Origin: Flavobacteriaceae bacterium Ga0077528 | GTDB taxonomy: Bacteria > Bacteroidota > Bacteroidia > Flavobacteriales > Flavobacteriaceae | Assembly: GCA_001464475.1 (NCBI GenBank) | Contig: LNDX01000001.1 | Location: forward strand, 434,001-498,000 | Length of the DNA stretch: 64,000 nt | Direction of reading: 5' to 3' | Shown here: positions 1 through 64,000 of the stretch, one piece after another | Position numbering within the stretch: position 1 is the stretch's first letter | How the letters are laid out: each line of letters opens with the position of its first letter | The notes under the pieces: generated by a model | What the model saw: the letters and a program-made list of their open reading frames with translations, nothing else | What the model was told of the DNA's origin: nothing | Databases searched by the model: none | Program-made: the position numbers and the translations under genes

Positions 1-14
1 GAATGAGTAAAATT

Positions 15-38
15 AGTGTTCAGTTTCCAGTGTTCAGT
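15..38. repeat. Short direct repeat (AGTGTTCAGT x2)
   Basis: AGTGTTCAGT occurs at 15-24 and again at 29-38, a period of 14 bp, in the A/T-rich leader of the first gene. Related CAGT words recur between sufC and sufD. No function is assigned. Confidence 0.5.
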
Positions 39-102
39 AATTTTTTTTTATCTTTTACTGTAACAATTCTGTTTTACTCTTGTCTTTAAAAGAAAAAACA
101 TC

Positions 103-771
103 ATGAAAAAAATAATTTGTAGTTTCTTATTGCTAAGTTCTATCGCATTTTCACAAACAGAAAAAAGTGTTGGTGATTTTAATAAAGTAACTTCTTTTGA
201 TCAAATTGAAGTTTTACTAATTCCTTCTGATGAGAATAAAGTAGTTCTAGACGGTTCAGGTTCAGAAGATGTTGAAATTGTTAATAAAAATGGTGAGTTA
301 AAAATTAGAATGCGTTTAACAAAAATGCTTTCTGGTGAAAATATTTCAGCTACGGTTTATTACAAAAATATAGATGCAGTTGAAGCTAATGAAGGTTCGC
401 GAATTTCTTCTGAAGCTACATTTAATTCTACCACTTTTGATATCATTGCAAAAGAAGGATCGCAAATTAAAATCAAAATAAATGTAGATAGATTAACAGT
501 AAGAGTTGCTAATGGTTCTACTATTTCAATCTCTGGAACTGCTAAAAATCAAGATGTTTTAATCAATTCTGGTGGAATTTATGAAGCTGAAAGACTTAAA
601 ACTAGTCAAACTATAATTACTGCAAATGCTGGTGGAGATGCTGATGTTTATGCAACTGATTTGGTTGACGCTAAAGTTCGCGCTGGAGGTGATATCAGAA
701 TTTTTGGTAGACCAAAACAAATCAATCAAAAAATTGTAGCTGGCGGAACGATTAAAGAAGGAAATGATTAG
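103..771 (+). CDS. Secreted DUF2807 (head GIN domain) protein
   Basis: This 222-residue protein has an N-terminal signal peptide (MKK, hydrophobic stretch, cleavage near SFSQ at residue 18). The rest is a regular run of short beta strands with repeated Gly/Ser/Asn turns (such as EGSRIS, EGSQIK, NGSTIS, AGGDA). This is the pattern of the putative auto-transporter adhesin head GIN domain (DUF2807), a right-handed beta-helix-like fold common in Bacteroidota. It is probably periplasmic or surface-exposed; the function is unknown. A poor -7-like element (TACTCTTG) lies upstream. LysE follows about 85 bp downstream, so an operon is not certain. The family call rests on composition and recalled sequence pattern. 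Confidence 0.8.
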   Translation: MKKIICSFLLLSSIAFSQTEKSVGDFNKVTSFDQIEVLLIPSDENKVVLDGSGSEDVEIVNKNGELKIRMRLTKMLSGENISATVYYKNIDAVEANEGSRISSEATFNSTTFDIIAKEGSQIKIKINVDRLTVRVANGSTISISGTAKNQDVLINSGGIYEAERLKTSQTIITANAGGDADVYATDLVDAKVRAGGDIRIFGRPKQINQKIVAGGTIKEGND

Positions 772-855
772 TACTTTTTGTTTATCAGAATAAAAGTTAG
801 ATATTTGATGAAGCAAAGTTTATTCTTTTAAACTTCAAATCCATATACTTTTTAA

Positions 856-1539
856 ATGATAAACGATATATTATCTGCCATACCTTGGGGAATTTTACTT
901 GCATTTACTGTTGGGCCAGTTTTTTTTGTATTACTTGAAACCAGTATTACAAAAGGATTTAGAGCAGCAATGGTTTTTGACTTCGGAGTAGTTTTTGCCG
1001 ATTTTATATTCATTCTTATAGCTTATTTTTCTACCAATCAAATACTTGAAAAACTTAAAGACGATCCAGGATTATTTATCTTTGGTGGCGCTGTAATGTT
1101 GGCCTACGGAGTCATTTCATATGTAAAAGAAAAAAAGAGTTACAAAAAGCAACTAGATGAAGAACTTGAAGATGATAATATCCAAAAAAACAACTACTTA
1201 GGTTTATTTTTTAAAGGATTTTTATTGAATTTCATCAACATTGGAGTCTTAGCTTTTTGGATGGGAATCATCATTGTTTTTGGTCCAAAACTAAATATGG
1301 AAACCAACAGAATTATACTTTTCATAGCTTGTATTATCCTTACTTATTTCGCTGTTGATATCATAAAAATTATGGTTGCCAAACAACTAAAATCAAGAAT
1401 GACTCCACACAATATTTATAAGATAAAAAGAGTTATCAGTATTATTCTAATGATTTTTGGTGGTTTTTTAATGGCTCAAGGTTTCTTCCCAAAAGAAAAA
1501 GAAATGATAAAAGAGAAGTTGGAGCAGTTGAAGAATTGA
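856..1539 (+). CDS. LysE family amino-acid exporter
   Basis: This 227-residue inner-membrane protein has about six hydrophobic segments. The N-terminal segment (IPWGILLAFTVGPVFFVLLE) carries the GP-containing first helix typical of the LysE/RhtB family, which exports amino acids or related small molecules by proton antiport. A charged cytoplasmic loop at about residues 90-110 (KEKKSYKKQLDEELEDD) separates the two membrane halves, as in the family. The C-terminus is a short charged helix (KEKEMIKEKLEQLKN). The substrate cannot be read from the sequence. The start is the first ATG in frame after the upstream gene. The next gene starts about 30 bp after its stop and may be cotranscribed. Confidence 0.85.
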   Translation: MINDILSAIPWGILLAFTVGPVFFVLLETSITKGFRAAMVFDFGVVFADFIFILIAYFSTNQILEKLKDDPGLFIFGGAVMLAYGVISYVKEKKSYKKQLDEELEDDNIQKNNYLGLFFKGFLLNFINIGVLAFWMGIIIVFGPKLNMETNRIILFIACIILTYFAVDIIKIMVAKQLKSRMTPHNIYKIKRVISIILMIFGGFLMAQGFFPKEKEMIKEKLEQLKN

Positions 1540-1572
1540 TGGTAGAAATCTAATAGTTATAGTATATTTTAC

Positions 1573-2028
1573 ATGAAAGCAATACTACTTACTACATTAC
1601 TCATTATTACTTTAAGTTGTAATGAAAATGATACAGAACAGAAAAAATTAAAAAATTTGACTGAAAAAATTTCTTTACTTGAAGAGGAGAATAAAGACCT
1701 GAAAGATTCTATAAAAAAAAATAAAGAAGATTTTTTATATTCTCTACAATTAGTTGGTATTCCTCATAGTAAAATATCAAAAGTTGGGAAAAAAGACAGC
1801 ATAGCAGTTTTACTTCAACCATTTGGATATAAACTACCAAAATACGAGTTCTATAAAATTGAAAACAACAAAAAAATTAAAATAAACAATAATAATTCTA
1901 CATTTTTTAATTATCAATTCAAACCCAAATCAACCGATGATAACAAAATAAAATTATTTATTAAAATTCCTGATAAAGATAGATTTGTAGAACTAAACGG
2001 AGAAATTACAATTGATGTAGAAAATTAA
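1573..2028 (+). CDS. Small coiled-coil lipoprotein, function unknown
   Basis: This 151-residue protein starts with a lipoprotein signal (MKAILLTTLLIITLSCNEN). The lipobox cysteine is at residue 16, so it is probably anchored in the cytoplasmic or outer membrane. Residues 24-51 are a strongly charged heptad-like helix (KKLKNLTEKISLLEEENKDL), probably a coiled coil. The C-terminal half is lysine- and asparagine-rich with predicted beta strands. I do not recognise the family. It starts 33 bp after the LysE gene on the same strand and is followed by a long gene-poor stretch, so it may be the last gene of that unit. Confidence 0.65.
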   Translation: MKAILLTTLLIITLSCNENDTEQKKLKNLTEKISLLEEENKDLKDSIKKNKEDFLYSLQLVGIPHSKISKVGKKDSIAVLLQPFGYKLPKYEFYKIENNKKIKINNNNSTFFNYQFKPKSTDDNKIKLFIKIPDKDRFVELNGEITIDVEN

Positions 2029-2171
2029 AATTTTATATTTCAACTTTAGTAGAAATCTTTTTTTATGAGATTCTTCGTCTCCCAGAATAACAATATCGTG
2101 TTGAAAAGTTAGTATTTGAAATCAAATTTAAAACAAAAAAATCCTCTCAATTGTATGTGTTTTTATGAAAT

Positions 2172-2189
2172 CATCGTCCGGATTCGAAC
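2172..2189 (-). pseudogene. Fragment of the tRNA-Cys 3' half
   Basis: The 18 bases at 2172-2189 are identical to 2261-2278, the T-arm and 3' acceptor region of the adjacent tRNA-Cys gene. The preceding A-rich segment with ATCCTCTCAA (about 2122-2150) loosely resembles the segment just 3' of the intact gene (ACCTCCAAGT). No D-arm or anticodon arm follows, so it cannot make a tRNA. It is either a decayed partial tandem duplication or an attachment-site scar left by an integrative element. Confidence 0.7.
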
Positions 2190-2224
2190 ACAACTTTAAT
2201 TAATTTTTTCTAAAAATTTAAAAT

Positions 2225-2256
2225 AAAAAAACCTCCAAGTTTCCTTGAAGGTTTTA
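2225..2256 (-). terminator. Terminator downstream of tRNA-Cys
   Basis: An AAAACCTCCAAG / CTTGAAGGTTTT stem with one G-T wobble and a 4-nt loop is followed, on the minus strand, by a U-rich tract. It starts just past the tRNA 3' end, so it probably terminates the tRNA transcript. Confidence 0.75.
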
Positions 2257-2257
2257 G

Positions 2258-2328
2258 AGGCATCGTCCGGATTCGAACCGGAGTAGGAGCTTTTGCAGAG
2301 CCCAGCCTAGCCGCTCGGCCACGACGCC
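2258..2328 (-). tRNA. tRNA-Cys (GCA)
   Basis: The minus strand folds as a cloverleaf. The acceptor stem is GGCGTCG with CGATGCC (one G-U pair). The D-arm region is GCCGAGCGGC. The anticodon stem GGGCT/AGCTC encloses the loop CTGCAAA, which gives anticodon GCA. The T-arm CCGG-TTCGAAT-CCGG is canonical. The discriminator base is U, the identity element of tRNA-Cys. The 3' CCA is not encoded, so CCA addition is needed. The gene lies downstream of folB on the same strand and is followed by a terminator. Confidence 0.95.
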
Positions 2329-2373
2329 AATTATTTATTGGATTGCAAATATAAAACAAAAATCCCAAAAAGC

Positions 2374-2428
2374 AAATTCCAAATTCCAATTTAAAAAATA
2401 TACTTCTTATACTTGGAATTTGGAATTT
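2374..2428. repeat. Inverted repeat of AAATTCCAAATTCCAA
   Basis: AAATTCCAAATTCCAA at 2374-2389 is complementary to TTGGAATTTGGAATTT at 2413-2428, a perfect 16-bp stem with a 23-nt loop. More GGAATTT words follow to about 2453. It sits directly downstream of folB on the minus strand. It could form a long hairpin that stabilises or terminates the folB mRNA, but it lacks a clean U tract. Confidence 0.7.
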
Positions 2429-2443
2429 CTACTATTGGAATTT

Positions 2444-2803
2444 CTAATTTCTATATTCTTCCATTTCAATAGTAACTGCTTCAACATCACCACCAATAGG
2501 CGGATTTAGTTTAGAAACAGCCAACACAATTCTTGAAACAGATGGAATTTCCTTGAAGATTCTTGTGATGATTCTGTGAGCTACATGTTCTAAAAGTTTA
2601 GCTCTAATATCCATTTCTTCTACCACAATTTGATTTAAAAGTACATAATCAACAGTATCTTTCAACTCATCTGTTAGCGAAGATTTTCGTAAATCGGTTT
2701 TAATTTCCAAATCAACTCTATAATCTGAACCAATTTTTCCTTCTTCTTCAAGACATCCGTGAAAGGAAAAAGTTCTAATATTTTGTAATTTAATTGTTCC
2801 CAT
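2444..2803 (-). CDS. folB: Dihydroneopterin aldolase
   Basis: FolB cleaves 7,8-dihydroneopterin to 6-hydroxymethyl-dihydropterin and glycolaldehyde in folate synthesis, in the cytoplasm as an octamer. The 119-residue length is normal. The N-terminal FSFHGCLEEEGKIGSDYRVD matches the FolB substrate-binding strand (usual FAYHG..EEE..IG..Y.VD). The C-terminal SKLNPPIGGDVEAVTIEM holds the conserved catalytic lysine in the KLNPPI motif. It is divergent from glnS; the intergenic region carries a long hairpin. tRNA-Cys lies downstream on the same strand. No other folate gene is nearby. Confidence 0.93.
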   Translation of the reverse strand: MGTIKLQNIRTFSFHGCLEEEGKIGSDYRVDLEIKTDLRKSSLTDELKDTVDYVLLNQIVVEEMDIRAKLLEHVAHRIITRIFKEIPSVSRIVLAVSKLNPPIGGDVEAVTIEMEEYRN

Positions 2804-2832
2804 ATTTTTAAAATTTGTTTAATTAGTTTTTA

Positions 2833-2871
2833 AGTTTAAAGTTGTTTAAAGCGATTCAACAACTTTAAACT
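2833..2871. repeat. Perfect 14-bp inverted repeat between folB and glnS
   Basis: AGTTTAAAGTTGTT at 2833-2846 is perfectly complementary to AACAACTTTAAACT at 2858-2871, with an 11-nt loop. It occupies the divergent promoter region of folB and glnS. It may be an operator, a hairpin in the folB leader, or another member of the A/T-word palindromes seen elsewhere in the window. Confidence 0.65.
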
Positions 2872-2903
2872 CTTAAACCTAGAACGATTTTAAACTTAAT
2901 TAT

Positions 2904-2911
2904 TATCTTTG
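2904..2911 (+). promoter_or_regulatory. glnS promoter, -7 element TATCTTTG
   Basis: An exact match to the Bacteroidota -7 consensus TAnnTTTG lies 20 bp before the glnS ATG, giving a predicted leader of about 16 nt. No convincing -33 TTTG is present. Confidence 0.7.
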
Positions 2912-2930
2912 CTAAAATTACGAAATAATT

Positions 2931-4616
2931 ATGTCAACAGAAGAAAAGTCTCTGAATTTTATTGAACAAATCATAGAAGAAGATTTAAAAAACGGATTAT
3001 CACAAGATAAACTTCGTTTTCGTTTTCCGCCTGAGCCAAATGGTTATTTACACGTTGGTCATGCGAGTGCTATTTGTTTAAATTTTGGTTTAGGAATTGA
3101 TTATCAAGCGCCAGTTAATTTGCGTTTTGATGATACCAATCCTGCCAAAGAAGAACAGGAATTTGTTGACGCGATCAAAAGAGATGTAGAATGGCTTGGT
3201 TTTAAATGGGATAAAGAATGTTATGCCTCTGATTATTTCCAAGAATTATACGATTGGGCAGTTCAGTTTATAAAAGATGGTAAAGCTTATGTAGATAGCC
3301 AAACTTCTGAAGAAATGGCTATTCAAAAAGGAACGCCAACAACTCCAGGAACTGATTCTCCATACAGAAATCGTTCAGTTGAAGAAAATTTAGATTTATT
3401 CGAACGAATGAAAAATGGCGAATTTCCAAACGGAACACACATTCTTCGTGCTAAGATAAGTATGGGTGCTAATAATATGTTGATGCGTGATCCAATTATG
3501 TATCGAATTCTTCATGCTCATCATCATAGAACTGGTGATAAATGGTGCATTTACCCTATGTACGATTGGGCTCATGGCGAAAGTGATTATTTAGAACAAA
3601 TTTCACATTCGTTTTGTACGCTTGAATTTTTACCTCACAGAGAATTGTATGATTGGTTTTTAGACCAAATTTATGATAGTAGTAAGGTTCGTCCAAAGCA
3701 ACGTGAATTTGCTCGTAGAAATCTTTCACATACGGTTGTTTCTAAAAGAAAATTATTGCAATTAGTTCAAGAAAAGCATGTTACCGCTTGGGATGATCCA
3801 AGAATGAGTACTATTTCTGGAATGAGAAGACGTGGATATACACCAGCATCGATAAGAAATTTTGCTAATACCATTGGAATTGCAAAACGTACTAATTTAA
3901 TTGATGTTTCGCTTTTAGAATTTTGTGTTCGTGAAGATTTGAATAAAACGGCACCAAGAGTTATGGCGGTTTTGAATCCTGTGAAGTTGGTAATTACTAA
4001 TTATCCAGAAGGAAAAGAAGAAAGTTTAGAAGCTGAAAACAGTCAAGAAGATGCAAGTTTAGGTTTTCGTCAAGTACCTTTTTCACGAGAATTATATATT
4101 GAAAGAGAAGATTTTCAAGAGGAAGCTAATAAGAAATTTTTCCGTTTGACTTTAGGTACAGAAGTTCGTCTTAAAAACGCTTATATCATTAAAGGTGAAA
4201 GTGTTATAAAAGATTCAGAAGGAAATATCACTGAAATTCATTGTACTTACGACGAGGATTCAAGAAGCGGAAGTGGGACAGAGGCAAGTCAAAGAAAAGT
4301 AAAAGGAACGATTCATTGGGTTTCAATTAATCATGCAATTGAAGCTGAAGTTCGCTTGTATGATAGGCTTTTTACACATGAAAATCCTGATGGTGATAAA
4401 GAAGTTGATTTTAAAGAATACATTAATCCAAATTCATTAGAAGTTATTACTGGATATCTTGAACCAAGTTTGGCTTCTGCAAAAGATGGCGACCGATTTC
4501 AATTTCAACGATTAGGATATTATTGTGTTGATAAAGATTCTTCTTCCGAAAAATTAGTTTTTAACAAAACAGTTGGCTTAAGAGATACTTGGGCAAAAGT
4601 TGAAAGTAAAGAATAA
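2931..4616 (+). CDS. glnS: Glutaminyl-tRNA synthetase
   Basis: GlnRS charges tRNA-Gln with glutamine in the cytoplasm. The 561-residue class I synthetase shows the HIGH-type motif in FRFPPEPNGYLHVGHA (about residues 31-46) and the KMSKS-type loop as VVSKRKLL (about 269-276). PIYDWAHGESD-like residues (here MYDWAHGESDYLE) and LLEFCVREDLN are typical of GlnRS rather than GluRS. The anticodon-binding beta barrels are complete to residue 561. A separate gltX lies at 8.3 kb, so the organism probably charges tRNA-Gln directly. It is monocistronic, with a promoter at 2904 and two terminator hairpins downstream. Confidence 0.96.
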   Translation: MSTEEKSLNFIEQIIEEDLKNGLSQDKLRFRFPPEPNGYLHVGHASAICLNFGLGIDYQAPVNLRFDDTNPAKEEQEFVDAIKRDVEWLGFKWDKECYASDYFQELYDWAVQFIKDGKAYVDSQTSEEMAIQKGTPTTPGTDSPYRNRSVEENLDLFERMKNGEFPNGTHILRAKISMGANNMLMRDPIMYRILHAHHHRTGDKWCIYPMYDWAHGESDYLEQISHSFCTLEFLPHRELYDWFLDQIYDSSKVRPKQREFARRNLSHTVVSKRKLLQLVQEKHVTAWDDPRMSTISGMRRRGYTPASIRNFANTIGIAKRTNLIDVSLLEFCVREDLNKTAPRVMAVLNPVKLVITNYPEGKEESLEAENSQEDASLGFRQVPFSRELYIEREDFQEEANKKFFRLTLGTEVRLKNAYIIKGESVIKDSEGNITEIHCTYDEDSRSGSGTEASQRKVKGTIHWVSINHAIEAEVRLYDRLFTHENPDGDKEVDFKEYINPNSLEVITGYLEPSLASAKDGDRFQFQRLGYYCVDKDSSSEKLVFNKTVGLRDTWAKVESKE

Positions 4617-4671
4617 TCCAATTTTGTCTTTTCGACAAAGGAGAAACGTAAGTTCAGCGAAGCTAAATCTC

Positions 4672-4702
4672 AAAAACTATTTTATTTTTAAAATAGTTTT
4701 TT
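4672..4702 (+). terminator. glnS terminator 1
   Basis: AAAAACTATTTTA pairs perfectly with TAAAATAGTTTTT around a 4-nt loop and ends in a T run, about 55 bp after the glnS stop. Confidence 0.75.
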
Positions 4703-4707
4703 ATTAT

Positions 4708-4735
4708 AAAACCCAATAGAAATGTTGGGTTTTTC
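4708..4735 (+). terminator. glnS terminator 2
   Basis: AAAACCCAA pairs with TTGGGTTTT around an 8-nt loop and is followed by a T run. It lies directly behind the first hairpin, giving a double terminator. Confidence 0.8.
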
Positions 4736-4964
4736 TATTATTGAAAAAACTTATCATAAAACAAAAAGTATATTTTTTTACTATTAAAATCGACCTTTAT
4801 ATTTTAATTTTAATCAATTTTTAAAAATTTACCAACATAATTCACCAAACCATCAATAAACGTTGGTTATTTGGCTTTAAAATGGTTTTTACTTCTTTAA
4901 CGACGATTTAACACTACGACACGATAAAATTTCGTAACTTTAGTATAAACAAAATTTAAAAGTT

Positions 4965-5294
4965 ATGTCAAGTAAAAATGGAAATAGCATTTTAGCAATT
5001 TTAGCAGGTGCTGCAATCGGAGTTGGATTAGGAATTTTATTTGCACCAGACAAAGGTTCAAAAACTAGAGAAAAACTTAAAGATGGTTTTGATGACTTAA
5101 AAGGAGAAGCCAAAACAAAATGGGATGCACTAGAAGAAGACACCAAAGAGAAATTTTCTAAAACCAAAGATGAGTTAAAAGAAACGGTTGAAGATTTACT
5201 TTCTAGTTCAAGTTACAAAGCTGAAGAAGCAATTACTTTTCTTGAAGAAAAATTGGCGGAGTTAAAAAAGCAAAACGCAAAACTTCAGAAATAA
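4965..5294 (+). CDS. YtxH domain-containing protein
   Basis: This 109-residue protein begins with one glycine-rich membrane helix (ILAILAGAAIGVGLGILFAPDKGSKTREKL), the signature of the YtxH family. A long amphipathic, highly charged helix follows, probably a coiled coil (TKEKFSKTKDELKETVEDLL). In Bacillus the family is linked to general stress; in Flavobacteriia it usually sits with a holin-like protein as here. Its stop codon overlaps the next start by one base (TAATG), so the two are probably translationally coupled. Confidence 0.85.
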   Translation: MSSKNGNSILAILAGAAIGVGLGILFAPDKGSKTREKLKDGFDDLKGEAKTKWDALEEDTKEKFSKTKDELKETVEDLLSSSSYKAEEAITFLEEKLAELKKQNAKLQK

Positions 5295-5644
5295 TGGCTT
5301 TTGAAGAATTAAAAGAAAATACTGAAGCAATTCAAGAAAATGCCAAAGCTTATGTAGAAAGCAGTTTAGCTTACTATAAACTTTGGGGTTTCAAAGTGGC
5401 TATGAAATCAACAACTCTAATGCTCAAGTTTTTCTTGATAGCATTGTGTTTAATGATTGTTTTACTTTTTATTTCTATTGCTGGAGCAATGGCCTTAGGA
5501 CAATTATTTCAAAGTTATCCTTTAGGATTTCTTGCTGTTGCAGGAATCTATTTGATTTTGGCTTTGTTATTATTTTTAGTAAAAGATAAAATTGTAGAAG
5601 GACCAATTTTAGAGAAATTTTCAGAAATATTTTTTAACGACTAA
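5294..5644 (+). CDS. Phage holin family / DUF1469-like membrane protein
   Basis: This 116-residue protein has an N-terminal amphipathic helix and two adjacent transmembrane helices, at about residues 45-70 (LMLKFFLIALCLMIVLLFISIAGA) and 78-98 (GFLAVAGIYLILALLLFLV). Annotation pipelines usually call this arrangement phage holin family protein, but nothing else here is phage-derived. It starts in the TAATG overlap with the YtxH gene and is 3 bp from the next gene, so all three form one operon. An envelope-stress role is inferred from context only. Confidence 0.75.
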   Translation: MAFEELKENTEAIQENAKAYVESSLAYYKLWGFKVAMKSTTLMLKFFLIALCLMIVLLFISIAGAMALGQLFQSYPLGFLAVAGIYLILALLLFLVKDKIVEGPILEKFSEIFFND

Positions 5645-5647
5645 ATT

Positions 5648-5902
5648 ATGGAAAATAAGAAATATTCGTCCTACGCCGAAATTGAGCAAGAGCTAGAAAT
5701 TCTGAAGGTTGAAAAAGAACTCTACTATCAAAAGATGCTTTTAAGTGTTGAAAAAACTAAAGAAAGTATTCTACCTTCAAAATCAGTTTCTTTTATTGGA
5801 AATCTGTATCAAAAGGTATTTTCAGGAACTTATGGAACGCTTTTAAAAATAGCAATTCCTTACATCATCAATTGGTATATAAACAGAAAAAGAGGCGATT
5901 AA
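5648..5902 (+). CDS. Small DUF6327-like membrane-associated protein
   Basis: This 84-residue protein has a charged N-terminal helix (YAEIEQELEILKVEKELYYQKM) and a hydrophobic C-terminal segment (GTLLKIAIPYIINWYIN) followed by RKRGD. It is the usual third member of YtxH-holin operons in Flavobacteriia (DUF6327, by recall). Its last codons lie inside the operon terminator stem. The function is unknown. Confidence 0.7.
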   Translation: MENKKYSSYAEIEQELEILKVEKELYYQKMLLSVEKTKESILPSKSVSFIGNLYQKVFSGTYGTLLKIAIPYIINWYINRKRGD

Positions 5903-5916
5903 GCCTCTTTTTTTTA
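5887..5916 (+). terminator. Terminator of the YtxH operon
   Basis: AAAAAGAGGC (5887-5896) pairs with GCCTCTTTTT (5903-5912) around a 6-nt loop that contains the stop codon. A run of T follows. Confidence 0.9.
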
Positions 5917-5930
5917 TCTGAATAACTTCA

Positions 5931-6917
5931 TTAAACTTCGTCAGTTGGATTTGAGGTATCACTTGGATTAAAATCTGTTGATGTGTGATCATTTTTTGTT
6001 TTCACACGTTTTGGTTGGTTTTTCATTGTTTCACCAATTTGGTTACTAGCAGAAAAACTTGCTACCATATTGTTTAACATGTCACTTCCAGCTTGTGGTG
6101 AATTTGGTAACAAAATTAAATTAGAGTTAGTATCAGCACCAATAGCTTGTAAAGTATCATAATGTTGTGTAACTACAATCAATGCCGAAGCTTCTTGCGA
6201 GTTAATTCCAACAGAATTTAATACTTCAACACTTTCTACCAATCCACGAGCAATTTCTCTTCTTTGGTCAGCAATACCTTGACCTTGCAATTTTTTACTT
6301 TCAGCTTCAGCTTTTGCTTTAGCCACAATTCTAATTCTTTGTGCTTCTGATTCAAATTCTGCAGCCGTTTTTTCTCTATCTGCTGCGTTGATTCTGTTCA
6401 TCGCATTTTTAACTTGAATATCTGGATCAATATCGGTTACCAATGTGTTGATAATGTCATATCCATAAGTTGTCATTGCTTCGTTCAATTCACGTTTTAC
6501 AGCAATAGCAATATCATCTTTTCTAACGAAAACGTCATCCAAAATTAATTTAGGAACTTCGGCACGAACTACGTCAAAAACATAGGCAGTAATCTGATCG
6601 TGAGGATATTCTAATTTATAAAATGCTTCATAAACTTTGTCTTGAATCACTTTAAACTGAACAGAAACTTTCATTTTGATAAACACGTTATCTTTAGTTT
6701 TGGTTTCAATCAATACATCAAGTTGTTGAATTCTTAAGTTTACTCTTCCGGCAACTCTGTCAATAATTGGAATTTTAAGTTGTAAACCTGAGTTTCTAAT
6801 ACTTGTAAATTTCCCAAAACGTTCAATAACTACTGCCGTTTGTTGCTTTACAGTAAAGAAAGAGGAGAATAAAATAATTAATCCGAAGAAAGCTAAAACA
6901 ATTAAAAAGACTTCCAT
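5931..6917 (-). CDS. SPFH/Band 7 (stomatin-like) membrane protein
   Basis: This 328-residue protein has one N-terminal membrane helix (VFLIVLAFFGLIILFSSFF) followed by the SPFH/Band 7 domain (QQTAVVIERFGKF at about residue 25, through NAMNRINAADREKTA near 170). A helical Ala/Glu/Lys-rich coiled coil then follows (AKAKAEAESKKLQGQGIADQRREIARGL). The tail is low complexity. Such proteins (QmcA/stomatin type) form membrane-anchored oligomers that organise microdomains and modulate proteases. No NfeD partner is adjacent. No clear promoter was found upstream. Confidence 0.9.
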   Translation of the reverse strand: MEVFLIVLAFFGLIILFSSFFTVKQQTAVVIERFGKFTSIRNSGLQLKIPIIDRVAGRVNLRIQQLDVLIETKTKDNVFIKMKVSVQFKVIQDKVYEAFYKLEYPHDQITAYVFDVVRAEVPKLILDDVFVRKDDIAIAVKRELNEAMTTYGYDIINTLVTDIDPDIQVKNAMNRINAADREKTAAEFESEAQRIRIVAKAKAEAESKKLQGQGIADQRREIARGLVESVEVLNSVGINSQEASALIVVTQHYDTLQAIGADTNSNLILLPNSPQAGSDMLNNMVASFSASNQIGETMKNQPKRVKTKNDHTSTDFNPSDTSNPTDEV

Positions 6918-6963
6918 TATATAATATTTAGTTTGTTAATACAGTTATTATACGAGAATAACT

Positions 6964-6971
6964 TATGTTTG
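6964..6971 (+). promoter_or_regulatory. Promoter, -7 element TATGTTTG
   Basis: An exact TAnnTTTG match 22 bp before the ATG at 6993. It lies downstream of an in-frame ATG at 6933, which argues that the longer reading frame is not the real start. Confidence 0.6.
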
Positions 6972-6992
6972 TTACAAATAAATATTTTAATA

Positions 6993-7652
6993 ATGAAGAA
7001 ATTATTTTTTATCCTTGTTTTTTGTGCTTTCACAAATTTAGCTTTCTCTCAATATAGAAATAGAGATGGTAATAGAATAGGGTTGTCGGCCGGAGTTTCT
7101 CAAACAAGTTTATTTACTTCAGATTTTGATGCTAAACCAGGAATGGGCTTTGCAGGAGGACTTTCTGTTAGAGGAAATTATTACAATAATTGGAGCATGA
7201 TTTACGGAATGCAATTTTTCAGCAATAATTTTAGTCTTGAATCAACATCATTAACGTCATTAGCTAAAGAAACAGAATTCAATTTACAAGGCGTACAAGT
7301 GCGATTATTGTTAAGTTATAATGTTGTTGAAAACCATGTGTCTTTTGATTTTGGTCCTGTTTTACAAATAAATGGAAAGCTTTCTGTTAACGAAAGAGAT
7401 CAAAATAATATTCTAAAAGGAACTATATTAACAGCAAAACAAATTGAAGAAGTTTCTACTATTAATGGAAATTTTTATGTTGGATTTTCAGCAGGAGGCA
7501 AAGTAGTTCGTGCAGTGATTTTTTATGAATACGGATTTACCAATATCTTTAGCAAGCTTAATAAAGATAATGATTTTAAATTACTAACAGGTAACGAAAG
7601 TATAAAAGGAAATCTAGGAACTATAAACGGTCAGATAATTTTTAATTTGTAA
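6993..7652 (+). CDS. Secreted outer-membrane beta-barrel protein
   Basis: This 219-residue protein has a signal peptide (MKKLFFILVFCAFTNLAFSQ). Alternating-strand segments with many aromatic residues and glycines follow, such as GMGFAGGLSVRGNYYNNWSMIYGM and FYVGFSAGGKVVRAVIFYEYGF. This is the pattern of a small porin-like or OmpX/PorT-type barrel. The ATG at 6993 was chosen because it begins the signal peptide and follows the -7 promoter; the frame extends upstream to 6933 without a signal sequence. It is followed 4 bp later by another secreted protein, so the pair is probably an operon. The function is unknown. Confidence 0.75.
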   Translation: MKKLFFILVFCAFTNLAFSQYRNRDGNRIGLSAGVSQTSLFTSDFDAKPGMGFAGGLSVRGNYYNNWSMIYGMQFFSNNFSLESTSLTSLAKETEFNLQGVQVRLLLSYNVVENHVSFDFGPVLQINGKLSVNERDQNNILKGTILTAKQIEEVSTINGNFYVGFSAGGKVVRAVIFYEYGFTNIFSKLNKDNDFKLLTGNESIKGNLGTINGQIIFNL

Positions 7653-7656
7653 TAAT

Positions 7657-8235
7657 ATGAAAAAGCTATTTTTAATTGCATTATTTTTAATTTCATTTAA
7701 TAATTATGCTCAAGGTTCAGAATATGAATTAGAGGTTAAAGGTGCTGTTTTAACAAAAAAAGACGGAACTCAAATTGCTATAGAAGACGGTTTTATGGAA
7801 ATAAGCTATTTAAGTTTTAAAGTTCATTTTAGAGATAGTAATGATAAGAAAAAAGCTGTTACAATAACAGATATAGATAATATTAAAACATCAGAATATT
7901 TTTTTAAAACATTTAAATTAGAAAGAAGAGAAAACATTTATTTAGTTCTTGCTGATTCAAATGATAAAAAAATGGTTACTAGAAAAGGTCGTTTTTCACA
8001 AGATTTAGGCTATGAAATTTTCATAGTAGACAGTAACGGAGTTATTATAGATGCCTTAAAAAGCCATGGAGGCCCTTTTGTAAAAGGATATGTTCACAGA
8101 AGTTTCATTGCTCCTTTTATAAAAAAATACTTTCCAGATTGCCAAGAATTGATAGATAGAATTCCAAATACAATAACCGATAAAGTAGATGGTTATCCCT
8201 TATTAGATTATCCAATATATGTAAAATGTAATTAA
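7657..8235 (+). CDS. Secreted protein of unknown function
   Basis: This 192-residue protein has a signal peptide (MKKLFLIALFLISFNNYAQG). The mature part mixes beta-strand and charged segments (ELEVKGAVLTKKDGTQIAIEDGF, VMTRKGRF-like). It contains two cysteines near the C-terminus (FPDCQELI and the last-but-one residue, VKCN) that could form a disulfide. I do not recognise the family. It lies 4 bp after the barrel protein gene and shares its terminator with gltX. Confidence 0.6.
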   Translation: MKKLFLIALFLISFNNYAQGSEYELEVKGAVLTKKDGTQIAIEDGFMEISYLSFKVHFRDSNDKKKAVTITDIDNIKTSEYFFKTFKLERRENIYLVLADSNDKKMVTRKGRFSQDLGYEIFIVDSNGVIIDALKSHGGPFVKGYVHRSFIAPFIKKYFPDCQELIDRIPNTITDKVDGYPLLDYPIYVKCN

Positions 8236-8242
8236 TTAAAAA

Positions 8243-8268
8243 GCCCTGAAATTTCAGGGCCTTTCTCT
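8243..8268. terminator. Bidirectional terminator between convergent genes
   Basis: GCCCTGAAATTTCAGGGC at 8243-8260 is a perfect 18-bp palindrome between the stops of the upstream plus-strand gene and gltX on the minus strand. A T-rich tract follows on the plus strand and an A-rich one precedes it. Confidence 0.8.
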
Positions 8269-8270
8269 TT

Positions 8271-9776
8271 CTATAATGTAGCAATTGCTTTTTCTAATCT
8301 CTTTATGGTTTCGTCTTTTCCAATCAATTCAACAATGTCAAAAAGATGCGGTCCTTTTAAAGCACCAACCAAACTCAATCGGAAAGGTTGCATCACTTTA
8401 CCCATACCAATTTCGTTTTTAGTCATCCAATCTTTTACAATGGTTTCTATATTTATAGAAGTGAAATCTCCTATGTTTTCTAAAACAGAAATCAATTGTT
8501 GCATTAAATTTGGTGTTTCTTCTTTCCAGTTTTTAGCTGCTTTTTCATCGTAAGATGTTGGTGCAACAAAAAAGAAATCACTCATTTCCCAAAATTCAGA
8601 AACAAAATTTGCTCGTTCTTTTATTAAAGAAACTATCTTAATTAATTTATTATTATCAACAACAATTTCTTTCTCAGATAGAATAGGAGCGAAGGCTTTT
8701 GCCAAACTTTCATCACTTTGCTTTTGCAAATACTGATGATTGAACCATTTATTTTTCTCAGGATCAAACTTGGCTCCAGCTTTATGAACTCTATTTAAAT
8801 CAAATTTTTCAGCCAATTCTTCTAATGAAAACAATTCTTGATCTGTTCCGTCATTCCAACCTAAAAGCGCCAAAAAGTTAATTACAGCTTCAGGAAAGAA
8901 TCCTTTTTCTCTGTATCCAGATGAAATTCCTTCTTCGGTTTTCCATTCTAAAGGAAATACTGGAAATCCCATTTTATCTCCATCTCGTTTTGATAATTTT
9001 CCGTTTCCAATTGGTTTTAAAATCAATGGTAAATGCGCAAATTCTGGAGCTTCCCAACCAAATGCTTTGTATAATAAAACGTGTAATGGCATACTTGGTA
9101 ACCATTCTTCACCACGAATAACGTGAGAAGTTTCCATCAAATGATCATCAACAATATTGGCTAAATGATACGTTGGCATTCCGTCAGATTTGAATAAAAC
9201 TTTATCGTCTAATATATTAGTTTCAAATTTAATATCACCACGAATGATGTCATTCAAATGCAACGTTTCATTCACAGGAGTTTTAAATCGGATAACATAG
9301 TTATCACCGGAAGCAATTCTTTTCTCTGTTTCTGTAGGAAGTATATTTAGTGAATTATCTAAAACATGATTATATTTCCAATTATAAATAAATGTTTCTC
9401 CTTTACTTTCATAATGTTTTCGCCAAGATTCTAAAGCTTCCGTTGTATCAAATGCGTAATAAGCATTTCCTGATGCAATCAATTGGTCAGCATATTGCTT
9501 GTATAAATCTTTTCTTTCAGACTGACGATAAGGGCCAAATTTTTCGTTTTTCCCAACGGTTTCACTTGGTGCAATTCCCAACCATTCCAAAGCTTCCATA
9601 ATATATTCTTCTGCTCCAGGAACAAATCGATTTTGGTCGGTATCTTCAATTCGTAAATAGAAAACACCACCATGTTTTTTAGCAAATAAATAATTAAATA
9701 AAGCGGTTCTTACACCACCAATATGCAATGGCCCAGTTGGACTTGGTGCAAAACGCACACGAACTTGTTTAGACAT
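8271..9776 (-). CDS. gltX: Glutamyl-tRNA synthetase
   Basis: GluRS attaches glutamate to tRNA-Glu. The 501-residue class I enzyme shows the HIGH motif in FAPSPTGPLHIGGVRTALFNYL (residues 9-30) and the KMSKS motif as KLSKRDGDKMGFP (about residue 263). GEEWLPSMPLHVLLYKAFGW and LPLILKPIGNGKLSK are family blocks. The length is normal for Bacteroidota GluRS. A -7 promoter element sits 18 bp before the start. It converges with an unrelated plus-strand operon across a shared terminator. Confidence 0.97.
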   Translation of the reverse strand: MSKQVRVRFAPSPTGPLHIGGVRTALFNYLFAKKHGGVFYLRIEDTDQNRFVPGAEEYIMEALEWLGIAPSETVGKNEKFGPYRQSERKDLYKQYADQLIASGNAYYAFDTTEALESWRKHYESKGETFIYNWKYNHVLDNSLNILPTETEKRIASGDNYVIRFKTPVNETLHLNDIIRGDIKFETNILDDKVLFKSDGMPTYHLANIVDDHLMETSHVIRGEEWLPSMPLHVLLYKAFGWEAPEFAHLPLILKPIGNGKLSKRDGDKMGFPVFPLEWKTEEGISSGYREKGFFPEAVINFLALLGWNDGTDQELFSLEELAEKFDLNRVHKAGAKFDPEKNKWFNHQYLQKQSDESLAKAFAPILSEKEIVVDNNKLIKIVSLIKERANFVSEFWEMSDFFFVAPTSYDEKAAKNWKEETPNLMQQLISVLENIGDFTSINIETIVKDWMTKNEIGMGKVMQPFRLSLVGALKGPHLFDIVELIGKDETIKRLEKAIATL

Positions 9777-9793
9777 CTTGTTATAATTTGATG

Positions 9794-9801
9794 CAAAGAT
9801 A
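9794..9801 (-). promoter_or_regulatory. gltX promoter, -7 element TATCTTTG
   Basis: On the minus strand TATCTTTG lies 17 bp upstream of the gltX ATG, an exact consensus match. Confidence 0.75.
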
Positions 9802-9809
9802 CGTTTTCA

Positions 9810-9883
9810 AGAATCAACTTCAAAAATCAACTTCAACTTCAAAAAATCTTAATACTTAATACTCAAATCTTAATACACATTCC
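9810..9883. repeat. A/T-rich tandem words between gltX and the DUF4175 gene
   Basis: ATCAACTTC, TCAACTTCA and AATCTTAATAC words recur (about 9812-9840 and 9848-9875). They lie between the divergent promoters. The copies are imperfect and no function is assigned. Confidence 0.45.
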
Positions 9884-9915
9884 TTTTTACAAAGATTTAA
9901 CTTTTATCGTAAGTA

Positions 9916-9923
9916 TAAATTTG
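9916..9923 (+). promoter_or_regulatory. DUF4175 gene promoter, -7 element TAAATTTG
   Basis: An exact TAnnTTTG match 35 bp before the TTG start of the DUF4175 gene. Confidence 0.65.
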
Positions 9924-9958
9924 TATTTTTATCGGTTATAAACATAGTATCAACAATT

Positions 9959-12900
9959 TTGGAACATCAAAACATTATATTCGATAAACTCGAACAGTTT
10001 ATTAAGAAGTTTTACACAAACGAATTACTACGTGGAACCATTTTCTTCGTCGGAATAGGTTTGCTTTATTTTCTTTTTACGCTTTTTGTAGAATATTTTC
10101 TTTGGCTAAAACCTACAGCGAGAACCATTTTATTTTGGACATTCATCGCAGTAGAACTTTTCTTGTTGTTGCGATTCATTTTATTTCCACTTTTTAAATT
10201 ATTTAAACTCCAAAAAGGAATTAATTATGACGACGCTTCCAAAATTATTGGAAATCATTTTAATGAAGTAGGCGATAAGCTTACCAATTTTTTACAATTA
10301 TCTCAAGATAAAAACAAATCAGAATTATTAGTTGCTTCAATCGAACAGAAAGCGAATACACTACAACCCATTCCTTTTGGAAATGCAATTAACTTTGGAA
10401 GTAATAAGAAATTTTTACCATTAGCAATTATTCCAATTTTGTTTTTTGCGTTTTTCTATTTGTCAGGAAATAGTAGTTTTATTTCTCAAAGTTTGAATCG
10501 TGTGGTTAATTACAAACAACAATTTTTACCGCCAGCTCCATTTGAATTTCAACTTTTGAATAAGTCTTTACAAACCGAACAAAACCAAGATTTTCTTTTG
10601 AAAGTCAAAACAGTCGGAAAAATAGTTCCAGAAAACGCTATGATTTTTATTGGTGAGGAAAGCTATTTTATGGAAAGTTCTAAGCCAGGAGAATTTCAGT
10701 TTGTTATTCCTAAACCAAAAGAAAATTTAGAATTTCATATTGAGGCAAATGAGGTTTCGTCTAATGATTATGAATTGAATGTTGTTACAGTTCCATCGAT
10801 TGCAAACTTCGAAATGGTTTTGAATTTTCCTGGGTATTTGAATAAAAAAGCAGAAGTAATTAAAGGAACAGGAAATGCTGTCATTCCAGAAGGTACGCGA
10901 GTAACTTGGAGAATGAATACCTTAGCTACTCAAAAAGTGGAATGGTTGGATGCTTCAGCTAAGTATGCTTTTACAAAACAAGAAAATCAATTTTTATTAT
11001 CAAAAAATATTGTTCAAAATACAGATTACCAAATTGTTACTTCAAATAATAAGGTTCAAAACTACGAAAAGTTGAATTATCAGATTTCCGTGGTTAAAGA
11101 TCAATTTCCAACAATTACTGTAGGAAATGCGCCAGACAGTCTTAAAATCGAAAAAAACTATGTTTTAGGACAAGTGTCAGATGATTACGGACTTTCAAAA
11201 TTACAAGTAGTTTATTATCCAAAAGACAAACCAAATTTTGCCAAACGTGGAACAATTGCTGTAAAGAGAGATGTCTACGACCAATTTGTTTTTGCTTTCC
11301 CAAGTAATTTACCAGTAGAAGAAGGCGTTTCGTATGAATATTATTTCGAGATTTTTGATAACGATGCTTTACACAATTACAAGAGCGCAAAGTCTTCTGT
11401 TTTTTCAAACAGAATTGCTACAGAATCTGAAAAGGAAGACCAAGTTTTACAACAGCAAAATGATAATATTAACTCTTTAGAAAAGTCTTTAAAAACTCAA
11501 GACAAGCAATTAAACGAAATGGAGAAGTTGCAAAAAATGGGTAAAGAAAAAGATAATCTTGAATTTAAAGAACAGCAAAAGGTTAATGATTTCTTGAACA
11601 AACAAAAGCAGCAAGATGAATTGATGAAAAATTTTGCTGAAAAGATGAAAGAGAATTTAGATAAAGTAAAAACTGAAAAGAAAGATGAAGTAAAAGAGGT
11701 TTTAAAAGAACGTCTAGATAAAGTTGAAAAAGATTTTGAAAAAAATAAAAAGCTTTTAGATGAACTTCAAAAGTTAAATGAAAAACTTCAAAAAGAAGAG
11801 TTGTTTGAAAAGATGGATAAGCTCAAACAGCAGAGTAAAAATCAAACAAAGAGTCTTCAACAATTAGTTGAATTGACTAAGAAATATTATGTAGAAAAGA
11901 AAGCAGAACAAATCGCAGATAAATTAGATAAGCTTTCAGAAAAGCAAGAAAAGTTATCGGATAATGACAAGGAAAATTCTACAGAAAAGCAAGAAGAAAT
12001 AAACAAAGAGTTCGATAAAATTCAAGAAGAACTTAATGAATTAGAAAAAGAAAACAAAGAATTAAAAACTCCGGTTGAACTTCCAGATACAGCTCCAAAA
12101 GAGAAAAGTATTGATGAAGATTTAAAGAAAGCTTCAGATGAATTAAAGAAAGATTCTAAGTCAGCTGCAAAACCAAAACAAAAAAGTGCTTCAAAGAAAA
12201 TGAAGCAAATGAGTCAAGACATGCAAGCAAGTATGGAATCTGGCGAGATGGAACAAATGGATGAAGACATTGCAATGCTACGTCAAATTCTTGATAATCT
12301 TTTAGCTTATTCTTTTTCACAAGAAAACGTTATGAAAGAGTTTAGAGGTTTAAAAAGAGGTTCTTTGAGTTTTAATAAAAACCTTAAAATCCAACAAGAT
12401 TTAAAACAACAGTTTAAACATGTAGACGATAGTTTATTTGCACTTTCATTACGTAATCCTAAAATAGCTGAAGAGGTAACTACTGAGGTAGGAAATGTTC
12501 AATACAACGTTGATAAATCTTTAGAAACTTTGGCAGATGCAAATGTACCAAAAGGTATTTCTCACCAACAATTTGCTACAAGTTCGGCTAATAAATTGGC
12601 AGACATGTTAGCAGACACCATGAATAATATGCAGATGTCTATGTCAATGTCTGGCGCTGGAAAAGGAAAACCTAAACCTGGTGAAGGAAGCGGAATGCAA
12701 TTACCTGACATCATTAAAAAGCAAGAAGGTCTTGGTGAAAAAATGAAAAAAGGCATGAAACCAGGTCAAAAGCCAGGTGATGGTAAAGACGGAAAAGAAG
12801 GTGAACAAGGAAGTGGTAAAGAAGGTCAGAAGGAAGGAAAAGATGGTAAAGGTAAATCTGGAAAAGACGGAAAAAGTGGTGGTAGCGGAAACAGTCAAGG

Positions 12901-13345
12901 TGATTCTGATGGAGAAAACGGTGAAGATGGAGAAGGCGATGCTAAAGCCATTATGGAGATTTATAAAGAGCAACAACAGTTAAGAGAGGCTTTACAAAAT
13001 GAACTTAACAAACAAGGTTTAGGTGGTCAAGGTCAAAACGCTTTAAATCAAATGAAGCAAATAGAGAAGCAATTATTAAATAAAGGTTTTAATAATGAAG
13101 TACTTCAAAGGATGCTGAATTTAAAATATGAAATGCTCAAATTAGAAAAAGCAATTCAACAACAAGGTGAAGAGAAGAAACGTCAGTCAGAGACTAATAA
13201 AAAAGAATTTACTAATTCAACGAATGCTTTACCTAAACGTTTGCAAGAATATTTGAATAGCGTTGAAATTTTAAACAGACAAACCTTACCTTTGCGCTCT
13301 AATTTTAACCAAAAGGTTCAAGAATATTTCAAAACAAATGATTAG
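9959..13345 (+). CDS. DUF4175 large coiled-coil membrane protein
   Basis: This 1128-residue protein has membrane helices at about residues 22-48, 52-78 and 148-165, then an envelope-facing beta-rich region to about 500. Two long Lys/Glu/Gln coiled coils follow (about 500-720 and 740-900). A low-complexity Gly/Lys/Asp stretch (about 900-990, with GKDGKEG-like triplets) comes next, then a C-terminal helical part (YKEQQQLREALQNELNKQG). This matches DUF4175 of Bacteroidota, of unknown function. No ATG lies upstream in frame; translation most plausibly begins at TTG 9959, because the family N-terminus (KFYTNELLRGTIFF) starts soon after. The stop overlaps the ybeY start by 8 bp. Confidence 0.85.
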   Translation: MEHQNIIFDKLEQFIKKFYTNELLRGTIFFVGIGLLYFLFTLFVEYFLWLKPTARTILFWTFIAVELFLLLRFILFPLFKLFKLQKGINYDDASKIIGNHFNEVGDKLTNFLQLSQDKNKSELLVASIEQKANTLQPIPFGNAINFGSNKKFLPLAIIPILFFAFFYLSGNSSFISQSLNRVVNYKQQFLPPAPFEFQLLNKSLQTEQNQDFLLKVKTVGKIVPENAMIFIGEESYFMESSKPGEFQFVIPKPKENLEFHIEANEVSSNDYELNVVTVPSIANFEMVLNFPGYLNKKAEVIKGTGNAVIPEGTRVTWRMNTLATQKVEWLDASAKYAFTKQENQFLLSKNIVQNTDYQIVTSNNKVQNYEKLNYQISVVKDQFPTITVGNAPDSLKIEKNYVLGQVSDDYGLSKLQVVYYPKDKPNFAKRGTIAVKRDVYDQFVFAFPSNLPVEEGVSYEYYFEIFDNDALHNYKSAKSSVFSNRIATESEKEDQVLQQQNDNINSLEKSLKTQDKQLNEMEKLQKMGKEKDNLEFKEQQKVNDFLNKQKQQDELMKNFAEKMKENLDKVKTEKKDEVKEVLKERLDKVEKDFEKNKKLLDELQKLNEKLQKEELFEKMDKLKQQSKNQTKSLQQLVELTKKYYVEKKAEQIADKLDKLSEKQEKLSDNDKENSTEKQEEINKEFDKIQEELNELEKENKELKTPVELPDTAPKEKSIDEDLKKASDELKKDSKSAAKPKQKSASKKMKQMSQDMQASMESGEMEQMDEDIAMLRQILDNLLAYSFSQENVMKEFRGLKRGSLSFNKNLKIQQDLKQQFKHVDDSLFALSLRNPKIAEEVTTEVGNVQYNVDKSLETLADANVPKGISHQQFATSSANKLADMLADTMNNMQMSMSMSGAGKGKPKPGEGSGMQLPDIIKKQEGLGEKMKKGMKPGQKPGDGKDGKEGEQGSGKEGQKEGKDGKGKSGKDGKSGGSGNSQGDSDGENGEDGEGDAKAIMEIYKEQQQLREALQNELNKQGLGGQGQNALNQMKQIEKQLLNKGFNNEVLQRMLNLKYEMLKLEKAIQQQGEEKKRQSETNKKEFTNSTNALPKRLQEYLNSVEILNRQTLPLRSNFNQKVQEYFKTND

Positions 13346-13757
13346 TTTCAATTACGAATTAGAGTTTCAACTTGAAAACGAAGAGCAATATTCTTCATGG
13401 ATTTCAAATGTTATTTCATCTGAAAACAAAAAGGAAGGTGATATTAATTATATCTTTTGTGATGACGAATACATCCTTGAAATTAACAAGCAATACTTAG
13501 ATCACGACTATTATACAGACATTATAAGCTTTGATTATTCTGTAGGAAATGAATTACATGGCGATATTTTCGTTTCTATAGAAAGAGTTCGTGATAATGC
13601 GATTGAATTTGAGGTTACTTTTGATGAAGAACTCAAAAGGGTTCTTGCTCATGGTGTTTTACACTATTGTGGATACAAGGACAAAACCGAAGAAGAGGAG
13701 TTGTTAATGCGCTCAAAAGAAGATGAGAAAATCAAAATGTTTCACGTGGAACATTAA
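13338..13757 (+). CDS. ybeY: Endoribonuclease YbeY (rRNA maturation factor)
   Basis: YbeY is a metal-dependent RNase acting in 16S rRNA 3' maturation and ribosome quality control. This 139-residue protein has the metal site in LAHGVLHYCGYKDKT: H105, H109 and, where Escherichia coli has a third histidine, D115. The core TDIISFDYSVGNELHGDIFVSIE is typical. It begins inside the end of the DUF4175 gene (ATGATTAG overlap), so the two are translationally coupled. Its last six codons and stop (MFHVEH) are formed by a parS-like sequence. mnmG follows after a second parS, and the two RNA-modification genes may be cotranscribed. Confidence 0.93.
   Translation: MISFNYELEFQLENEEQYSSWISNVISSENKKEGDINYIFCDDEYILEINKQYLDHDYYTDIISFDYSVGNELHGDIFVSIERVRDNAIEFEVTFDEELKRVLAHGVLHYCGYKDKTEEEELLMRSKEDEKIKMFHVEH
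13738..13753. promoter_or_regulatory. parS-like site 1 (inside ybeY 3' end)
   Basis: TGTTTCACGTGGAACA matches the widely conserved 16-bp ParB-binding parS consensus TGTTTCACGTGAAACA at 15 of 16 positions, with the CACGTG core at 13743-13748. It encodes part of the YbeY C-terminus. Confidence 0.88.
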
Positions 13758-13785
13758 TTGGTTTTTTATAAATTGAATTGACAAA

Positions 13786-13801
13786 CGTTCCACGTGGAAC
13801 A
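13786..13801. promoter_or_regulatory. parS-like site 2 (between ybeY and mnmG)
   Basis: CGTTCCACGTGGAACA contains a perfect 14-bp palindrome (13787-13800) around CACGTG. It is 48 bp from site 1 on centre and lies between ybeY and mnmG. Confidence 0.88.
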
Positions 13802-13810
13802 ATAAATAAA

Positions 13811-13832
13811 TCGAGTATATAATTTATCTCGA
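13811..13832. repeat. Small inverted repeat before mnmG
   Basis: TCGAG at 13811-13815 pairs with CTCGA at 13828-13832 around an A/T-only 12-nt loop, between parS site 2 and the mnmG start. It could be a short hairpin in the mnmG leader or a protein site; no function is assigned. Confidence 0.4.
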
Positions 13833-13843
13833 ATCAAAATAAA

Positions 13844-15715
13844 ATGTTTTTAGAAAAATACGATGTTATTGTTGTTGGTGCTGGTCATGCTGGTTGTGAG
13901 GCCGCTGCTGCTGCTGCCAATTTAGGTTGTTCAACCTTGTTGGTTACAATGAGTTTGCAGAACATTGCTCAAATGTCTTGCAACCCTGCTATGGGCGGAA
14001 TTGCTAAAGGACAAATTGTTCGTGAAATTGATGCGCTAGGTGGGTATTCAGGGATTGTTTCCGATAAAACTGCAATTCAGTTCAAGATGCTTAATAAATC
14101 AAAAGGTCCAGCAATGTGGTCGCCAAGAGTTCAATCAGACCGAATGCGTTTTGCTGAAGAATGGCGATTAATGCTTGAGCGAACTCCTAATGTTGATTTT
14201 TATCAGGAAATGGTTTCAGGTTTAATGATCAAAAACGGAAAAATTGAAGGAATAAAAACTTCTTTGGGAATTGAAATTAAAGCTAAAACAGTTGTTCTAA
14301 CAAATGGTACTTTTCTAAATGGTTTAATTCATATTGGAGACAAACAATTCGGAGGAGGAAGAGCTGGTGAAAGTGCTGCTTATGGAATAACAGAAGATTT
14401 ATTAAAAGTAGGTTTTGAATCAGGAAGAATGAAAACCGGAACTCCACCAAGAGTTGATGGTCGTTCATTAGATTATTCCAAAATGCAAGAAGAAGCTGGA
14501 GATGTAAATCCAGATAAGTTTTCTTATTCAGATGAAACAAAACCATTAATACATCAAAGATCTTGTCACATGACTTATACTTCACTTGAAGTTCACGATA
14601 TTTTGAGAGAAGGTTTTGATAGGTCACCAATGTTTAATGGAAGAATTAAATCACTCGGACCAAGATATTGTCCGTCTATTGAAGATAAAATTAATCGTTT
14701 TGCAGATAAAGAAAGACATCAGCTTTTTGTTGAACCAGAAGGTTGGGATACAGTCGAAGTTTATGTAAATGGCTTTTCAACATCTTTACCAGAAGATGTT
14801 CAGTTTAAAGCTTTACGTTCTGTTGCAGGTTTTGAAAAAGTAAAATTCTTTAGACCAGGATATGCCATAGAATATGATTATTTTCCACCAACACAATTAA
14901 AGCACACATTAGAAACTAAATTAGTTAATGGTTTATATTTTGCTGGTCAAATAAACGGAACAACAGGTTATGAAGAAGCTGCTTCTCAAGGAATGATGGC
15001 TGGTATTAATGCTGCTCTTAAAGTAAAAGAGCAAGAACCAATGATTCTTAAAAGAGATGAAGCTTATATTGGCGTTTTAATAGACGATTTAATTACTAAA
15101 GGAACAGAAGAGCCTTATAGAATGTTTACATCTCGTGCAGAGTTTAGAACACTATTAAGACAAGATAATGCGGATTCTCGTTTAACGCCTAAATCATTTG
15201 AGATTGGTTTGGCCTCAGAAAAGAGAATGCGTAGAATGGAAGAGAAGTTTGCGAAAAGTGATGCTATGGTAAATTTCTTTAAAGAAACCAGTGTAACTAT
15301 CGAAGAAGCAAATCCAGTTTTAGAAGCCAAAGGAAGTTCGCCAATGATTCAATCGGATAAAATGTTTAAAGTTTTTTCTCGTCCACAAATTGATTTAGAC
15401 GATTTCATAAAGTTTGACAAAGTAAAGCAATACATTGAGGATAATAATTTAGATAAAGAAATTATCGAACAAGCAGAAATCAATGTTAAGTATTCAGGCT
15501 ACATTGAAAAAGAAAGAAACAATGCCGATAAACTTACACGTTTGGAGGATATGAAAATCCCGGAGGATTTCGACTACAATAAAATAAAATCGATGTCAAT
15601 TGAAGCACGACAAAAATTAAGTAAAATACGTCCTGTAACAATTTCTCAAGCTTCAAGAATAAGCGGAGTTTCTCCAAGTGATATTTCAGTATTGCTAATT
15701 TACATGGGAAGATAA
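13844..15715 (+). CDS. mnmG: tRNA uridine-5-carboxymethylaminomethyl synthesis enzyme MnmG (GidA)
   Basis: MnmG with its GTPase partner MnmE installs the cmnm5 group on wobble uridine 34 of several tRNAs, using FAD and a folate donor. The 623-residue length is normal. The N-terminal FAD-binding motif VVGAGHAGCEAAAAAANLG (about residues 11-29) is present. So are the family blocks CNPAMGGIAKGQIVREIDALGG, TPPRVDGRSLDYS and GQINGTTGYEEAASQGMMAGINAAL, and the C-terminal helical MnmE/tRNA-binding domain (ARQKLSKIRPVTISQASRISGVSPSDIS). The gene is bracketed by parS-like sites. In Bacillus gidA also lies close to the chromosome origin and parS; here parA, parB and dnaA are not in the window. Confidence 0.97.
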   Translation: MFLEKYDVIVVGAGHAGCEAAAAAANLGCSTLLVTMSLQNIAQMSCNPAMGGIAKGQIVREIDALGGYSGIVSDKTAIQFKMLNKSKGPAMWSPRVQSDRMRFAEEWRLMLERTPNVDFYQEMVSGLMIKNGKIEGIKTSLGIEIKAKTVVLTNGTFLNGLIHIGDKQFGGGRAGESAAYGITEDLLKVGFESGRMKTGTPPRVDGRSLDYSKMQEEAGDVNPDKFSYSDETKPLIHQRSCHMTYTSLEVHDILREGFDRSPMFNGRIKSLGPRYCPSIEDKINRFADKERHQLFVEPEGWDTVEVYVNGFSTSLPEDVQFKALRSVAGFEKVKFFRPGYAIEYDYFPPTQLKHTLETKLVNGLYFAGQINGTTGYEEAASQGMMAGINAALKVKEQEPMILKRDEAYIGVLIDDLITKGTEEPYRMFTSRAEFRTLLRQDNADSRLTPKSFEIGLASEKRMRRMEEKFAKSDAMVNFFKETSVTIEEANPVLEAKGSSPMIQSDKMFKVFSRPQIDLDDFIKFDKVKQYIEDNNLDKEIIEQAEINVKYSGYIEKERNNADKLTRLEDMKIPEDFDYNKIKSMSIEARQKLSKIRPVTISQASRISGVSPSDISVLLIYMGR

Positions 15716-15809
15716 TTCAAAACAAGATTAATAAAGTTTAGAACACGACGTAAAATAAATATTGAATTTTAACCTTCGTATTTTGTATTTCTAACTTTTA
15801 ACTAAGAAA

Positions 15810-15825
15810 TGTTCCACGTGAAACT
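15810..15825. promoter_or_regulatory. parS-like site 3 (after mnmG)
   Basis: TGTTCCACGTGAAACT matches the parS consensus at 14 of 16 positions, with the core CACGTG at 15815-15820. It lies upstream of the methyltransferase start chosen here (15860). A longer in-frame reading from 15809 would translate it as MFHVK. Confidence 0.88.
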
Positions 15826-15859
15826 AACTTTGTTAAAACCTATAAATAAAGAGAATTTA

Positions 15860-16711
15860 ATGAATATTGAAAAGACAAAACATTTTTTAAACGTAAAAGA
15901 TCATTCGGTATCAAAAGAAACTTTTGAATTGCTTTATGAAGAAGATTTGGATATGTTGATTACGCATCCACAACCTTCTTTAGAAAAACTTCCTAGTTAT
16001 TATGAAAGTGTAGATTACATTTCTCACACTGATGGAAACAAATCGTTGTTTGAAAAAATGTATCAGTTTGTAAAAGGAATTGCTTTAAAAAATAAATTAA
16101 AGTTAATAAATACAGAATCTGCAAAAGGAAGAATTTTAGATATTGGAGCAGGAGTTGGTGATTTTTTATCGGTTTGTAAAAATGATGGTTGGGAAACAAT
16201 TGGAATTGAACCAAGCGATAAAGCTAAAACAATTGCAATCAAAAAAGGAGTTTCATTCGTAGAACATCTTTCAGAATTAGAAAGTAATTCATTTGATGTA
16301 ATCACAATGTGGCATGTATTAGAACATGTTCCTGATTTAGAACATCAGATTAAAGAATTAAAAAGATTAATCAAACCAAACGGAACGATTATAATAGCTG
16401 TTCCAAATTTTAAATCATTTGACGCAAAACATTATGGAGTTTTTTGGGCTGCTTACGATGTGCCAATTCATTTATGGCATTTTTCTAAAACAGCAATTAA
16501 AAAATTATTTGCTAAACAAAATTTAGAATTAGTAAAAGTGCTTCCAATGAAGTTTGATAGTTTTTATGTTAGTCTTTTATCTGAAAAATATAAATCTGGA
16601 AAAATGAATTTCATCAAAGCATTTTTCGTCGGATTGAAATCAAATTGGAAAGGAAGTCAAAATTCCGAGTATTCTTCGCATATTTATGTGATAAAAAACG
16701 CTAAAAACTAA
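15860..16711 (+). CDS. Class I SAM-dependent methyltransferase
   Basis: This 283-residue protein has the SAM-binding motif I GRILDIGAGVGDFL (about residue 92 onward) and an acidic motif II region (GIEPSDKA). WHVLEHVPDLEHQIKELKRLIKPNGTIIIAVPN is typical of the Methyltransf_23/11 family. The flanking SHTDGNKSLFEKMYQFVK is a zinc-less N-terminal region seen in Flavobacteriia homologues. The start at 15860 was chosen over the in-frame ATG at 15809 because the extra 17 residues are largely a translated parS site. The substrate is unknown; small molecules, sugars or lipids are all possible. Confidence 0.82.
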   Translation: MNIEKTKHFLNVKDHSVSKETFELLYEEDLDMLITHPQPSLEKLPSYYESVDYISHTDGNKSLFEKMYQFVKGIALKNKLKLINTESAKGRILDIGAGVGDFLSVCKNDGWETIGIEPSDKAKTIAIKKGVSFVEHLSELESNSFDVITMWHVLEHVPDLEHQIKELKRLIKPNGTIIIAVPNFKSFDAKHYGVFWAAYDVPIHLWHFSKTAIKKLFAKQNLELVKVLPMKFDSFYVSLLSEKYKSGKMNFIKAFFVGLKSNWKGSQNSEYSSHIYVIKNAKN

Positions 16712-16909
16712 AATAAAAGCGAAATTTTAATCATTTTCAACACAACAATCACTTTGGTTATAAAAAAAGAGAAGGTTTCTTAAACGGCTTTATTTCGACT
16801 CGTTTTCAATAGAGGATTACTATTTAAGTTTATAAAACAATAACAAACACTTATATTATTAAAATTTGGCCAATTTTATAACTTTTTATCTTTTACGATT
16901 AAAATTTTA

Positions 16910-16917
16910 TACTTTTG
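16910..16917 (+). promoter_or_regulatory. Promoter, -7 element TACTTTTG
   Basis: An exact TAnnTTTG match 28 bp before the OmpH-like lipoprotein gene. Confidence 0.65.
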
Positions 16918-16945
16918 GCAAATAGAAAAAAATAACACTTTTAAA

Positions 16946-17524
16946 ATGAAAAAAATTATAGTATGTCTTGCAATGGCAGTTGCAATTGTATCATGTAACA
17001 AAACTACAGACGCAAAAGAATTTAAAACAGCTTATGTTGATACCAATAAACTTTTGGATGAATCTATAGAGAAAAAAGATATTGAAGAAAAATACAAAGC
17101 CAAAGCTGATGTAATGGATTCAAGATTGAAAGTCGCTGCAGAAAAATTTCAAAGTGAAGCAGCTAGTTTCAAACAAAATGCTATGGCTAATGGTCAAGCT
17201 TGGGCGCAACAAAAAGGAGCAGAATTGCAACAAAGAGAACAAGAATTACAATATGCTCAACAAGGAATGTTGCAACAATTGCAAACAGAAAGCGGAAAAG
17301 AAATGGATTCTTTAGTGACTAAATACAAGAAAATTTTCAAAGAATACGGAAAAGACAAAGGATACGATTATGTTTTTGGAACAGGTGAAGCTGCTACGGT
17401 ATTATATGCTAAAGATAGTTACGATATCACTAAAGAATTAATCAAATTGGTGAACGATAAATACAAGGCTGAAGGTAAAAAAGAAGAAAAACCTGCAGAT
17501 AAAAAAGAAGAAGCTAAGAAATAA
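16946..17524 (+). CDS. OmpH/Skp-like lipoprotein
   Basis: This 192-residue protein starts with a lipoprotein signal (MKKIIVCLAMAVAIVSCNK), lipobox cysteine at residue 17. The mature part is mostly alpha-helical: FKTAYVDTNKLLDESIE is the OmpH/Skp N-terminal strand block, followed by a long Gln/Lys coiled coil (AWAQQKGAELQQREQELQYAQQGM) and a C-terminal strand (YDYVFGTGEAATVLYAKDSYDIT). Skp-family proteins chaperone outer-membrane proteins in the periplasm. Ordinary Skp is soluble, so the lipid anchor is notable. The Lys/Glu tail (KKEEKPADKKEEAKK) is low complexity. It has its own promoter and terminator. Confidence 0.85.
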   Translation: MKKIIVCLAMAVAIVSCNKTTDAKEFKTAYVDTNKLLDESIEKKDIEEKYKAKADVMDSRLKVAAEKFQSEAASFKQNAMANGQAWAQQKGAELQQREQELQYAQQGMLQQLQTESGKEMDSLVTKYKKIFKEYGKDKGYDYVFGTGEAATVLYAKDSYDITKELIKLVNDKYKAEGKKEEKPADKKEEAKK

Positions 17525-17546
17525 TTTTAGTTTTAAATTTTATATA

Positions 17547-17573
17547 AACGCCTTTCAAAAGAAGGCGTTTTTT
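17547..17573 (+). terminator. Terminator of the OmpH-like gene
   Basis: AAACGCCTT pairs with AAGGCGTTT around a short loop and is followed by TTT, about 20 bp after the stop. Confidence 0.85.
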
Positions 17574-17598
17574 CTTTGTATATTGATTAACAAACTTT

Positions 17599-17606
17599 TA
17601 TATTTG
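17599..17606 (+). promoter_or_regulatory. Helicase promoter, -7 element TATATTTG
   Basis: An exact TAnnTTTG match 18 bp before the helicase ATG. Confidence 0.65.
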
Positions 17607-17624
17607 CTTTTTAAAATATAAGCC

Positions 17625-19895
17625 ATGGAATTTGTATCAGCAGAAGCAAAATATGTTTTGCAATTTATCAACCAAACCAACCGTTCTGTATTCCTTACAG
17701 GAAAAGCAGGAACCGGAAAAACCACTCTTCTCAAAGAAATTATTAGAACCACTCACAAGGATTGTGTAGTTGTTGCGCCCACAGGAATTGCTGCTTTAAA
17801 TGCCGGTGGCGTAACAATTCATTCTATGTTTCAATTGCCTTTTGGCGGATTTATTCCAGATAATTCTACACCACAATTTGCGGAAAACTCTAAGTTTGAA
17901 AGCCGCGCCACACTTCGTAGACACTTCAAAATGAGCGGATTAAAGAAAGCTGTTATTAAAAACATGGAGTTACTGATTATCGACGAAGTCAGTATGTTAC
18001 GTTCCGATTTATTGGATGCTATGGATTTTATGCTGCAGTCAGTTCGTAAAAAAACACTTCCTTTTGGTGGAGTTCAAGTACTTTTTATTGGCGATTTACT
18101 TCAGCTACCGCCTGTAATTCGTGATGAAGAATGGCGAATTTTAAAACAATATTATCGAGGAAAATTCTTCTTTCATTCTCATGTAATTGAACAATTTCCG
18201 CCATTGTATATTGAACTTTCGAAAATCTTTAGACAAACCGATGATCGTTTTATTTCTGTACTTAATAATTTGAGAAACAATCGAATAACACAAAATGACA
18301 TCCAAATTTTAAATGAGTTTGTTAAACCAGATTTTGATTTAAAAGCAAATAAAGGTTACATAACACTTACAACACATAACGTAAAAGCAGATACAATAAA
18401 TTCAGAATCCCTTCAAGATTTAGAAGGAAGATCAAAAACTTATTATGCAGAAATAACCGGTGATTTTCCAGATAAGATTTATCCAATTGAAGAAAAATTG
18501 GAACTTAAAGTTGGTGCTCAAATCATGTTTATTAAAAATGATTTGTCTTTTGAAAAGAAGTTCTTTAATGGTAAAATGGGTTTTGTAAAATCTATTTCTG
18601 AGAAAGAAATAATGATCCATTTTCCTGATGAAAATAAAACCATTGAGGTTGAAAAATACGAATGGCAAAATATTAGATATTCCATAGACGAGAATACAAA
18701 AGAGGTTCAAGAAGAGGTTTTGGGCACATTTGTTCATTATCCAATTAAATTAGCTTGGGCAATAACTGTTCATAAAAGTCAAGGATTAACTTTTGACAAA
18801 GCAGCGCTTGATGTTTCGCAAGTTTTTCTTCCAGGACAAGCATATGTTGCACTTTCTCGTTTACGCTCTTTAAACGGCTTAATTTTGCTTTCTCCGTTAA
18901 GAATGAACGGAATTTCTAACGATCAAGATGTAATGGATTATTCTTTGAATAAAGCTTCAGAAGATCACTTAGAAAGTGCTTTACAAAATGAAACTAAGAA
19001 CTTTATTCATAATTATTTAATAAACAGTTTTGATTGGACTGAACTTGCTCAAGAATGGCGTAATCATAAATTTAGTTATCTTGATAGTGATAAATCTGTA
19101 AAGTCTAAATCTGCCAATTGGGCTGCTCAACAGTTAGAACTTTGCGATTCAATTATTGATCCTTCTAGGAAATTTATTTCTCAACTAAATAAATTATTTT
19201 CTCAGGAAACTACAGATTATCAGTTTATTAACGATAGAATTCAAGCAGCTTACAGTTATTTTTTTGATAAATTAGACAAGCTAGAATATGAAATTTTATA
19301 TAAAATTGAAGAAATAAAAAGGGTTAAACAAGTAAAACAATTTTACGACGAATTGCTTGATTTAGAAGATTTGCAAACCAAAGCAGTATTGCGATTAATG
19401 AAAGCCAAATTATTGATGGAAACTATTATGAATAGAAAAACCATTAGTAAAGAAAGTTTAAATTCTTCGGAAATAAAGAATTATAAATTGAACAAAATTG
19501 ATAGAGTTGTTGAAGATTTCAAACGAAACAACCTTAATTTGATAGAAGACAAAGAAGACGTTAGTTATTACGAGCCAAAGAAAAAAAAGTCGGAAAAATC
19601 GCCAAAAAAGCCAACATCTCAAATCACTTATGAACTTTGGGTAGAAAGAAATACAATAGAAGAAATTGCCAATTTAAGAAAGCTTACTGTCGCAACAATC
19701 TTATCACATTTTACAAAACTAATTCAAGATAAAGCAGTTAGCATCAACGATATTATGCCAGAAGATAAAATTGAAATTTTGTCTAAAGCGTTTTATGGCT
19801 ACAAAGAAGAGTCACTAACACCAATGAAAGAACAATTAGGCGACGATTTTTCTTGGGAAGAATTAAGAATGTTTAAGGCGAGTTTAAATGTTTAA
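17625..19895 (+). CDS. Pif1-like DNA helicase with C-terminal helix-turn-helix domain
   Basis: This 756-residue protein resembles 5'-to-3' superfamily 1B helicases of the Pif1/RRM3 type. Walker A is GKAGTGKTTLL (residues 26-36) and Walker B is LLIIDEVSML (D120-E121). VVAPTGIAALNAGGVTIHSMFQLPFGG is the Pif1 block Ia, and AWAITVHKSQGLTFDKAALD with AYVALSRLRSLNGLILLSP are motifs V and VI near residues 375-430. The C-terminal third is helical and ends in TYELWVERNTIEEIANLRKLTVATILSHFTKLI, which looks like a HTH_40/RQC-type helicase tail. A role in resolving G-quadruplexes or replication conflicts is inferred from eukaryotic and Bacteroides homologues. The stop overlaps the convergent DoxX stop. 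Confidence 0.88.
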   Translation: MEFVSAEAKYVLQFINQTNRSVFLTGKAGTGKTTLLKEIIRTTHKDCVVVAPTGIAALNAGGVTIHSMFQLPFGGFIPDNSTPQFAENSKFESRATLRRHFKMSGLKKAVIKNMELLIIDEVSMLRSDLLDAMDFMLQSVRKKTLPFGGVQVLFIGDLLQLPPVIRDEEWRILKQYYRGKFFFHSHVIEQFPPLYIELSKIFRQTDDRFISVLNNLRNNRITQNDIQILNEFVKPDFDLKANKGYITLTTHNVKADTINSESLQDLEGRSKTYYAEITGDFPDKIYPIEEKLELKVGAQIMFIKNDLSFEKKFFNGKMGFVKSISEKEIMIHFPDENKTIEVEKYEWQNIRYSIDENTKEVQEEVLGTFVHYPIKLAWAITVHKSQGLTFDKAALDVSQVFLPGQAYVALSRLRSLNGLILLSPLRMNGISNDQDVMDYSLNKASEDHLESALQNETKNFIHNYLINSFDWTELAQEWRNHKFSYLDSDKSVKSKSANWAAQQLELCDSIIDPSRKFISQLNKLFSQETTDYQFINDRIQAAYSYFFDKLDKLEYEILYKIEEIKRVKQVKQFYDELLDLEDLQTKAVLRLMKAKLLMETIMNRKTISKESLNSSEIKNYKLNKIDRVVEDFKRNNLNLIEDKEDVSYYEPKKKKSEKSPKKPTSQITYELWVERNTIEEIANLRKLTVATILSHFTKLIQDKAVSINDIMPEDKIEILSKAFYGYKEESLTPMKEQLGDDFSWEELRMFKASLNV

Positions 19896-20275
19896 CTCAA
19901 CCAAAAAACTCCTAAAATAGCTATAACAAAGTAAATGGCTATGGTTCTAGCTCCGTCAAAATCTTTTGCCAATCGTTGACCAAATAACATCATTAGTAGT
20001 GAGATACAAGAAAAAACGGCACCATAAAAACCAAACATTCTGCCACCATTAATGTAAAGTTCTATGATTCCTACAACGCAAGAAATTCCTGCTATTAATT
20101 CAAAAAAGACCAAAACTCCAAGAGCTTGAGGAACAAAGTTTTTTAGAATAGTTTTTTCAAAATGAGGTTTCATCCAAGCCATATTATCATTCCAATGAAA
20201 AAGCTTATCGTGCGCCGACATTATGAAAGTTATAGTTAGAAAAACCAAAACCAAAACTGATGCTGTATTGTTCAT
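19892..20275 (-). CDS. DoxX family membrane protein
   Basis: This 127-residue protein has four hydrophobic helices, with SAHDKLFHWNDNMAWMKPHFEKT between helices 1 and 2. The S-KLFHW motif and the four-helix layout fit the DoxX/DoxD family of small integral-membrane proteins, whose function is poorly defined. It is 3 bp downstream of holB on the same strand, so it is probably cotranscribed. Its stop codon shares four bases (TTAA) with the stop of the convergent helicase gene. Confidence 0.75.
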   Translation of the reverse strand: MNNTASVLVLVFLTITFIMSAHDKLFHWNDNMAWMKPHFEKTILKNFVPQALGVLVFFELIAGISCVVGIIELYINGGRMFGFYGAVFSCISLLMMLFGQRLAKDFDGARTIAIYFVIAILGVFWLS

Positions 20276-20278
20276 AGC

Positions 20279-21427
20279 TTATTTTTTGTGAATTAAACGA
20301 GTAAGTTTTATTGATAAATCGGTCAATATAATTTTTGCATTTCCGTTGCGTTCAATGTGGTAAGATGCATCGGATAGTTCTTTAAAAATTTCTGTAATAT
20401 TGTTTCCTGTTACAAAAGGCGCAAAATTTTCTAGTTTAAATTTATCAACTGTAGGTTCCATGTAGACCAATTTTTCAGCTTGATAATTCAGCAATAATGC
20501 TTGACGGAACATATCGATACAATAATTTAAAAATTTCTTCTGTGCTTCACGACCTAAACTTGCAATTTGATCACTCCAAGCAATTAAATCTTGAATAGCT
20601 GCGGCATTTCCTTTGGCTCTAAATGCAGCTCGAATCCAGTCGACAAACCATTTTTCGAATGGCAATTCTTCATGGTCTTCTTTTAAAAAGTGCAATGCTT
20701 TGTTATAATTTCCTTGAGCTTGATGTGCAATTTTGAAGGCTAATTTTTCATCAATTTTTTCACGTGAAACCAAAGCTTCAGAAATCACATTTTCTGGTAA
20801 TCCGTTAAAATGCAATACTTGACATCGAGAACGAATGGTTTGAATTATATCTTCTTCATTTTCAGAAATTAATATAAAAACTGTTTTATCTGTTGGTTCT
20901 TCGAGAAGTTTTAAAAGTTTATTGGATGCTTCTAAATTCATTTTATCTGCCATCCAAATAATCATTATTTTGTATCCTCCTTCGTGCGATTTCAGTGCTA
21001 ATGATTTTAATATTTCAGAGGCATCTTCAACACGAATCATCCCTTGCTTATTCTGAACTCCTAATATTTTGTACCAATCGAATAATCCACCATAAACATT
21101 TTCAGTAATGAATTGGCGCCATTCTTGAATAAAATCTAAACTTTTAGGTTTTGTTTTTACATCTTCTGTAGAAACAGTAGGATATATAAAATGCAAATCA
21201 GGATGTTGTAAGTGATTGAATTTTAGGTTACAAGCTTCATTTTGTCCAATATTTTCATTTCCAGAATTTTGGCAAACGATATATTGTGCATAGGCAATTG
21301 CCATTGCTAAAGTTCCACATCCTTCTTGACCAACAAATAGTTGCGCATGTGGAATTCTTCCAAGGCTTGCACTTCTAATTAAGTGGTTCTTAATATGTTC
21401 TTGACCTAAAATTTCTGAAAACTGCAT
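20279..21427 (-). CDS. holB: DNA polymerase III delta-prime subunit
   Basis: Delta-prime is the non-catalytic motor subunit of the clamp-loader complex, opening the sliding clamp at replication forks. The 382-residue protein starts MQFSEILGQEHIKNHLIRSA and contains the degenerate P-loop GQEGCGTLAMA. LLKLLEEPTDKTVFILISENEEDIIQTIRSRCQVLHF is the family signature around the arginine-finger SRC motif. The ATG at 21427 was chosen over the TTG six bases upstream because the -7 promoter element TATCTTTG overlaps that TTG. The transcript may therefore begin at or next to the ATG. A CACGTG-centred parS-like match lies within the gene. Confidence 0.92.
   Translation of the reverse strand: MQFSEILGQEHIKNHLIRSASLGRIPHAQLFVGQEGCGTLAMAIAYAQYIVCQNSGNENIGQNEACNLKFNHLQHPDLHFIYPTVSTEDVKTKPKSLDFIQEWRQFITENVYGGLFDWYKILGVQNKQGMIRVEDASEILKSLALKSHEGGYKIMIIWMADKMNLEASNKLLKLLEEPTDKTVFILISENEEDIIQTIRSRCQVLHFNGLPENVISEALVSREKIDEKLAFKIAHQAQGNYNKALHFLKEDHEELPFEKWFVDWIRAAFRAKGNAAAIQDLIAWSDQIASLGREAQKKFLNYCIDMFRQALLLNYQAEKLVYMEPTVDKFKLENFAPFVTGNNITEIFKELSDASYHIERNGNAKIILTDLSIKLTRLIHKK
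20756..20771. promoter_or_regulatory. Possible parS-like site 4 (within holB)
   Basis: TTTTTCACGTGAAACC matches the parS consensus TGTTTCACGTGAAACA at 14 of 16 positions and keeps the CACGTG core (20761-20766). It is coding sequence for holB (VSREK). Chance is possible because the site is in a gene with constrained codons. Confidence 0.5.
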
Positions 21428-21430
21428 AAG

Positions 21431-21438
21431 CAAAGATA
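21431..21438 (-). promoter_or_regulatory. holB promoter, -7 element TATCTTTG
   Basis: On the minus strand TATCTTTG ends 4 nt before the holB ATG. If the box is centred at -7, the ATG adenine is +1, which predicts a leaderless mRNA. Confidence 0.6.
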
Positions 21439-21544
21439 ATAAAAAATAGTATTTATTATGTTGATAACTTTAAAAAACACGTAAGAAAAAACGTATAAAT
21501 TTAATTAATAAGCAGGAAAAAGTATTCAAAAATAATATAAAACA

Positions 21545-21576
21545 GCATTTAATCGGTTAAATAATGCATTTAATCG
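21545..21576 (+). promoter_or_regulatory. Two direct repeats GCATTTAATCG, 21 bp apart
   Basis: GCATTTAATCG occurs at 21545-21555 and 21566-21576, exactly 21 bp apart (two helical turns). They lie just upstream of the -7 element of the SPOR-repeat gene and cover its expected -33 region. This is a good candidate operator. Confidence 0.55.
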
Positions 21577-21586
21577 ATATTTTTTA

Positions 21587-21594
21587 TAATTTTG
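21587..21594 (+). promoter_or_regulatory. Promoter, -7 element TAATTTTG
   Basis: An exact TAnnTTTG match about 60 bp before the SPOR-repeat protein gene, giving a leader of roughly 57 nt. Confidence 0.6.
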
Positions 21595-21654
21595 AATTGT
21601 TAATAACCATTATTTCAAATGTTTTAAAGACCCCAATCTAAAAAACTTAGAATC

Positions 21655-23616
21655 ATGAATGCTAAAATTACTCTTCGAAAAATAGTTTTTTTAACTATGC
21701 TTATAGTTAGCACAACCAATTATGCTCAACTTTCGGTTCCGTTTAAAATTCGTTACCAAGGATTTGTAAAAGGCGATATGACGATAATTGCCAATAATAG
21801 CGTAAACAGAGTTGACTTTACAAGCGGTCCAAACGAACCTTACTATAATCTTACTTCTTATGCCAAATTGAATGATGAATTTGATATGGCTTATATTGAT
21901 ATTGATGAAGATGAATCTACTTTTTCTTCAAGTAGTGCTGAGTTATATCTTGAGAATTCTAACAGAAAAAAAATAGTTTACGCAGGACTTTATTGGTCAG
22001 GAACTTATCGTTATAATGCAGGAATTCAAAAATCAGAAAAAAAGTTTATTCCATCAGACGCTTCACGAGGAACTTTTTCTAGTGTAAAATTAAAGTTACC
22101 TAATAAAGAGAAATACATAGATGTTTCTGGTCAAGTTATTTTTGATGGTGCCGGAAAAAATGAGTTTGATGAAATTGCTCCCTATGCAGTTTACGCTGAT
22201 ATCACAGATTATTTAAAAGAATTATCAAATGCTTCGGGTGTTTATTCAGTTGCTAACGTAAAAGCAACTCAAGGAATAATAGAAGGTGGCGTTTCTGCAG
22301 GATGGACTATTTTTATAGTTTATGAAGACCAAAATATGAGTGGAAAATTTGTAACAAGTTATGATGGTTTCGCTGGAGTTACAGACAAGTCAACAGATAT
22401 TGTATTTAATGGATTTCAAACTTTACCGGAAGGAAATGTTAGAGCAAAAATTGCTTGTGCCGCTTTAGAAGGTGACAACAACCTTTTGGGAGATCAATTA
22501 CTTTTTAGTTCAAACGAAAGTAAACTTTTCACACCATTAAGCAAAAACATTAGAAAAGATAACAACTTTTTTAATAGCTCGATAACTATAGAAAATCAGA
22601 ATTTCATTAATAGATATCCTGATAGTAAAAACACACTAGGTTACGACACATGTTTGTTTACAATACCAAATCCGAATAATACAATCATTGGAAATAATAT
22701 CAAAGAAGCTACTTTAAGATTAAAATCAGTAGGCGATAGATGTTTCATGTTTTTTACCGCATTTGGAGTAGAAGTAACGCCATCAACAGGTGAAATTAAT
22801 TATGCATCAACAGATGATAAACCATTGAAAGTCGCTTCAAAAAATAATCTGATAAAATTTATACCAGCCAACAAAGATTTTTTAATTGAAGATTATAGAA
22901 CAAGTTCATCTATAAACAGAAATAGAAAAAACACTTTTATTGATAGTAAAAACAATATTATTGAGGTTCAAACGGCATCAATTTCATCTGCAACTACAGG
23001 TTATTATATTATTGCTAATATTTTTAAAACAGAACAAAGCGCAATAGAATTTGTAACTTTTCTAAAATCAAAAGATATCGAAGCCGACTTTTTTACTAAT
23101 GTTTTAAATAATTATCGATATGTTTATCTTAAGAAAAACAATGATTTAAATGAAATAGTCGATTTATATCTTTCAAAACTAGACGATACTTACGAAGATA
23201 GAATTCAGATTTTGGCAATCAACAAAAACAACAATGATTTGATTGCCGATGCAAGTAAAAAAGAGCTGCCTAGCAAACAAGAAGTTGCATTAAAAGAACC
23301 AAATAAAAAAGAACTTTTTGATGTTCAGATTGTTTCAATACCAAATGAACCAAGAGGATATTATATTGTTGCCAATGTGTTTTCAGTATCAGAAAATTCG
23401 GTTAACTTTTTTAATTCATTAAAAGCTAAAGGATTGACACCAAAAGTGTTAATTAATCCAATGAATAATTATAAATATGTTTATTTAAAAAAGGTCGACA
23501 ATGAGCAAGAAGCGCAAGCATTGTATCTTTCTAAAATAAACAATACTTACCAAGGTAAACTTTGGATTTTATCAGTAAACAATAACAACGCACTAATTAC
23601 AGACAATGACGATTAA
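21655..23616 (+). CDS. Secreted protein with an adhesin-type N-terminal domain and two SPOR-like repeats
   Basis: This 653-residue protein has a signal peptide ending near NYAQLS. Residues about 30-400 (FVKGDMTIIANNS, YIDIDEDESTFSSSSAELYL, VYAGLYWSGTY) resemble the N-terminal domain of large Flavobacterium T9SS-secreted adhesins. Two SPOR-like repeats follow at about 433-530 and 556-645. Each has a GYYI(I/V)AN(I/V)F core, then a strand ending NYRYVYLKK or NYKYVYLKK and a third ending LYLSK; SPOR domains usually bind denuded peptidoglycan. No T9SS sorting signal is present at the C-terminus, so a periplasmic or cell-wall-bound role is inferred. A small ORF overlaps its last 11 bases. Confidence 0.7.
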   Translation: MNAKITLRKIVFLTMLIVSTTNYAQLSVPFKIRYQGFVKGDMTIIANNSVNRVDFTSGPNEPYYNLTSYAKLNDEFDMAYIDIDEDESTFSSSSAELYLENSNRKKIVYAGLYWSGTYRYNAGIQKSEKKFIPSDASRGTFSSVKLKLPNKEKYIDVSGQVIFDGAGKNEFDEIAPYAVYADITDYLKELSNASGVYSVANVKATQGIIEGGVSAGWTIFIVYEDQNMSGKFVTSYDGFAGVTDKSTDIVFNGFQTLPEGNVRAKIACAALEGDNNLLGDQLLFSSNESKLFTPLSKNIRKDNNFFNSSITIENQNFINRYPDSKNTLGYDTCLFTIPNPNNTIIGNNIKEATLRLKSVGDRCFMFFTAFGVEVTPSTGEINYASTDDKPLKVASKNNLIKFIPANKDFLIEDYRTSSSINRNRKNTFIDSKNNIIEVQTASISSATTGYYIIANIFKTEQSAIEFVTFLKSKDIEADFFTNVLNNYRYVYLKKNNDLNEIVDLYLSKLDDTYEDRIQILAINKNNNDLIADASKKELPSKQEVALKEPNKKELFDVQIVSIPNEPRGYYIVANVFSVSENSVNFFNSLKAKGLTPKVLINPMNNYKYVYLKKVDNEQEAQALYLSKINNTYQGKLWILSVNNNNALITDNDD

Positions 23617-23767
23617 TATACTTATATACGGAATCTACAAATCAGTTATGGAAAAGAAAAATATGTTTCCAGAAATCATTAAAGAAATTGATTTTAAATG
23701 TAGTATTTTCGGACGTGAAGGAGTAAAAATTCACTCAGTGCGTGACGAAGAATCAGATGATGAATAG
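23606..23767 (+). CDS. Small ORF overlapping the end of the SPOR-repeat gene
   Basis: A 53-codon frame starts at ATG 23606, 11 bases inside the preceding gene, and runs to TAG at 23765-23767. It encodes MTINILIYGIYK..., then a lysine-rich stretch (EKKNMFPEIIKEIDFK) and an acidic tail (SVRDEESDDE). An alternative start is ATG 23648, giving 39 residues. The overlap suggests translational coupling. The residue mix is not like the random frames nearby, but I do not recognise a family and it could be non-functional. Confidence 0.5.
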   Translation: MTINILIYGIYKSVMEKKNMFPEIIKEIDFKCSIFGREGVKIHSVRDEESDDE

Positions 23768-23805
23768 ACCTGATATTTCTCATTTTTAATAAAAAACAAA
23801 ATACT

Positions 23806-23813
23806 TATATTTG
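23806..23813 (+). promoter_or_regulatory. pgk promoter, -7 element TATATTTG
   Basis: An exact TAnnTTTG match 31 bp before the pgk ATG. Confidence 0.7.
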
Positions 23814-23844
23814 CAGATTAATATCAATTAACACTGCAATTTAA

Positions 23845-25032
23845 ATGAAAACCTTAAACGATTTCAATTTCAAAGATAAAAAAGCTTTAATCAGAGTAGA
23901 TTTTAATGTTCCGTTAGACGAAAATTTTAATGTTACAGATACCAACAGAATTGAAGCTGCAAAGCCAACAATTGATAAAATTCTTGCAGACGGCGGAAGT
24001 GTAATTCTAATGTCGCACCTAGGAAGACCAAAAGGAAAAGAAGAAAAATATTCTTTAAAACATATCGTTAAAACAGTTTCAGAAGTTCTTGGAACAAATG
24101 TAGAATTTGCTTCAGATTGCAGAGGAGAAGTTGCTTTTAATGCTGCTGCAAATTTACAACCAGGTCAAGTTTTACTTCTAGAAAATTTACGTTTTTATGC
24201 AGAAGAAGAAGCTGGAGATGTTGATTTTGCTAGAGAACTTTCTCAACTTGGAGATATTTATGTAAATGATGCTTTTGGAACTGCCCACAGAGCTCATGCC
24301 TCAACAACAATTGTGGCACAATTTTTCCCAAATCAAAAATGTTTCGGATTGCTTTTGGCAAAAGAAATAGATAGTTTGAATAGAGTTTTAAAAAATTCTG
24401 TCAAACCAGTTACCGCTATTCTTGGCGGCTCTAAAGTTTCTTCAAAAATTACCGTTATTGAAAATATTTTAGATAAGGTAGACCACATGATTATTGGTGG
24501 TGGAATGACTTTTACATTCATCAAAGCCTTGGGAGGAAAAGTAGGAGATTCTATTTGTGAAGACGACAAACTAGATTTAGCTATCGAAATTTTACATAAA
24601 GCCAAAGAAAAAGGTGTTCACATTCATATTCCAGTTGATGTTGTAGCTGCCAATGCTTTTTCAAATGATGCAGCAACACAAATTGTTGATGTTCGTGAAA
24701 TTCCTGACGGATGGCAAGGACTTGATGCAGGACCAAAATCATTAGAAAATTTCAAAAAAATTATAATGGATTCAAAAACAATCCTTTGGAATGGTCCGTT
24801 GGGTGTTTTTGAAATGGAAAAATTTGCTCACGGAACCATTACTTTAGGAGAATATATTGCAGAATCAACTGCCAATGGTGCTTTTTCACTAGTTGGTGGT
24901 GGCGACTCTGTTTCAGCAGTAAAACAGTTCGGGTTAGAAGACAAAATGAGTTACGTTTCTACTGGTGGTGGAGCTATGTTGGAAATGCTTGAAGGAAGAG
25001 TTTTACCAGGTATTCAGGCAATTTTAGACTAA
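23845..25032 (+). CDS. pgk: Phosphoglycerate kinase
   Basis: PGK transfers the acyl phosphate of 1,3-bisphosphoglycerate to ADP, the first ATP-forming step of lower glycolysis. The 395-residue length is standard. [10 protein letters not shown] near residue 17 is the 3-PG-binding signature, and [45 protein letters not shown] and [11 protein letters not shown] are N-lobe blocks. The nucleotide-binding C-lobe carries WNGPLGVFE and the GGGDSVSAV loop. It has its own promoter and starts about 77 bp after the small ORF. Confidence 0.98.
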
Positions 25033-25078
25033 AAAAAGACTTTAACAATAATTAAACATATTGTTGCGTTATAGTTAG

Positions 25079-25086
25079 TAACTTTG
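25079..25086 (+). promoter_or_regulatory. Promoter of the LysM transglycosylase gene, -7 element TAACTTTG
   Basis: An exact TAnnTTTG match. It lies just before an in-frame ATG at 25101 that would be almost at the transcription start, which supports the internal ATG at 25134 as the real start. Confidence 0.7.
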
Positions 25087-25133
25087 CATTTTAGCATAAA
25101 ATGCTGATTAACAAATTTTTGAGAATACAAAAT

Positions 25134-27470
25134 ATGATTATAAAAAATAAATTAACAGCGTTTCTTTTGGTAGCTTCTTCAGTTGTTTTCGGACAGGAAG
25201 TTGCAACCCAACAAGATTCGATTGTAAAAAAAGAGACAAAAATTTCCTACCTAGATTCAATTAAAGCGACTTTCGTTAATGACGAAATGGCTTCATGTAT
25301 TGATAGTCTTTGGATGAAAGAATTAACCTCTTTAGACGTTTACAGCACACTTCTAGAAGATATAAAAAATATTGATATCGATAAACCTGTTGATTATGAA
25401 TTACCAACAGAATTATTGAAAGAACGTTTAAAGATATTAGACGAAAAATCACCTTTCAATATTGAGTATAACATTGGTTTAGAAAATGTTATTAAGTCAT
25501 TCTTAAAAAACAGAAAAAAAGGATTTGAACGTTTGATGGGAATATCTCAGTTTTATTTTCCAATATTTGAAGAAGCTCTAGCATCACAAAACATCCCATT
25601 AGAAATTAAATATCTTGCTGTTGTTGAATCTGCTTTAAATCCGAGAGCGGTTTCTAGAGTTGGCGCGACAGGTTTGTGGCAATTTATGTATCAAACAGGA
25701 AAACAATATGGTTTGAACATTACTTCTTATGTTGATGAAAGAAGCGATCCACTAAGAGCAAGTCAAGCGGCAACCCAATACATGACCAATATGTACAAAA
25801 TTTTTGGTGATTGGGATTTAGTTTTAGCGTCTTACAATTCTGGTCCAGGAAATGTTGCTAAAGCGATTCGTCGTTCAGGAGGTCAACAAAATTATTGGAA
25901 CATTAGAAAAAATCTTCCAAAAGAAACTCAAGGATATCTTCCAGCTTTTTTAGCAACAATGTATATTTTTGAATATCATAAAGAACATGGAATTGTGCCA
26001 AATAAAGCAGTCGCTAATCATTTTGCTACTGACACAATTTTGATTAAAAAGCACATGACTTTCAAGCAAATTTCAGATTTGTTAGATGTTCCAGTGGCTG
26101 AAATTCAGTTTTTCAATCCTTCGTTTAAGAGAAATGAAATTCCAGCAATTTCAGGTGAAAAAAACTTCTTGAGATTACCAAAAGACAAAATAGCAATTTT
26201 TGCTTCTAACGAAGATAAGGTTTACGCTTATGTAAAATATCAAGCAGATAAAAGAGAGCGTCCTTATGAGCGTCTAGCATCTGTTAAACAAAATGATTCT
26301 ACTAATGTAGCTTTTGCAGAGAGAGAATTTACCACAAGAACCAAATATCATAAAGTAAGGAAAGGAGATAATCTTAGCGAAATAGCCGATAGATATCAAG
26401 TTTCAATTGGTGATATCAAAAAGTGGAATGGATTAAGAAGTAACAAAGCACCTTTGGGAAGAAATCTTAAAATTGTCTCTACAGAAAGAATAGCTTTCAA
26501 AGACAAAAAAGATTCAAAAGCCGATTCAGTTGCAACCAAATTGCCTAAAGTAATTTCTAATGAAAACACCAGCATTGCTTCAAATGAAGTAAAAGCTGAA
26601 AAAGTTTTCAAGACAGAAAAAGTAGTAACTTACAAAGATGTTACTAAATATCATAAAGTTAAAAAAGGTGATGTACTTGGTGAAATTGCCGATAAATATG
26701 AAGTTTCTGTTGCAGACGTTAAAAAATGGAATAAGATAAAAGGAAGCAATATTGGTCTTGGCGATAACCTAAAAATCATCAAAAACGAGAAAGTAGTTAC
26801 AACCGTTAAGAAAGAAGTTAAACAACCATTTGCATCTAAAAAAGAAGAAATAGCAGCAGCTGAACCAAAAATTTCTAAAGCGAAAAAAGAAGAAAAAGTT
26901 GATACAACTTCAAAATCTGAAAACTATTATGTTGTAGCTAAAGGTGATAATCTGAGCGCTATTGCAAGAAAAAATAATATTACAGTTCAAAACATTAAAG
27001 AATGGAATAATTTAATTGATACCAATGTAAAAGTAGGAACGCAATTAATTATTTCAGGTGAAAGTTTAGCAGAAGCTAAAGAGGAATCAATTTCTAAAGG
27101 AGAACTAAAAAATATTGAACACGTAGTTGGTAAAGGTGAATATCTTGGAACTATTGCTAGAAAATATAATACAACAGTTAATGATTTATTAGAATTAAAC
27201 TCGCTTTCAGACACAAATATCAAAGAAGGTGACAAACTAATAGTTGGTAAAGAAGAAATCGTTTCTATAGCTGATAAAAAAGCTAAGAAAAACGATTATG
27301 CAGCCAATCAGAAGAAAGCTAAAGAGAAAATGTACCAAGTAAGAAAAGGAGATTCTTTATTTAGTATTTCTCAAAAATTCCCTGGAGTTACCATTTCAGA
27401 CATTAAAAAATGGAATAATATCAAAGGTGAAAGTATACAACCGGGAATGAAATTAAAAATTAACGGATAA
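25134..27470 (+). CDS. mltD: Membrane-bound lytic murein transglycosylase D with five LysM domains
   Basis: MltD-type enzymes cut the N-acetylmuramyl-N-acetylglucosamine bond of peptidoglycan in the envelope. The 778-residue protein has a signal peptide (MIIKNKLTAFLLVASSVVFGQ) and an SLT domain around residues 140-300. Its catalytic glutamate lies in AVVESALNPRAVSRVGATGLWQF (E165). A degenerate LysM-like stretch near 310-350 is followed by five clear LysM repeats (each opening with a version of YHKVRKGDNLSEIAD or YVVAKGDNLSAIAR). Lys/Glu linkers separate them. The extra LysM copies over E. coli MltD suggest tight cell-wall binding. The hairpin downstream overlaps the next gene's start. Confidence 0.92.
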   Translation: MIIKNKLTAFLLVASSVVFGQEVATQQDSIVKKETKISYLDSIKATFVNDEMASCIDSLWMKELTSLDVYSTLLEDIKNIDIDKPVDYELPTELLKERLKILDEKSPFNIEYNIGLENVIKSFLKNRKKGFERLMGISQFYFPIFEEALASQNIPLEIKYLAVVESALNPRAVSRVGATGLWQFMYQTGKQYGLNITSYVDERSDPLRASQAATQYMTNMYKIFGDWDLVLASYNSGPGNVAKAIRRSGGQQNYWNIRKNLPKETQGYLPAFLATMYIFEYHKEHGIVPNKAVANHFATDTILIKKHMTFKQISDLLDVPVAEIQFFNPSFKRNEIPAISGEKNFLRLPKDKIAIFASNEDKVYAYVKYQADKRERPYERLASVKQNDSTNVAFAEREFTTRTKYHKVRKGDNLSEIADRYQVSIGDIKKWNGLRSNKAPLGRNLKIVSTERIAFKDKKDSKADSVATKLPKVISNENTSIASNEVKAEKVFKTEKVVTYKDVTKYHKVKKGDVLGEIADKYEVSVADVKKWNKIKGSNIGLGDNLKIIKNEKVVTTVKKEVKQPFASKKEEIAAAEPKISKAKKEEKVDTTSKSENYYVVAKGDNLSAIARKNNITVQNIKEWNNLIDTNVKVGTQLIISGESLAEAKEESISKGELKNIEHVVGKGEYLGTIARKYNTTVNDLLELNSLSDTNIKEGDKLIVGKEEIVSIADKKAKKNDYAANQKKAKEKMYQVRKGDSLFSISQKFPGVTISDIKKWNNIKGESIQPGMKLKING

Positions 27471-27492
27471 TACAAAAATCTTACATAAATTT

Positions 27493-27529
27493 GGGCTTTA
27501 TTTCTAATCATGAATAAAGCCCTTTTTTT
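27493..27529 (+). terminator. Terminator-like hairpin containing the next gene's start codon
   Basis: GGGCTTTATT (27493-27502) pairs perfectly with AATAAAGCCC (27513-27522), and seven T follow (27523-27529). The 10-nt loop holds ATG 27510-27512, the start of the DUF4837 gene. The hairpin can end transglycosylase transcripts or, if read through, hide the start codon. Confidence 0.8.
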
Positions 27530-28493
27530 ATTTTCTATTGTAGCTATTTTTCTAACTTCTTGCGATTCTAAAGAGGTTAAAAATACTAGTGAAACTTCTC
27601 GAAAAACCAACGAAGTTGCCGTTATTATCGACGACCAACTTTGGAATGGAGAAATTGGTGATAGCGTGCGAAATAAATTTGCCTCTCCAGTTGTAGGTTT
27701 GCCTCAAGAAGAACCTATTTTTACATTGAATCAATATCCAGTAAAACTACTTGAAGGTTTTATGAGCAATAGTAGAAATATTATTGTGGTTAAAAAAGAA
27801 GCTAAAAGTCAGTTTAGAATTGAAAATAATGAATATGCTAATCCTCAAGTAGTTGTTCATGTTTCAGGCAAAACGGTTCAAGAGATTTTAGATACCATTC
27901 AAGCAAATGATTCGCTTATTATTAGTAGGATAAAAACTTCAGAAATTAAGGTTTTTCAAGATAGAATAAAAAAAGACTCTGTTTTAGATTTCAAAAAAGC
28001 AGTAGAAAAATTCAATATCAAGATTAACATTCCTTCCAAATACCGAATGGTAATGCATGGAAAAAAGTTTATTTGGTTCAAAAAAGACATCACAAGTGGT
28101 AACATGAGTTTGGTTTTTTATCAAGTACCACTTAATAGCATTAAAGACAATGGTAAAGCTGTCAACAGAATAATTCAAATTCGTGATTCTATTGGTAGAA
28201 TTTATATTCACGGAGCTGTTCCAAAAACTAGAATGATTACGGAACCAGCATTTTCACCTTATTTTTCTAAAACCAAAATTTTCAATAGAGAAACATTTGA
28301 AACTAAAGGAAATTGGGAATTACTTCACGAATCAATGAACGGACCATTCATCAATTATGCTATTATTGACAAAACCAACAATAGAATTTTAATAATTGAA
28401 GGATTTTGCTACGCACCATCAAAACAAAAAAGAGATTTAATGTTCGAATTGGAATCCATTATTAAATCGGTTCAGTTTTTAAAAAAGAAATAA
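27510..28493 (+). CDS. DUF4837 family lipoprotein
   Basis: This 327-residue protein has a lipoprotein signal (MNKALFLFSIVAIFLTSCDS), lipobox cysteine at residue 18. The body has beta strands and charged loops, with IIDDQLWNGEIGDSVRNKFASPVVGLPQEEPIF near the N-terminus and a later half holding KYRMVMHGKKFIWFKKDITSG. This is the arrangement of DUF4837, a Bacteroidota-only family of unknown function. The first codons are inside the terminator-like hairpin of the upstream gene. A GNAT gene follows after one base (TAAAATG), so they are cotranscribed. Confidence 0.85.
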   Translation: MNKALFLFSIVAIFLTSCDSKEVKNTSETSRKTNEVAVIIDDQLWNGEIGDSVRNKFASPVVGLPQEEPIFTLNQYPVKLLEGFMSNSRNIIVVKKEAKSQFRIENNEYANPQVVVHVSGKTVQEILDTIQANDSLIISRIKTSEIKVFQDRIKKDSVLDFKKAVEKFNIKINIPSKYRMVMHGKKFIWFKKDITSGNMSLVFYQVPLNSIKDNGKAVNRIIQIRDSIGRIYIHGAVPKTRMITEPAFSPYFSKTKIFNRETFETKGNWELLHESMNGPFINYAIIDKTNNRILIIEGFCYAPSKQKRDLMFELESIIKSVQFLKKK

Positions 28494-28494
28494 A

Positions 28495-28950
28495 ATGGCA
28501 GAAAGCATTAAATGGAAAATAAAGCGATTTAACGAACTATCTCTTCAAGAACTATATTCTTTACTACAACTTCGCTCTCTTGTCTTTGTAGTGGAGCAAA
28601 ATTGCGTTTATCAAGACATTGATGGTAAAGATGAAAAAGCATTACACTTACTTGGCGAGTTAGAAGGCAAAATTGTAGCCTACGCAAGATTGTTTAAAGC
28701 AGGAGACTATTTCGATAATGCTTCTATCGGAAGAGTTATTGTTCATCCAGAAGCTCGCGATAAAAAGTTTGGACACGAAATGATGCAACAAGCAATTGAA
28801 GGTATAGAAACTTATTTTAAAGAAACTAAAATAACTATTTCGGCACAATTGTATTTAAAGAAATTCTACGAAAGCCATGATTTTGTTCAAACAAGCGAAA
28901 TGTATCTAGAAGACGATATTCCGCATATTGAAATGAAACGAGAGCATTAA
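28495..28950 (+). CDS. GNAT family N-acetyltransferase (ElaA-like)
   Basis: This 151-residue protein resembles ElaA-type GNAT acetyltransferases, which move acetyl groups from acetyl-CoA to an amine. LQELYSLLQLRSLVFVVEQNCVYQDIDGKDE is the ElaA N-terminal block, and GRVIVHPEARDKKFGHEMMQQAIE is the acetyl-CoA pyrophosphate loop (Q/RxxGxG/A variant). The substrate is unknown. It begins one base after the DUF4837 stop. It converges with the OmpA-like gene, their ends overlapping by four bases. Confidence 0.88.
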   Translation: MAESIKWKIKRFNELSLQELYSLLQLRSLVFVVEQNCVYQDIDGKDEKALHLLGELEGKIVAYARLFKAGDYFDNASIGRVIVHPEARDKKFGHEMMQQAIEGIETYFKETKITISAQLYLKKFYESHDFVQTSEMYLEDDIPHIEMKREH

Positions 28951-29780
28951 ATCTTTGTAATTAAAATCTCCACACGTTTATTATCAGATTCAATTCCACC
29001 AGGAATAGGAAATTTTCTTCCGTAACCCATGTGAGTCATTCGGTTAGGCGAGACTCCTTTTTCAGTTAAATAGTCAAATACTTTTTGAGCTCTCGTATGC
29101 GATAAGTTATTTTTTCCAGAAAATCGATCGTGAGCATCGCTATGAGCACTTCCTATGCAACAAACATGACCTTGAATTTCGATAGTTGTGTTAGAATTTT
29201 CATTTAGATAAGTTACAATTTTATCAAGCTCGATTATTGCTTCTTCTGGATTTTCAAAAATCGTTAGACTACCTTTAAAAAGTAAATTTTTGATAATGAT
29301 TTTATCACCAACAACTAATTTATCTGAAAAAGTTTTGTAGTTTTTATAACGCTTTTCAGAGTCTTTGTTTGATATAATATTTTCTTCAGAACTTTTAGAA
29401 AAAGTAATTTCTAGAATAGCTTTTCTATTGTTTTTTCTAGATTCATCTACAGAAGAATTTATCAAAGGAAGTTCACCTTTGCCAAGAATAGAGTTGCAAT
29501 TCAGATTAAATCCCTTTTTCAAATAATTTGCAACTGATTGTGCTCTATTTGTAGATAAAATCAAGTTGTTTTCTATAGAGCCAATATCATCACAAAAACC
29601 TTCAATTGAAATTGATGAAATGACTAAAGTTTCATCAGAAAAAAAAGCACTTAAAGTTCCTTCAGCCTCAGAAGATAAAGCAAATTCGTTTGAATTAAAT
29701 AAAACTACAATTGATTTTTGTTCTTCTTGTGAATAGAGAATGGAACAACAAAAAAGGAACAACAAATAAATTCGGTTCAT
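28947..29780 (-). CDS. Double OmpA-domain secreted protein A
   Basis: This 277-residue protein has a signal peptide (MNRIYLLFLFCCSILYSQ) and two OmpA-C-like domains, about residues 22-130 and 150-277. Each has a strand (IVVLFNSNEFALSSEAEGTL; KNLLFKGSLTIFENPEEAI), a G-x-(C/V)-D-type turn and the NRA(Q)SV helix. The second carries IQGHVCCIGSAHSDAHDRFSG, where OmpA normally has GHTD. Peptidoglycan binding is inferred from the family; the His/Cys change may alter it. No membrane barrel precedes the domains. It lies 3 bp after its paralogue in the same operon as the S41 protease. Confidence 0.8.
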   Translation of the reverse strand: MNRIYLLFLFCCSILYSQEEQKSIVVLFNSNEFALSSEAEGTLSAFFSDETLVISSISIEGFCDDIGSIENNLILSTNRAQSVANYLKKGFNLNCNSILGKGELPLINSSVDESRKNNRKAILEITFSKSSEENIISNKDSEKRYKNYKTFSDKLVVGDKIIIKNLLFKGSLTIFENPEEAIIELDKIVTYLNENSNTTIEIQGHVCCIGSAHSDAHDRFSGKNNLSHTRAQKVFDYLTEKGVSPNRMTHMGYGRKFPIPGGIESDNKRVEILITKI

Positions 29781-29783
29781 AAA

Positions 29784-30599
29784 TTATATCTTGGTAATTA
29801 CCAGCTCAACACGTCGGTCATATTCAGGTTCTTTACCAAGCGGAACAGTATTTCCGTATCCTTTGAATGTCATTCTGTTTTTTGGAACTCTTCTAAAAGC
29901 CAAATATTTAAAAACCGATTGCGCTCTATTTGTTGATAATTGACGTTTTTTAGTGTCTTTATCAATAGCCTCTTTTTGATTGGGTGGCGTGCAACAAACA
30001 TGTCCTTGAATTTCAAACTCAATATTTTTATATCTTAAACACAAAAGCGCAACTTTGTCTAATTCACTTTTGGCTTTAGTTGTAAGGTGACTGCTACCTT
30101 TGTCAAAAAGAATATTTTCAAGATAAATATGATCGCCTACCACATGATTTTTTTGAATCATATTATAAAACCCAGGTAAAACCAATTTAGGAAGTTCTTT
30201 TAAGTTTAAAACAACGTCCACACGACGATTTTTAGAGCGTTTTTCGGGAAGATTATCTACAATGTCATCATCTATAAGGATCCTTCCTTTTCCTTCAATA
30301 GTAACGATGATTTTGTTTTTGATACCATTTTCTATCAGTTTATTTTGAATGGTATTGGCTCTATTTGTAGAAAGTTTAAAATTATAAGCTTCTTTTCCAA
30401 TATCATCGGTGTAACCAAAAATTTGTACCGATTCAATTCTAGTAGAATCCGTATTTTTAATGAAATTGACTACCTCTTTAGCTTGTTTATCATCTAAAGA
30501 AAATTTATCAAATTCAAAATAAACAGAATAAACTGCTTCTTCTTGAGCCGAAATAAAACCAAAAAATAAAAGCGGTAAATATTTTAAAAATCGAAACAT
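29784..30599 (-). CDS. Double OmpA-domain secreted protein B (paralogue)
   Basis: This 271-residue protein has the same plan as its downstream neighbour: a signal peptide (MFRFLKYLPLLFFGFISAQE) and two OmpA-C-like domains, about residues 22-130 and 150-271. The first includes VQIFGYTDDIGKEAYNFKLSTNRANTI. The second includes IQGHVCCTPPNQKEAIDKDTKKRQLSTNRAQSVFKYL, again with HVCC. The clear similarity of the two genes indicates tandem duplication. The start codon overlaps the S41 protease stop (TAATG), so translation is coupled. Confidence 0.8.
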   Translation of the reverse strand: MFRFLKYLPLLFFGFISAQEEAVYSVYFEFDKFSLDDKQAKEVVNFIKNTDSTRIESVQIFGYTDDIGKEAYNFKLSTNRANTIQNKLIENGIKNKIIVTIEGKGRILIDDDIVDNLPEKRSKNRRVDVVLNLKELPKLVLPGFYNMIQKNHVVGDHIYLENILFDKGSSHLTTKAKSELDKVALLCLRYKNIEFEIQGHVCCTPPNQKEAIDKDTKKRQLSTNRAQSVFKYLAFRRVPKNRMTFKGYGNTVPLGKEPEYDRRVELVITKI

Positions 30600-32233
30600 T
30601 ATTGTAGTATTTTGTTGTACTCAGTTGGGTTAGCCAAAATAGAACTTGCCTTAGCAATTTCTGGATTATTTTTTACATAATATTGGTACAATCCTTCTTT
30701 GTATTGATAACGTTTAATGATTTCATCCAAAATTAATTTCTTAATTTCCTTCTGATTTTTATCTAAAAGCGCTTCTTCACTTTTTTGTAGAGCAGCAAAT
30801 AATTGGTCGTATTGAGCTTTAATAGATTCGTCAATTTTTTCTTTTTTAGCTTTTTCTAAAGTATTTTTCAAAGCCAATTCTGTTTCTGTATCGAAGCTAA
30901 TTTTTTCTTTTTTCAAAAATGCTTTAAAGTCTGCAAAATCAGCATCAGTAATGGTTGGAATTTTATCTCCAAGCGAAGGATTTTTGTAGTAGTAATTAGT
31001 TACATAATTAAAAATTCCATCATTCTTTTGAAGTACCTCAGCAATAGTGCTTAGTTTGGTTTCTTCCAATTCTACATCAGGCTGAATTCCACCACCATCA
31101 TAAACTGTTCTTCCTTTTTTGGTTTTGAAGGCTGTATATTTTGAAGCATCTGTTCGAGTAGCTTTTCCGTCTTTGTCTTTATGCCAATAATCTAATGCCT
31201 GAATACATCTTCCAGATGGTGTGTAATAACGAGAAATTGTAACTTTTACTTGAGTTCCATAAGTCATATCAATAGGTCTTTGTACTAAACCTTTTCCGAA
31301 ACTTCGGCTACCAATTACAACGGCACGATCTAAGTCTTGCAAAGCACCAGATACAATTTCAGAAGCCGATGCACTTTTTCCATCTACGATAATCGCTAGT
31401 GGAATTTGCAAATCAATAGGCTCTCTAGTTGTCTTGTAAGTAACATTATACTTAGGATTTTTAGATTTAGTTGTTACAATAACTTCTCCTTTAGGCACAA
31501 AAAGGTTACATACATTAACAGCTTCGTTTAAAAGACCTCCTGGATTTCCTCTTAAATCTAAAATAATTCTTTCGGCACCATCTGCTTTAAGTTTTTCAAG
31601 TGCTTCTTTGGTTTCTTGAGTGGTTTTTCTGTTGAAAGCAGAAAGCACAATATATCCTGTTTTTTCATCAATTTTCGAGAAAAACGGAACGGCTTTTATT
31701 TCAACTTCATCCAAAACAATTTGTGCAGTTAGCGTTTTTCCTTGACGAAGATATTTTACCTCAACTTTAGTGTTTTTAGCTCCTTTTAACAATTGAGAAG
31801 CATCTTCTTTAAAATCTGCTAAAAGCACATCACCAATTTGAATAATGGCATCACCAGCTTTTAATCCGGCTTTATCTGCAGGAAATCCTTTGTATGGTTC
31901 TTTTATGATTAGCTTATCTTCTTTTCGAGTAATCATCGCGCCAATTCCAGTATATTCACCAGTGTTGTTTATTTTAAATTTTACAACATCTTGTTCGTTA
32001 AAATAATTAGTATACGGATCTAAATCAGCTAACATACTTTTGATTGCTTTATCCATCAATTCAGAAGGATTTACTTCATCAACATAGTTTTGATTTACGG
32101 TTTTGAAAAGTGTTGTAAAAATTTCAATCTGCTTAGCAATTTCAAAAAAATCGTCTTTGAAACTAGTGCCAACAAATAAAAAACCTGAGGCAACAATGGG
32201 AATTATATATCTTTTTTTAAAGTATTGAAACAT
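30599..32233 (-). CDS. S41 family C-terminal processing peptidase
   Basis: This 544-residue protein is a CtpA-type protease. An N-terminal membrane anchor or signal (YIIPIVASGFLFVGTSF) precedes a PDZ domain (ITRKEDKLIIKEPYKGFPADKAGLKAGDAI, about residues 95-170) and the catalytic domain. The nucleophile serine lies in DGKSASASEIVSG and the catalytic lysine in GSRSFGKGLVQ. LDLRGNPGGLLNEAVNVCNLF is the family block. The C-terminal 150 residues are helical and Lys/Glu-rich. It acts on C-termini of envelope proteins. Its operon contains the two double-OmpA proteins. Confidence 0.93.
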   Translation of the reverse strand: MFQYFKKRYIIPIVASGFLFVGTSFKDDFFEIAKQIEIFTTLFKTVNQNYVDEVNPSELMDKAIKSMLADLDPYTNYFNEQDVVKFKINNTGEYTGIGAMITRKEDKLIIKEPYKGFPADKAGLKAGDAIIQIGDVLLADFKEDASQLLKGAKNTKVEVKYLRQGKTLTAQIVLDEVEIKAVPFFSKIDEKTGYIVLSAFNRKTTQETKEALEKLKADGAERIILDLRGNPGGLLNEAVNVCNLFVPKGEVIVTTKSKNPKYNVTYKTTREPIDLQIPLAIIVDGKSASASEIVSGALQDLDRAVVIGSRSFGKGLVQRPIDMTYGTQVKVTISRYYTPSGRCIQALDYWHKDKDGKATRTDASKYTAFKTKKGRTVYDGGGIQPDVELEETKLSTIAEVLQKNDGIFNYVTNYYYKNPSLGDKIPTITDADFADFKAFLKKEKISFDTETELALKNTLEKAKKEKIDESIKAQYDQLFAALQKSEEALLDKNQKEIKKLILDEIIKRYQYKEGLYQYYVKNNPEIAKASSILANPTEYNKILQ

Positions 32234-32285
32234 AATTTTATTTCTTTTTTCTTGAATTTTATTTTACGAATGTAATAAACTACGT

Positions 32286-32293
32286 CAAATATA
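32286..32293 (-). promoter_or_regulatory. Promoter of the S41 protease operon, -7 element TATATTTG
   Basis: On the minus strand TATATTTG lies about 50 nt before the S41 protease start, downstream of rnpA. Confidence 0.65.
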
Positions 32294-32339
32294 TTGTAAT
32301 AACCTTAGAAAACTAATTTTTTAAATATTCATTAAGAAT

Positions 32340-32735
32340 TCAATCGTTGTTTTGTTCTTTTACAGCCAAATTCCATTTCTCAAATAATTGAATTGTTTTT
32401 TCATTTATTTCAGCATAACTAAGCCGTTCTTTAGTTTGATAAAAAAACATAACAGCATATTTTTGGTCTAAATTATCGAGAATCAAATGTTTATTTAATC
32501 GATAGCATTCTCTTAAAACGCGTTTGAAATAATTTCTATCTACGGCATATTTGAAATGTTTTTTAGAAACAGAAACGCCAAATTTTATTTTTCCTTCACA
32601 GTCTTCTATAGGTGTATAAACCAATCGTAAAGGAAATTTTGAGACAGATTTTCCTTCAGTAAAAAGCAAATCGATTGTTTTTCTGCTTTTAAGTTTTTCG
32701 TTTTTCGGATATTTGAAATCCACTTCTGTTGACAA
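32340..32735 (-). CDS. rnpA: Ribonuclease P protein component
   Basis: RnpA binds the catalytic RNA of RNase P and helps cut the 5' leader of pre-tRNAs. The 131-residue length is typical. KLKSRKTIDLLFTEGKSVSKFPLRLVY is the N-terminal block, and SVSKKHFKYAVDRNYFKRVLRECYRLNK contains the R-N-x-x-K/R RNA-binding helix. In most bacteria it follows rpmH near dnaA; here rpmH is not adjacent and the upstream neighbour is a one-base-spaced secreted protein gene. Confidence 0.94.
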   Translation of the reverse strand: MSTEVDFKYPKNEKLKSRKTIDLLFTEGKSVSKFPLRLVYTPIEDCEGKIKFGVSVSKKHFKYAVDRNYFKRVLRECYRLNKHLILDNLDQKYAVMFFYQTKERLSYAEINEKTIQLFEKWNLAVKEQNND

Positions 32736-32736
32736 A

Positions 32737-33150
32737 TTATTTGGTAGTATAAATATTGTACACCATTTTCAAATCTGGATAGTTGATGTAAAACTGCATT
32801 CTATTGTTTTCTTTTTTGCGAGTAACAATTAGAATAGCACATTTAACACCATCATTATCAGTGCAAATAAAACCTAAAGTATCATCATTTTCATTTGAAA
32901 CCTTTTCAAGATAGGATTCAATTTTATACAATTGAAGCTCTTTTGAATTTACAACAAATCGATCTTTATTTGCATCTAAAGTAATAATGATTTCAGCTTT
33001 TTTAAATTCGGTCCATTCGTTCCAACCACCTTTAGAATTTTTATCCATAACACTCAAACTACTCGTTTTGAAAGTGTAAACTTGTGCTGAGGTTTTGTGT
33101 AAACCTAGGTTTATGGTAAGTAAAAAAAGTATAAAATGTAAAGGTTTCAT
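32737..33150 (-). CDS. Secreted protein of unknown function upstream of rnpA
   Basis: This 137-residue protein has a signal peptide (MKPLHFILFLLTINLGLHKTSAQVY). The remainder alternates strands and charged turns (WTEFKKAEIIITLDANKDRFVVNSKELQLYKIESY), a lipocalin- or DUF-like beta fold at best. It has one cysteine pair (IICTDNDGVKC-like, at about residues 94 and 102). I do not recognise it. It lies one base before rnpA on the same strand, so the two are cotranscribed. Confidence 0.65.
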   Translation of the reverse strand: MKPLHFILFLLTINLGLHKTSAQVYTFKTSSLSVMDKNSKGGWNEWTEFKKAEIIITLDANKDRFVVNSKELQLYKIESYLEKVSNENDDTLGFICTDNDGVKCAILIVTRKKENNRMQFYINYPDLKMVYNIYTTK

Positions 33151-33193
33151 AAATTGAAAAATTTAATCGAGTGTAAAACTACAAATTCTATTC

Positions 33194-33226
33194 CAAAAAA
33201 AGCGTTCCAACTTTAGAACGCTTTTT
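33194..33226 (-). terminator. Terminator of the M1 peptidase gene
   Basis: On the minus strand AAAAAGCGTTC pairs with GAACGCTTTTT around an 9-nt loop, with a T run after it, directly past the stop codon. Confidence 0.85.
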
Positions 33227-33229
33227 GGT

Positions 33230-35116
33230 TTATTTTATTTCGTAAGAATTATTGTCAGGCTTTACATCTGCCATTAAACCGCTAGGATCAATAGTGATTT
33301 TTTTAATTGCTGTTTTCTCTTTATCAATTTCAAAGAAATAATTTGGATTTCCCCAAGCCCAATCTTTCAGAATAGTTCTTTTAATTTCTGGAGTTGGATT
33401 TTCTTTTTCAAAACTCATCATTCGCAACGGAATGTAAAAAGTTTCTTTTGTGCCATCGGTATATTCTACTAAAATATCTATTGGCATTGGCATTCTTCCA
33501 ATTCTTTCGAGAGAAACAACAGTTTTTTTGATGCCATCAGTTGCGCTTTCAACATTTTTAATTCCGTAATCAATAGTATTCAAAGTTTTAGTCCAATCGG
33601 TTAAATACCAATCTAGATTTGCTCCCGAAACTCTTTCTGCTGTTCGTTTTATATCGTTTGGTGTAGGATGTTTGAATTTGAATTCTGAGTAAAATCTTTT
33701 TACTGTTTTCATCAAATTCTCTTTTCCAATAAGGTATTCTAACTGCGTCAAGAAAAGTTCACCTTTGCTGTAGGAAGCGATACTATAACTTCTGTTTTCA
33801 TCATATCGATCTGAATGTGTTGAAAGCGGCTGTTCTTTGCCAGAATTTGCTAAATTTATGTAAGCTTTATATGCACCAGCAAACGGATTAGCGACTTTTT
33901 TTTCATCCAACTCATTAACTCCTAAATCTTCTATAAACGAGGTAAATCCTTCATCCATCCAAGAGTGTTTACTCTCGTTAGTAGCTAAAACATGTTGAAA
34001 CCAAGAATGACCCATTTCGTGAGCAATAACACCAATCAATCCTTGAAGTGTTCCTTCGCCTAAAATTAGAGTACACATTGCATATTCCATTCCGCCATCA
34101 CCACCTTGAATAACTGAATATTGCTCATATGGATATTTACCAACAGTAGTGTTGAAATAGTTCATTAACGCAACAGTTTTCTGTTGAGCTTGTTTCCAGT
34201 TTTCAAGAATTTTAGGATTGTTTTTGTATAGAAAATGAAGTGTTGTTCCGAAATCGGTTTTTACAACATCATGAAGATAATTTTTATCAGCAGCCCAAGT
34301 AAAATCGTGAACCATAGGCGCAACAAAATGCCAAGTTAGTGTTTTTTGCTTTTTAGGGATTTTTACAGTAATACCTTCGTTTTGATAGTTATATCCAATT
34401 TCATTTCCGTTTTGAAGATAACCAGTTCCTCCAAGAAGGTAATTCTTGTCTATAGTAATTTTTACATCAAAGTTACCCCAAACACCATGAAATTCTCTTG
34501 CGATGTAAGGATCGGCGTGCCATCCTTCAAAATCAAATTCGGCAATTTTTGGATACCATTGTGCCATTGAAAGTTCTACACCTTCTTTGTTATTTCGTCC
34601 AGAACGGCGAATTTGAATTGGAACTTGTCCTTCAAAATCTAATGTAAAAGTTGTTGTTTGTCCAGGTAAAATAGGTTTAGCTAAAGTAACTTCTAAGATA
34701 GTTTCTACTTCTTTAGCAACAGCACTTTGGCCGTCTTGTTTAAAATTTGAAATGTGTAAATAACCAATTTCATTCGGTAGTAATTTAGCTATTCGACTTT
34801 CGTTTTTAGTTGTTTTATCGTCAACTTTAATTTTATTTACCATTCTGCCATCTGGGTCTTTTACAGACTGCAATCGCATATCCATTTCACTTCCTGGTTG
34901 AAAAGCGTTATTGTACAAATGGTAGAATACTTTTCGTAAAGTATCTGAAGAATTATTAGTGTAAATTAATTCTTGTTTTCCTTTGTATTGGTATGTTTTA
35001 ACATCCATCGAAACTTCCATTTTGTAATCAGCTTTTTGTTGCCAATAACCATTACTTTGCGAAAAAGAAGTTGAAAAACTTGTAATAAAAAAAGAAAGCG
35101 CAATAAATTTTTTCAT
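33230..35116 (-). CDS. M1 family metallopeptidase, secreted
   Basis: This 628-residue protein is an M1 aminopeptidase with a signal peptide (MKKFIALSFFITSFSTSFSQ). The zinc site is VIAHEMGHSWFQH (H366, E367, H370) with the third ligand in SWMDEGFTSF (E389, 19 residues downstream). GGMEYAM at about 341 is the GAMEN-type N-terminus recognition loop. It probably trims peptides in the periplasm or outside the cell. The N-terminal beta domain (YQYKGKQELIYTNNS) is complete. The gene lies alone between two terminators. Confidence 0.92.
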   Translation of the reverse strand: MKKFIALSFFITSFSTSFSQSNGYWQQKADYKMEVSMDVKTYQYKGKQELIYTNNSSDTLRKVFYHLYNNAFQPGSEMDMRLQSVKDPDGRMVNKIKVDDKTTKNESRIAKLLPNEIGYLHISNFKQDGQSAVAKEVETILEVTLAKPILPGQTTTFTLDFEGQVPIQIRRSGRNNKEGVELSMAQWYPKIAEFDFEGWHADPYIAREFHGVWGNFDVKITIDKNYLLGGTGYLQNGNEIGYNYQNEGITVKIPKKQKTLTWHFVAPMVHDFTWAADKNYLHDVVKTDFGTTLHFLYKNNPKILENWKQAQQKTVALMNYFNTTVGKYPYEQYSVIQGGDGGMEYAMCTLILGEGTLQGLIGVIAHEMGHSWFQHVLATNESKHSWMDEGFTSFIEDLGVNELDEKKVANPFAGAYKAYINLANSGKEQPLSTHSDRYDENRSYSIASYSKGELFLTQLEYLIGKENLMKTVKRFYSEFKFKHPTPNDIKRTAERVSGANLDWYLTDWTKTLNTIDYGIKNVESATDGIKKTVVSLERIGRMPMPIDILVEYTDGTKETFYIPLRMMSFEKENPTPEIKRTILKDWAWGNPNYFFEIDKEKTAIKKITIDPSGLMADVKPDNNSYEIK

Positions 35117-35126
35117 CAGATTTTAA

Positions 35127-35160
35127 ATAAAAAATGGAAGAACGTTATGCTCTTCCATTA
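35127..35160 (-). terminator. Terminator of the S8 protease gene
   Basis: On the minus strand AATGGAAGA pairs with TCTTCCATT, followed by a T-rich tract. It lies between the S8 protease stop and the M1 peptidase start. Confidence 0.75.
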
Positions 35161-35178
35161 GTTTGATACTATAGTTTT

Positions 35179-36771
35179 TTATTTTTTTGACATTTGTTCT
35201 GCCATTAACAAAGCATTGTAAGCATTAACAATTTTACCTGAAACACAAGTGTTTGAAAATGGGACAGCAGTTTTTTGCTCACCTACAACAACATTTGCTG
35301 ATATTGGAGTTCCAGAATCCATAAGAATATGTTTCACCTGAGATGCTGTTAAATTTGGGTAATATGAACGAATTAACGCAGCAACTCCAGCAGCATTTGG
35401 TGATGCCATTGATGTTCCTTGTAAATATTTGTATTTGTTGTTAGGAATGGTTGCATAGATTTGATTTCCTGGAGCGAAGACATCTACATTCATTTTTCCA
35501 AAATTTGAAAAAGAAGCAATAATATTAGTTCCATATTCTTTGTTTAATGCACCTATAGAAAGGAAATTATCGGCAATTTCTTTACCATTCACTTCATCAG
35601 ACGGAAAGTTTGGTTCTGTATCTATATCTTTAGCATCGTTTCCAGCGGCATGAACAATTAGTACATCTTTGCTAGCTGCATATTTTATAGCTTCCCAAAC
35701 CCATTCTTTTTGTGGAGAATAATCTTTTCCAAAACTTCCGTTGATAACTTTAGCTCCATTATCTACCGCATAACGTATTGCTAAAGCAATATCTTTATCA
35801 TATTCATCACCATTTGGAACAGCACGAAGAGCCATAATCTCAACATTGTTAATCACACCATCGCCACCTTTTCCGTTTCCACGAACTTGTGCAATAATTC
35901 CTGCTACGTGAGTTCCGTGTAAGCCATCAGTAACATCTGGTCCTTTTACATTTCCATTACCATATTTTTTATCGTTAATGTCATTTGGATTGTCTCCAAC
36001 AAGTTTTCTACCATCATGATTTACATTCAAATTATAATTTAATTGCTCATAAACATAATCAATGTATTCTTTAATTTCATCTTGAAAACCTTCACCAGCT
36101 TGTGTTGCAACGCTTGTCATTATCATTTTACTCTGATTAAGATTAGCATCAGTTGTTGAGATTGCTTTTAAATCTGCTAAAGTGTAAACCTCTTTCTTAA
36201 GATGTGTTCTTATATCTTTATCAGCTTTAGCAATCATATCAACTTGAGGTTTTTGTTGATTCATCTCTGCTAATTTAGCATCTAACTCAGCTTTTGCTTC
36301 TGCATAACCAGGCGTATTTGGTCCTTTTTTAACAATTCTTGTTAACTCTAAATTTTCATCGTTTGATTCTCCAAGAAAGTTCCAACCATTTATATCGTCA
36401 ATGTATCCGTTATTGTCATCATCTTTTTTGTTTCCAGCAATTTCTTTCTTGTTGGTCCAAACTTTACCTTTTAAATCTTCGTGACTAATGTCAATTCCAG
36501 AATCGATAACGCCAACAATTACTTTTTTGCCTTTTTTATTTTTTAAAAGTTCGTTGTAAGCTTTATCAACACTCATTCCTGGAATAGTATCTTTCACTAA
36601 GTCTAAATGACTCCAGCGTTTTAAATCATCTTCTTTTACAGGTGTTGTTTTTAATGGAGTTTTATCAATATTTGCCGGATTTGTTCCAACCATTGGAGCT
36701 AATGATGGGCTACAACTTGTAAGTGCAAGCGCTACTACAGCCGAGATAAAAAAAGGTTTTATTAATTTCAT
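35179..36771 (-). CDS. S8 family serine peptidase lipoprotein
   Basis: This 530-residue subtilase has a lipoprotein signal with the lipobox cysteine at residue 20 (ALTSCSP), so it is probably membrane-anchored, perhaps surface-exposed. The catalytic triad is complete: D90 in GVIDSGIDISHED, H285 in GLHGTHVAGI and S454 in QGTSMASPNAAG. Almost 195 residues separate Asp and His, far more than in a minimal subtilisin. The insert is rich in Lys, Asp and Ala and holds a helix (KAELDAKLAEMNQQKPQVD). The protein stops soon after the catalytic domain; no P domain or T9SS sorting signal is visible. Substrate unknown. Confidence 0.92.
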   Translation of the reverse strand: MKLIKPFFISAVVALALTSCSPSLAPMVGTNPANIDKTPLKTTPVKEDDLKRWSHLDLVKDTIPGMSVDKAYNELLKNKKGKKVIVGVIDSGIDISHEDLKGKVWTNKKEIAGNKKDDDNNGYIDDINGWNFLGESNDENLELTRIVKKGPNTPGYAEAKAELDAKLAEMNQQKPQVDMIAKADKDIRTHLKKEVYTLADLKAISTTDANLNQSKMIMTSVATQAGEGFQDEIKEYIDYVYEQLNYNLNVNHDGRKLVGDNPNDINDKKYGNGNVKGPDVTDGLHGTHVAGIIAQVRGNGKGGDGVINNVEIMALRAVPNGDEYDKDIALAIRYAVDNGAKVINGSFGKDYSPQKEWVWEAIKYAASKDVLIVHAAGNDAKDIDTEPNFPSDEVNGKEIADNFLSIGALNKEYGTNIIASFSNFGKMNVDVFAPGNQIYATIPNNKYKYLQGTSMASPNAAGVAALIRSYYPNLTASQVKHILMDSGTPISANVVVGEQKTAVPFSNTCVSGKIVNAYNALLMAEQMSKK

Positions 36772-36836
36772 TATTATTAATTTAAAAAATTGGTTTAAAA
36801 GTATTTAGTTTTATTAGAATTTAAAAATGATTAACA

Positions 36837-37694
36837 TTAGATTAAGATATCTTCACATTTAAAAACTTCTTTCAATCGAATGCCTTTTTCTGTTTTTTCT
36901 ACTGTGATGATTTCGTTGTGCGCATCGTGTTCTAACAATAAATAGAAGTTATTTTCTGCACAATTTTCTAAAAACTTCGATTTTTCTGGCATTGTTAAAA
37001 GTGGTCGCGTATCATAACCCATAACATAAGGCAAAGGTAAATGTCCTGCAGTTGGAATCAAATCGGCACAAAAAACAATAGTTTTATCTTGATATTGAAT
37101 ATGCGGAATCATCATTTTTTCTGTGTGTCCATCAACATAAAAAATCTCAAATCCCAAATCACAAATCCCAAAATCTGAATCAGGTCTTTTAATGAAATTT
37201 AACTGTCCACTTTCTTGCATAGGCAAAATATTTTCTGAAAGAAATGATGCTTTTTCACGCTGATTTGGTTTTGTTGCCCATTCCCAATGGTTTTCATTGG
37301 TCCAAAATTTGGCATTTTTGAAAGCAACTTCATATCCGGTTTTATCTTTGTTCCAATTTACGCTTCCGCCACAATGATCAAAATGCAGATGCGACATAAA
37401 AACATCGGTTACATCATCACGATGAAAACCATATTTAGCTAATGATTTATCTAAGGAATGATTTCCCCAAAGCGAATAATAACTAAAAAATTTCTCCGAT
37501 TGTTTGTTTCCCATTCCAGTGTCTATAAGGATTAAGCGATTTCCTTCTTCAATTAAAAGACAACGAGCTGCAATGTCAATAAGGTTATTTTCGTCAGCAG
37601 GATTGGTTTTATTCCAAATAGTTTTTGGCACTACACCAAACATGGCACCACCATCTAATTTAAAATTTCCTGCTTCTATTGGGTAAAGTTTCAT
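36837..37694 (-). CDS. MBL-fold metallo-hydrolase
   Basis: This 285-residue protein has the metallo-beta-lactamase fold with the metal motif SHLHFDHCGG (about residues 119-128), a later histidine in VDGHTEKMMIPH and the aspartate in VVFCADLIPTAGHLP-like. LLIEEGNRLILIDTGMGNKQS is the N-terminal block. The layout is like N-acyl-homoserine-lactone lactonases and related hydrolases, but the substrate is not predictable. A stretch near 37145-37175 (IDFGICDLGFEI in protein) is made of repeated AAATCCC words and is probably an in-frame insertion. Confidence 0.85.
   Translation of the reverse strand: MKLYPIEAGNFKLDGGAMFGVVPKTIWNKTNPADENNLIDIAARCLLIEEGNRLILIDTGMGNKQSEKFFSYYSLWGNHSLDKSLAKYGFHRDDVTDVFMSHLHFDHCGGSVNWNKDKTGYEVAFKNAKFWTNENHWEWATKPNQREKASFLSENILPMQESGQLNFIKRPDSDFGICDLGFEIFYVDGHTEKMMIPHIQYQDKTIVFCADLIPTAGHLPLPYVMGYDTRPLLTMPEKSKFLENCAENNFYLLLEHDAHNEIITVEKTEKGIRLKEVFKCEDILI
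37145..37175. repeat. AAATCCCAAATCACAAATCCCAAA words inside a coding gene
   Basis: A chain of CAAATCCC/CAAATCAC words of 8-9 bp lies within the MBL-fold gene. The same style of word makes up the intergenic palindrome at 2374-2428. It is read in frame as a short loop before the conserved VDGHTE block. Confidence 0.5.
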
Positions 37695-37822
37695 GATAAA
37701 TTTTATTAAAAACGTTGCAATTTACTAAATAGGTTGGTTTGATAAACGATAAAATCAATTTTTTCTATGGAAACATTAGTTATAAAAATGTTAGTGTTTG
37801 TTGATAAAATCGATAATTGTAG

Positions 37823-37830
37823 TAACTTTG
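37823..37830 (+). promoter_or_regulatory. suf operon promoter, -7 element TAACTTTG
   Basis: An exact TAnnTTTG match 31 bp before sufA. TTG at 37801-37803 lies 19 bp upstream, giving the standard -33 spacing. Confidence 0.8.
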
Positions 37831-37860
37831 CCATTAATTTAGACAAAATCAAAATAAGCA

Positions 37861-38190
37861 ATGATAAAAGTTTCTGATTCAGCAAGCAAAAAAATCATCG
37901 ATATGATGAAAGATGACGGTTTTGACGCTGCCAAAGATTACGTTAGAGTAGGCGTAAAAAGTGGTGGTTGCTCAGGTTTGTCATATGAATTAAAATTTGA
38001 CAAAGAGTTGGGTGAAAACGATAAAGTTTTTGAAGATAATAATGTAAAAATAGCCGTTGAGAAGAAATCGTTTTTGTATTTAGCAGGAACAATTTTAGAA
38101 TTTTCTGGCGGATTGAACGGAAAAGGATTTGTATTTAATAATCCAAATGCAAGTAGAACTTGTGGTTGCGGAGAATCATTTTCGTTATAA
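37861..38190 (+). CDS. sufA: HesB/IscA-type iron-sulfur carrier
   Basis: SufA-type A-type carriers receive iron-sulfur clusters from the SufBCD scaffold and deliver them to target proteins. The 109-residue protein has the three conserved cysteines: C37 in GVKSGGCSGLSYEL, and C101 and C103 in SRTCGCGESFSL. It is the first gene of the suf operon, with a promoter upstream and sufB 6 bp downstream. Confidence 0.94.
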   Translation: MIKVSDSASKKIIDMMKDDGFDAAKDYVRVGVKSGGCSGLSYELKFDKELGENDKVFEDNNVKIAVEKKSFLYLAGTILEFSGGLNGKGFVFNNPNASRTCGCGESFSL

Positions 38191-38196
38191 AAAACT

Positions 38197-39645
38197 ATGG
38201 CAAAATATACAGAAGACGACTTAAAAGTCGAATTAGAAAACAAAGAATACGAATATGGATTCTATACCGAATTAGATTCGGAAACGTTTCCTATTGGGTT
38301 AAATGAAGATATTGTTCGTGCGATTTCTAAAAAGAAAGAAGAACCTCAATGGATGACCGATTGGCGTATTGAAGCGTTTCGTGCATGGCAAGAAATGATA
38401 GAACCAGAATGGGCAAATGTTCATTATGACAAACCCGATTTTCAAGCAATTTCATACTATTCAGCACCTAAAAAAGCTGATCCAAACAAAACACTTGACG
38501 ATGTTGATCCTGACCTTTTAGAAATGTATAAAAAGTTAGGAATATCTATCGACGAACAAAAGAAATTGAACAATGTTGCAATGGATATTGTTGTCGATTC
38601 TGTTTCTGTAGCAACCACTTTCAAGAAAACATTGGCTGAAAAAGGCATCATTTTCATGAGTATTTCAGAAGCTATTCGCGAATATCCGGAATTGGTTCAG
38701 AAGTATTTAGGAACGGTTGTGCCTCAAAGAGATAATTTTTATGCTGCGCTAAATTCAGCTGTTTTCTCTGACGGAAGTTTTTGTTATATTCCAAAAGGTG
38801 TTCGTTGTCCAATGGAATTGTCAACGTATTTCCGAATCAATCAAGCTGGTACAGGTCAATTTGAAAGAACACTTCTTATTGCTGACGAAGGAAGTTACGT
38901 ATCGTATCTTGAAGGTTGTACAGCTCCAAGTCGTGACGAAAATCAATTGCACGCGGCAGTTGTTGAATTAATCGCATTGGACGATGCCGAAATAAAATAT
39001 TCAACAGTTCAAAACTGGTATCCAGGAAATAAAGAAGGAAAAGGTGGAGTTTTTAACTTCGTTACCAAAAGAGGAATTTGCGAAAAAAACGCAAAAATCT
39101 CATGGACACAAGTAGAAACAGGTTCGGCAGTAACTTGGAAATATCCATCAGTGGTTTTAAAAGGTGACAATTCAATTGGAGAATTTTATTCGATTGCCGT
39201 AACCAATAATTTCCAACAAGCTGATACCGGAACTAAAATGGTTCATTTAGGAAAAAACACTAAATCGACTATTATTTCAAAAGGAATTTCGGCAGGAAAA
39301 TCGCAAAACAGCTATAGAGGTTTGGTTCGAATTAGCGCTAATGCAGATAATGCTAGAAACTTCTCTCAATGTGATTCTCTTTTGATGGGAAATAATTGTG
39401 GCGCTCATACTTTTCCGTACATTGAAAGTAAAAATTCAAGTGCAAAAATCGAACATGAAGCAACGACTTCTAAAATTGGCGAAGATCAAGTATTCTATTG
39501 TAATCAAAGAGGAATTCCAACTGAAAAAGCTATTGCGTTAATCGTAAACGGTTTCAGTAAAGAAGTTTTAAATAAATTACCAATGGAATTTGCAGTTGAA
39601 GCACAAAAATTATTAGAAATTTCGTTGGAAGGATCAGTTGGATAA
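38197..39645 (+). CDS. sufB: Fe-S cluster assembly scaffold SufB
   Basis: SufB is the main scaffold of the SufBC2D complex, where a cluster is built from SufS-derived sulfur and iron. The 482-residue length is standard. [59 protein letters not shown] is the signature region with the conserved cysteine (GCTAP). [25 protein letters not shown] and [13 protein letters not shown] follow. It lies 6 bp after sufA and 36 bp before sufC on the same strand. Confidence 0.97.
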
Positions 39646-39681
39646 TCAATATTAAATCAGAATAAAAAACACATTCAAAAA

Positions 39682-40431
39682 ATGTTATCAATAAAAAACT
39701 TACACGCTTCGGTTGAAGACAAAGAAATATTAAAAGGAATTAATCTTGAGATAAAAGCAGGAGAAGTTCACGCCATTATGGGACCAAATGGTGCCGGAAA
39801 ATCTACACTTTCTTCTATTATTGCAGGAAATGAAAATTATGAAGTTTCTGAAGGCGAAATCCTTTTAGAAGGTGAAGATATTTCAGAATTAGCGCCAGAA
39901 GAAAGAGCGCACAAAGGTGTTTTCTTGTCGTTCCAATATCCAGTTGAAATTCCAGGAGTTTCTGTTACGAATTTTATCAAAACAGCGATTAACGAAAAGA
40001 GAAAAGCTAACGGACAAGAAGAAATGCCAGCAAACGAAATGCTGAAATTAATTCGTGAGAAATCTGAATTATTGGAAATGGACAGAAAATTCTTGTCACG
40101 TTCATTAAACGAAGGTTTTTCTGGTGGAGAAAAGAAACGTAACGAAATTTTCCAAATGGCAATGTTAGAACCAAAAATCGCTATTCTTGACGAAACCGAT
40201 TCTGGTCTTGATATTGACGCACTTCGTATCGTAGCTAATGGCGTTAACAAATTGAAAAACGAAAACAACGCAGTTTTAGTAATCACGCATTACCAACGTT
40301 TGTTAGATTATATTATTCCAGATTTTGTTCATGTGTTAATGGACGGAAAAATCGTAAAATCAGGCGGAAAAGAATTGGCTTACGAATTAGAAGAAAAAGG
40401 ATACGATTGGATTAAAAGTGAATTGAATTAG
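39682..40431 (+). CDS. sufC: Fe-S assembly ATPase SufC
   Basis: SufC is the ABC ATPase that drives conformational changes in SufB-SufD. The 249-residue protein shows Walker [10 protein letters not shown] (about residues 35-43), the ABC signature [18 protein letters not shown] and Walker [18 protein letters not shown], followed by the H-loop in VITHYQR. It is cytoplasmic and lacks membrane segments. A hairpin-forming repeat separates it from sufD. Confidence 0.97.
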
Positions 40432-40437
40432 AGTTTA

Positions 40438-40491
40438 CAGTCTCAGTCACAGTTAACAGAAACTGCGACTGAATACTGCGACTGAATACTG
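40438..40491 (+). repeat. CAGT/ACTG hairpin-forming repeat between sufC and sufD
   Basis: Three CAGT(C/T) blocks at 40438-40454 pair with ACTG blocks at 40461-40478, giving an imperfect hairpin. ACTGCGACTGAAT then repeats with a 13-bp period (40462-40474 and 40475-40487). It sits 5-60 bp after the sufC stop and ends five bases before sufD. Confidence 0.65.
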
Positions 40492-40496
40492 AAAAA

Positions 40497-41813
40497 ATGG
40501 ATTTAAAAGAAAAATTAGTATCGTCTTTCATGGCATTTGAAGAGCAAATCGATGTGACTTCGCAGTTGCATGATGTGCGTACTTCAGCTATAAAAAACTT
40601 TGAAAATAAAGGTTTCCCAACCAAAAAAGAGGAAGCATGGAAATATACTTCGTTGAACGCCATCTTAAAAAATGACTTCACCGTTTTTCCAAAACACGAA
40701 AATGCAATTGAATTTGCTGAGGTTAAGAAGTATTTCCTTCATGAAATTGACACCTACAAAGTGATTTTTGTGGACGGAAAATTCTCTTCGTTTTTATCAT
40801 CAACTACACATGATGGATTGGATGTTTGCTTGATGTCATCGGCATTGACCAAACCAAAATACAAAATGGTTATTGACGAGTATTTCAATAAAATAGCTAG
40901 TAAAGACGAGACTTTAACTACGTTGAATACCGCTTTCGCTAATGAAGGTGCGTACATCAACATTCCGAAAAGTAAAGTGGTTGAAAAACCAATCGAAATC
41001 ATTTATTTCTCTACTGGAGTTGAAAATGCTTTGATGGTGCAACCTCGAAATTTGGTAATTGTAGGTGAAAATGCTCATGTTCAAATCATTGAAAGACACC
41101 AATCGTTAAACGAAAATCCAGTGTTGACCAATGCTGTAACTGAAATTTTTGCACAAAAACGCGCCATCGTAGATTATTATAAAATACAAAACGATTTACT
41201 AACGGCAAACCTAATTGATAACACCTATATTTCTCAAAAACAAGAAAGTAGAGTTTCGGTTCACACGTTTTCATTTGGTGGAAACATCACTAGAAACAAC
41301 TTAAATTTTTATCATTTTGGAGAAAGAATTGATTCAACTTTAAAAGGAATTACGATTATTGGTGACAAGCAACATGTTGATCATTATACACTTGTAAATC
41401 ATGCAACGCCAAATTGCGAAAGTCATCAAAACTATAAAACCATTTTGGCGGATAGTTCAACAGGAGTTTTCAACGGAAAAATTTACGTAGAAAAAGAAGC
41501 TCAAAAAACGGATGCTTTCCAGCAAAATAACAATATTTTAATTGGCGATAAAGCAACAATAAACGCAAAACCACAATTAGAAATTTTTGCCGATGATGTA
41601 AAATGTTCGCACGGTTGCACGATTGGTCAATTAGACGAAAGCGCTATGTTTTACATGCAAAGCCGTGGAATTCCAAAGAAAGAAGCTAAAGCTTTGTTGA
41701 TGTATGCGTTTTCAAATAGTGTAATAGAAAGCATAAAAATACCTGAATTAAAACAACGAATTACAAAGATTATTGCCAACAAATTAGGCGTTAATTTAGG
41801 TTTTGATTTGTAG
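40497..41813 (+). CDS. sufD: Fe-S assembly protein SufD
   Basis: SufD is the partner subunit of SufB in the SufBC2D scaffold and helps with iron entry. This 438-residue protein has KEEAWKYTSLNAILKNDF near the N-terminus and the beta-helix core from about residue 150 to 400. GCTIGQLDESAMFYMQSRGIPKKEAKALLMYAFSNSVIE is the C-terminal signature. It is the last gene of the first suf segment, followed by a terminator and two opposite-strand genes. Confidence 0.95.
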   Translation: MDLKEKLVSSFMAFEEQIDVTSQLHDVRTSAIKNFENKGFPTKKEEAWKYTSLNAILKNDFTVFPKHENAIEFAEVKKYFLHEIDTYKVIFVDGKFSSFLSSTTHDGLDVCLMSSALTKPKYKMVIDEYFNKIASKDETLTTLNTAFANEGAYINIPKSKVVEKPIEIIYFSTGVENALMVQPRNLVIVGENAHVQIIERHQSLNENPVLTNAVTEIFAQKRAIVDYYKIQNDLLTANLIDNTYISQKQESRVSVHTFSFGGNITRNNLNFYHFGERIDSTLKGITIIGDKQHVDHYTLVNHATPNCESHQNYKTILADSSTGVFNGKIYVEKEAQKTDAFQQNNNILIGDKATINAKPQLEIFADDVKCSHGCTIGQLDESAMFYMQSRGIPKKEAKALLMYAFSNSVIESIKIPELKQRITKIIANKLGVNLGFDL

Positions 41814-41836
41814 ATAAAAATTTCTTTTATATAACA

Positions 41837-41867
41837 AAAAAGCTTTCCGAAATGGAAAGCTTTTTTT
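41837..41867. terminator. Bidirectional terminator after sufD
   Basis: AAAAAGCTTTCC (41837-41848) pairs with GGAAAGCTTTTT (41854-41865) around a 5-nt loop, with A and T runs on both sides. It separates sufD from the convergent small membrane gene, so sufS needs its own promoter. Confidence 0.9.
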
Positions 41868-42060
41868 ATGATTCGTCCTTAGTTGTTTTAATCAATCCAA
41901 TACCAGAAACAAAAAAGACTACACCTAACACTCCATATATAATTAAGGACTTTATATCTCTTTCGCTTCCAGCAGTACTTGAAAACACTACAGCAGTGTA
42001 TATAAGTCCAACAATTCCTAAAACCGTAAGGAATCCACCAAAAATCCTTTTCATATTCAT
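41866..42060 (-). CDS. Small two-helix membrane protein
   Basis: This 64-residue protein has two membrane helices, FGGFLTVLGIVGLIYTAVVF at residues 7-26 and SLIIYGVLGVVFFVSGIGLI at 38-57, with a short loop (SSTAGSERDIK) and a charged tail (KTTKDES). An alternative start two codons later (MKRIFGG) is equally plausible. The regular hydrophobic pattern supports a real gene, though I do not recognise the family. It is one of the two genes interrupting the suf locus. Confidence 0.65.
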   Translation of the reverse strand: MNMKRIFGGFLTVLGIVGLIYTAVVFSSTAGSERDIKSLIIYGVLGVVFFVSGIGLIKTTKDES

Positions 42061-42147
42061 GATATTATTTTTTTAGATTATCCCTACAAAAGTAGATGGC
42101 AGTTGCTCAGAAATATTACACATTTAAACTAAAAATTTGTAAATTTA

Positions 42148-43500
42148 TTAGGGTTTTTTATTCAAACTCCCAACAACGCCACTCAACAAACCATTAAAAT
42201 CAAATTCGGGATCTTCTTTCAAACCCATTCTAACAATAACTAAATCATGGCTTGGGAAAATTGCTACCATTTGTCCTTGATAGCCACTTGCGTAGAACAT
42301 GTCTTTTGGAGCACTTGGAAATCTTCCGCCTGCGTTTAACCAAAATTGCGCACCATATTGACCATTGGAAGAATTCGTTGGAGTTGCAACGTATTTAGCC
42401 CAACTTTCATCAAAAATTTGTTCGCCGTTCCAATTGCCTTTGTGTAAGTACAATAAACCGAATTTTGCCCAATCACGTGTGGTTGCCCAACCATAAGACG
42501 AACCAACAAAATTCCCAGCCATATCGGTTTCAACAATAGCTGAATTCATACCGATTTTGTCTAATAAATTGGTGTACCAAAAATCTAAATACTCTTGATG
42601 CGTTTTGAATTGTTTTCGCAAAATTCCGCTTAACAAATTGGTTGTTCCAGAAGAGTAATTCCAAGTGTTATTGGGTTTTCCAACCAATGGTTTATTGATT
42701 TGTGATTTGGTCATATCTTCCTCAATAAAAAGCATTTTGGTCACATCCGAAATTTTACCATAATCTTCTTCCCATTCTAATCCTGAATTCATATGAAGTA
42801 AATCGTTTGTTGTAATTTTAGAGCGTTCATCGGTTGCCCATTCTGCAATTGGAGCGGCTTTCATGATATCGAATTTGCCTTGTTTTTGCAAAACTCCAAA
42901 TAAAGTTCCTGTGATACTTTTCGTCATCGACCAACCTAAAATTCTTGAGTTTTTATTGAAACCATCCGCGTATTTTTCGGCAATAATTTTGTTTTTATAA
43001 ATTACAATTACCGAACGTGTTCGCTTCTCTTTTTGACCTTTTTTATCGAAAGCATTTTCAACAATAGCGTTTAATTTGACATAATCAATGTTTGAAAAAA
43101 CAGTGTCTTTTTGGTCTAAATTTCCATAAGGAAAAGGTAAATTAGTATTTATTTTAGTCCTTTTCGGAACATTGTACGGTTTGGAAACATCAAAATCATC
43201 GTTAATCAATGTTGCTCCTAATCCTTCACGATAAATAGCTTTTCGTTCTTTTAATCCATAGACTTTTGAAGTAACAAATCGTTCAGCATCATTAATTTCA
43301 TTGGTTGCCCAATCTATTTTATCAATATCATTATCGCCTTGTTCAATGGTTTCCAATGAACGATTATCTAAAAAATGTCCTGACGTAACGCTTTTAGATG
43401 AAAAACCAGTTATCATATCAAGTTGCGGATAAATTTCTATTCGAAGATAAACTAAAACTAATAGGAGTAAAACCGCGAATATTTTGAAGAATTTTTTCAT
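42148..43500 (-). CDS. Serine hydrolase (class C beta-lactamase family)
   Basis: This 450-residue protein has an N-terminal membrane helix or signal (MKKFFKIFAVLLLLVLVYLRI). The penicillin-binding fold motifs follow: SMTKS (SxxK, about residue 197), WNYSSGTTNLL in the YxN position and a distal H-G element in ASGYQGQMVAIFP. Such enzymes include DD-peptidases, esterases and other hydrolases. The asparagine of YxN is Ser here, so true beta-lactamase activity is doubtful. The ATG at 43500 was chosen because it begins the hydrophobic signal; the frame extends to 43521. It runs opposite to the suf genes. Confidence 0.85.
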   Translation of the reverse strand: MKKFFKIFAVLLLLVLVYLRIEIYPQLDMITGFSSKSVTSGHFLDNRSLETIEQGDNDIDKIDWATNEINDAERFVTSKVYGLKERKAIYREGLGATLINDDFDVSKPYNVPKRTKINTNLPFPYGNLDQKDTVFSNIDYVKLNAIVENAFDKKGQKEKRTRSVIVIYKNKIIAEKYADGFNKNSRILGWSMTKSITGTLFGVLQKQGKFDIMKAAPIAEWATDERSKITTNDLLHMNSGLEWEEDYGKISDVTKMLFIEEDMTKSQINKPLVGKPNNTWNYSSGTTNLLSGILRKQFKTHQEYLDFWYTNLLDKIGMNSAIVETDMAGNFVGSSYGWATTRDWAKFGLLYLHKGNWNGEQIFDESWAKYVATPTNSSNGQYGAQFWLNAGGRFPSAPKDMFYASGYQGQMVAIFPSHDLVIVRMGLKEDPEFDFNGLLSGVVGSLNKKP

Positions 43501-43623
43501 TGTAAATAGATTTTCATGCAATTTATAAATTAAAAATGAAATCAGTAATCATTATAAAGTTTTACATTTATAAAACTATGATTTTATTAACATCTGTTTG
43601 GTAAAAATCAGTTTCAATTTTAT

Positions 43624-43631
43624 TACTTTTG
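43624..43631 (+). promoter_or_regulatory. sufS promoter, -7 element TACTTTTG
   Basis: An exact TAnnTTTG match 27 bp before ATG 43658. It lies inside the longer in-frame reading from 43598, so it supports the shorter start. Confidence 0.7.
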
Positions 43632-43657
43632 TATTTAGAAAAATTCTAAATAAAGAA

Positions 43658-44872
43658 ATGTTAGATATAAATAAAATACGAGCAGACTTCCCAATATTAT
43701 CGCAACAGATTTATTGTAAACCGTTGATTTATTTTGATAATGGCGCGACATCTCAAAAGCCAAAAGTGGTTATTGACGCTATTACAAAATATTATGAACA
43801 ATTGAATGCAAATATTCATAGAGGTGTGCACAAATTGAGTCAAGATGCTACCGATGCGTATGAGGTTTCTCGTGGTAAAATTCAAAATCACATTAATGCT
43901 AAATTCCCATACGAAGTAATTTTTACTTCAGGAACTACACATTCTATAAATGCCGTGGCGAATGGTTTTGCTTCTATTTTGAAAACCGGCGATGAGGTTT
44001 TAGTATCTGCTTTAGAACATCATAGTAATATTGTGCCTTGGCAAATGTTGTGTGAAAAAACCGGAGCTGTTTTGAAAGTAATTCCGATGAACGAAGCTGG
44101 TGAATTAATACTATCAGATTACGATAATTTGCTTTCAAATAAAACTAAAATTGTAACTGTAAATCATATTTCAAATGCCTTAGGAACGATTAATCCTATT
44201 GAATATATGATTAAAAAAGCGCATGAAGTTGGTGCTGCTGTTTTAATTGATGGCGCGCAAGCAACACCGCATTTAAAACCTGATGTTCAAGCTTTAGATT
44301 GTGATTTTTATGTGTTTTCAGGACATAAAATTTGTGGACCAACAGGCGTTGGAATTTTATATGGAAAAGAAGAATGGCTTCGAAAATTACCTCCATATCA
44401 AGGAGGTGGCGAAATGATTGCTACGGTTTCATTTGAAAAAACCACTTATGCTGATTTACCACACAAATTTGAAGCAGGAACACCCAATATTGAAGGTGGA
44501 ATTGTACTTGGAACAGCAATAGATTATATGAATGAAATAGGTTTTGACAATATTGCTTCCTACGAACAAGAATTACTAGAATACGGGACAAAAAAACTTC
44601 TTGAAATAGAAGGATTAAAAATCTATGGAACGGCTAAAGAAAAAGCTTCTGTAATTTCTTTTAATATTGATGACATTCATCCTTATGACATTGGCACGAT
44701 AATAGATAAATTAGGAATAGCAGTAAGAACAGGGCATCATTGCGCACAACCGATAATGGATTTCTTTAGTATTCCTGGAACTATTAGAGCTAGTTTTGCT
44801 TTTTACAATACTAAAGAAGAAATTGATATCTTTGTCGAAGCAGTTAAAAAAGCTAAAATGATGCTAACTTAA
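43658..44872 (+). CDS. sufS: Cysteine desulfurase SufS
   Basis: SufS takes sulfur from cysteine as a persulfide and hands it to SufE. The 404-residue protein has the PLP lysine in CDFYVFSGHKICGPTGVGILYG and the active-site cysteine in GIAVRTGHHCAQPIMD. YFDNGATSQKP, NANIHRGVHKLSQDATDAYE and EHHSNIVPWQ are group II desulfurase blocks. The start at 43658 was chosen for promoter position and family N-terminus (MLDINKIRADFP). sufE and a DUF59 gene follow after a small lipoprotein gene. Confidence 0.96.
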   Translation: MLDINKIRADFPILSQQIYCKPLIYFDNGATSQKPKVVIDAITKYYEQLNANIHRGVHKLSQDATDAYEVSRGKIQNHINAKFPYEVIFTSGTTHSINAVANGFASILKTGDEVLVSALEHHSNIVPWQMLCEKTGAVLKVIPMNEAGELILSDYDNLLSNKTKIVTVNHISNALGTINPIEYMIKKAHEVGAAVLIDGAQATPHLKPDVQALDCDFYVFSGHKICGPTGVGILYGKEEWLRKLPPYQGGGEMIATVSFEKTTYADLPHKFEAGTPNIEGGIVLGTAIDYMNEIGFDNIASYEQELLEYGTKKLLEIEGLKIYGTAKEKASVISFNIDDIHPYDIGTIIDKLGIAVRTGHHCAQPIMDFFSIPGTIRASFAFYNTKEEIDIFVEAVKKAKMMLT

Positions 44873-44881
44873 ATAATCATT

Positions 44882-44965
44882 ATGAAATCGCCATTAACAA
44901 AATGTTTGCGCAAGCAGTCACCAATAATTAAAAAAGCGATACCATATGTTACCGCTAAAAAATAA
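44882..44965 (+). other. Possible 27-codon ORF after sufS
   Basis: ATG 44882 opens a 27-residue frame (MKSPLTKCLRK... to TAA) ending 11 bp before the next gene. It is basic and contains one cysteine. It could be a short leader or a chance frame; codon number is too small to judge. Confidence 0.2.
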
Positions 44966-44976
44966 AATTTAAACAT

Positions 44977-45411
44977 ATGAAAGTATTTACATTATTAGTA
45001 CTAACCATTTTCATGGCAAAAGGATGTTCACAAGAAACTAAAAACGATATTACTAATGCGAAAATTGTTTATACAGCTAATACTCGTGGTTTTTATCAAA
45101 AAATAACAATACAAAATCAAGAAATTTCTGTTTCTAGTGAAAGAGACTCCGCCGATAAAGGAATTACTTCCAAAATTTCTGATGCTGATTGGAAAGCGTT
45201 AGTTGGATATTTTGAAAAAATAGAACTTGATAGTTTGTCAACTTATAAAGACCCGACTCAAAAAAGAGTTTATGATGGGGCAGCCATTGCAGAGTTGATA
45301 ATTAATTACAAAGAGAAAGAATATCAAACCAAAAATTTTGACCATGGTTATCCACCTGTTGAAATTGAAAAGTTTGTGAACAAATTGGTTTCTTTGGTTA
45401 AAGAAGAATAA
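44977..45411 (+). CDS. Small lipoprotein within the suf locus
   Basis: This 144-residue protein has a lipoprotein signal (MKVFTLLVLTIFMAKGCSQ), lipobox cysteine at residue 17. The mature region has strand-rich segments (IVYTANTRGFYQKITIQNQEISVSSE) and a C-terminal helix. I do not recognise the family. Its place between sufS and sufE is conserved in some Flavobacteriia by recall, but no iron-sulfur role is implied by sequence. Cysteines other than the lipobox are absent. Confidence 0.6.
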   Translation: MKVFTLLVLTIFMAKGCSQETKNDITNAKIVYTANTRGFYQKITIQNQEISVSSERDSADKGITSKISDADWKALVGYFEKIELDSLSTYKDPTQKRVYDGAAIAELIINYKEKEYQTKNFDHGYPPVEIEKFVNKLVSLVKEE

Positions 45412-45448
45412 ATAGATAATAATTGATACTGAAATAATTCAGCATAAT

Positions 45449-45868
45449 ATGACAATACAAGAAATACAGGACACCATTGTTGATGAATTTTCGATGTTTG
45501 ACGACTGGATGCAACGTTATGAGTACATTATCGATTTAGGGAAAGCACTTCCTTTGATTGATGAACAGTACAAAACAGAAGATAATATTATAAAAGGTTG
45601 TCAATCTAAAGTTTGGGTTCACGCAGAACAAAACGAAGATAAAATAGTTTTTACTGCAGATAGTGATGCTATTTTAACCAAAGGAATAATTGCAATATTG
45701 ATTAGAGCCTTTTCAAATCAAAAAGCAGCTGATATTTTAGAAGCAAATACCGACTTTATAGACGAAATAGGATTGAAAGAACATCTTTCTCCAACTCGTG
45801 CTAATGGTTTGGTATCAATGATTAAACAAATAAAAATGTATGCTTTAGCTTATAATGCTAAAAATTAA
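45449..45868 (+). CDS. sufE: Sulfur acceptor SufE
   Basis: SufE accepts the persulfide from SufS and passes it to SufB. This 139-residue protein has the acceptor cysteine in NIIKGCQSKVWVHAE (about residue 51). FDDWMQRYEYIIDLGKALP is the N-terminal SufE block. It lies 6 bp before the DUF59 gene, in the second suf segment. Confidence 0.95.
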   Translation: MTIQEIQDTIVDEFSMFDDWMQRYEYIIDLGKALPLIDEQYKTEDNIIKGCQSKVWVHAEQNEDKIVFTADSDAILTKGIIAILIRAFSNQKAADILEANTDFIDEIGLKEHLSPTRANGLVSMIKQIKMYALAYNAKN

Positions 45869-45874
45869 ATAATT

Positions 45875-46198
45875 ATGGAAGAATTTAAAGATGAAATTAA
45901 TTTAGGTGAGAATGTAGTTAAGGTTTTAAAAGGAATTTACGACCCAGAAATCCCTGTTGATATATATGAGTTAGGATTGATATACGACGTGATGATTAAT
46001 GAGGATAATGAAGTAAAAGTATTAATGACTTTAACATCTCCAAATTGTCCAGTTGCAGAGACTTTACCTCGTGAAGTGGAAGAAAAAGTCACTAAAATTG
46101 ATGTTGTTAAATCATGCGAAGTTGAAATCACTTTTGATCCACCATGGAGTAAAGATTTAATGAGTGAAGAAGCAAAACTAGAATTAGGAATGTTGTAA
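45875..46198 (+). CDS. DUF59 (MIP18-like) SUF-associated protein
   Basis: This 107-residue protein is of the MIP18/PaaD-like DUF59 family, which helps in late delivery of iron-sulfur clusters. VLKGIYDPEIPVDIYELGLIYDVMI is the family N-terminal block and LTSPNCPVAETLPREVEEKV contains the conserved cysteine. It corresponds to the SUF-associated assembly protein of Bacteroidota. It begins 6 bp after sufE and its stop touches the DUF2480 start by one base gap. Confidence 0.9.
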   Translation: MEEFKDEINLGENVVKVLKGIYDPEIPVDIYELGLIYDVMINEDNEVKVLMTLTSPNCPVAETLPREVEEKVTKIDVVKSCEVEITFDPPWSKDLMSEEAKLELGML

Positions 46199-46199
46199 A

Positions 46200-46706
46200 A
46201 TGTCAGAGGAAATAATAAATAAAGTCGCCAATTCTGCGCTTGAAGTTTTCGATTTGGAAGATTATTATCCAAACGGAGTTCGAACTCAAATAGACATATC
46301 AAAATGGCTTTATGAAGGATTTCTTTTGAAAGAGAAAGACTTTCGTGAAGCATTAAAAAATCACGATTGGTCACAATATCAAGGTCATTTAGTTGCAGTA
46401 AATTGTTCAACAGATGCCATAATTCCGGCTTGGGCAAGTATCCTAGTTACTGTTTATGTTTCACCATTTGCAAAGAAGGTTGTTTTAGGTAATTTATCTG
46501 ATTTAGATACTTTATTGTATCAAGAGATTTTGTCTGAAATTGATTATTCTACATATCAAGATAAGCCTGTTATTTTAAAAGGTTGTTCTAAAAAACCAGT
46601 ACCAGAAAGTGCTTACATCATTGCAATTCAAAATCTTCAACGAGTTGCAAAAAGTATAATGTATGGAGAAGCATGTTCAGCGGTGCCATTATACAAGAAA
46701 AAGTAG
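46200..46706 (+). CDS. DUF2480 family protein
   Basis: This 168-residue protein matches DUF2480 by its KGCSKKPVPESAYIIAIQNLQRVAKSIMYGEACSAVPLYK C-terminus and its N-terminal ALEVFDLEDYYP (both as recalled for the family). DUF2480 is Bacteroidota-specific and usually sits at the end of suf operons, so a link to iron-sulfur assembly is likely but unproven. Two conserved cysteines (KGC and GEAC) are present. It starts one base after the DUF59 gene. Confidence 0.85.
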   Translation: MSEEIINKVANSALEVFDLEDYYPNGVRTQIDISKWLYEGFLLKEKDFREALKNHDWSQYQGHLVAVNCSTDAIIPAWASILVTVYVSPFAKKVVLGNLSDLDTLLYQEILSEIDYSTYQDKPVILKGCSKKPVPESAYIIAIQNLQRVAKSIMYGEACSAVPLYKKK

Positions 46707-46748
46707 TTTAAATTCTACAAAATCAACAGCTTACATTTTTTCATATGG

Positions 46749-46779
46749 TTTGTTAAAGTCAAATGTATTTTTACCTTTG
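46749..46779 (+). promoter_or_regulatory. Full-consensus Flavobacteriia promoter before the DUF3078 gene
   Basis: TTTG at 46749-46752 and TACCTTTG at 46772-46779 are separated by 19 bp, the textbook Bacteroidota spacing. The start codon at 46807 is 28 bp after the -7 element. Confidence 0.85.
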
Positions 46780-46806
46780 CACTCGAAAATTTTAAAACAA
46801 AACAAA

Positions 46807-47694
46807 ATGAAAAAAATTTTACTTTCAATAGTTTTTTTAATGACTGTGAGTTTATCAATAGCTCAAACCGCAGAAAAAGAGAACTTAAAAAAAACTGAAG
46901 AAGCTGCAAAAGTTGCTGCAGATAAACCTAATGGATGGGTTAAAAAAGGGACTTTTACTTTTTTAGCAAATCAAGCAACTTTCAATAATTGGTTAGCAGG
47001 TGGTCAAAGTAACATCTCAGGAAATGTGGGATTAAATTATGATTTCAATTACAAAAGCGGAGATTGGAATTGGGACAACAGATTATTTGCTGCTTATGGT
47101 CTTACAAAAATAAAAGATCAAAAAATGCAAAAGTCTGATGATAGATTGGAATTCAATTCGTTATTGGGTAAAAAAGCTTCAGGATACTGGTTTTATTCAG
47201 CATTTTTTAATTTTAAAACTCAATTAGACTCTGGTTTTGATTTAGGATCTGGTATAAAAACTTCTCATTTCTTTTCACCTGCCTTTTTTCAATTTGGACC
47301 AGGTATGATGTGGAAAAAAAGTGATAATTTGAAAGTAAATATTGCTCCTGCAACTTCTAAATTGATTGTTGTTCATCCTCATTTTACTGATTTAGGTTCT
47401 TCATTTGGTGTTGCACAAGGTGATAATACACGTTTTGAATTTGGAGCAGCGGTAAATGGTTATTACAAATTTAATTTAATGGAAAATGTTACTGTTGAAA
47501 ATATATTAAATTTATATTCAAACTATTTAGAAGATCCTCAAAATGTAGATATTGATTATACTTTAAATATTGCAATGAAAATCAATAAATCTTTATCAAC
47601 AAATTTTGCATTCCAAACAATTTATGACGACAATGCATTCAGAGGTTTTCAAACTAGACAAATTATTGGTTTAGGAGTGAATTATGGTTTTTAA
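46807..47694 (+). CDS. DUF3078 family secreted protein
   Basis: This 295-residue protein has a signal peptide (MKKILLSIVFLMTVSLSIAQ). After a short charged stretch come many aromatic beta strands (TFTFLANQATFNNWLAGGQSNISGNVGLNYDFNY, WFYSAFFNFKTQLDSGFDLGS) that fit a DUF3078 outer-membrane beta-barrel. The last residues (GLGVNYGF) end in an aromatic, as outer-membrane barrels do. The start at 46807 was chosen for the signal peptide and promoter; the frame extends back to 46663 into the DUF2480 gene. It has a terminator shared with hflX. Confidence 0.85.
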   Translation: MKKILLSIVFLMTVSLSIAQTAEKENLKKTEEAAKVAADKPNGWVKKGTFTFLANQATFNNWLAGGQSNISGNVGLNYDFNYKSGDWNWDNRLFAAYGLTKIKDQKMQKSDDRLEFNSLLGKKASGYWFYSAFFNFKTQLDSGFDLGSGIKTSHFFSPAFFQFGPGMMWKKSDNLKVNIAPATSKLIVVHPHFTDLGSSFGVAQGDNTRFEFGAAVNGYYKFNLMENVTVENILNLYSNYLEDPQNVDIDYTLNIAMKINKSLSTNFAFQTIYDDNAFRGFQTRQIIGLGVNYGF

Positions 47695-47713
47695 TACTTA
47701 AATCAATTATATA

Positions 47714-47746
47714 AAAAATGCCTTTAGAATTTCTAAAGGCATTTTT
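47714..47746. terminator. Bidirectional terminator between DUF3078 and hflX
   Basis: AAAAATGCCTTTAGAA (47714-47729) pairs with TTCTAAAGGCATTTTT (47731-47746), a perfect 16-bp stem. T runs flank it on both strands. Confidence 0.9.
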
Positions 47747-48973
47747 TTATTCTTCTTTTTCAATAGCATCTTTGTAATCTGGATAAAGAAACTTATTGTA
47801 CGGAAATCTAGTTACATGAATTTCTCTAACAGCTTCATAAACGATTTCTCTAAATTGTTCAAAGTTTTCTTTTTCTGTTGCAGAAATAAATAAAGCGTTT
47901 TTTTCACCAACATTACTCATCCAAGTTTGTTTCCATTCATCCAAAGTGTAATGTTTAGTTGTTCTTTCGGTCATTAAATCATCTTCTTCAATAGTAAGAT
48001 GTTTATAGGCGTCAATTTTATTAAAAACCATTATGGTTGGTTTGTCATTACTTTTAATATCCATCAGAATCTGATTTACAGATGCTATATGATCTTCAAA
48101 ATCTGGATGTGAAATATCTACAACATGAAGTAACAAATCTGCTTCTCGAACTTCGTCTAATGTGCTTTTAAAAGACTCTACCAATTGAGTAGGTAATTTT
48201 CTAATAAACCCAACAGTATCAGACAATAAGAAAGGCAAATTTTTAATTACAACTTTTCTAACAGTTGTGTCTAAAGTGGCAAATAATTTGTTTTCGACAA
48301 AAACATCGCTCTTTCCAACAGCATTCATCAAAGTTGATTTTCCAACATTTGTATATCCTACCAAAGCAACTCTAACCATTGCGCCACGATTACTTCTTTG
48401 AACAGACATTTGTCTATCTATAGTTTTAATTTTATCTTTCAATAAAGCAATTCTATCTCTAACAATTCGTCTATCGGTTTCAATTTCTGTTTCTCCTGGA
48501 CCACGAAGGCCAATACCTCCTTTTTGTCTTTCAAGGTGCGTCCACATTCCAGAAAGCCTTGGTAGCAAATATTGACATTGAGCCAATTCTACTTGTGTTC
48601 TAGCATAGGAAGTTTCAGCTCGTTGAGCAAAAATATCCAAAATAAGATTGGTCCTATCTAATACTTTACAATCTAAAATTTTTGAAATATTTTTTTGTTG
48701 TGAAGGTGATAATTCATCATCAAAAATCACAGTAGATATTTCATGTTCTTTTACATAAAGATGAATCTCATCCATTTTTCCTGTTCCAAGAAAAGTCTTC
48801 GGATTTGGTTTGTCCATTTTTTGCCAAAATCTTTTTACAACTTCACCTCCAGCAGTAAAAGTTAAAAATTCTAGTTCATCTAAATATTCAACAAGTTTTT
48901 CCTCATTTTGATTTTGAGTTACAATACCAACTATGACTGTTTTTTCAAAATCTATTTTTTCTTTTTCTAACAT
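47747..48973 (-). CDS. hflX: GTPase HflX
   Basis: HflX is a ribosome-associated GTPase that splits stalled or stress-damaged ribosomes. This 408-residue protein has the HflX N-terminal domain (ERTTKHYTL is later; SGMWTHLERQKGGIGLRGPGETEIETDRR is the signature near residue 160). The G domain has P-loop VGYTNVGKST, G3 in LLSDTVGFI and G4 in VFNKID. The ATG at 48973 was chosen because the -7 element TATTTTTG lies at 48992-48999, inside the longer frame that begins at 49024. Confidence 0.94.
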   Translation of the reverse strand: MLEKEKIDFEKTVIVGIVTQNQNEEKLVEYLDELEFLTFTAGGEVVKRFWQKMDKPNPKTFLGTGKMDEIHLYVKEHEISTVIFDDELSPSQQKNISKILDCKVLDRTNLILDIFAQRAETSYARTQVELAQCQYLLPRLSGMWTHLERQKGGIGLRGPGETEIETDRRIVRDRIALLKDKIKTIDRQMSVQRSNRGAMVRVALVGYTNVGKSTLMNAVGKSDVFVENKLFATLDTTVRKVVIKNLPFLLSDTVGFIRKLPTQLVESFKSTLDEVREADLLLHVVDISHPDFEDHIASVNQILMDIKSNDKPTIMVFNKIDAYKHLTIEEDDLMTERTTKHYTLDEWKQTWMSNVGEKNALFISATEKENFEQFREIVYEAVREIHVTRFPYNKFLYPDYKDAIEKEE

Positions 48974-48991
48974 AATATTCTTTTCTATGTG

Positions 48992-48999
48992 CAAAAATA
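48992..48999 (-). promoter_or_regulatory. hflX promoter, -7 element TATTTTTG
   Basis: On the minus strand an exact TAnnTTTG match lies 18 nt before the ATG at 48973. Confidence 0.65.
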
Positions 49000-49100
49000 G
49001 ACAAAATGCATAAAAAATCGACAATCTGCAACATGAAATATTTTTAACAATTTTATTTAGTTAAAAACACCATTTTTATAGCTTTATTTATAAATTTTGT

Positions 49101-49108
49101 TAAATTTG
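49101..49108 (+). promoter_or_regulatory. Adhesin operon promoter, -7 element TAAATTTG
   Basis: An exact TAnnTTTG match 53 bp before the adhesin ATG, giving a leader of about 50 nt. Confidence 0.65.
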
Positions 49109-49161
49109 GAGATTAAAACCAAACAAACACAAAATAATAATTAACTTAAATTACTACGTTA

Positions 49162-52100
49162 ATGAAGAAAATTACTTTACTAATTGTTGCTTTATTGTTT
49201 ACAATAGTTGGTTATTCTCAGTTTCCTACTCCAGGTTCTGAAGGATTTGAAGGTACTACAGGTGTAGACTTACCAACAACGCCAACACCATGGACTTTGG
49301 GAACAGGTGCAACTGGAAATCAATGGGCCGTTTTTGATAACGGAGTTGGTCCAACAAGAAGATGGGGTATAAACACAGCTGTTTATCCTGCCTATCAAGG
49401 TACAAATTGTGCTTTTATTGATCGTGAAAATATTGGTCTCGGAAATACTTCAGAAGATTATTTGGCAACACCAATTGTAACAGTTCCTGCAAATGGACAA
49501 TTACGTTTCTGGACAAGATCAACAATCGCAACTGTATCTGCTACGGAATATCTTATAAAAGTTAATACAAATGTCACTGCTGGTTCACAAACTACAGCTG
49601 CAAATTATGCAATAACAGCAGCTTCATGGACAGAAACCACTTTAAATACAACTTACAATGTTTATGAAGAAAAAGTTGTTGATTTAACTGCTTATGCGGG
49701 TTTACAAGTTCATATTGCTTTTGTAATGCGTCATACTCAACCTACAGCAGGTTTAGGCGGCGACAGATGGTTGGTAGATGACATTAGATTAATTCAAAGA
49801 TGTCTAGAGCCAACAAATTTATCAGCAACTGGAATAACTCAAACTTCTGCTAATTTAAATTGGTCAAACCCAAGTGGATCTACTTCATGGGAAATTGAAG
49901 TAACAAATACTGCTCAAACAGGAGTTGGAGTTGTATATAGCGGACCACTTCCTTATGTAGCTACAGGGTTATTACCAGGTACTGCTTATGTTTATTATGT
50001 TCGCTCTCTTTGTACAGACGGTTCAAGTAACTGGGTAGGTCCATTTAATTTTGCAACGACAACACCTGGTCTGTCATGTGTGGCTCCAATTACGGTTACA
50101 ACACTACCTTACAGTACAACCGATAATACTGGGAATTATAGTGATTCAACAGATACAAATCAAGGAGCGTCTTGTGGTACTACAACAAATTATATGACTG
50201 GTAATGATGTGTTTTATTCATATACACCAACAACTACTGGAGCTATAAGTATTACAATGACTCCAGGTTCAAATAGTTCATCTATTTTTGTATATCAAGG
50301 TTGTGCTAATGTTGGTGCTACTTGTTTGGCAGGTGTAGCAAACACAACTAATACAGTAAGATCAATTCCAAGTTTAAACGTAACGGCAGGTCAACAATAT
50401 ATTATTGTACTTTCTGGAACAACAGCAGCACAAACTTATGCTTATACATTGGTTATTCAACAATTAAATTGTGCTCAACCAACAAATTTAGCTGTAACAG
50501 GTATTACTTTAAATGGCGGTAACTTATCTTGGGATAATCCAGGAGGAGCAACTTCATGGGAATATGTAGTTCAAGCAGGAGGAGGTCCACTACCAACAGG
50601 TGCTGGCACTCAAACAAGTTCAAACACTACTAATCCAATTACTGGTTTAACTCCAGATTCAACTAATCAATTCTGGGTAAGAGCTGATTGTGGAAATGGA
50701 ACTTTTAGTGCTTGGTCTGGTCCGTTTTTGTTTAATACTTTAGTTCCACCACCAGCGTGTGGAGGAACATTTACAGATCCGGGTGGGGCTACAACTAATT
50801 ATGCTAATAATTTAGATTCAACAGTAGTTATTTGTCCATCTACTCCAGGCGAAGTAGTAACTGTAACTTTTACTTCTTTCAATACGCAAGCTAGTAATGA
50901 TGGATTATATATATTCAATGGAAATTCAGTTGCATCTCCTCAATTTTTAAGTGGTAATCCTGCTGGAACTGTTCCTGGAGGTTTAGCGGGTTCTTATTGG
51001 GGAACAACTAATCCTGGAGCGTTTACGTCTTCAAGTGCTGATGGATGTTTAACATTCAGATTTAGAAGTAATGCAACTACTAATGCTGCAGGATGGGTTG
51101 CAAATGTAACATGTGCTTTACCTCCAGTTTGTCCAGCTCCTTTTTCAGTAACAGCAAACACAATTTTAAATAGTTCAGCAAACATAGCTTGGACTGCAGC
51201 AGGACCTGCAACACAGTGGCACGTATTAGCTTTACCTTGTGGATCACCAGCACCAACAGCAGGGTCTACAGGATGGGTAACGGCAAACACGAATCCTTTT
51301 CCATTAACAGGGTTGACAGGAGAAACTTGTTATAATGTTTATGTGAGAAGTGCTTGTTCGGTTTCAGATTTAAGTACTTGGTCTGGTCCAGCAGTATTTA
51401 CCACTACAATAACACCACCAGCATGTGGAGGAACATTTACTGATCCCGGTGGAGCAGCCGCAAATTATGCGAATGGTGCTGACTCTACTGTAACAATTTG
51501 TCCTACTGTTGCTGGAGAAGTAGTAACAGTAACTTTTACAACTTTTAATACTGAGGCCAACTGGGATGGATTATATGTATTCAATGGTAATGCAATTACA
51601 TCTCCTCAAATATCAAGTGCTAATGGCGCTGGAAATGTTCCTGGTGGATTAGCAGGATCTTATTGGGGTAACTTAACAGGAGCAAATTTACCTGGCCCAT
51701 TTACGTCAACATCACCTGATGGTTGTTTAACTTTTAGATTTAGAAGTGACGCATCAGTTAATAATCCTGGATGGGTAGCAAATGTATCATGTGCAGTGCC
51801 ACCAACTTGTCCAAATCCAAATACTTTAACTACATCTACAGTTACATCAAATTCTGCTACTTTAGCATGGGTGAATCCAAATACAGCTACTACATGGCAT
51901 GTTTTAGCATTACCTTGTGGTTCTCCAGCTCCAAATGCTTCTACAACAACTTTTATAACAACTACAACAAATCCACATGTTTTCACGGGATTAACGCCAG
52001 ATACTTGTTATAATTTATATGTTAGAGCTGTATGTCCTGGAAATGATTTAAGTAACTGGGTAGGACCAACTACTATAACGACTCAAATTGCACCACCAGC

Positions 52101-55100
52101 ATGTGGAGGAATATTTACAGATCCAGCTGGTGCAACTGTTAATTATGCAAATGGTACAGATTATACAGTTACTATTTGTCCAACAATACCTACAGAACAA
52201 GTAACAGTAACTTTTACAACATTTAATACTGAGGCTAACTGGGATGGATTATATGTTTTTGATGGAAATTCAATTACAGCTCCTCAATTGGCTAGTGCAA
52301 ATGGAGCTGGCAATGTTCCTGGTGGTTTGCCAGGATCTTATTGGGGTAATTTAACAGGTGCTAATTTACCTGGTCCTTTCACTGCATCAAGTGCTAATGG
52401 ATGTTTAACATTCAGATTTAGAAGTGATGGTTCAGTAAACGCTCCAGGTTGGGTTGCAAATGTAACTTGTGCACCAGCACCTACATGTCCAAAACCTACC
52501 GCGGTAATAACTTCAAATGTTACTCAAACTGGAGCAACAATTTCTTGGACAGAGATTGGGACAGCTACTACTTGGGAAGTACTTATATTACCTGCAGGTT
52601 CTCCAGCTCCTACAGCAACTTCTGTAGGAATTATAACTACTACAAATCCATATATTGCTACAGGATTAAGTCCAGGAACTCCATATATTGTTTATGTTCG
52701 TTCTATCTGTAGTGGTTCTGATATAAGCTTATGGTCAAATGTAAGAGCATTTACTACGTTAATTGCAAATGACGAATGTATAAACGCTACTGTTGCTCCG
52801 GTTAACACAACAAATACATGTACTTTAACTGTTGGAGGAACACTTATAGGAGCTACTGCTTCAGCAGAAGCAAATGCTTGTGTTGGAACTGATGATGATG
52901 ATGTGTGGTTTCAATTTACTGCAACAAGTACATCACATACAATTAATTTAAATAATATTACAGGAAGTACAACGGACCTGGTTCATGTATTATATTCAGG
53001 TTCTTGTGGAACATTAACACAGATAAGTTGTAACAATCCAAATAATAGTTTAGCAAATAATTTAGTTGTTGGTCAAACGTATTATATTAGAGTATATTCT
53101 TGGACAGCAACAGCAAATCAAACGTCAACTTTTAGTCTTTGTATAGGAACTCCAGTTCCTCCTCCAAGTTGTATAACAAATACACCTGCTGGAAATACAT
53201 GTGCACAAGCTACTCCAATTTGTAACTTAAATGGATATTGCGGAAATACCTCTGCTTCATACACTTCGAATTCTTGGCCAGAATTATCAGCTGAGTTTTG
53301 TGGGTCATTAGAAAACAATTCTTTCTTAACTTTTGTGGCATCATCATCAACAATTTCGTTAGATGTTTGGGTAACTAGTTCAGAAGATAACAATGGTATA
53401 CAAATTATGATTTTTGGAGCTGCTACATGTGGTTCCGGACCAGTAACAGAATATTTATGTTGGAGTCCAGGAAACGTTCCTGTCACTTCTACTAACTTAA
53501 CAGCAACAGGATTAACTCCAGGTCAAACCTATTATGTAATGATTGATGGATTTGCAGGTGATGTATGTAATTATGTTATTGGAGCTAATACTGGAATTCA
53601 AACTCCAGTTGCAATTAATACTTCTACCTCTACAACTTCTCCTACAATATGTTTAGGACAAACAGCAACTTTAAATGCTACAGGTGGTAATGGTATTTAT
53701 ACTTGGACACCATCTGCTCAGTTAAGCGCAACAACAGGAAGTAGTGTTATATTCTCTCCAACAGCAGTTGGTACATATAATATAACAGCAACATCTTCTG
53801 ATAATAACCCATTATGTCCTCAATCGGCATCAAGTACACAAACTATTATTGTTGTTGATTATGTAAATGCTACATTCAATCAAATTCAACCATTCTGTGA
53901 AGGAACTACACCTCCAGTGTTACCAACAACATCAACAACTGGTGTTACTGGTACCTGGTCACCATCTGTTGTTAGTAATGTAGTAGGAACAACAACCTAT
54001 ACATTTACACCGGCTATTACACAATGTTCTTTTCCAACAACTATGGATATTGTTGTAACACCTAGTATAGTTCCAACATTTCTTGCACCTGCACCAATTT
54101 GTCCCGGTTCTCCGGCACCAGTACTTCCAACATCATCAAGTAACTCTACACCAATTACAGGATCTTGGTCACCAGCGATAGTTAGTAATACGGCTTCTGG
54201 AACTTATACATTTACTCCAGATCCAGGTCAATGTGCTACAACAACAACATTAAATGTTACTGTTTTACCGAGTTGTGATTTTGGTAGTTATGCAAGTGCA
54301 GTTTGGTTGACAAATTGTGCGACTTCAAATTTCTTTAATACTGTTGGTTCAGGAATAGATATAATAGGACCTGCATCAAATGTTTTCCCAAATACGGATT
54401 TAGGAACCTATGTACAAAATTCAAATACATTAATTTTAAGAGGTGCAGAAGTAAAAACATTTAAATCTGCAACAGCTAATGTTTGTAGTGCTAGATTAAA
54501 TTATAGAATTTATCCTGCGGCTACAACTCCAGGCGCATTTACAGTATTAGATTTACCTTTCTTTGATAATTGTGGAGGAGGTACTTTCCCATCTGGAGGT
54601 CCGTGTATTACAGGTGACCAAAAATGGCAAAGAGTATTGAATGATTCTCAATCACCAATTAACTTGACAGCTTATGCTCCAGGTGATTATGTTTTAGAAG
54701 TTTATTATGATGTTACAGGTGATGTAAACTCAACGACAGCTTGTGATGACACTATATTAATTAATAATAATGGTGCAAATTATATTGCTACATATACAAT
54801 TCAAGCTCAACCTTTATATACAAGTACAAATCCAACAACTTGTGGTGGTACAGATGGTACAATTACAATTTCTGGTTTAGCACCTAATGAAGCATATGAT
54901 TTAACATATCAAGATGGTACAACTACAGTTGGTCCAAACAACGTAACTACTAATGCTTCTGGTCAATATGTTATTACAGGTTTAAATTCAGGAAATTACT
55001 CTAACTTCTTATTGTCAATCAATAGTTGTTTATTAACTAATAATGCACCAATAATTCTAGTTGATGCTAATAGTCCAACTGTTACAGTTAATAGCCCAAC

Positions 55101-57522
55101 GGTTTGTGCTGGTACTCCAGCTACAATAACTGCTACTCCAGGTGCGGCAGGAACATATAATTATGTTTGGACAGTTCCGACAGGAGCGACAGACCCAGGA
55201 AACGTTGCAACATTTGATGCAACATTATCAGGAACATACTCAGTTGTTATAACAAATACAACAACTGCATGTAGTAGCTCTAGTGCTTCAAGTGTTGTAA
55301 CTATTAATACTAATCCTACAGTAACTGTTAATAGCCCTACAGTTTGTGCTGGTACTCCAGCTACAGTAACAGCTACACCAGGTACGGCAGGTACATATAA
55401 TTATGCTTGGACCGTACCAACAGGAGCAACAGACCCTGGAAACGTTGCAACATTTGATGCAACAATATCAGGAACTTACTCAGTTGTTATTACAGATACA
55501 GCTACAAGTTGTGTTAGTTCTAGTGCATCTGGAATTGTAACTATAAATGCTATTCCTACTGTAACTGTTAATAGTCCAACAGTTTGTGCTGGTACTCCAG
55601 CCACAGTAACAGCTACGCCAGGTGCGACAGGTACATACAACTATGTTTGGACAGTTCCAACAGGAGCGTCAGACCCAGGAAACGTAGCAACATTTGATGC
55701 AGCTATTTCAGGAACTTACTCAGTTGTAATTACTGACACAACTTCTGGTTGTACTAGTCCAAGTGTTTTTTCTGTTGTAACTATTAATGCTAATCCAACA
55801 GTAACTGTGAATAGCCCAACAGTTTGTGCTGGTACTCCAGTTACAATAACTGCTACTCCAGGTGCGGCAGGAACATATAATTATGTTTGGACAGTTCCAA
55901 CAGGAGCAACAGACCCAGGAAACGTAGCAACTTTTGATGCAACAGTTTCAGGAACTTACTCAGTAGTTATTACAGATACAGCAACAAGTTGTACTAGTTC
56001 TAGTGCTTCAGGAATTGCTACAATAAACGCTAATCCTACAGTTACCGTTAATAGCCCAACAGTTTGTGCTGGTACTCCAGCTACAGTAACAGCTACGCCA
56101 GGTGCGGCAGGTACATATAACTATGTATGGACAGTTCCAACAGGAGCGACAGACCCAGGAAACGTTGCAACATTTGACGCAACAATTTCTGGAACATATT
56201 CAGTTGTAATTACTGATGCAACTTCTGGTTGTAGTAGTACAAGTGTTTCAAGTGTTGTAACTATTAATTCTAATCCTACAGTAACTGTTAATAGTCCTAC
56301 AGTTTGTACTGGTACTCCAGCTACAGTAACTGCTACACCTGGTGTAGCAGGTACATATAATTATGTTTGGACCGTTCCAACAGGAGCGACTGACCCTGGA
56401 AACGTTGCAACATTTACTGCAACGGTATCAGGAACTTATTCAGTTGTTATTACAAATACAGCTACAAGTTGTGTTAGTTCAAGCGCTTCAGGAATTGTAA
56501 CTATTAACGCAAACCCTACTGTTACAGTTAGTAGCACAACAGTTTGTCAAGGTTCTACTGCAACAATTACTGCAACGCCAGGTGTTTCAGGAACTTATAG
56601 TTATGCTTGGACTGTTCCAGCTGGAGCAACAAATCCAGGTAATAATGCTACAATTAGTACAACAATTGCTGGTACATATAGCGTTGTTATTACAAATACT
56701 GCAACTGGATGTATAAGCCCAAGTGCAAGTGGAACAGTTTCAATAAATCCAAATCCAACTGTTACTGTAAACGACGTAACAATTTGTCAAGGTGGTTCAG
56801 CAACTGTTTCTGCTACACCAGGAACATCTGGAACATATACTTATGTTTGGACAGTTCCATCAGGAGTGACAAGTCCAGGAAACGTTTCTTCTTTCTTTAC
56901 AACTATATCTGGAGTATATTCTGTAATTATTACAGATACCACAACAGGTTGTTCAAGTTTAAGTGATTCTGGAACAGTAACATTTGTTCCACCATTTGAT
57001 TTTGTTATAGATGGAGCATGTGTTAACAATAATTTTGTTTTAGAAGTTACACCAACAAATGGTAGTTTTGATGTAAATACTGCAACTTTTAACTGGGTAT
57101 ATAACAGTTTACCAGTTGGAACAAATTCTACTTTTGATGTAACAAGTTATGTAAATGGAACCACAACTACTGAACCATTACCTTTAACTTTTGATCTAAC
57201 AGTAACTACAGCAGCTGGATGTACATTAACGCATCAGATAACATTATCAAGTATTTACTGTACAATTCAAAAAGGTATTTCTCCTAATAACGATGGTTTT
57301 AATGAATTCTTTGATTTACAAAATCTTAATGTTCAGAAATTAAGTATCTATAATAGATATGGTACAAATGTTTATTCTAAATCAGAATATACCAAAGAAT
57401 GGGTAGGACAATCTGATAATGGAAATGAATTACCAGATGGTACTTATTATTATGTGATAGAATTTAAAAACAATCAGCCAAGCAAAACAGGTTGGATTTA
57501 TATTAACAGAGAAATAAAATAA
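49162..57522 (+). CDS. Giant T9SS-sorted repeat adhesin
   Basis: This 2786-residue protein has a signal peptide ending at YSQFPTP. A choice-of-anchor J-like domain follows (about residues 20-215), then fibronectin III and other beta domains. Three CUB-plus-FN3 units open with CGG(T/I)FTDP at about residues 533, 755 and 981. A PPC-like region starts near 1205 (NDECINAT). Eight 80-residue Ig-like repeats run from about 1974 to 2613. The end carries a type B sorting domain (GISPNNDGFNEFFDLQNL... WIYINREIK), which directs export by the T9SS and gliding-associated surface display. A role in adhesion or gliding is inferred. porP/sprF and a PorE-like gene follow in the same operon. Confidence 0.92.
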   Translation: MKKITLLIVALLFTIVGYSQFPTPGSEGFEGTTGVDLPTTPTPWTLGTGATGNQWAVFDNGVGPTRRWGINTAVYPAYQGTNCAFIDRENIGLGNTSEDYLATPIVTVPANGQLRFWTRSTIATVSATEYLIKVNTNVTAGSQTTAANYAITAASWTETTLNTTYNVYEEKVVDLTAYAGLQVHIAFVMRHTQPTAGLGGDRWLVDDIRLIQRCLEPTNLSATGITQTSANLNWSNPSGSTSWEIEVTNTAQTGVGVVYSGPLPYVATGLLPGTAYVYYVRSLCTDGSSNWVGPFNFATTTPGLSCVAPITVTTLPYSTTDNTGNYSDSTDTNQGASCGTTTNYMTGNDVFYSYTPTTTGAISITMTPGSNSSSIFVYQGCANVGATCLAGVANTTNTVRSIPSLNVTAGQQYIIVLSGTTAAQTYAYTLVIQQLNCAQPTNLAVTGITLNGGNLSWDNPGGATSWEYVVQAGGGPLPTGAGTQTSSNTTNPITGLTPDSTNQFWVRADCGNGTFSAWSGPFLFNTLVPPPACGGTFTDPGGATTNYANNLDSTVVICPSTPGEVVTVTFTSFNTQASNDGLYIFNGNSVASPQFLSGNPAGTVPGGLAGSYWGTTNPGAFTSSSADGCLTFRFRSNATTNAAGWVANVTCALPPVCPAPFSVTANTILNSSANIAWTAAGPATQWHVLALPCGSPAPTAGSTGWVTANTNPFPLTGLTGETCYNVYVRSACSVSDLSTWSGPAVFTTTITPPACGGTFTDPGGAAANYANGADSTVTICPTVAGEVVTVTFTTFNTEANWDGLYVFNGNAITSPQISSANGAGNVPGGLAGSYWGNLTGANLPGPFTSTSPDGCLTFRFRSDASVNNPGWVANVSCAVPPTCPNPNTLTTSTVTSNSATLAWVNPNTATTWHVLALPCGSPAPNASTTTFITTTTNPHVFTGLTPDTCYNLYVRAVCPGNDLSNWVGPTTITTQIAPPACGGIFTDPAGATVNYANGTDYTVTICPTIPTEQVTVTFTTFNTEANWDGLYVFDGNSITAPQLASANGAGNVPGGLPGSYWGNLTGANLPGPFTASSANGCLTFRFRSDGSVNAPGWVANVTCAPAPTCPKPTAVITSNVTQTGATISWTEIGTATTWEVLILPAGSPAPTATSVGIITTTNPYIATGLSPGTPYIVYVRSICSGSDISLWSNVRAFTTLIANDECINATVAPVNTTNTCTLTVGGTLIGATASAEANACVGTDDDDVWFQFTATSTSHTINLNNITGSTTDLVHVLYSGSCGTLTQISCNNPNNSLANNLVVGQTYYIRVYSWTATANQTSTFSLCIGTPVPPPSCITNTPAGNTCAQATPICNLNGYCGNTSASYTSNSWPELSAEFCGSLENNSFLTFVASSSTISLDVWVTSSEDNNGIQIMIFGAATCGSGPVTEYLCWSPGNVPVTSTNLTATGLTPGQTYYVMIDGFAGDVCNYVIGANTGIQTPVAINTSTSTTSPTICLGQTATLNATGGNGIYTWTPSAQLSATTGSSVIFSPTAVGTYNITATSSDNNPLCPQSASSTQTIIVVDYVNATFNQIQPFCEGTTPPVLPTTSTTGVTGTWSPSVVSNVVGTTTYTFTPAITQCSFPTTMDIVVTPSIVPTFLAPAPICPGSPAPVLPTSSSNSTPITGSWSPAIVSNTASGTYTFTPDPGQCATTTTLNVTVLPSCDFGSYASAVWLTNCATSNFFNTVGSGIDIIGPASNVFPNTDLGTYVQNSNTLILRGAEVKTFKSATANVCSARLNYRIYPAATTPGAFTVLDLPFFDNCGGGTFPSGGPCITGDQKWQRVLNDSQSPINLTAYAPGDYVLEVYYDVTGDVNSTTACDDTILINNNGANYIATYTIQAQPLYTSTNPTTCGGTDGTITISGLAPNEAYDLTYQDGTTTVGPNNVTTNASGQYVITGLNSGNYSNFLLSINSCLLTNNAPIILVDANSPTVTVNSPTVCAGTPATITATPGAAGTYNYVWTVPTGATDPGNVATFDATLSGTYSVVITNTTTACSSSSASSVVTINTNPTVTVNSPTVCAGTPATVTATPGTAGTYNYAWTVPTGATDPGNVATFDATISGTYSVVITDTATSCVSSSASGIVTINAIPTVTVNSPTVCAGTPATVTATPGATGTYNYVWTVPTGASDPGNVATFDAAISGTYSVVITDTTSGCTSPSVFSVVTINANPTVTVNSPTVCAGTPVTITATPGAAGTYNYVWTVPTGATDPGNVATFDATVSGTYSVVITDTATSCTSSSASGIATINANPTVTVNSPTVCAGTPATVTATPGAAGTYNYVWTVPTGATDPGNVATFDATISGTYSVVITDATSGCSSTSVSSVVTINSNPTVTVNSPTVCTGTPATVTATPGVAGTYNYVWTVPTGATDPGNVATFTATVSGTYSVVITNTATSCVSSSASGIVTINANPTVTVSSTTVCQGSTATITATPGVSGTYSYAWTVPAGATNPGNNATISTTIAGTYSVVITNTATGCISPSASGTVSINPNPTVTVNDVTICQGGSATVSATPGTSGTYTYVWTVPSGVTSPGNVSSFFTTISGVYSVIITDTTTGCSSLSDSGTVTFVPPFDFVIDGACVNNNFVLEVTPTNGSFDVNTATFNWVYNSLPVGTNSTFDVTSYVNGTTTTEPLPLTFDLTVTTAAGCTLTHQITLSSIYCTIQKGISPNNDGFNEFFDLQNLNVQKLSIYNRYGTNVYSKSEYTKEWVGQSDNGNELPDGTYYYVIEFKNNQPSKTGWIYINREIK
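50758..52491 (+). repeat. Three CUB-FN3 unit repeats in the adhesin gene
   Basis: The unit starting at the CGG(T/I)FTDP codons recurs at 50758, 51424 and 52102, with spacings of 666 and 678 bp. Each contains a SYWG-GCLTFRFRS-GWVANV(T/S)C block. DNA divergence is moderate, so duplication is not very recent. Confidence 0.8.
55081..57000 (+). repeat. Eight exact-period 240-bp tandem repeats
   Basis: Units begin at 55081, 55321, 55561, 55801, 56041, 56281, 56521 and 56761, each exactly 240 bp (80 codons) with no indel. Units 1-6 share most bases (VTVNSPTVC(A/T)GTP(A/V)T(I/V)TATPG, YNY(V/A)WTVPTGA(T/S)DPGNVATF), and units 7 and 8 are diverged. Each encodes one Ig-like/PKD-type domain with two conserved cysteines. 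Confidence 0.9.
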
Positions 57523-57555
57523 CAAACTAACTATATAATGATAAATTTCAAAACA

Positions 57556-58479
57556 ATGAAAAAAATATATTTCTTAACTGCGTTTGCTTTGTTGACATTC
57601 CTTGAAATGAGTGCACAACAAGACCCTCACTACACTCAGTATATGTATAATATGAGTGTTATTAACCCTGCTTATGCTGGATCTAAAGAAAACCTTGCTG
57701 GTGGTTTGCTTTACAGAAAACAATGGGTTCAAATTGAAGATGCACCAACAACAGGAACATTCTTTTTACACAGTCCAGTTGGTAAGAATGTTGGTTTAGG
57801 TTTATCTGTAATTTCAGATAAAATTGGACCAGTTGAAGAAAATAATATCTATGCTGACTTTTCTTATACTTTAAATTTAGGAGGAGAGCATAGGTTAGCT
57901 TTTGGTCTAAAAGGTGGTGCTACTTTTCATAAAGTTGCATTGTTTAGTCAAATTGGTAACGGAAACGTTCCTGATCCAAATGACCCTGCCTTTGCATCAA
58001 ATACAAACAATACCTTTTTGAATTTAGGAACAGGTTTATTTTATTATACAAACAAATATTATGTTGCTTTATCTGTTCCTAATATGTTAAAATCAAAGCA
58101 TTTGGATTTTAATGGTAGACAGTTTGGTACAGATACACAACACTATTTCTTAACAGGTGGATATGTGTTTGATTTAACCCCTAACGTTAAATTTAAACCA
58201 TTTGCAATGATTAAATCTGCATTTAACGCTCCAACATCTCTTGATGTTTCAACTAACTTTATGTTTAATGATAAGTTTGAAGTTGGTGCAACATACAGAT
58301 TAGAGGATTCATTTGGAGCGATGGTTAATTATGCAATAACTCCAAATTTAAAAATTGGATATGCATACGACCACATTGTTTCAGATTTGAATATTACAAC
58401 ACCATCTTCTCATGAGGTGATTTTGTTGTTCGATTTGAATTTCCCGAAAAAAGTATCACAATCTCCAAGATATTTCTAA
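57556..58479 (+). CDS. PorP/SprF family T9SS membrane protein
   Basis: This 307-residue protein has a signal peptide (MKKIYFLTAFALLTFLEMSAQ) followed by QDPHYTQYMYNMSVINPAYAG, the conserved start of PorP/SprF proteins. It is an outer-membrane beta-barrel. In Flavobacterium johnsoniae SprF is needed for export of SprB, and paralogues sit beside other large T9SS substrates. Here it is 33 bp after the giant adhesin and is probably specific for it (inferred). The ATG at 57556 was preferred to 57538 because it begins the signal peptide. Confidence 0.92.
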   Translation: MKKIYFLTAFALLTFLEMSAQQDPHYTQYMYNMSVINPAYAGSKENLAGGLLYRKQWVQIEDAPTTGTFFLHSPVGKNVGLGLSVISDKIGPVEENNIYADFSYTLNLGGEHRLAFGLKGGATFHKVALFSQIGNGNVPDPNDPAFASNTNNTFLNLGTGLFYYTNKYYVALSVPNMLKSKHLDFNGRQFGTDTQHYFLTGGYVFDLTPNVKFKPFAMIKSAFNAPTSLDVSTNFMFNDKFEVGATYRLEDSFGAMVNYAITPNLKIGYAYDHIVSDLNITTPSSHEVILLFDLNFPKKVSQSPRYF

Positions 58480-58497
58480 CATAAATAAAAGTAAAAA

Positions 58498-60360
58498 ATG
58501 AAAAATCTATATATAGCATTAAGTTTTGTAGCAATTAGCGCATCTGTTTTTGCACAAAATAAAGACACAAAAGCTGCAGATAAATTATTCAGTAGATATG
58601 AGTATGTTTCTGCCGCTAAGGAATATCAAAAATTGGTTGATAATGGTAAAGGTGATGGATATGTTTATAAGCAACTTGCTGATACATACTATAACATGTT
58701 TAACACAACAGAAGCTTCAACTTGGTATGCCAAAGCAACAGAATCTTCTCAAGATGCAGAAACCTATTTTAGATATGCTCAAATGCTTAAAGCAAATGGT
58801 AAATATGAAGAAGCTAACAAGCAAATGAATAAATTTGCCTCTATGGTTCCAAATGATTTGAGAGCTAAAGCTTTTAAAGAAAACCCGAACTATGTTCCAA
58901 AAATTTTAGGAAAAAATGTAAGTTATACTGTTAATTCTTTAGCTGTAAGTTCAGATAAATCAGATTTTGGTGCAGTAATGTATGATAACACGCTTTATTT
59001 TACAAGTGCTAGAAATGGTGCTAGAAAAAATTATGGTTGGAATGACGAACCGTTTTTAGATGTTTATACTTCTACAATGGGTGATTCAGGAACTTTTTCT
59101 GAGGCGTCTACTTTAACATCTGTAAATTCAAAGTTTCATGATGGACCAGTAACAATTAGTTCTGATGGAAATACAATGTATTTTTCAAGTGATAGTTTTA
59201 GAGAAGGTCTTTTCGAAAAAGATAAAGTAAATAAATTGAAACTTGGAAAAAACAATCTTTATGTTGCTACTAAATCTGGTGACTCTTGGACTAATATTAA
59301 ACCACTTCCTTTCAATAGTAAAGATTATTCTTTGAGTAATCCAAGTTTAAGTAGAGATGGTAAAACATTATACTTCTCTTCTAATATGCCAGGTAGTTTA
59401 GGTGGTGTAGATATTTGGAAAGTTTCTGTTAATGGTGATACTTATGGTGCTCCAGAAAACTTAGGAAATAAAGTAAATACCGAAGGAAATGAAAGTTTCC
59501 CATTCATTGCGGATGATAATTCTACTTTGTATTTTGCTTCAAGCGGAAAACAAGGTTTAGGTGGATATGATGTTTACCAAATTGATTTAGCTAAAGGTTC
59601 TGAAGCAGTAAATATGGGTAAACCTGTTAATACTGAAAAAGATGATTTCGCTTTTACTTTTAATAAAGCTAAAAACTTAGGATTCTTATCTAGTAACAGA
59701 AATGGTAATGACGATATCTTTAGCGCTACTCCTATTTGTGGTGTTGATTTATTAGTTGTTGTGACTAATGCAAAAACTGGTGAGATTTTATCAAATGCTA
59801 AAGTTGCTATTCTTGATGACAAGAAAAATGTTATTGCAACTGAAACTTCTAACGATAAAGGAGAAGTTAATTTTAGAGTTGAATGTGATAAGCCATATTC
59901 AATTCAAGCGTCTAAAGATGGTTTCGAAGGAAATGTATTCCCAGTTGCAAAAAGCAAAGGGCCAACTGCTAAAGTTGATGCAGCATTACAACCAATTGAT
60001 GTAATAGTTACTCCAACAGAGATTATCTTAAAACCAATTTATTTTGAATTTGATAAGAGCAACATCACTCAAGAAGGAGCATTTGAATTAGATAAATTAG
60101 TTCAAGTAATGAAGAATAATGATAAGTTAGTAATCTATGCTAAATCTCACACTGATAGAAGAGGAAGTGATGATTACAATATGACTTTATCTGAAAGAAG
60201 AGCGCAAGCGACTGTTCAATATGTAATTTCTAAAGGTATTTCAGCTGAAAGAATTTCAGGAAAAGGATTCGGTGAATCTGAGCCTAAGGTTGCATGTGAT
60301 AAATGTACTGAAGAAGAACATTCTCAAAACAGACGTTCAGAATTCTTAATCGTGAAATAA
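58498..60360 (+). CDS. PorE-like OmpA family protein
   Basis: This 620-residue protein has a signal peptide (MKNLYIALSFVAISASVFAQ), TPR-like helices (about residues 20-130), WD40/PD40-type beta-propeller repeats (about 145-415, with SSDGNTMYFSSD and SRDGKTLYFSSN), a carboxypeptidase-regulatory-like domain (about 420-500) and a C-terminal OmpA peptidoglycan-binding domain (IYFEFDKSNITQEG...ERISGKGFGESEP). This order matches PorE of Porphyromonas gingivalis, which links the T9SS to peptidoglycan. It lies 18 bp after the PorP/SprF gene and ends the operon. Function is inferred from architecture and context. Confidence 0.88.
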   Translation: MKNLYIALSFVAISASVFAQNKDTKAADKLFSRYEYVSAAKEYQKLVDNGKGDGYVYKQLADTYYNMFNTTEASTWYAKATESSQDAETYFRYAQMLKANGKYEEANKQMNKFASMVPNDLRAKAFKENPNYVPKILGKNVSYTVNSLAVSSDKSDFGAVMYDNTLYFTSARNGARKNYGWNDEPFLDVYTSTMGDSGTFSEASTLTSVNSKFHDGPVTISSDGNTMYFSSDSFREGLFEKDKVNKLKLGKNNLYVATKSGDSWTNIKPLPFNSKDYSLSNPSLSRDGKTLYFSSNMPGSLGGVDIWKVSVNGDTYGAPENLGNKVNTEGNESFPFIADDNSTLYFASSGKQGLGGYDVYQIDLAKGSEAVNMGKPVNTEKDDFAFTFNKAKNLGFLSSNRNGNDDIFSATPICGVDLLVVVTNAKTGEILSNAKVAILDDKKNVIATETSNDKGEVNFRVECDKPYSIQASKDGFEGNVFPVAKSKGPTAKVDAALQPIDVIVTPTEIILKPIYFEFDKSNITQEGAFELDKLVQVMKNNDKLVIYAKSHTDRRGSDDYNMTLSERRAQATVQYVISKGISAERISGKGFGESEPKVACDKCTEEEHSQNRRSEFLIVK

Positions 60361-60383
60361 TTAAGATTTAATCAATAAGATTT

Positions 60384-60413
60384 AAAAACCGAGATGAAAG
60401 TCTCGGTTTTTTT
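60384..60413 (+). terminator. Terminator of the adhesin operon
   Basis: AAAAACCGAGA (60384-60394) pairs with TCTCGGTTTTT (60401-60411) around a 6-nt loop, followed by T. Confidence 0.9.
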
Positions 60414-60627
60414 ATTTGGTATTAATTATCTATTAATTCAAAACAAAGCTTGGTTTTGTTTGTTTTTAGCTGCGATTATTAATAATAGTTACTACAAGAT
60501 GTTTTTCAGAAAACATGCTTTTCAAGACCTTAAAAACGTTTTTGTTATCTATTTTTAATTTAGTTTTTATTCTAATTAGTTATTATATAAATTAGCCGTT
60601 AAATAATATTCACTTTCATCTTTAACA

Positions 60628-61212
60628 ATGAAAAAAATAAAATTATATATCCTTATATTACTTTGCAGTTTATCAATAAAAGCTCAAGACATTAAAATAG
60701 ATTCAACTAATTATTTTAATTTTTACGATTATACAGCACATTATAAAAATTCAGATGTTAAATCGTTTGGATTAACAAGAACAATGATAATTGATATTGT
60801 TACTAATGAAATGGAAAAATTAGGGTTTAAATGGATTATTACCTTTAGAATTATAAAAATTGAAGAAGGTAAATATGTTAATTCTATATGTTATTCTGAT
60901 AAATCAAATTGTGGTTTTTTATTTGATGAAATCTATGAAACAGAACAAAATCAAGAAGACAGGAAATGGAAAAGCTTAAGTAAAAAATATTCTGGTAATG
61001 ATTACGTAGAGAAGATTGTTTCTTTAGATGGTAGTTATAAATTTGTAAATATTAAAGAGGTTCCAAATAACTTGTATATTCTTAAGATGAACGATTACTG
61101 GTATCAACAAAGCACCAATCCAGAGAAGAATAAGAAATTAGTGTCCAAAGAGTTTATAGAAAGCTTATTAAGGGAAGATGTTCGTTCGTTCTTAAAGAAT
61201 AGAAAACCATAA
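60628..61212 (+). CDS. Secreted protein of unknown function
   Basis: This 194-residue protein has a signal peptide (MKKIKLYILILLCSLSIKAQ). The mature part is rich in Asn, Lys, Ile and Tyr with mixed strands and helices (VTNEMEKLGFKWIITFRIIKI, SKKYSGNDYVEKIVSLDGSYKF). There are two cysteines (ICYSDKSNCGF). I do not recognise the family. The A/T content is higher than in the neighbouring adhesin operon. A terminator lies about 140 bp downstream. Confidence 0.55.
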   Translation: MKKIKLYILILLCSLSIKAQDIKIDSTNYFNFYDYTAHYKNSDVKSFGLTRTMIIDIVTNEMEKLGFKWIITFRIIKIEEGKYVNSICYSDKSNCGFLFDEIYETEQNQEDRKWKSLSKKYSGNDYVEKIVSLDGSYKFVNIKEVPNNLYILKMNDYWYQQSTNPEKNKKLVSKEFIESLLREDVRSFLKNRKP

Positions 61213-61353
61213 TGTACTTAAAAAAATAGTTATAAACGGATTATGTTTTTAGAAAATTTAATAATCATAAAAGAACAATACGTTTTTTATTAGCATAATT
61301 TTAAAACACCTAAATTCCATGTTTTAATTAAGGAACTTATGTTTTTATAAACA

Positions 61354-61384
61354 AAAAGAGCTTCCAATTCTGGAAGCTCTTTTT
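61354..61384. terminator. Bidirectional terminator
   Basis: AAAAGAGCTTCCA (61354-61366) pairs with TGGAAGCTCTTTT (61371-61383) around a 4-nt loop. It separates the plus-strand secreted protein from the minus-strand lipoprotein operon. Confidence 0.88.
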
Positions 61385-61406
61385 ATATGATTTATATTGT
61401 AAAAAA

Positions 61407-62786
61407 TTAATTCACCACAATATCATCTATTTGCATATTTGTTGTAAGCGTAGGACTTGTTAACCCTGAACCAGTATATTCAAATATGAAAAATCCATTT
61501 CCAGTTACAGATGTTGGTATAGAATATACACCACTATTTGTAAATGATGCAGTTGAAGTATTCGCAGTCGAAAAAGTAAAATTAGAAGTAATGTTTACTA
61601 ACGTAGCTGAACTTATTGCTGAACCAGGAACATAATTTGTACTGTAGTAAACTTTTAAAGTCTCACCATTATAGAAATTTGTTCTAGTTTTAAATGATAA
61701 ATTATTTGCTGTAGTCATATCAACTGGAACAATGAATAAAGTTCTGTTATTTTCTACAGGATTACCGAAAGAGGACATTTCGATATATTTAGTACCACTA
61801 GATGATCTTGTTCTCCATGTTTTTGAACCAACAACAGGATCATTTATATATTTTGGAAAATTGTTTTGTCCAGTTGTTGCAGAACCAGCTGTATAACTCT
61901 CAAAATTTTCTGTAAACACACCAAGGTATTGTATTGCATTACCAACAATTGGAGGGAAAACATCAACTCTAGGACTATTTAATTTAAAGTCACTTTCATA
62001 TCTTACGATAAATTGAAAATCGGTATCATATTTTGTTAAAACACCTCTAATTGTTCCACTTCCAGATGGAACTGTATTTCCAGAAAATGGACAAAAACTA
62101 CTCATTCTTAATATTCTGCTAGTTCCTCCTGATGTTGCAATTATTGCATGATTAGTAGCACCACCACCAGAATCAACATCATAATAGGTTCTGTTTATAG
62201 AACTTTCGTCAAATTGAACAGGGCTTAAGTCAATTAATGTATTTTGGTTAACATCAGCATAAGCAGCGCTCAATGAAAAAGGTCTTACTAAGTCACTTTC
62301 AGGAACTATAGTCGCTGATGGTAATAAATGGTTTTGCCATACATTCTCAGCAATTCTTCCAATTTCGCCTTCAAACAGACTACCAATTTGTAATGAACCA
62401 AAAACGTTAGCAACATAAAGTCCTTTAAGTTTAATAAAGACTTTTCTACCAGGAGTAAAACCTTTACCATACAAAGTAGTTATATTTAATGGTACGCTAA
62501 ATCCTTTGATAGTAGTTGCAGTATTTTTTAAATCTTGGAAAGAAATTGATTTGTAAAATGTCCCTTTTTCATCACTTGATGTTACATAAGCTTCAATAAT
62601 ATCATCTGCTGTATACAGAACAGGTGTTGATGTAGCTACAATTTGGTTAACAGCTATTGTCGGAGTCAACTCGTAGGTTTTCAATGTATTTTCTGGCACA
62701 TCGTATGAGTCGTCATTAACACAACTTGATAAACAAATTGCTGTAAATGCCAGAGTAAATATATTTTTTAAAATTGATTTTTTCAT
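61407..62786 (-). CDS. DUF5689 domain lipoprotein
   Basis: This 459-residue protein has a lipoprotein signal (FTLAFTAICLSSCVND), lipobox cysteine at residue 22. Residues about 40-250 (IVATSTPVLYTADDIIEAYVTSSDEKGTFYKSISFQD) fit DUF5689. The C-terminal half (KYINDPVVGSKTWRTRSSSGTKYIEMSSF, SYTAGSATTGQN) resembles a choice-of-anchor J/laminin G-type beta-sandwich. Such lipoproteins lie beside TonB-dependent receptors and may capture the substrate at the surface. The pairing with the neighbouring lipoprotein and receptor suggests a shared uptake or surface role; the substrate is unknown. Confidence 0.82.
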   Translation of the reverse strand: MKKSILKNIFTLAFTAICLSSCVNDDSYDVPENTLKTYELTPTIAVNQIVATSTPVLYTADDIIEAYVTSSDEKGTFYKSISFQDLKNTATTIKGFSVPLNITTLYGKGFTPGRKVFIKLKGLYVANVFGSLQIGSLFEGEIGRIAENVWQNHLLPSATIVPESDLVRPFSLSAAYADVNQNTLIDLSPVQFDESSINRTYYDVDSGGGATNHAIIATSGGTSRILRMSSFCPFSGNTVPSGSGTIRGVLTKYDTDFQFIVRYESDFKLNSPRVDVFPPIVGNAIQYLGVFTENFESYTAGSATTGQNNFPKYINDPVVGSKTWRTRSSSGTKYIEMSSFGNPVENNRTLFIVPVDMTTANNLSFKTRTNFYNGETLKVYYSTNYVPGSAISSATLVNITSNFTFSTANTSTASFTNSGVYSIPTSVTGNGFFIFEYTGSGLTSPTLTTNMQIDDIVVN

Positions 62787-62800
62787 TTTTACCTTTACTA

Positions 62801-63415
62801 TTAGTTTTTGTTAATAATTCTAACATTGTCAATTGAATAAGTACCATCTAATGAAGTATTAGTACCAGACCCTTTTACTTTAAATGCTAGATAAACATCT
62901 TGATTTGCATAAGTAGATAAATCGATTAACCCAGAGCTAAAAAAATCAAAATTGGTATCGAAGTTTAAAGGCGGTTTTGTAAAATTTACAACTGTCCAAT
63001 TTGCTGCAGTTACATTTGTTCCATCAAAATCTGTTGAAACTAAAAGCTCAATTGAATTTGCAGCAGTTGACACATAAGCCTGTGCCACATCAAATGCTAA
63101 TTTTGAGTTTGATTCAACATTGATTTTTGGTGATACTAACCAAGCAATATTTACAGCTTGTCCAGACTGAAAGCTTGTAAATTCAGCATATTTATCAGAA
63201 TAATAAATACCTTGGTTCCACTTTACAGTTCCTGCTTCAGCAAAATTTGTCCATCCAGCTAAATTAATTACAGCACCATCAGTAGTATTTGAAGTAAAAT
63301 CTTCAAAAAGTTTGTATGGTTGAAAATCTGGGTTTTTAATATCTTCTTCCGGAGAACATGCCGTAAAAGAAGTCATTACCATAACTCCTAAAAGGAATAA
63401 AATTGTTTTTTTCAT
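62801..63415 (-). CDS. Choice-of-anchor J domain lipoprotein
   Basis: This 204-residue protein has a lipoprotein signal (FLLGVMVMTSFTACSPEED), lipobox cysteine at residue 20. The body (LFEDFTSNTTDGAVINLAGWTNFAEAGTVKWNQGIYYSDKYAEFTSF... WLVSPKINVESNSKLAFDVAQ) is a choice-of-anchor J beta-sandwich, as in other Bacteroidota surface proteins. It lies 12-14 bp from its neighbours on both sides, so it is one operon with the receptor and the DUF5689 protein. Confidence 0.82.
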   Translation of the reverse strand: MKKTILFLLGVMVMTSFTACSPEEDIKNPDFQPYKLFEDFTSNTTDGAVINLAGWTNFAEAGTVKWNQGIYYSDKYAEFTSFQSGQAVNIAWLVSPKINVESNSKLAFDVAQAYVSTAANSIELLVSTDFDGTNVTAANWTVVNFTKPPLNFDTNFDFFSSGLIDLSTYANQDVYLAFKVKGSGTNTSLDGTYSIDNVRIINKN

Positions 63416-63427
63416 AACTATATTTTA

Positions 63428-64000
63428 TTAAAAGTTTACATATAAATTTAGGAAGTATGATCTTCCAAAACCGTAAAAATATTTTGGTGCAAAAGCAGGT
63501 GTTCCACTTGATACATCTTGGTTAACTTCTCTGAAATTTGCATTTCTAGCTTGTTCAAAACCGCCAGTTTTATATTGAATATCAAATACATTGTTTAATG
63601 ATGCAAAAAATCCGAAAGTGCTACTTTTGATTTTCCAAGATTTACCACCAGTTAAGTTTACCAAAGTAAAGTTATTAAATTCTTTTTGTTTTAGCAATTC
63701 TTTAGCTCTTTCGTTAGTAGCTTCAGGAAAAGGAAGTCCTTCATTATCTAATGGATTTCTAAAAAAGTTTTGCGTTCTTAATAATGCCGAAACATCAAGA
63801 TAATTGTTTGCTAAGTAATTTGCATTAGCTCCAATCCACCAAAATTTTGGATCACGATATTCAATACCAAATGAAGCTGCAGTTTGAGGTCCACCAGATA
63901 ATCTATATCCTTTTAGATTTGCTTGTCCAAAATCAATAATAGGATTTGTATTGGTAGGAGAAGCTAAGTTGTCGTTATTCAACACAACATTTGGGTTGTT
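63428..64000 (-). CDS. TonB-dependent receptor, C-terminal part (cut by window edge)
   Basis: The frame is open to the last base of the window and its N-terminus lies outside. The visible 190 residues are the end of an outer-membrane beta-barrel: repeated aromatic strands (FGIEYRDPKFWWIGANANYLANNYLDVSALLRTQNF, FTLVNLTGGKSWKIKSSTFGFFASLNNVFD) and a terminal strand ending LNLYVNF, the aromatic C-terminus of TonB-dependent receptors. The receptor probably takes up a scarce compound, with the two downstream lipoproteins as accessories. The N-terminal plug and TonB box cannot be seen, so the substrate cannot be guessed. Confidence 0.85.
   Translation of the reverse strand, partial: NNPNVVLNNDNLASPTNTNPIIDFGQANLKGYRLSGGPQTAASFGIEYRDPKFWWIGANANYLANNYLDVSALLRTQNFFRNPLDNEGLPFPEATNERAKELLKQKEFNNFTLVNLTGGKSWKIKSSTFGFFASLNNVFDIQYKTGGFEQARNANFREVNQDVSSGTPAFAPKYFYGFGRSYFLNLYVNF

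Follow-up and report, generated by a model that had tools for sequence, protein, structure and literature searches.

In the transposon Tn10/IS10, RNA that reads through into the element folds over the start of the transposase gene and RNA from the inner promoter does not, which shields the element from outside promoters. Terminators and promoters are usually annotated apart, and start codons are annotated as structure-free. Here we describe a stretch of about 45 bp, between an mltD-like gene and a gene for a DUF4837 lipoprotein, that probably nests an intrinsic terminator for mltD, a sigma-A promoter and the translation start of DUF4837, which would make DUF4837 expression largely independent of mltD. 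Judged from sequence, it seems that in many Flavobacterium species this one stretch of 45 bases ends one transcript and starts the next, with the start codon held in a hairpin.

The closest well-described case is gene e of phage T4. The part of PMC3014915 available to us reports that the long early transcripts form a structure over the translation start, that transcripts from the late promoters lack its 5' part and are well translated, and that lysozyme synthesis is reduced about 100-fold by the hairpin. Structure near the start codon lowers translation in F. johnsoniae as well, according to the accessible part of PMC6847099.

Results

The mltD-DUF4837 junction

The features of the junction are collected in Table 1, numbered along the window, by which we mean the whole stretch of 64,000 nucleotides that was analysed. 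The name mltD was taken from a sequence-only reading of the same DNA. The distance from the mltD stop to the ATG of DUF4837 is 39 nt. This ATG is a credible start, because it is the first of its reading frame, it opens an 18-residue lipoprotein signal peptide ending in LTSC, and the 327-aa product matches Pfam DUF4837 (E 3.7e-89); the start proposed in the sequence-only reading thus stands. The protein is identical to one encoded on contig JAAFHW010000001.1 (Flavobacteriia bin36), and its next relatives are from Flavobacterium.

Table 1. Positions of genes and of predicted signals at the mltD-DUF4837 junction
Feature	Position	Strand	Basis or remark
mltD-like gene, SLT transglycosylase domain and five LysM stretches	25101..27470	+	ORF list, Pfam
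Stop codon of mltD-like gene	27468-27470	+	
-7 element TAAATTTG, match to TAnnTTTG (Bacteroidota sigma-A)	27486..27493	+	Sequence; consensus from available parts of PMC6847099 and PMC9723704
Hairpin 5' arm GGGCTTTATT	27493-27502; to 27503 including U·G	+	
Predicted transcription start of DUF4837 mRNA	27498..27499	+	Published spacing and position (sources available in part)
Hairpin loop, holding A and T of the start codon	27504..27511	+	RNAfold
ATG start codon of DUF4837 gene	27510..27512	+	3' edge of hairpin loop
DUF4837 lipoprotein gene, 327 aa, signal peptide MNKALFLFSIVAIFLTSC	27510..28493	+	ORF list, Pfam
Hairpin 3' arm AATAAAGCCC	27513-27522; from 27512 including U·G	+	
T7 tract	27523-27529	+	Sequence
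GNAT acetyltransferase gene, after DUF4837 gene	from 28495		

The hairpin had been noticed in the sequence-only reading, and its coordinates proved exact: a stem of 10 Watson-Crick pairs, four of them G-C, begins 22 nt past the mltD stop codon, spans ATG 27510 and is followed by T7. RNAfold adds an eleventh pair, U·G, between 27503 and 27512. The minimum free energy (MFE) of 27480-27540 is -15.1 kcal/mol, against a shuffle mean of -4.53 (z -4.64), and none of 200 shuffles was as low. That stem and T tract are also coding was likewise correct: the 3' arm and T7 cover codons 2-7. The arm (27512-27522) runs from the G of the ATG through codons 2-4 to the opening base of codon 5, and T7 supplies the remainder of codon 5, all of codon 6 and the first two positions of codon 7. 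A stable stem containing G-C pairs and a T tract directly behind it, T-rich in relatives too, are the features of an intrinsic terminator.

Compared with 368 predicted starts (ATG ORFs of at least 120 aa in 464 kb of the same genome, ATG 27510 included), this start has the second-lowest folding energy for positions -30..+25 (mean -3.25, sd 2.81). The starts ranking lowest and third-lowest look mis-assigned, the third from its translation and the lowest by eye. Looser criteria fail to single out ATG 27510, since 28 of the 368 starts are spanned by 10 or more pairs with a T-rich octamer following, and a generic terminator scan found 7 sites against 7.0 expected; the weight is therefore placed on the strength of the hairpin and on its conservation.

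A genome-wide habit of placing starts within terminators was looked for and not supported. The 464 kb, made up of the window and 400 kb of contig C1, yielded 182 candidates for a hairpin with T tract, of which three, that of DUF4837 included, touch an ORF start. Of the other two, one belongs to an ORF that probably has the wrong start, a typical signal peptide MKKSILIMALALP beginning downstream, and one stands 8 nt before the ATG. TAnnTTTG lies on or near the hairpin in 4 of the 182, which by a rough estimate is not above the expectation from base composition.

Two sites of contig C1 may be recorded. At G000:C1 91334-91366 (L115:11334-11366), promoter and terminator overlap a second time: TATATTTG leads into a hairpin of 15 bp whose tail is T-rich. 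The site lies 22 nt downstream of a 462-aa ORF, and 16 nt separate it from the following lipoprotein-like ORF (MKYLLFLSLFICFSCS), whose start codon is outside the hairpin. On the minus strand, G000:C1 242239-242277 (L123:2239-2277) holds another 15-bp hairpin with T-rich tail between two ORFs. The first ends 24 nt upstream, and the ATG of the second, which has 122 aa, follows after 8 nt; a search of this hairpin for TAnnTTTG was negative.

The promoter element and the predicted transcription start

The last G of TAAATTTG is the first base of the hairpin, and the element stands 16 nt before the start codon. The available part of PMC6847099 counts as probable promoters 241 of 434 candidate -7 elements in F. 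johnsoniae, those at a distance of 4 or 5 nt from the predicted start, and that of PMC9723704 places TAnnTTTG at -12 to -5 in F. psychrophilum. From this spacing and the position of the -7 element, the start of DUF4837 transcription is predicted at 27498-27499, inside the 5' arm. At the -33 position no TTTG was seen, the sequence there being TTAACGG by eye; this motif is treated as non-defining in Flavobacterium, because it is much less evident in F. johnsoniae promoters (PMC6847099, available part).

It follows from such a start that the mRNA of DUF4837 itself would lack GGGCU, and with it the G-C half of the stem. The terminator would thus act only on RNA from upstream, and the full hairpin would be formable only by RNA arriving from mltD. 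The sequence-only reading had offered two options for expression of DUF4837, readthrough or a promoter inside the hairpin. The conserved TAAATTTG overlapping the 5' arm favours the promoter, although the -7 element itself had been missed.

The hairpin might instead be a translational device of the DUF4837 mRNA itself, controlled for instance by heat or a ligand, with transcription starting upstream of the arm. We consider this unlikely: the conserved fold over the start region would suit it, but the conserved TAnnTTTG puts the start inside the arm, a translational switch has no need of a T tract, and the loop varies in length and sequence. A search of Rfam with 27000-28000 at E values up to 1 gave no match, which is neutral in this respect.

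Conservation in Flavobacterium and in other genera

Of 80 contig loci, L036 has no start region; in the remaining 79, mltD and DUF4837 are adjacent in 66 and separated by an insert in 13, counts that refer to these contig loci alone, as the other locus sets come partly from the same genomes. All 66 adjacent core Flavobacterium loci have at least 7 pairs across the start. TAnnTTTG is present within 60 nt in 60 of them, all 60 thus having both features, and the other six carry TAAATTTA or TAAATTAG at the same place. Both features near the start were found in none of the 13 loci with an insert, and TAnnTTTG within 60 nt in none of 30 loci that belong to other genera of the family (the top-scoring 30 of 296 genomes with the family). 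Because the criterion of at least 7 pairs is loose, being reached also by 16 of these best 30 of 296 and by 6 of the 13 separated loci, the contrast between adjacent and other loci rests on both features together.

Among 20 more divergent Flavobacterium loci, 15 have no TAnnTTTG within 60 nt and four have both features, of which L187 and L188 carry the nested element and L174 and L184 look different by eye. Nine of 20 loci of intermediate divergence, partly duplicates of the contig loci, have both. Of 299 genomes of the genus, 99 contain an exact composite pattern and 200 do not, with at most one match per genome; a reversed-pattern control matched in 3 of 299. F. defluvii (L109) is one species with the element. 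Among the composite-pattern matches listed, ATGAATAA stands at the expected place; their coordinates were compared with those of the loci by eye and in a few genomes only.

The inserts of the separated loci are of several kinds. A gene lies between mltD and DUF4837 in L071, L073, L085, L097, L102, L103 and L105, and a remnant in L098; its product is presumably a DUF1080-like protein. In L041, L062, L067 and L075, a short insertion falls between the hairpin arms, leaving TAAATTTG or TAAATTTA on the mltD side, 89-184 nt before the ATG. The insert of L041 seems, by eye, to have inverted copies around ACCAATT/AATTGGT at its ends and a palindrome inside, and is perhaps a small mobile element. In L107 (1600-1953), a separate strong terminator-like hairpin stands behind mltD, and part of the mltD end is then repeated ahead of DUF4837; the 90 nt after mltD fold at -27.8 kcal/mol, much stronger than the nested hairpin. 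In L184, one of the more divergent loci, a hairpin that by eye includes the mltD stop codon and is followed by a T tract precedes a TATTTTTG element and then DUF4837. Four loci (L055, L068, L081 and L106) are titled Bifidobacterium breve, Candidatus Nitrotoga, Lentimicrobium and Klebsiella pneumoniae, respectively. The tree places them among Flavobacterium, and their metagenome bins look misassigned.

Pairing in relatives and compensatory changes

Whether the pairing of the stem is kept in relatives had been raised in the sequence-only reading, and it is kept, with compensatory changes. From 122 loci, 84 had the anchor and 70 were non-redundant, and the alignment (A1) has 62 rows. L055, L059, L064, L072, L076, L190 and L197 were left out as TAAATTTA variants in which the stem is shifted by one base, as were L107, L174 and L203, which have no comparable stem; L039 and L104 were added after the anchor pattern had missed both. 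In these 62 rows the 11 pairs are standard in 96.5% of cells, a percentage raised by dropping the three loci without a comparable stem, and sliding the partners by 1-3 columns lowers it to 38-67%.

Double changes occur at three pairs, in 28 cells against a shuffle mean of 1.1. The second pair changes from G-C to A-U in L104, the third from G-C to A-U in L007, L048 and L188, and the fourth from C-G to U-A in many rows, so that the arms change in step (GGAC/GTCC in L007, L048 and L188, GAGC/GCTC in L104, and GGGC/GCCC versus GGGT/ACCC). Since the sequences are related, row counts are not event counts. On a quick protein tree, in which 36 of 77 inner branches have less than 80% support, the state of the fourth pair changes at least 10 times, but this gives only 2-4 supported independent lineage pairs; in these the two sides of the pair never changed in opposite directions, and the sign test is powerless.

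An inverted repeat over a promoter might also be a DNA operator, bound by a regulator that represses the promoter. This is most improbable, as U·G pairing is frequent (at one pair, in 12 of 62 rows), full-length arms stand a variable 6 to 18 nt apart, and the exact pattern occurs at no more than one place in a genome.

Codons under the arm and the T tract

The third base of codon 4 must pair. Of the 66 adjacent loci, 64 have a fourfold codon at this position, and 61 of these codons end in C, against 21.8 expected from the same genes. Counting all codons, C is the third base in 63 of 66 adjacent and 7 of 13 separated loci, and the fourth residue is Ala or Thr in 62 and 4 of them, respectively. 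This difference speaks for selection on pairing at codon 4. In the adjacent loci, codons 5-7 show little variation (CTT or CAT, then TTT, then TTA or TTT), whereas codons 8-13 vary widely: Leu5 is CTT in 39 of 39 cases (CTT makes up 46% of CTN codons in the same genes), His5 is CAT in 22 of 22 (63%) and Phe6 is TTT in 65 of 65 (77%). At codons 5 and 6 the 13 separated loci are just as uniform, with CTT in 8 of 8 for Leu5 and TTT in 11 of 11 for Phe6, and only codon 4 and, weakly, codon 7 are relaxed in them. For this reason, the T-tract codons alone are no proof of selection for termination. They may have persisted in the separated loci either because the inserts are too recent or because the start of the gene favours such codons.

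These data also bear on the idea that the complementarity is incidental, the 5' arm being kept as promoter and initial transcribed sequence and the 3' arm as signal-peptide code. Each arm does have such another plausible constraint, signal peptides give A-rich and then T-rich codons, the T-tract codons outlast separation, and the two-sided changes amount to few independent events. Nevertheless, the arms co-vary in L007, L048, L188 and L104 and between GGGC/GCCC and GGGT/ACCC, and both the base and the residue at codon 4 differ between adjacent and separated loci as given above. The incidental explanation is disfavoured, and we hold it to be very unlikely.

Predicted folding of the two transcripts

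With terminator, promoter and start codon nested, a polymerase coming from mltD would transcribe both arms, the hairpin would form, and the T tract would release most transcripts at about 27529; in a transcript that read through, the same hairpin would cover the start region and lower initiation. A polymerase starting from the embedded promoter at about 27498 would produce an RNA without GGGCU and without any of the four G-C pairs. This transcript would contain no terminator, its start region would be more open, and DUF4837 would be expressed, probably only from transcripts that begin within the hairpin. We think it likely that the element serves in this way as an insulator, through termination and a partial masking of the start codon on read-through RNA.

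Over 70 loci, the median MFE of the start region is -13.7 kcal/mol for the read-through RNA and -1.4 for the predicted own transcript, and the median unpaired probability of positions -6..+12 is 0.32 and 0.57, respectively. The predicted own transcript of the window folds at about -0.4 kcal/mol. Competition between initiating ribosomes and the hairpin, as suggested in the sequence-only reading, would hence apply to the read-through RNA and not to the own transcript. The effect on the start codon itself is smaller. Although the hairpin covers the start region in the window, the AUG is predicted to be 66% unpaired. The read-through RNA exposes the AUG less than the own RNA does in 49 of 70 rows, and the own RNA predicted for 17 of 70 leaves it less than 10% unpaired. 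Masking would be modest, a weaker layer than termination.

Such modest masking is compatible with selection on the terminator alone, the overlap with promoter and start being a by-product of the 39-nt gap and masking having no role. The stem is conserved together with the T tract, and L184, by eye, solves the same problem with a separate terminator and promoter. Furthermore, space is limited, because genera that lack the hairpin have an equally small gap, with 26-39 nt between the end of the mltD match and the ATG in 22 of the 30 other-genus loci (the best-scoring 30 of 296). On the other hand, an upstream CAT pairs with the ATG in many relatives with long loops and in the TAAATTTA variants, which would be superfluous for a terminator. 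We see selection on the terminator alone as a serious alternative, albeit with a probability somewhat below one half.

Discussion

The nested arrangement of terminator, promoter and start codon may be taken a step further. The 45-bp stretch might be a gate that depends on where transcription began, a two-level insulator in which polymerases from upstream are terminated and their RNA is masked, and those that start inside pass. It would have arisen in core Flavobacterium, in the spacer of an operon, where A-rich and T-rich signal-peptide codons were co-opted as arm and T tract, with RNA structure restricting residue 4, and would have been kept through much of the genus. We advance this fuller account tentatively, giving it close to an even chance. 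Insulation would be incomplete, since termination leaves the polymerase from mltD free to cross the promoter. As for its history, the simplest account has mltD and DUF4837 as an operon of two genes in the ancestor, with the nested element acquired in the spacer within Flavobacterium; the tree method is blind to gain versus loss.

The locus provides a conserved example in which a terminator, a promoter and a start codon are predicted to be held in one sequence, and the adjacent and separated loci form a comparative case of RNA structure restricting the first residues of a protein. A prediction that puts mltD and DUF4837 into one operon on account of the 39-nt gap would fail in core Flavobacterium, and for other genera it would probably be correct. 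Moreover, signal-peptide codons, for Lys or Asn and then for Phe or Leu in AT-rich genomes, suggest themselves as ready-made halves of terminators.

Our literature search found no paper on DUF4837. The mltD-DUF4837 locus is undescribed in the literature covered by these incomplete searches, including the available parts of PMC6847099, PMC9723704, PMC3014915 and PMC8450116; nor did these incomplete searches find there a bacterial promoter inside a terminator arm with a start codon in the loop.

Several known systems share parts of this design. An ordinary intergenic intrinsic terminator has the same G-C-based stem, direct T tract and position downstream of a stop codon. There, however, the next promoter and gene follow downstream, whereas here the promoter overlaps the 5' arm and coding begins in the loop. 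The same TAnnTTTG, here TAAATTTG, is found in the Flavobacterium sigma-A promoter, from which the locus differs in its predicted start within a terminator arm; the predicted 5' leader of DUF4837 would be about 11-12 nt, compared with a published median of 24 in F. psychrophilum. Tn10/IS10 is a mobile element with terminal repeats, while DUF4837 is a host gene in which the 3' arm is signal-peptide code.

The logic of a start within a hairpin, with long versus own transcripts, would be shared with gene e (lysozyme), soc, 49 and I-TevI of phage T4 (PMC3014915, available part). In that part of the source, no terminator is described for the T4 hairpins, which serve a temporal switch through late promoters; DUF4837, by contrast, lies on the chromosome, and its predicted promoter is of the main-sigma type and accompanied by a T tract. 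Given this added T tract, termination is expected to act first, and masking second and more weakly. Taken together, the DUF4837 element may be said to work like that of T4 gene e, an analogy that carries no claim of membership or common ancestry.
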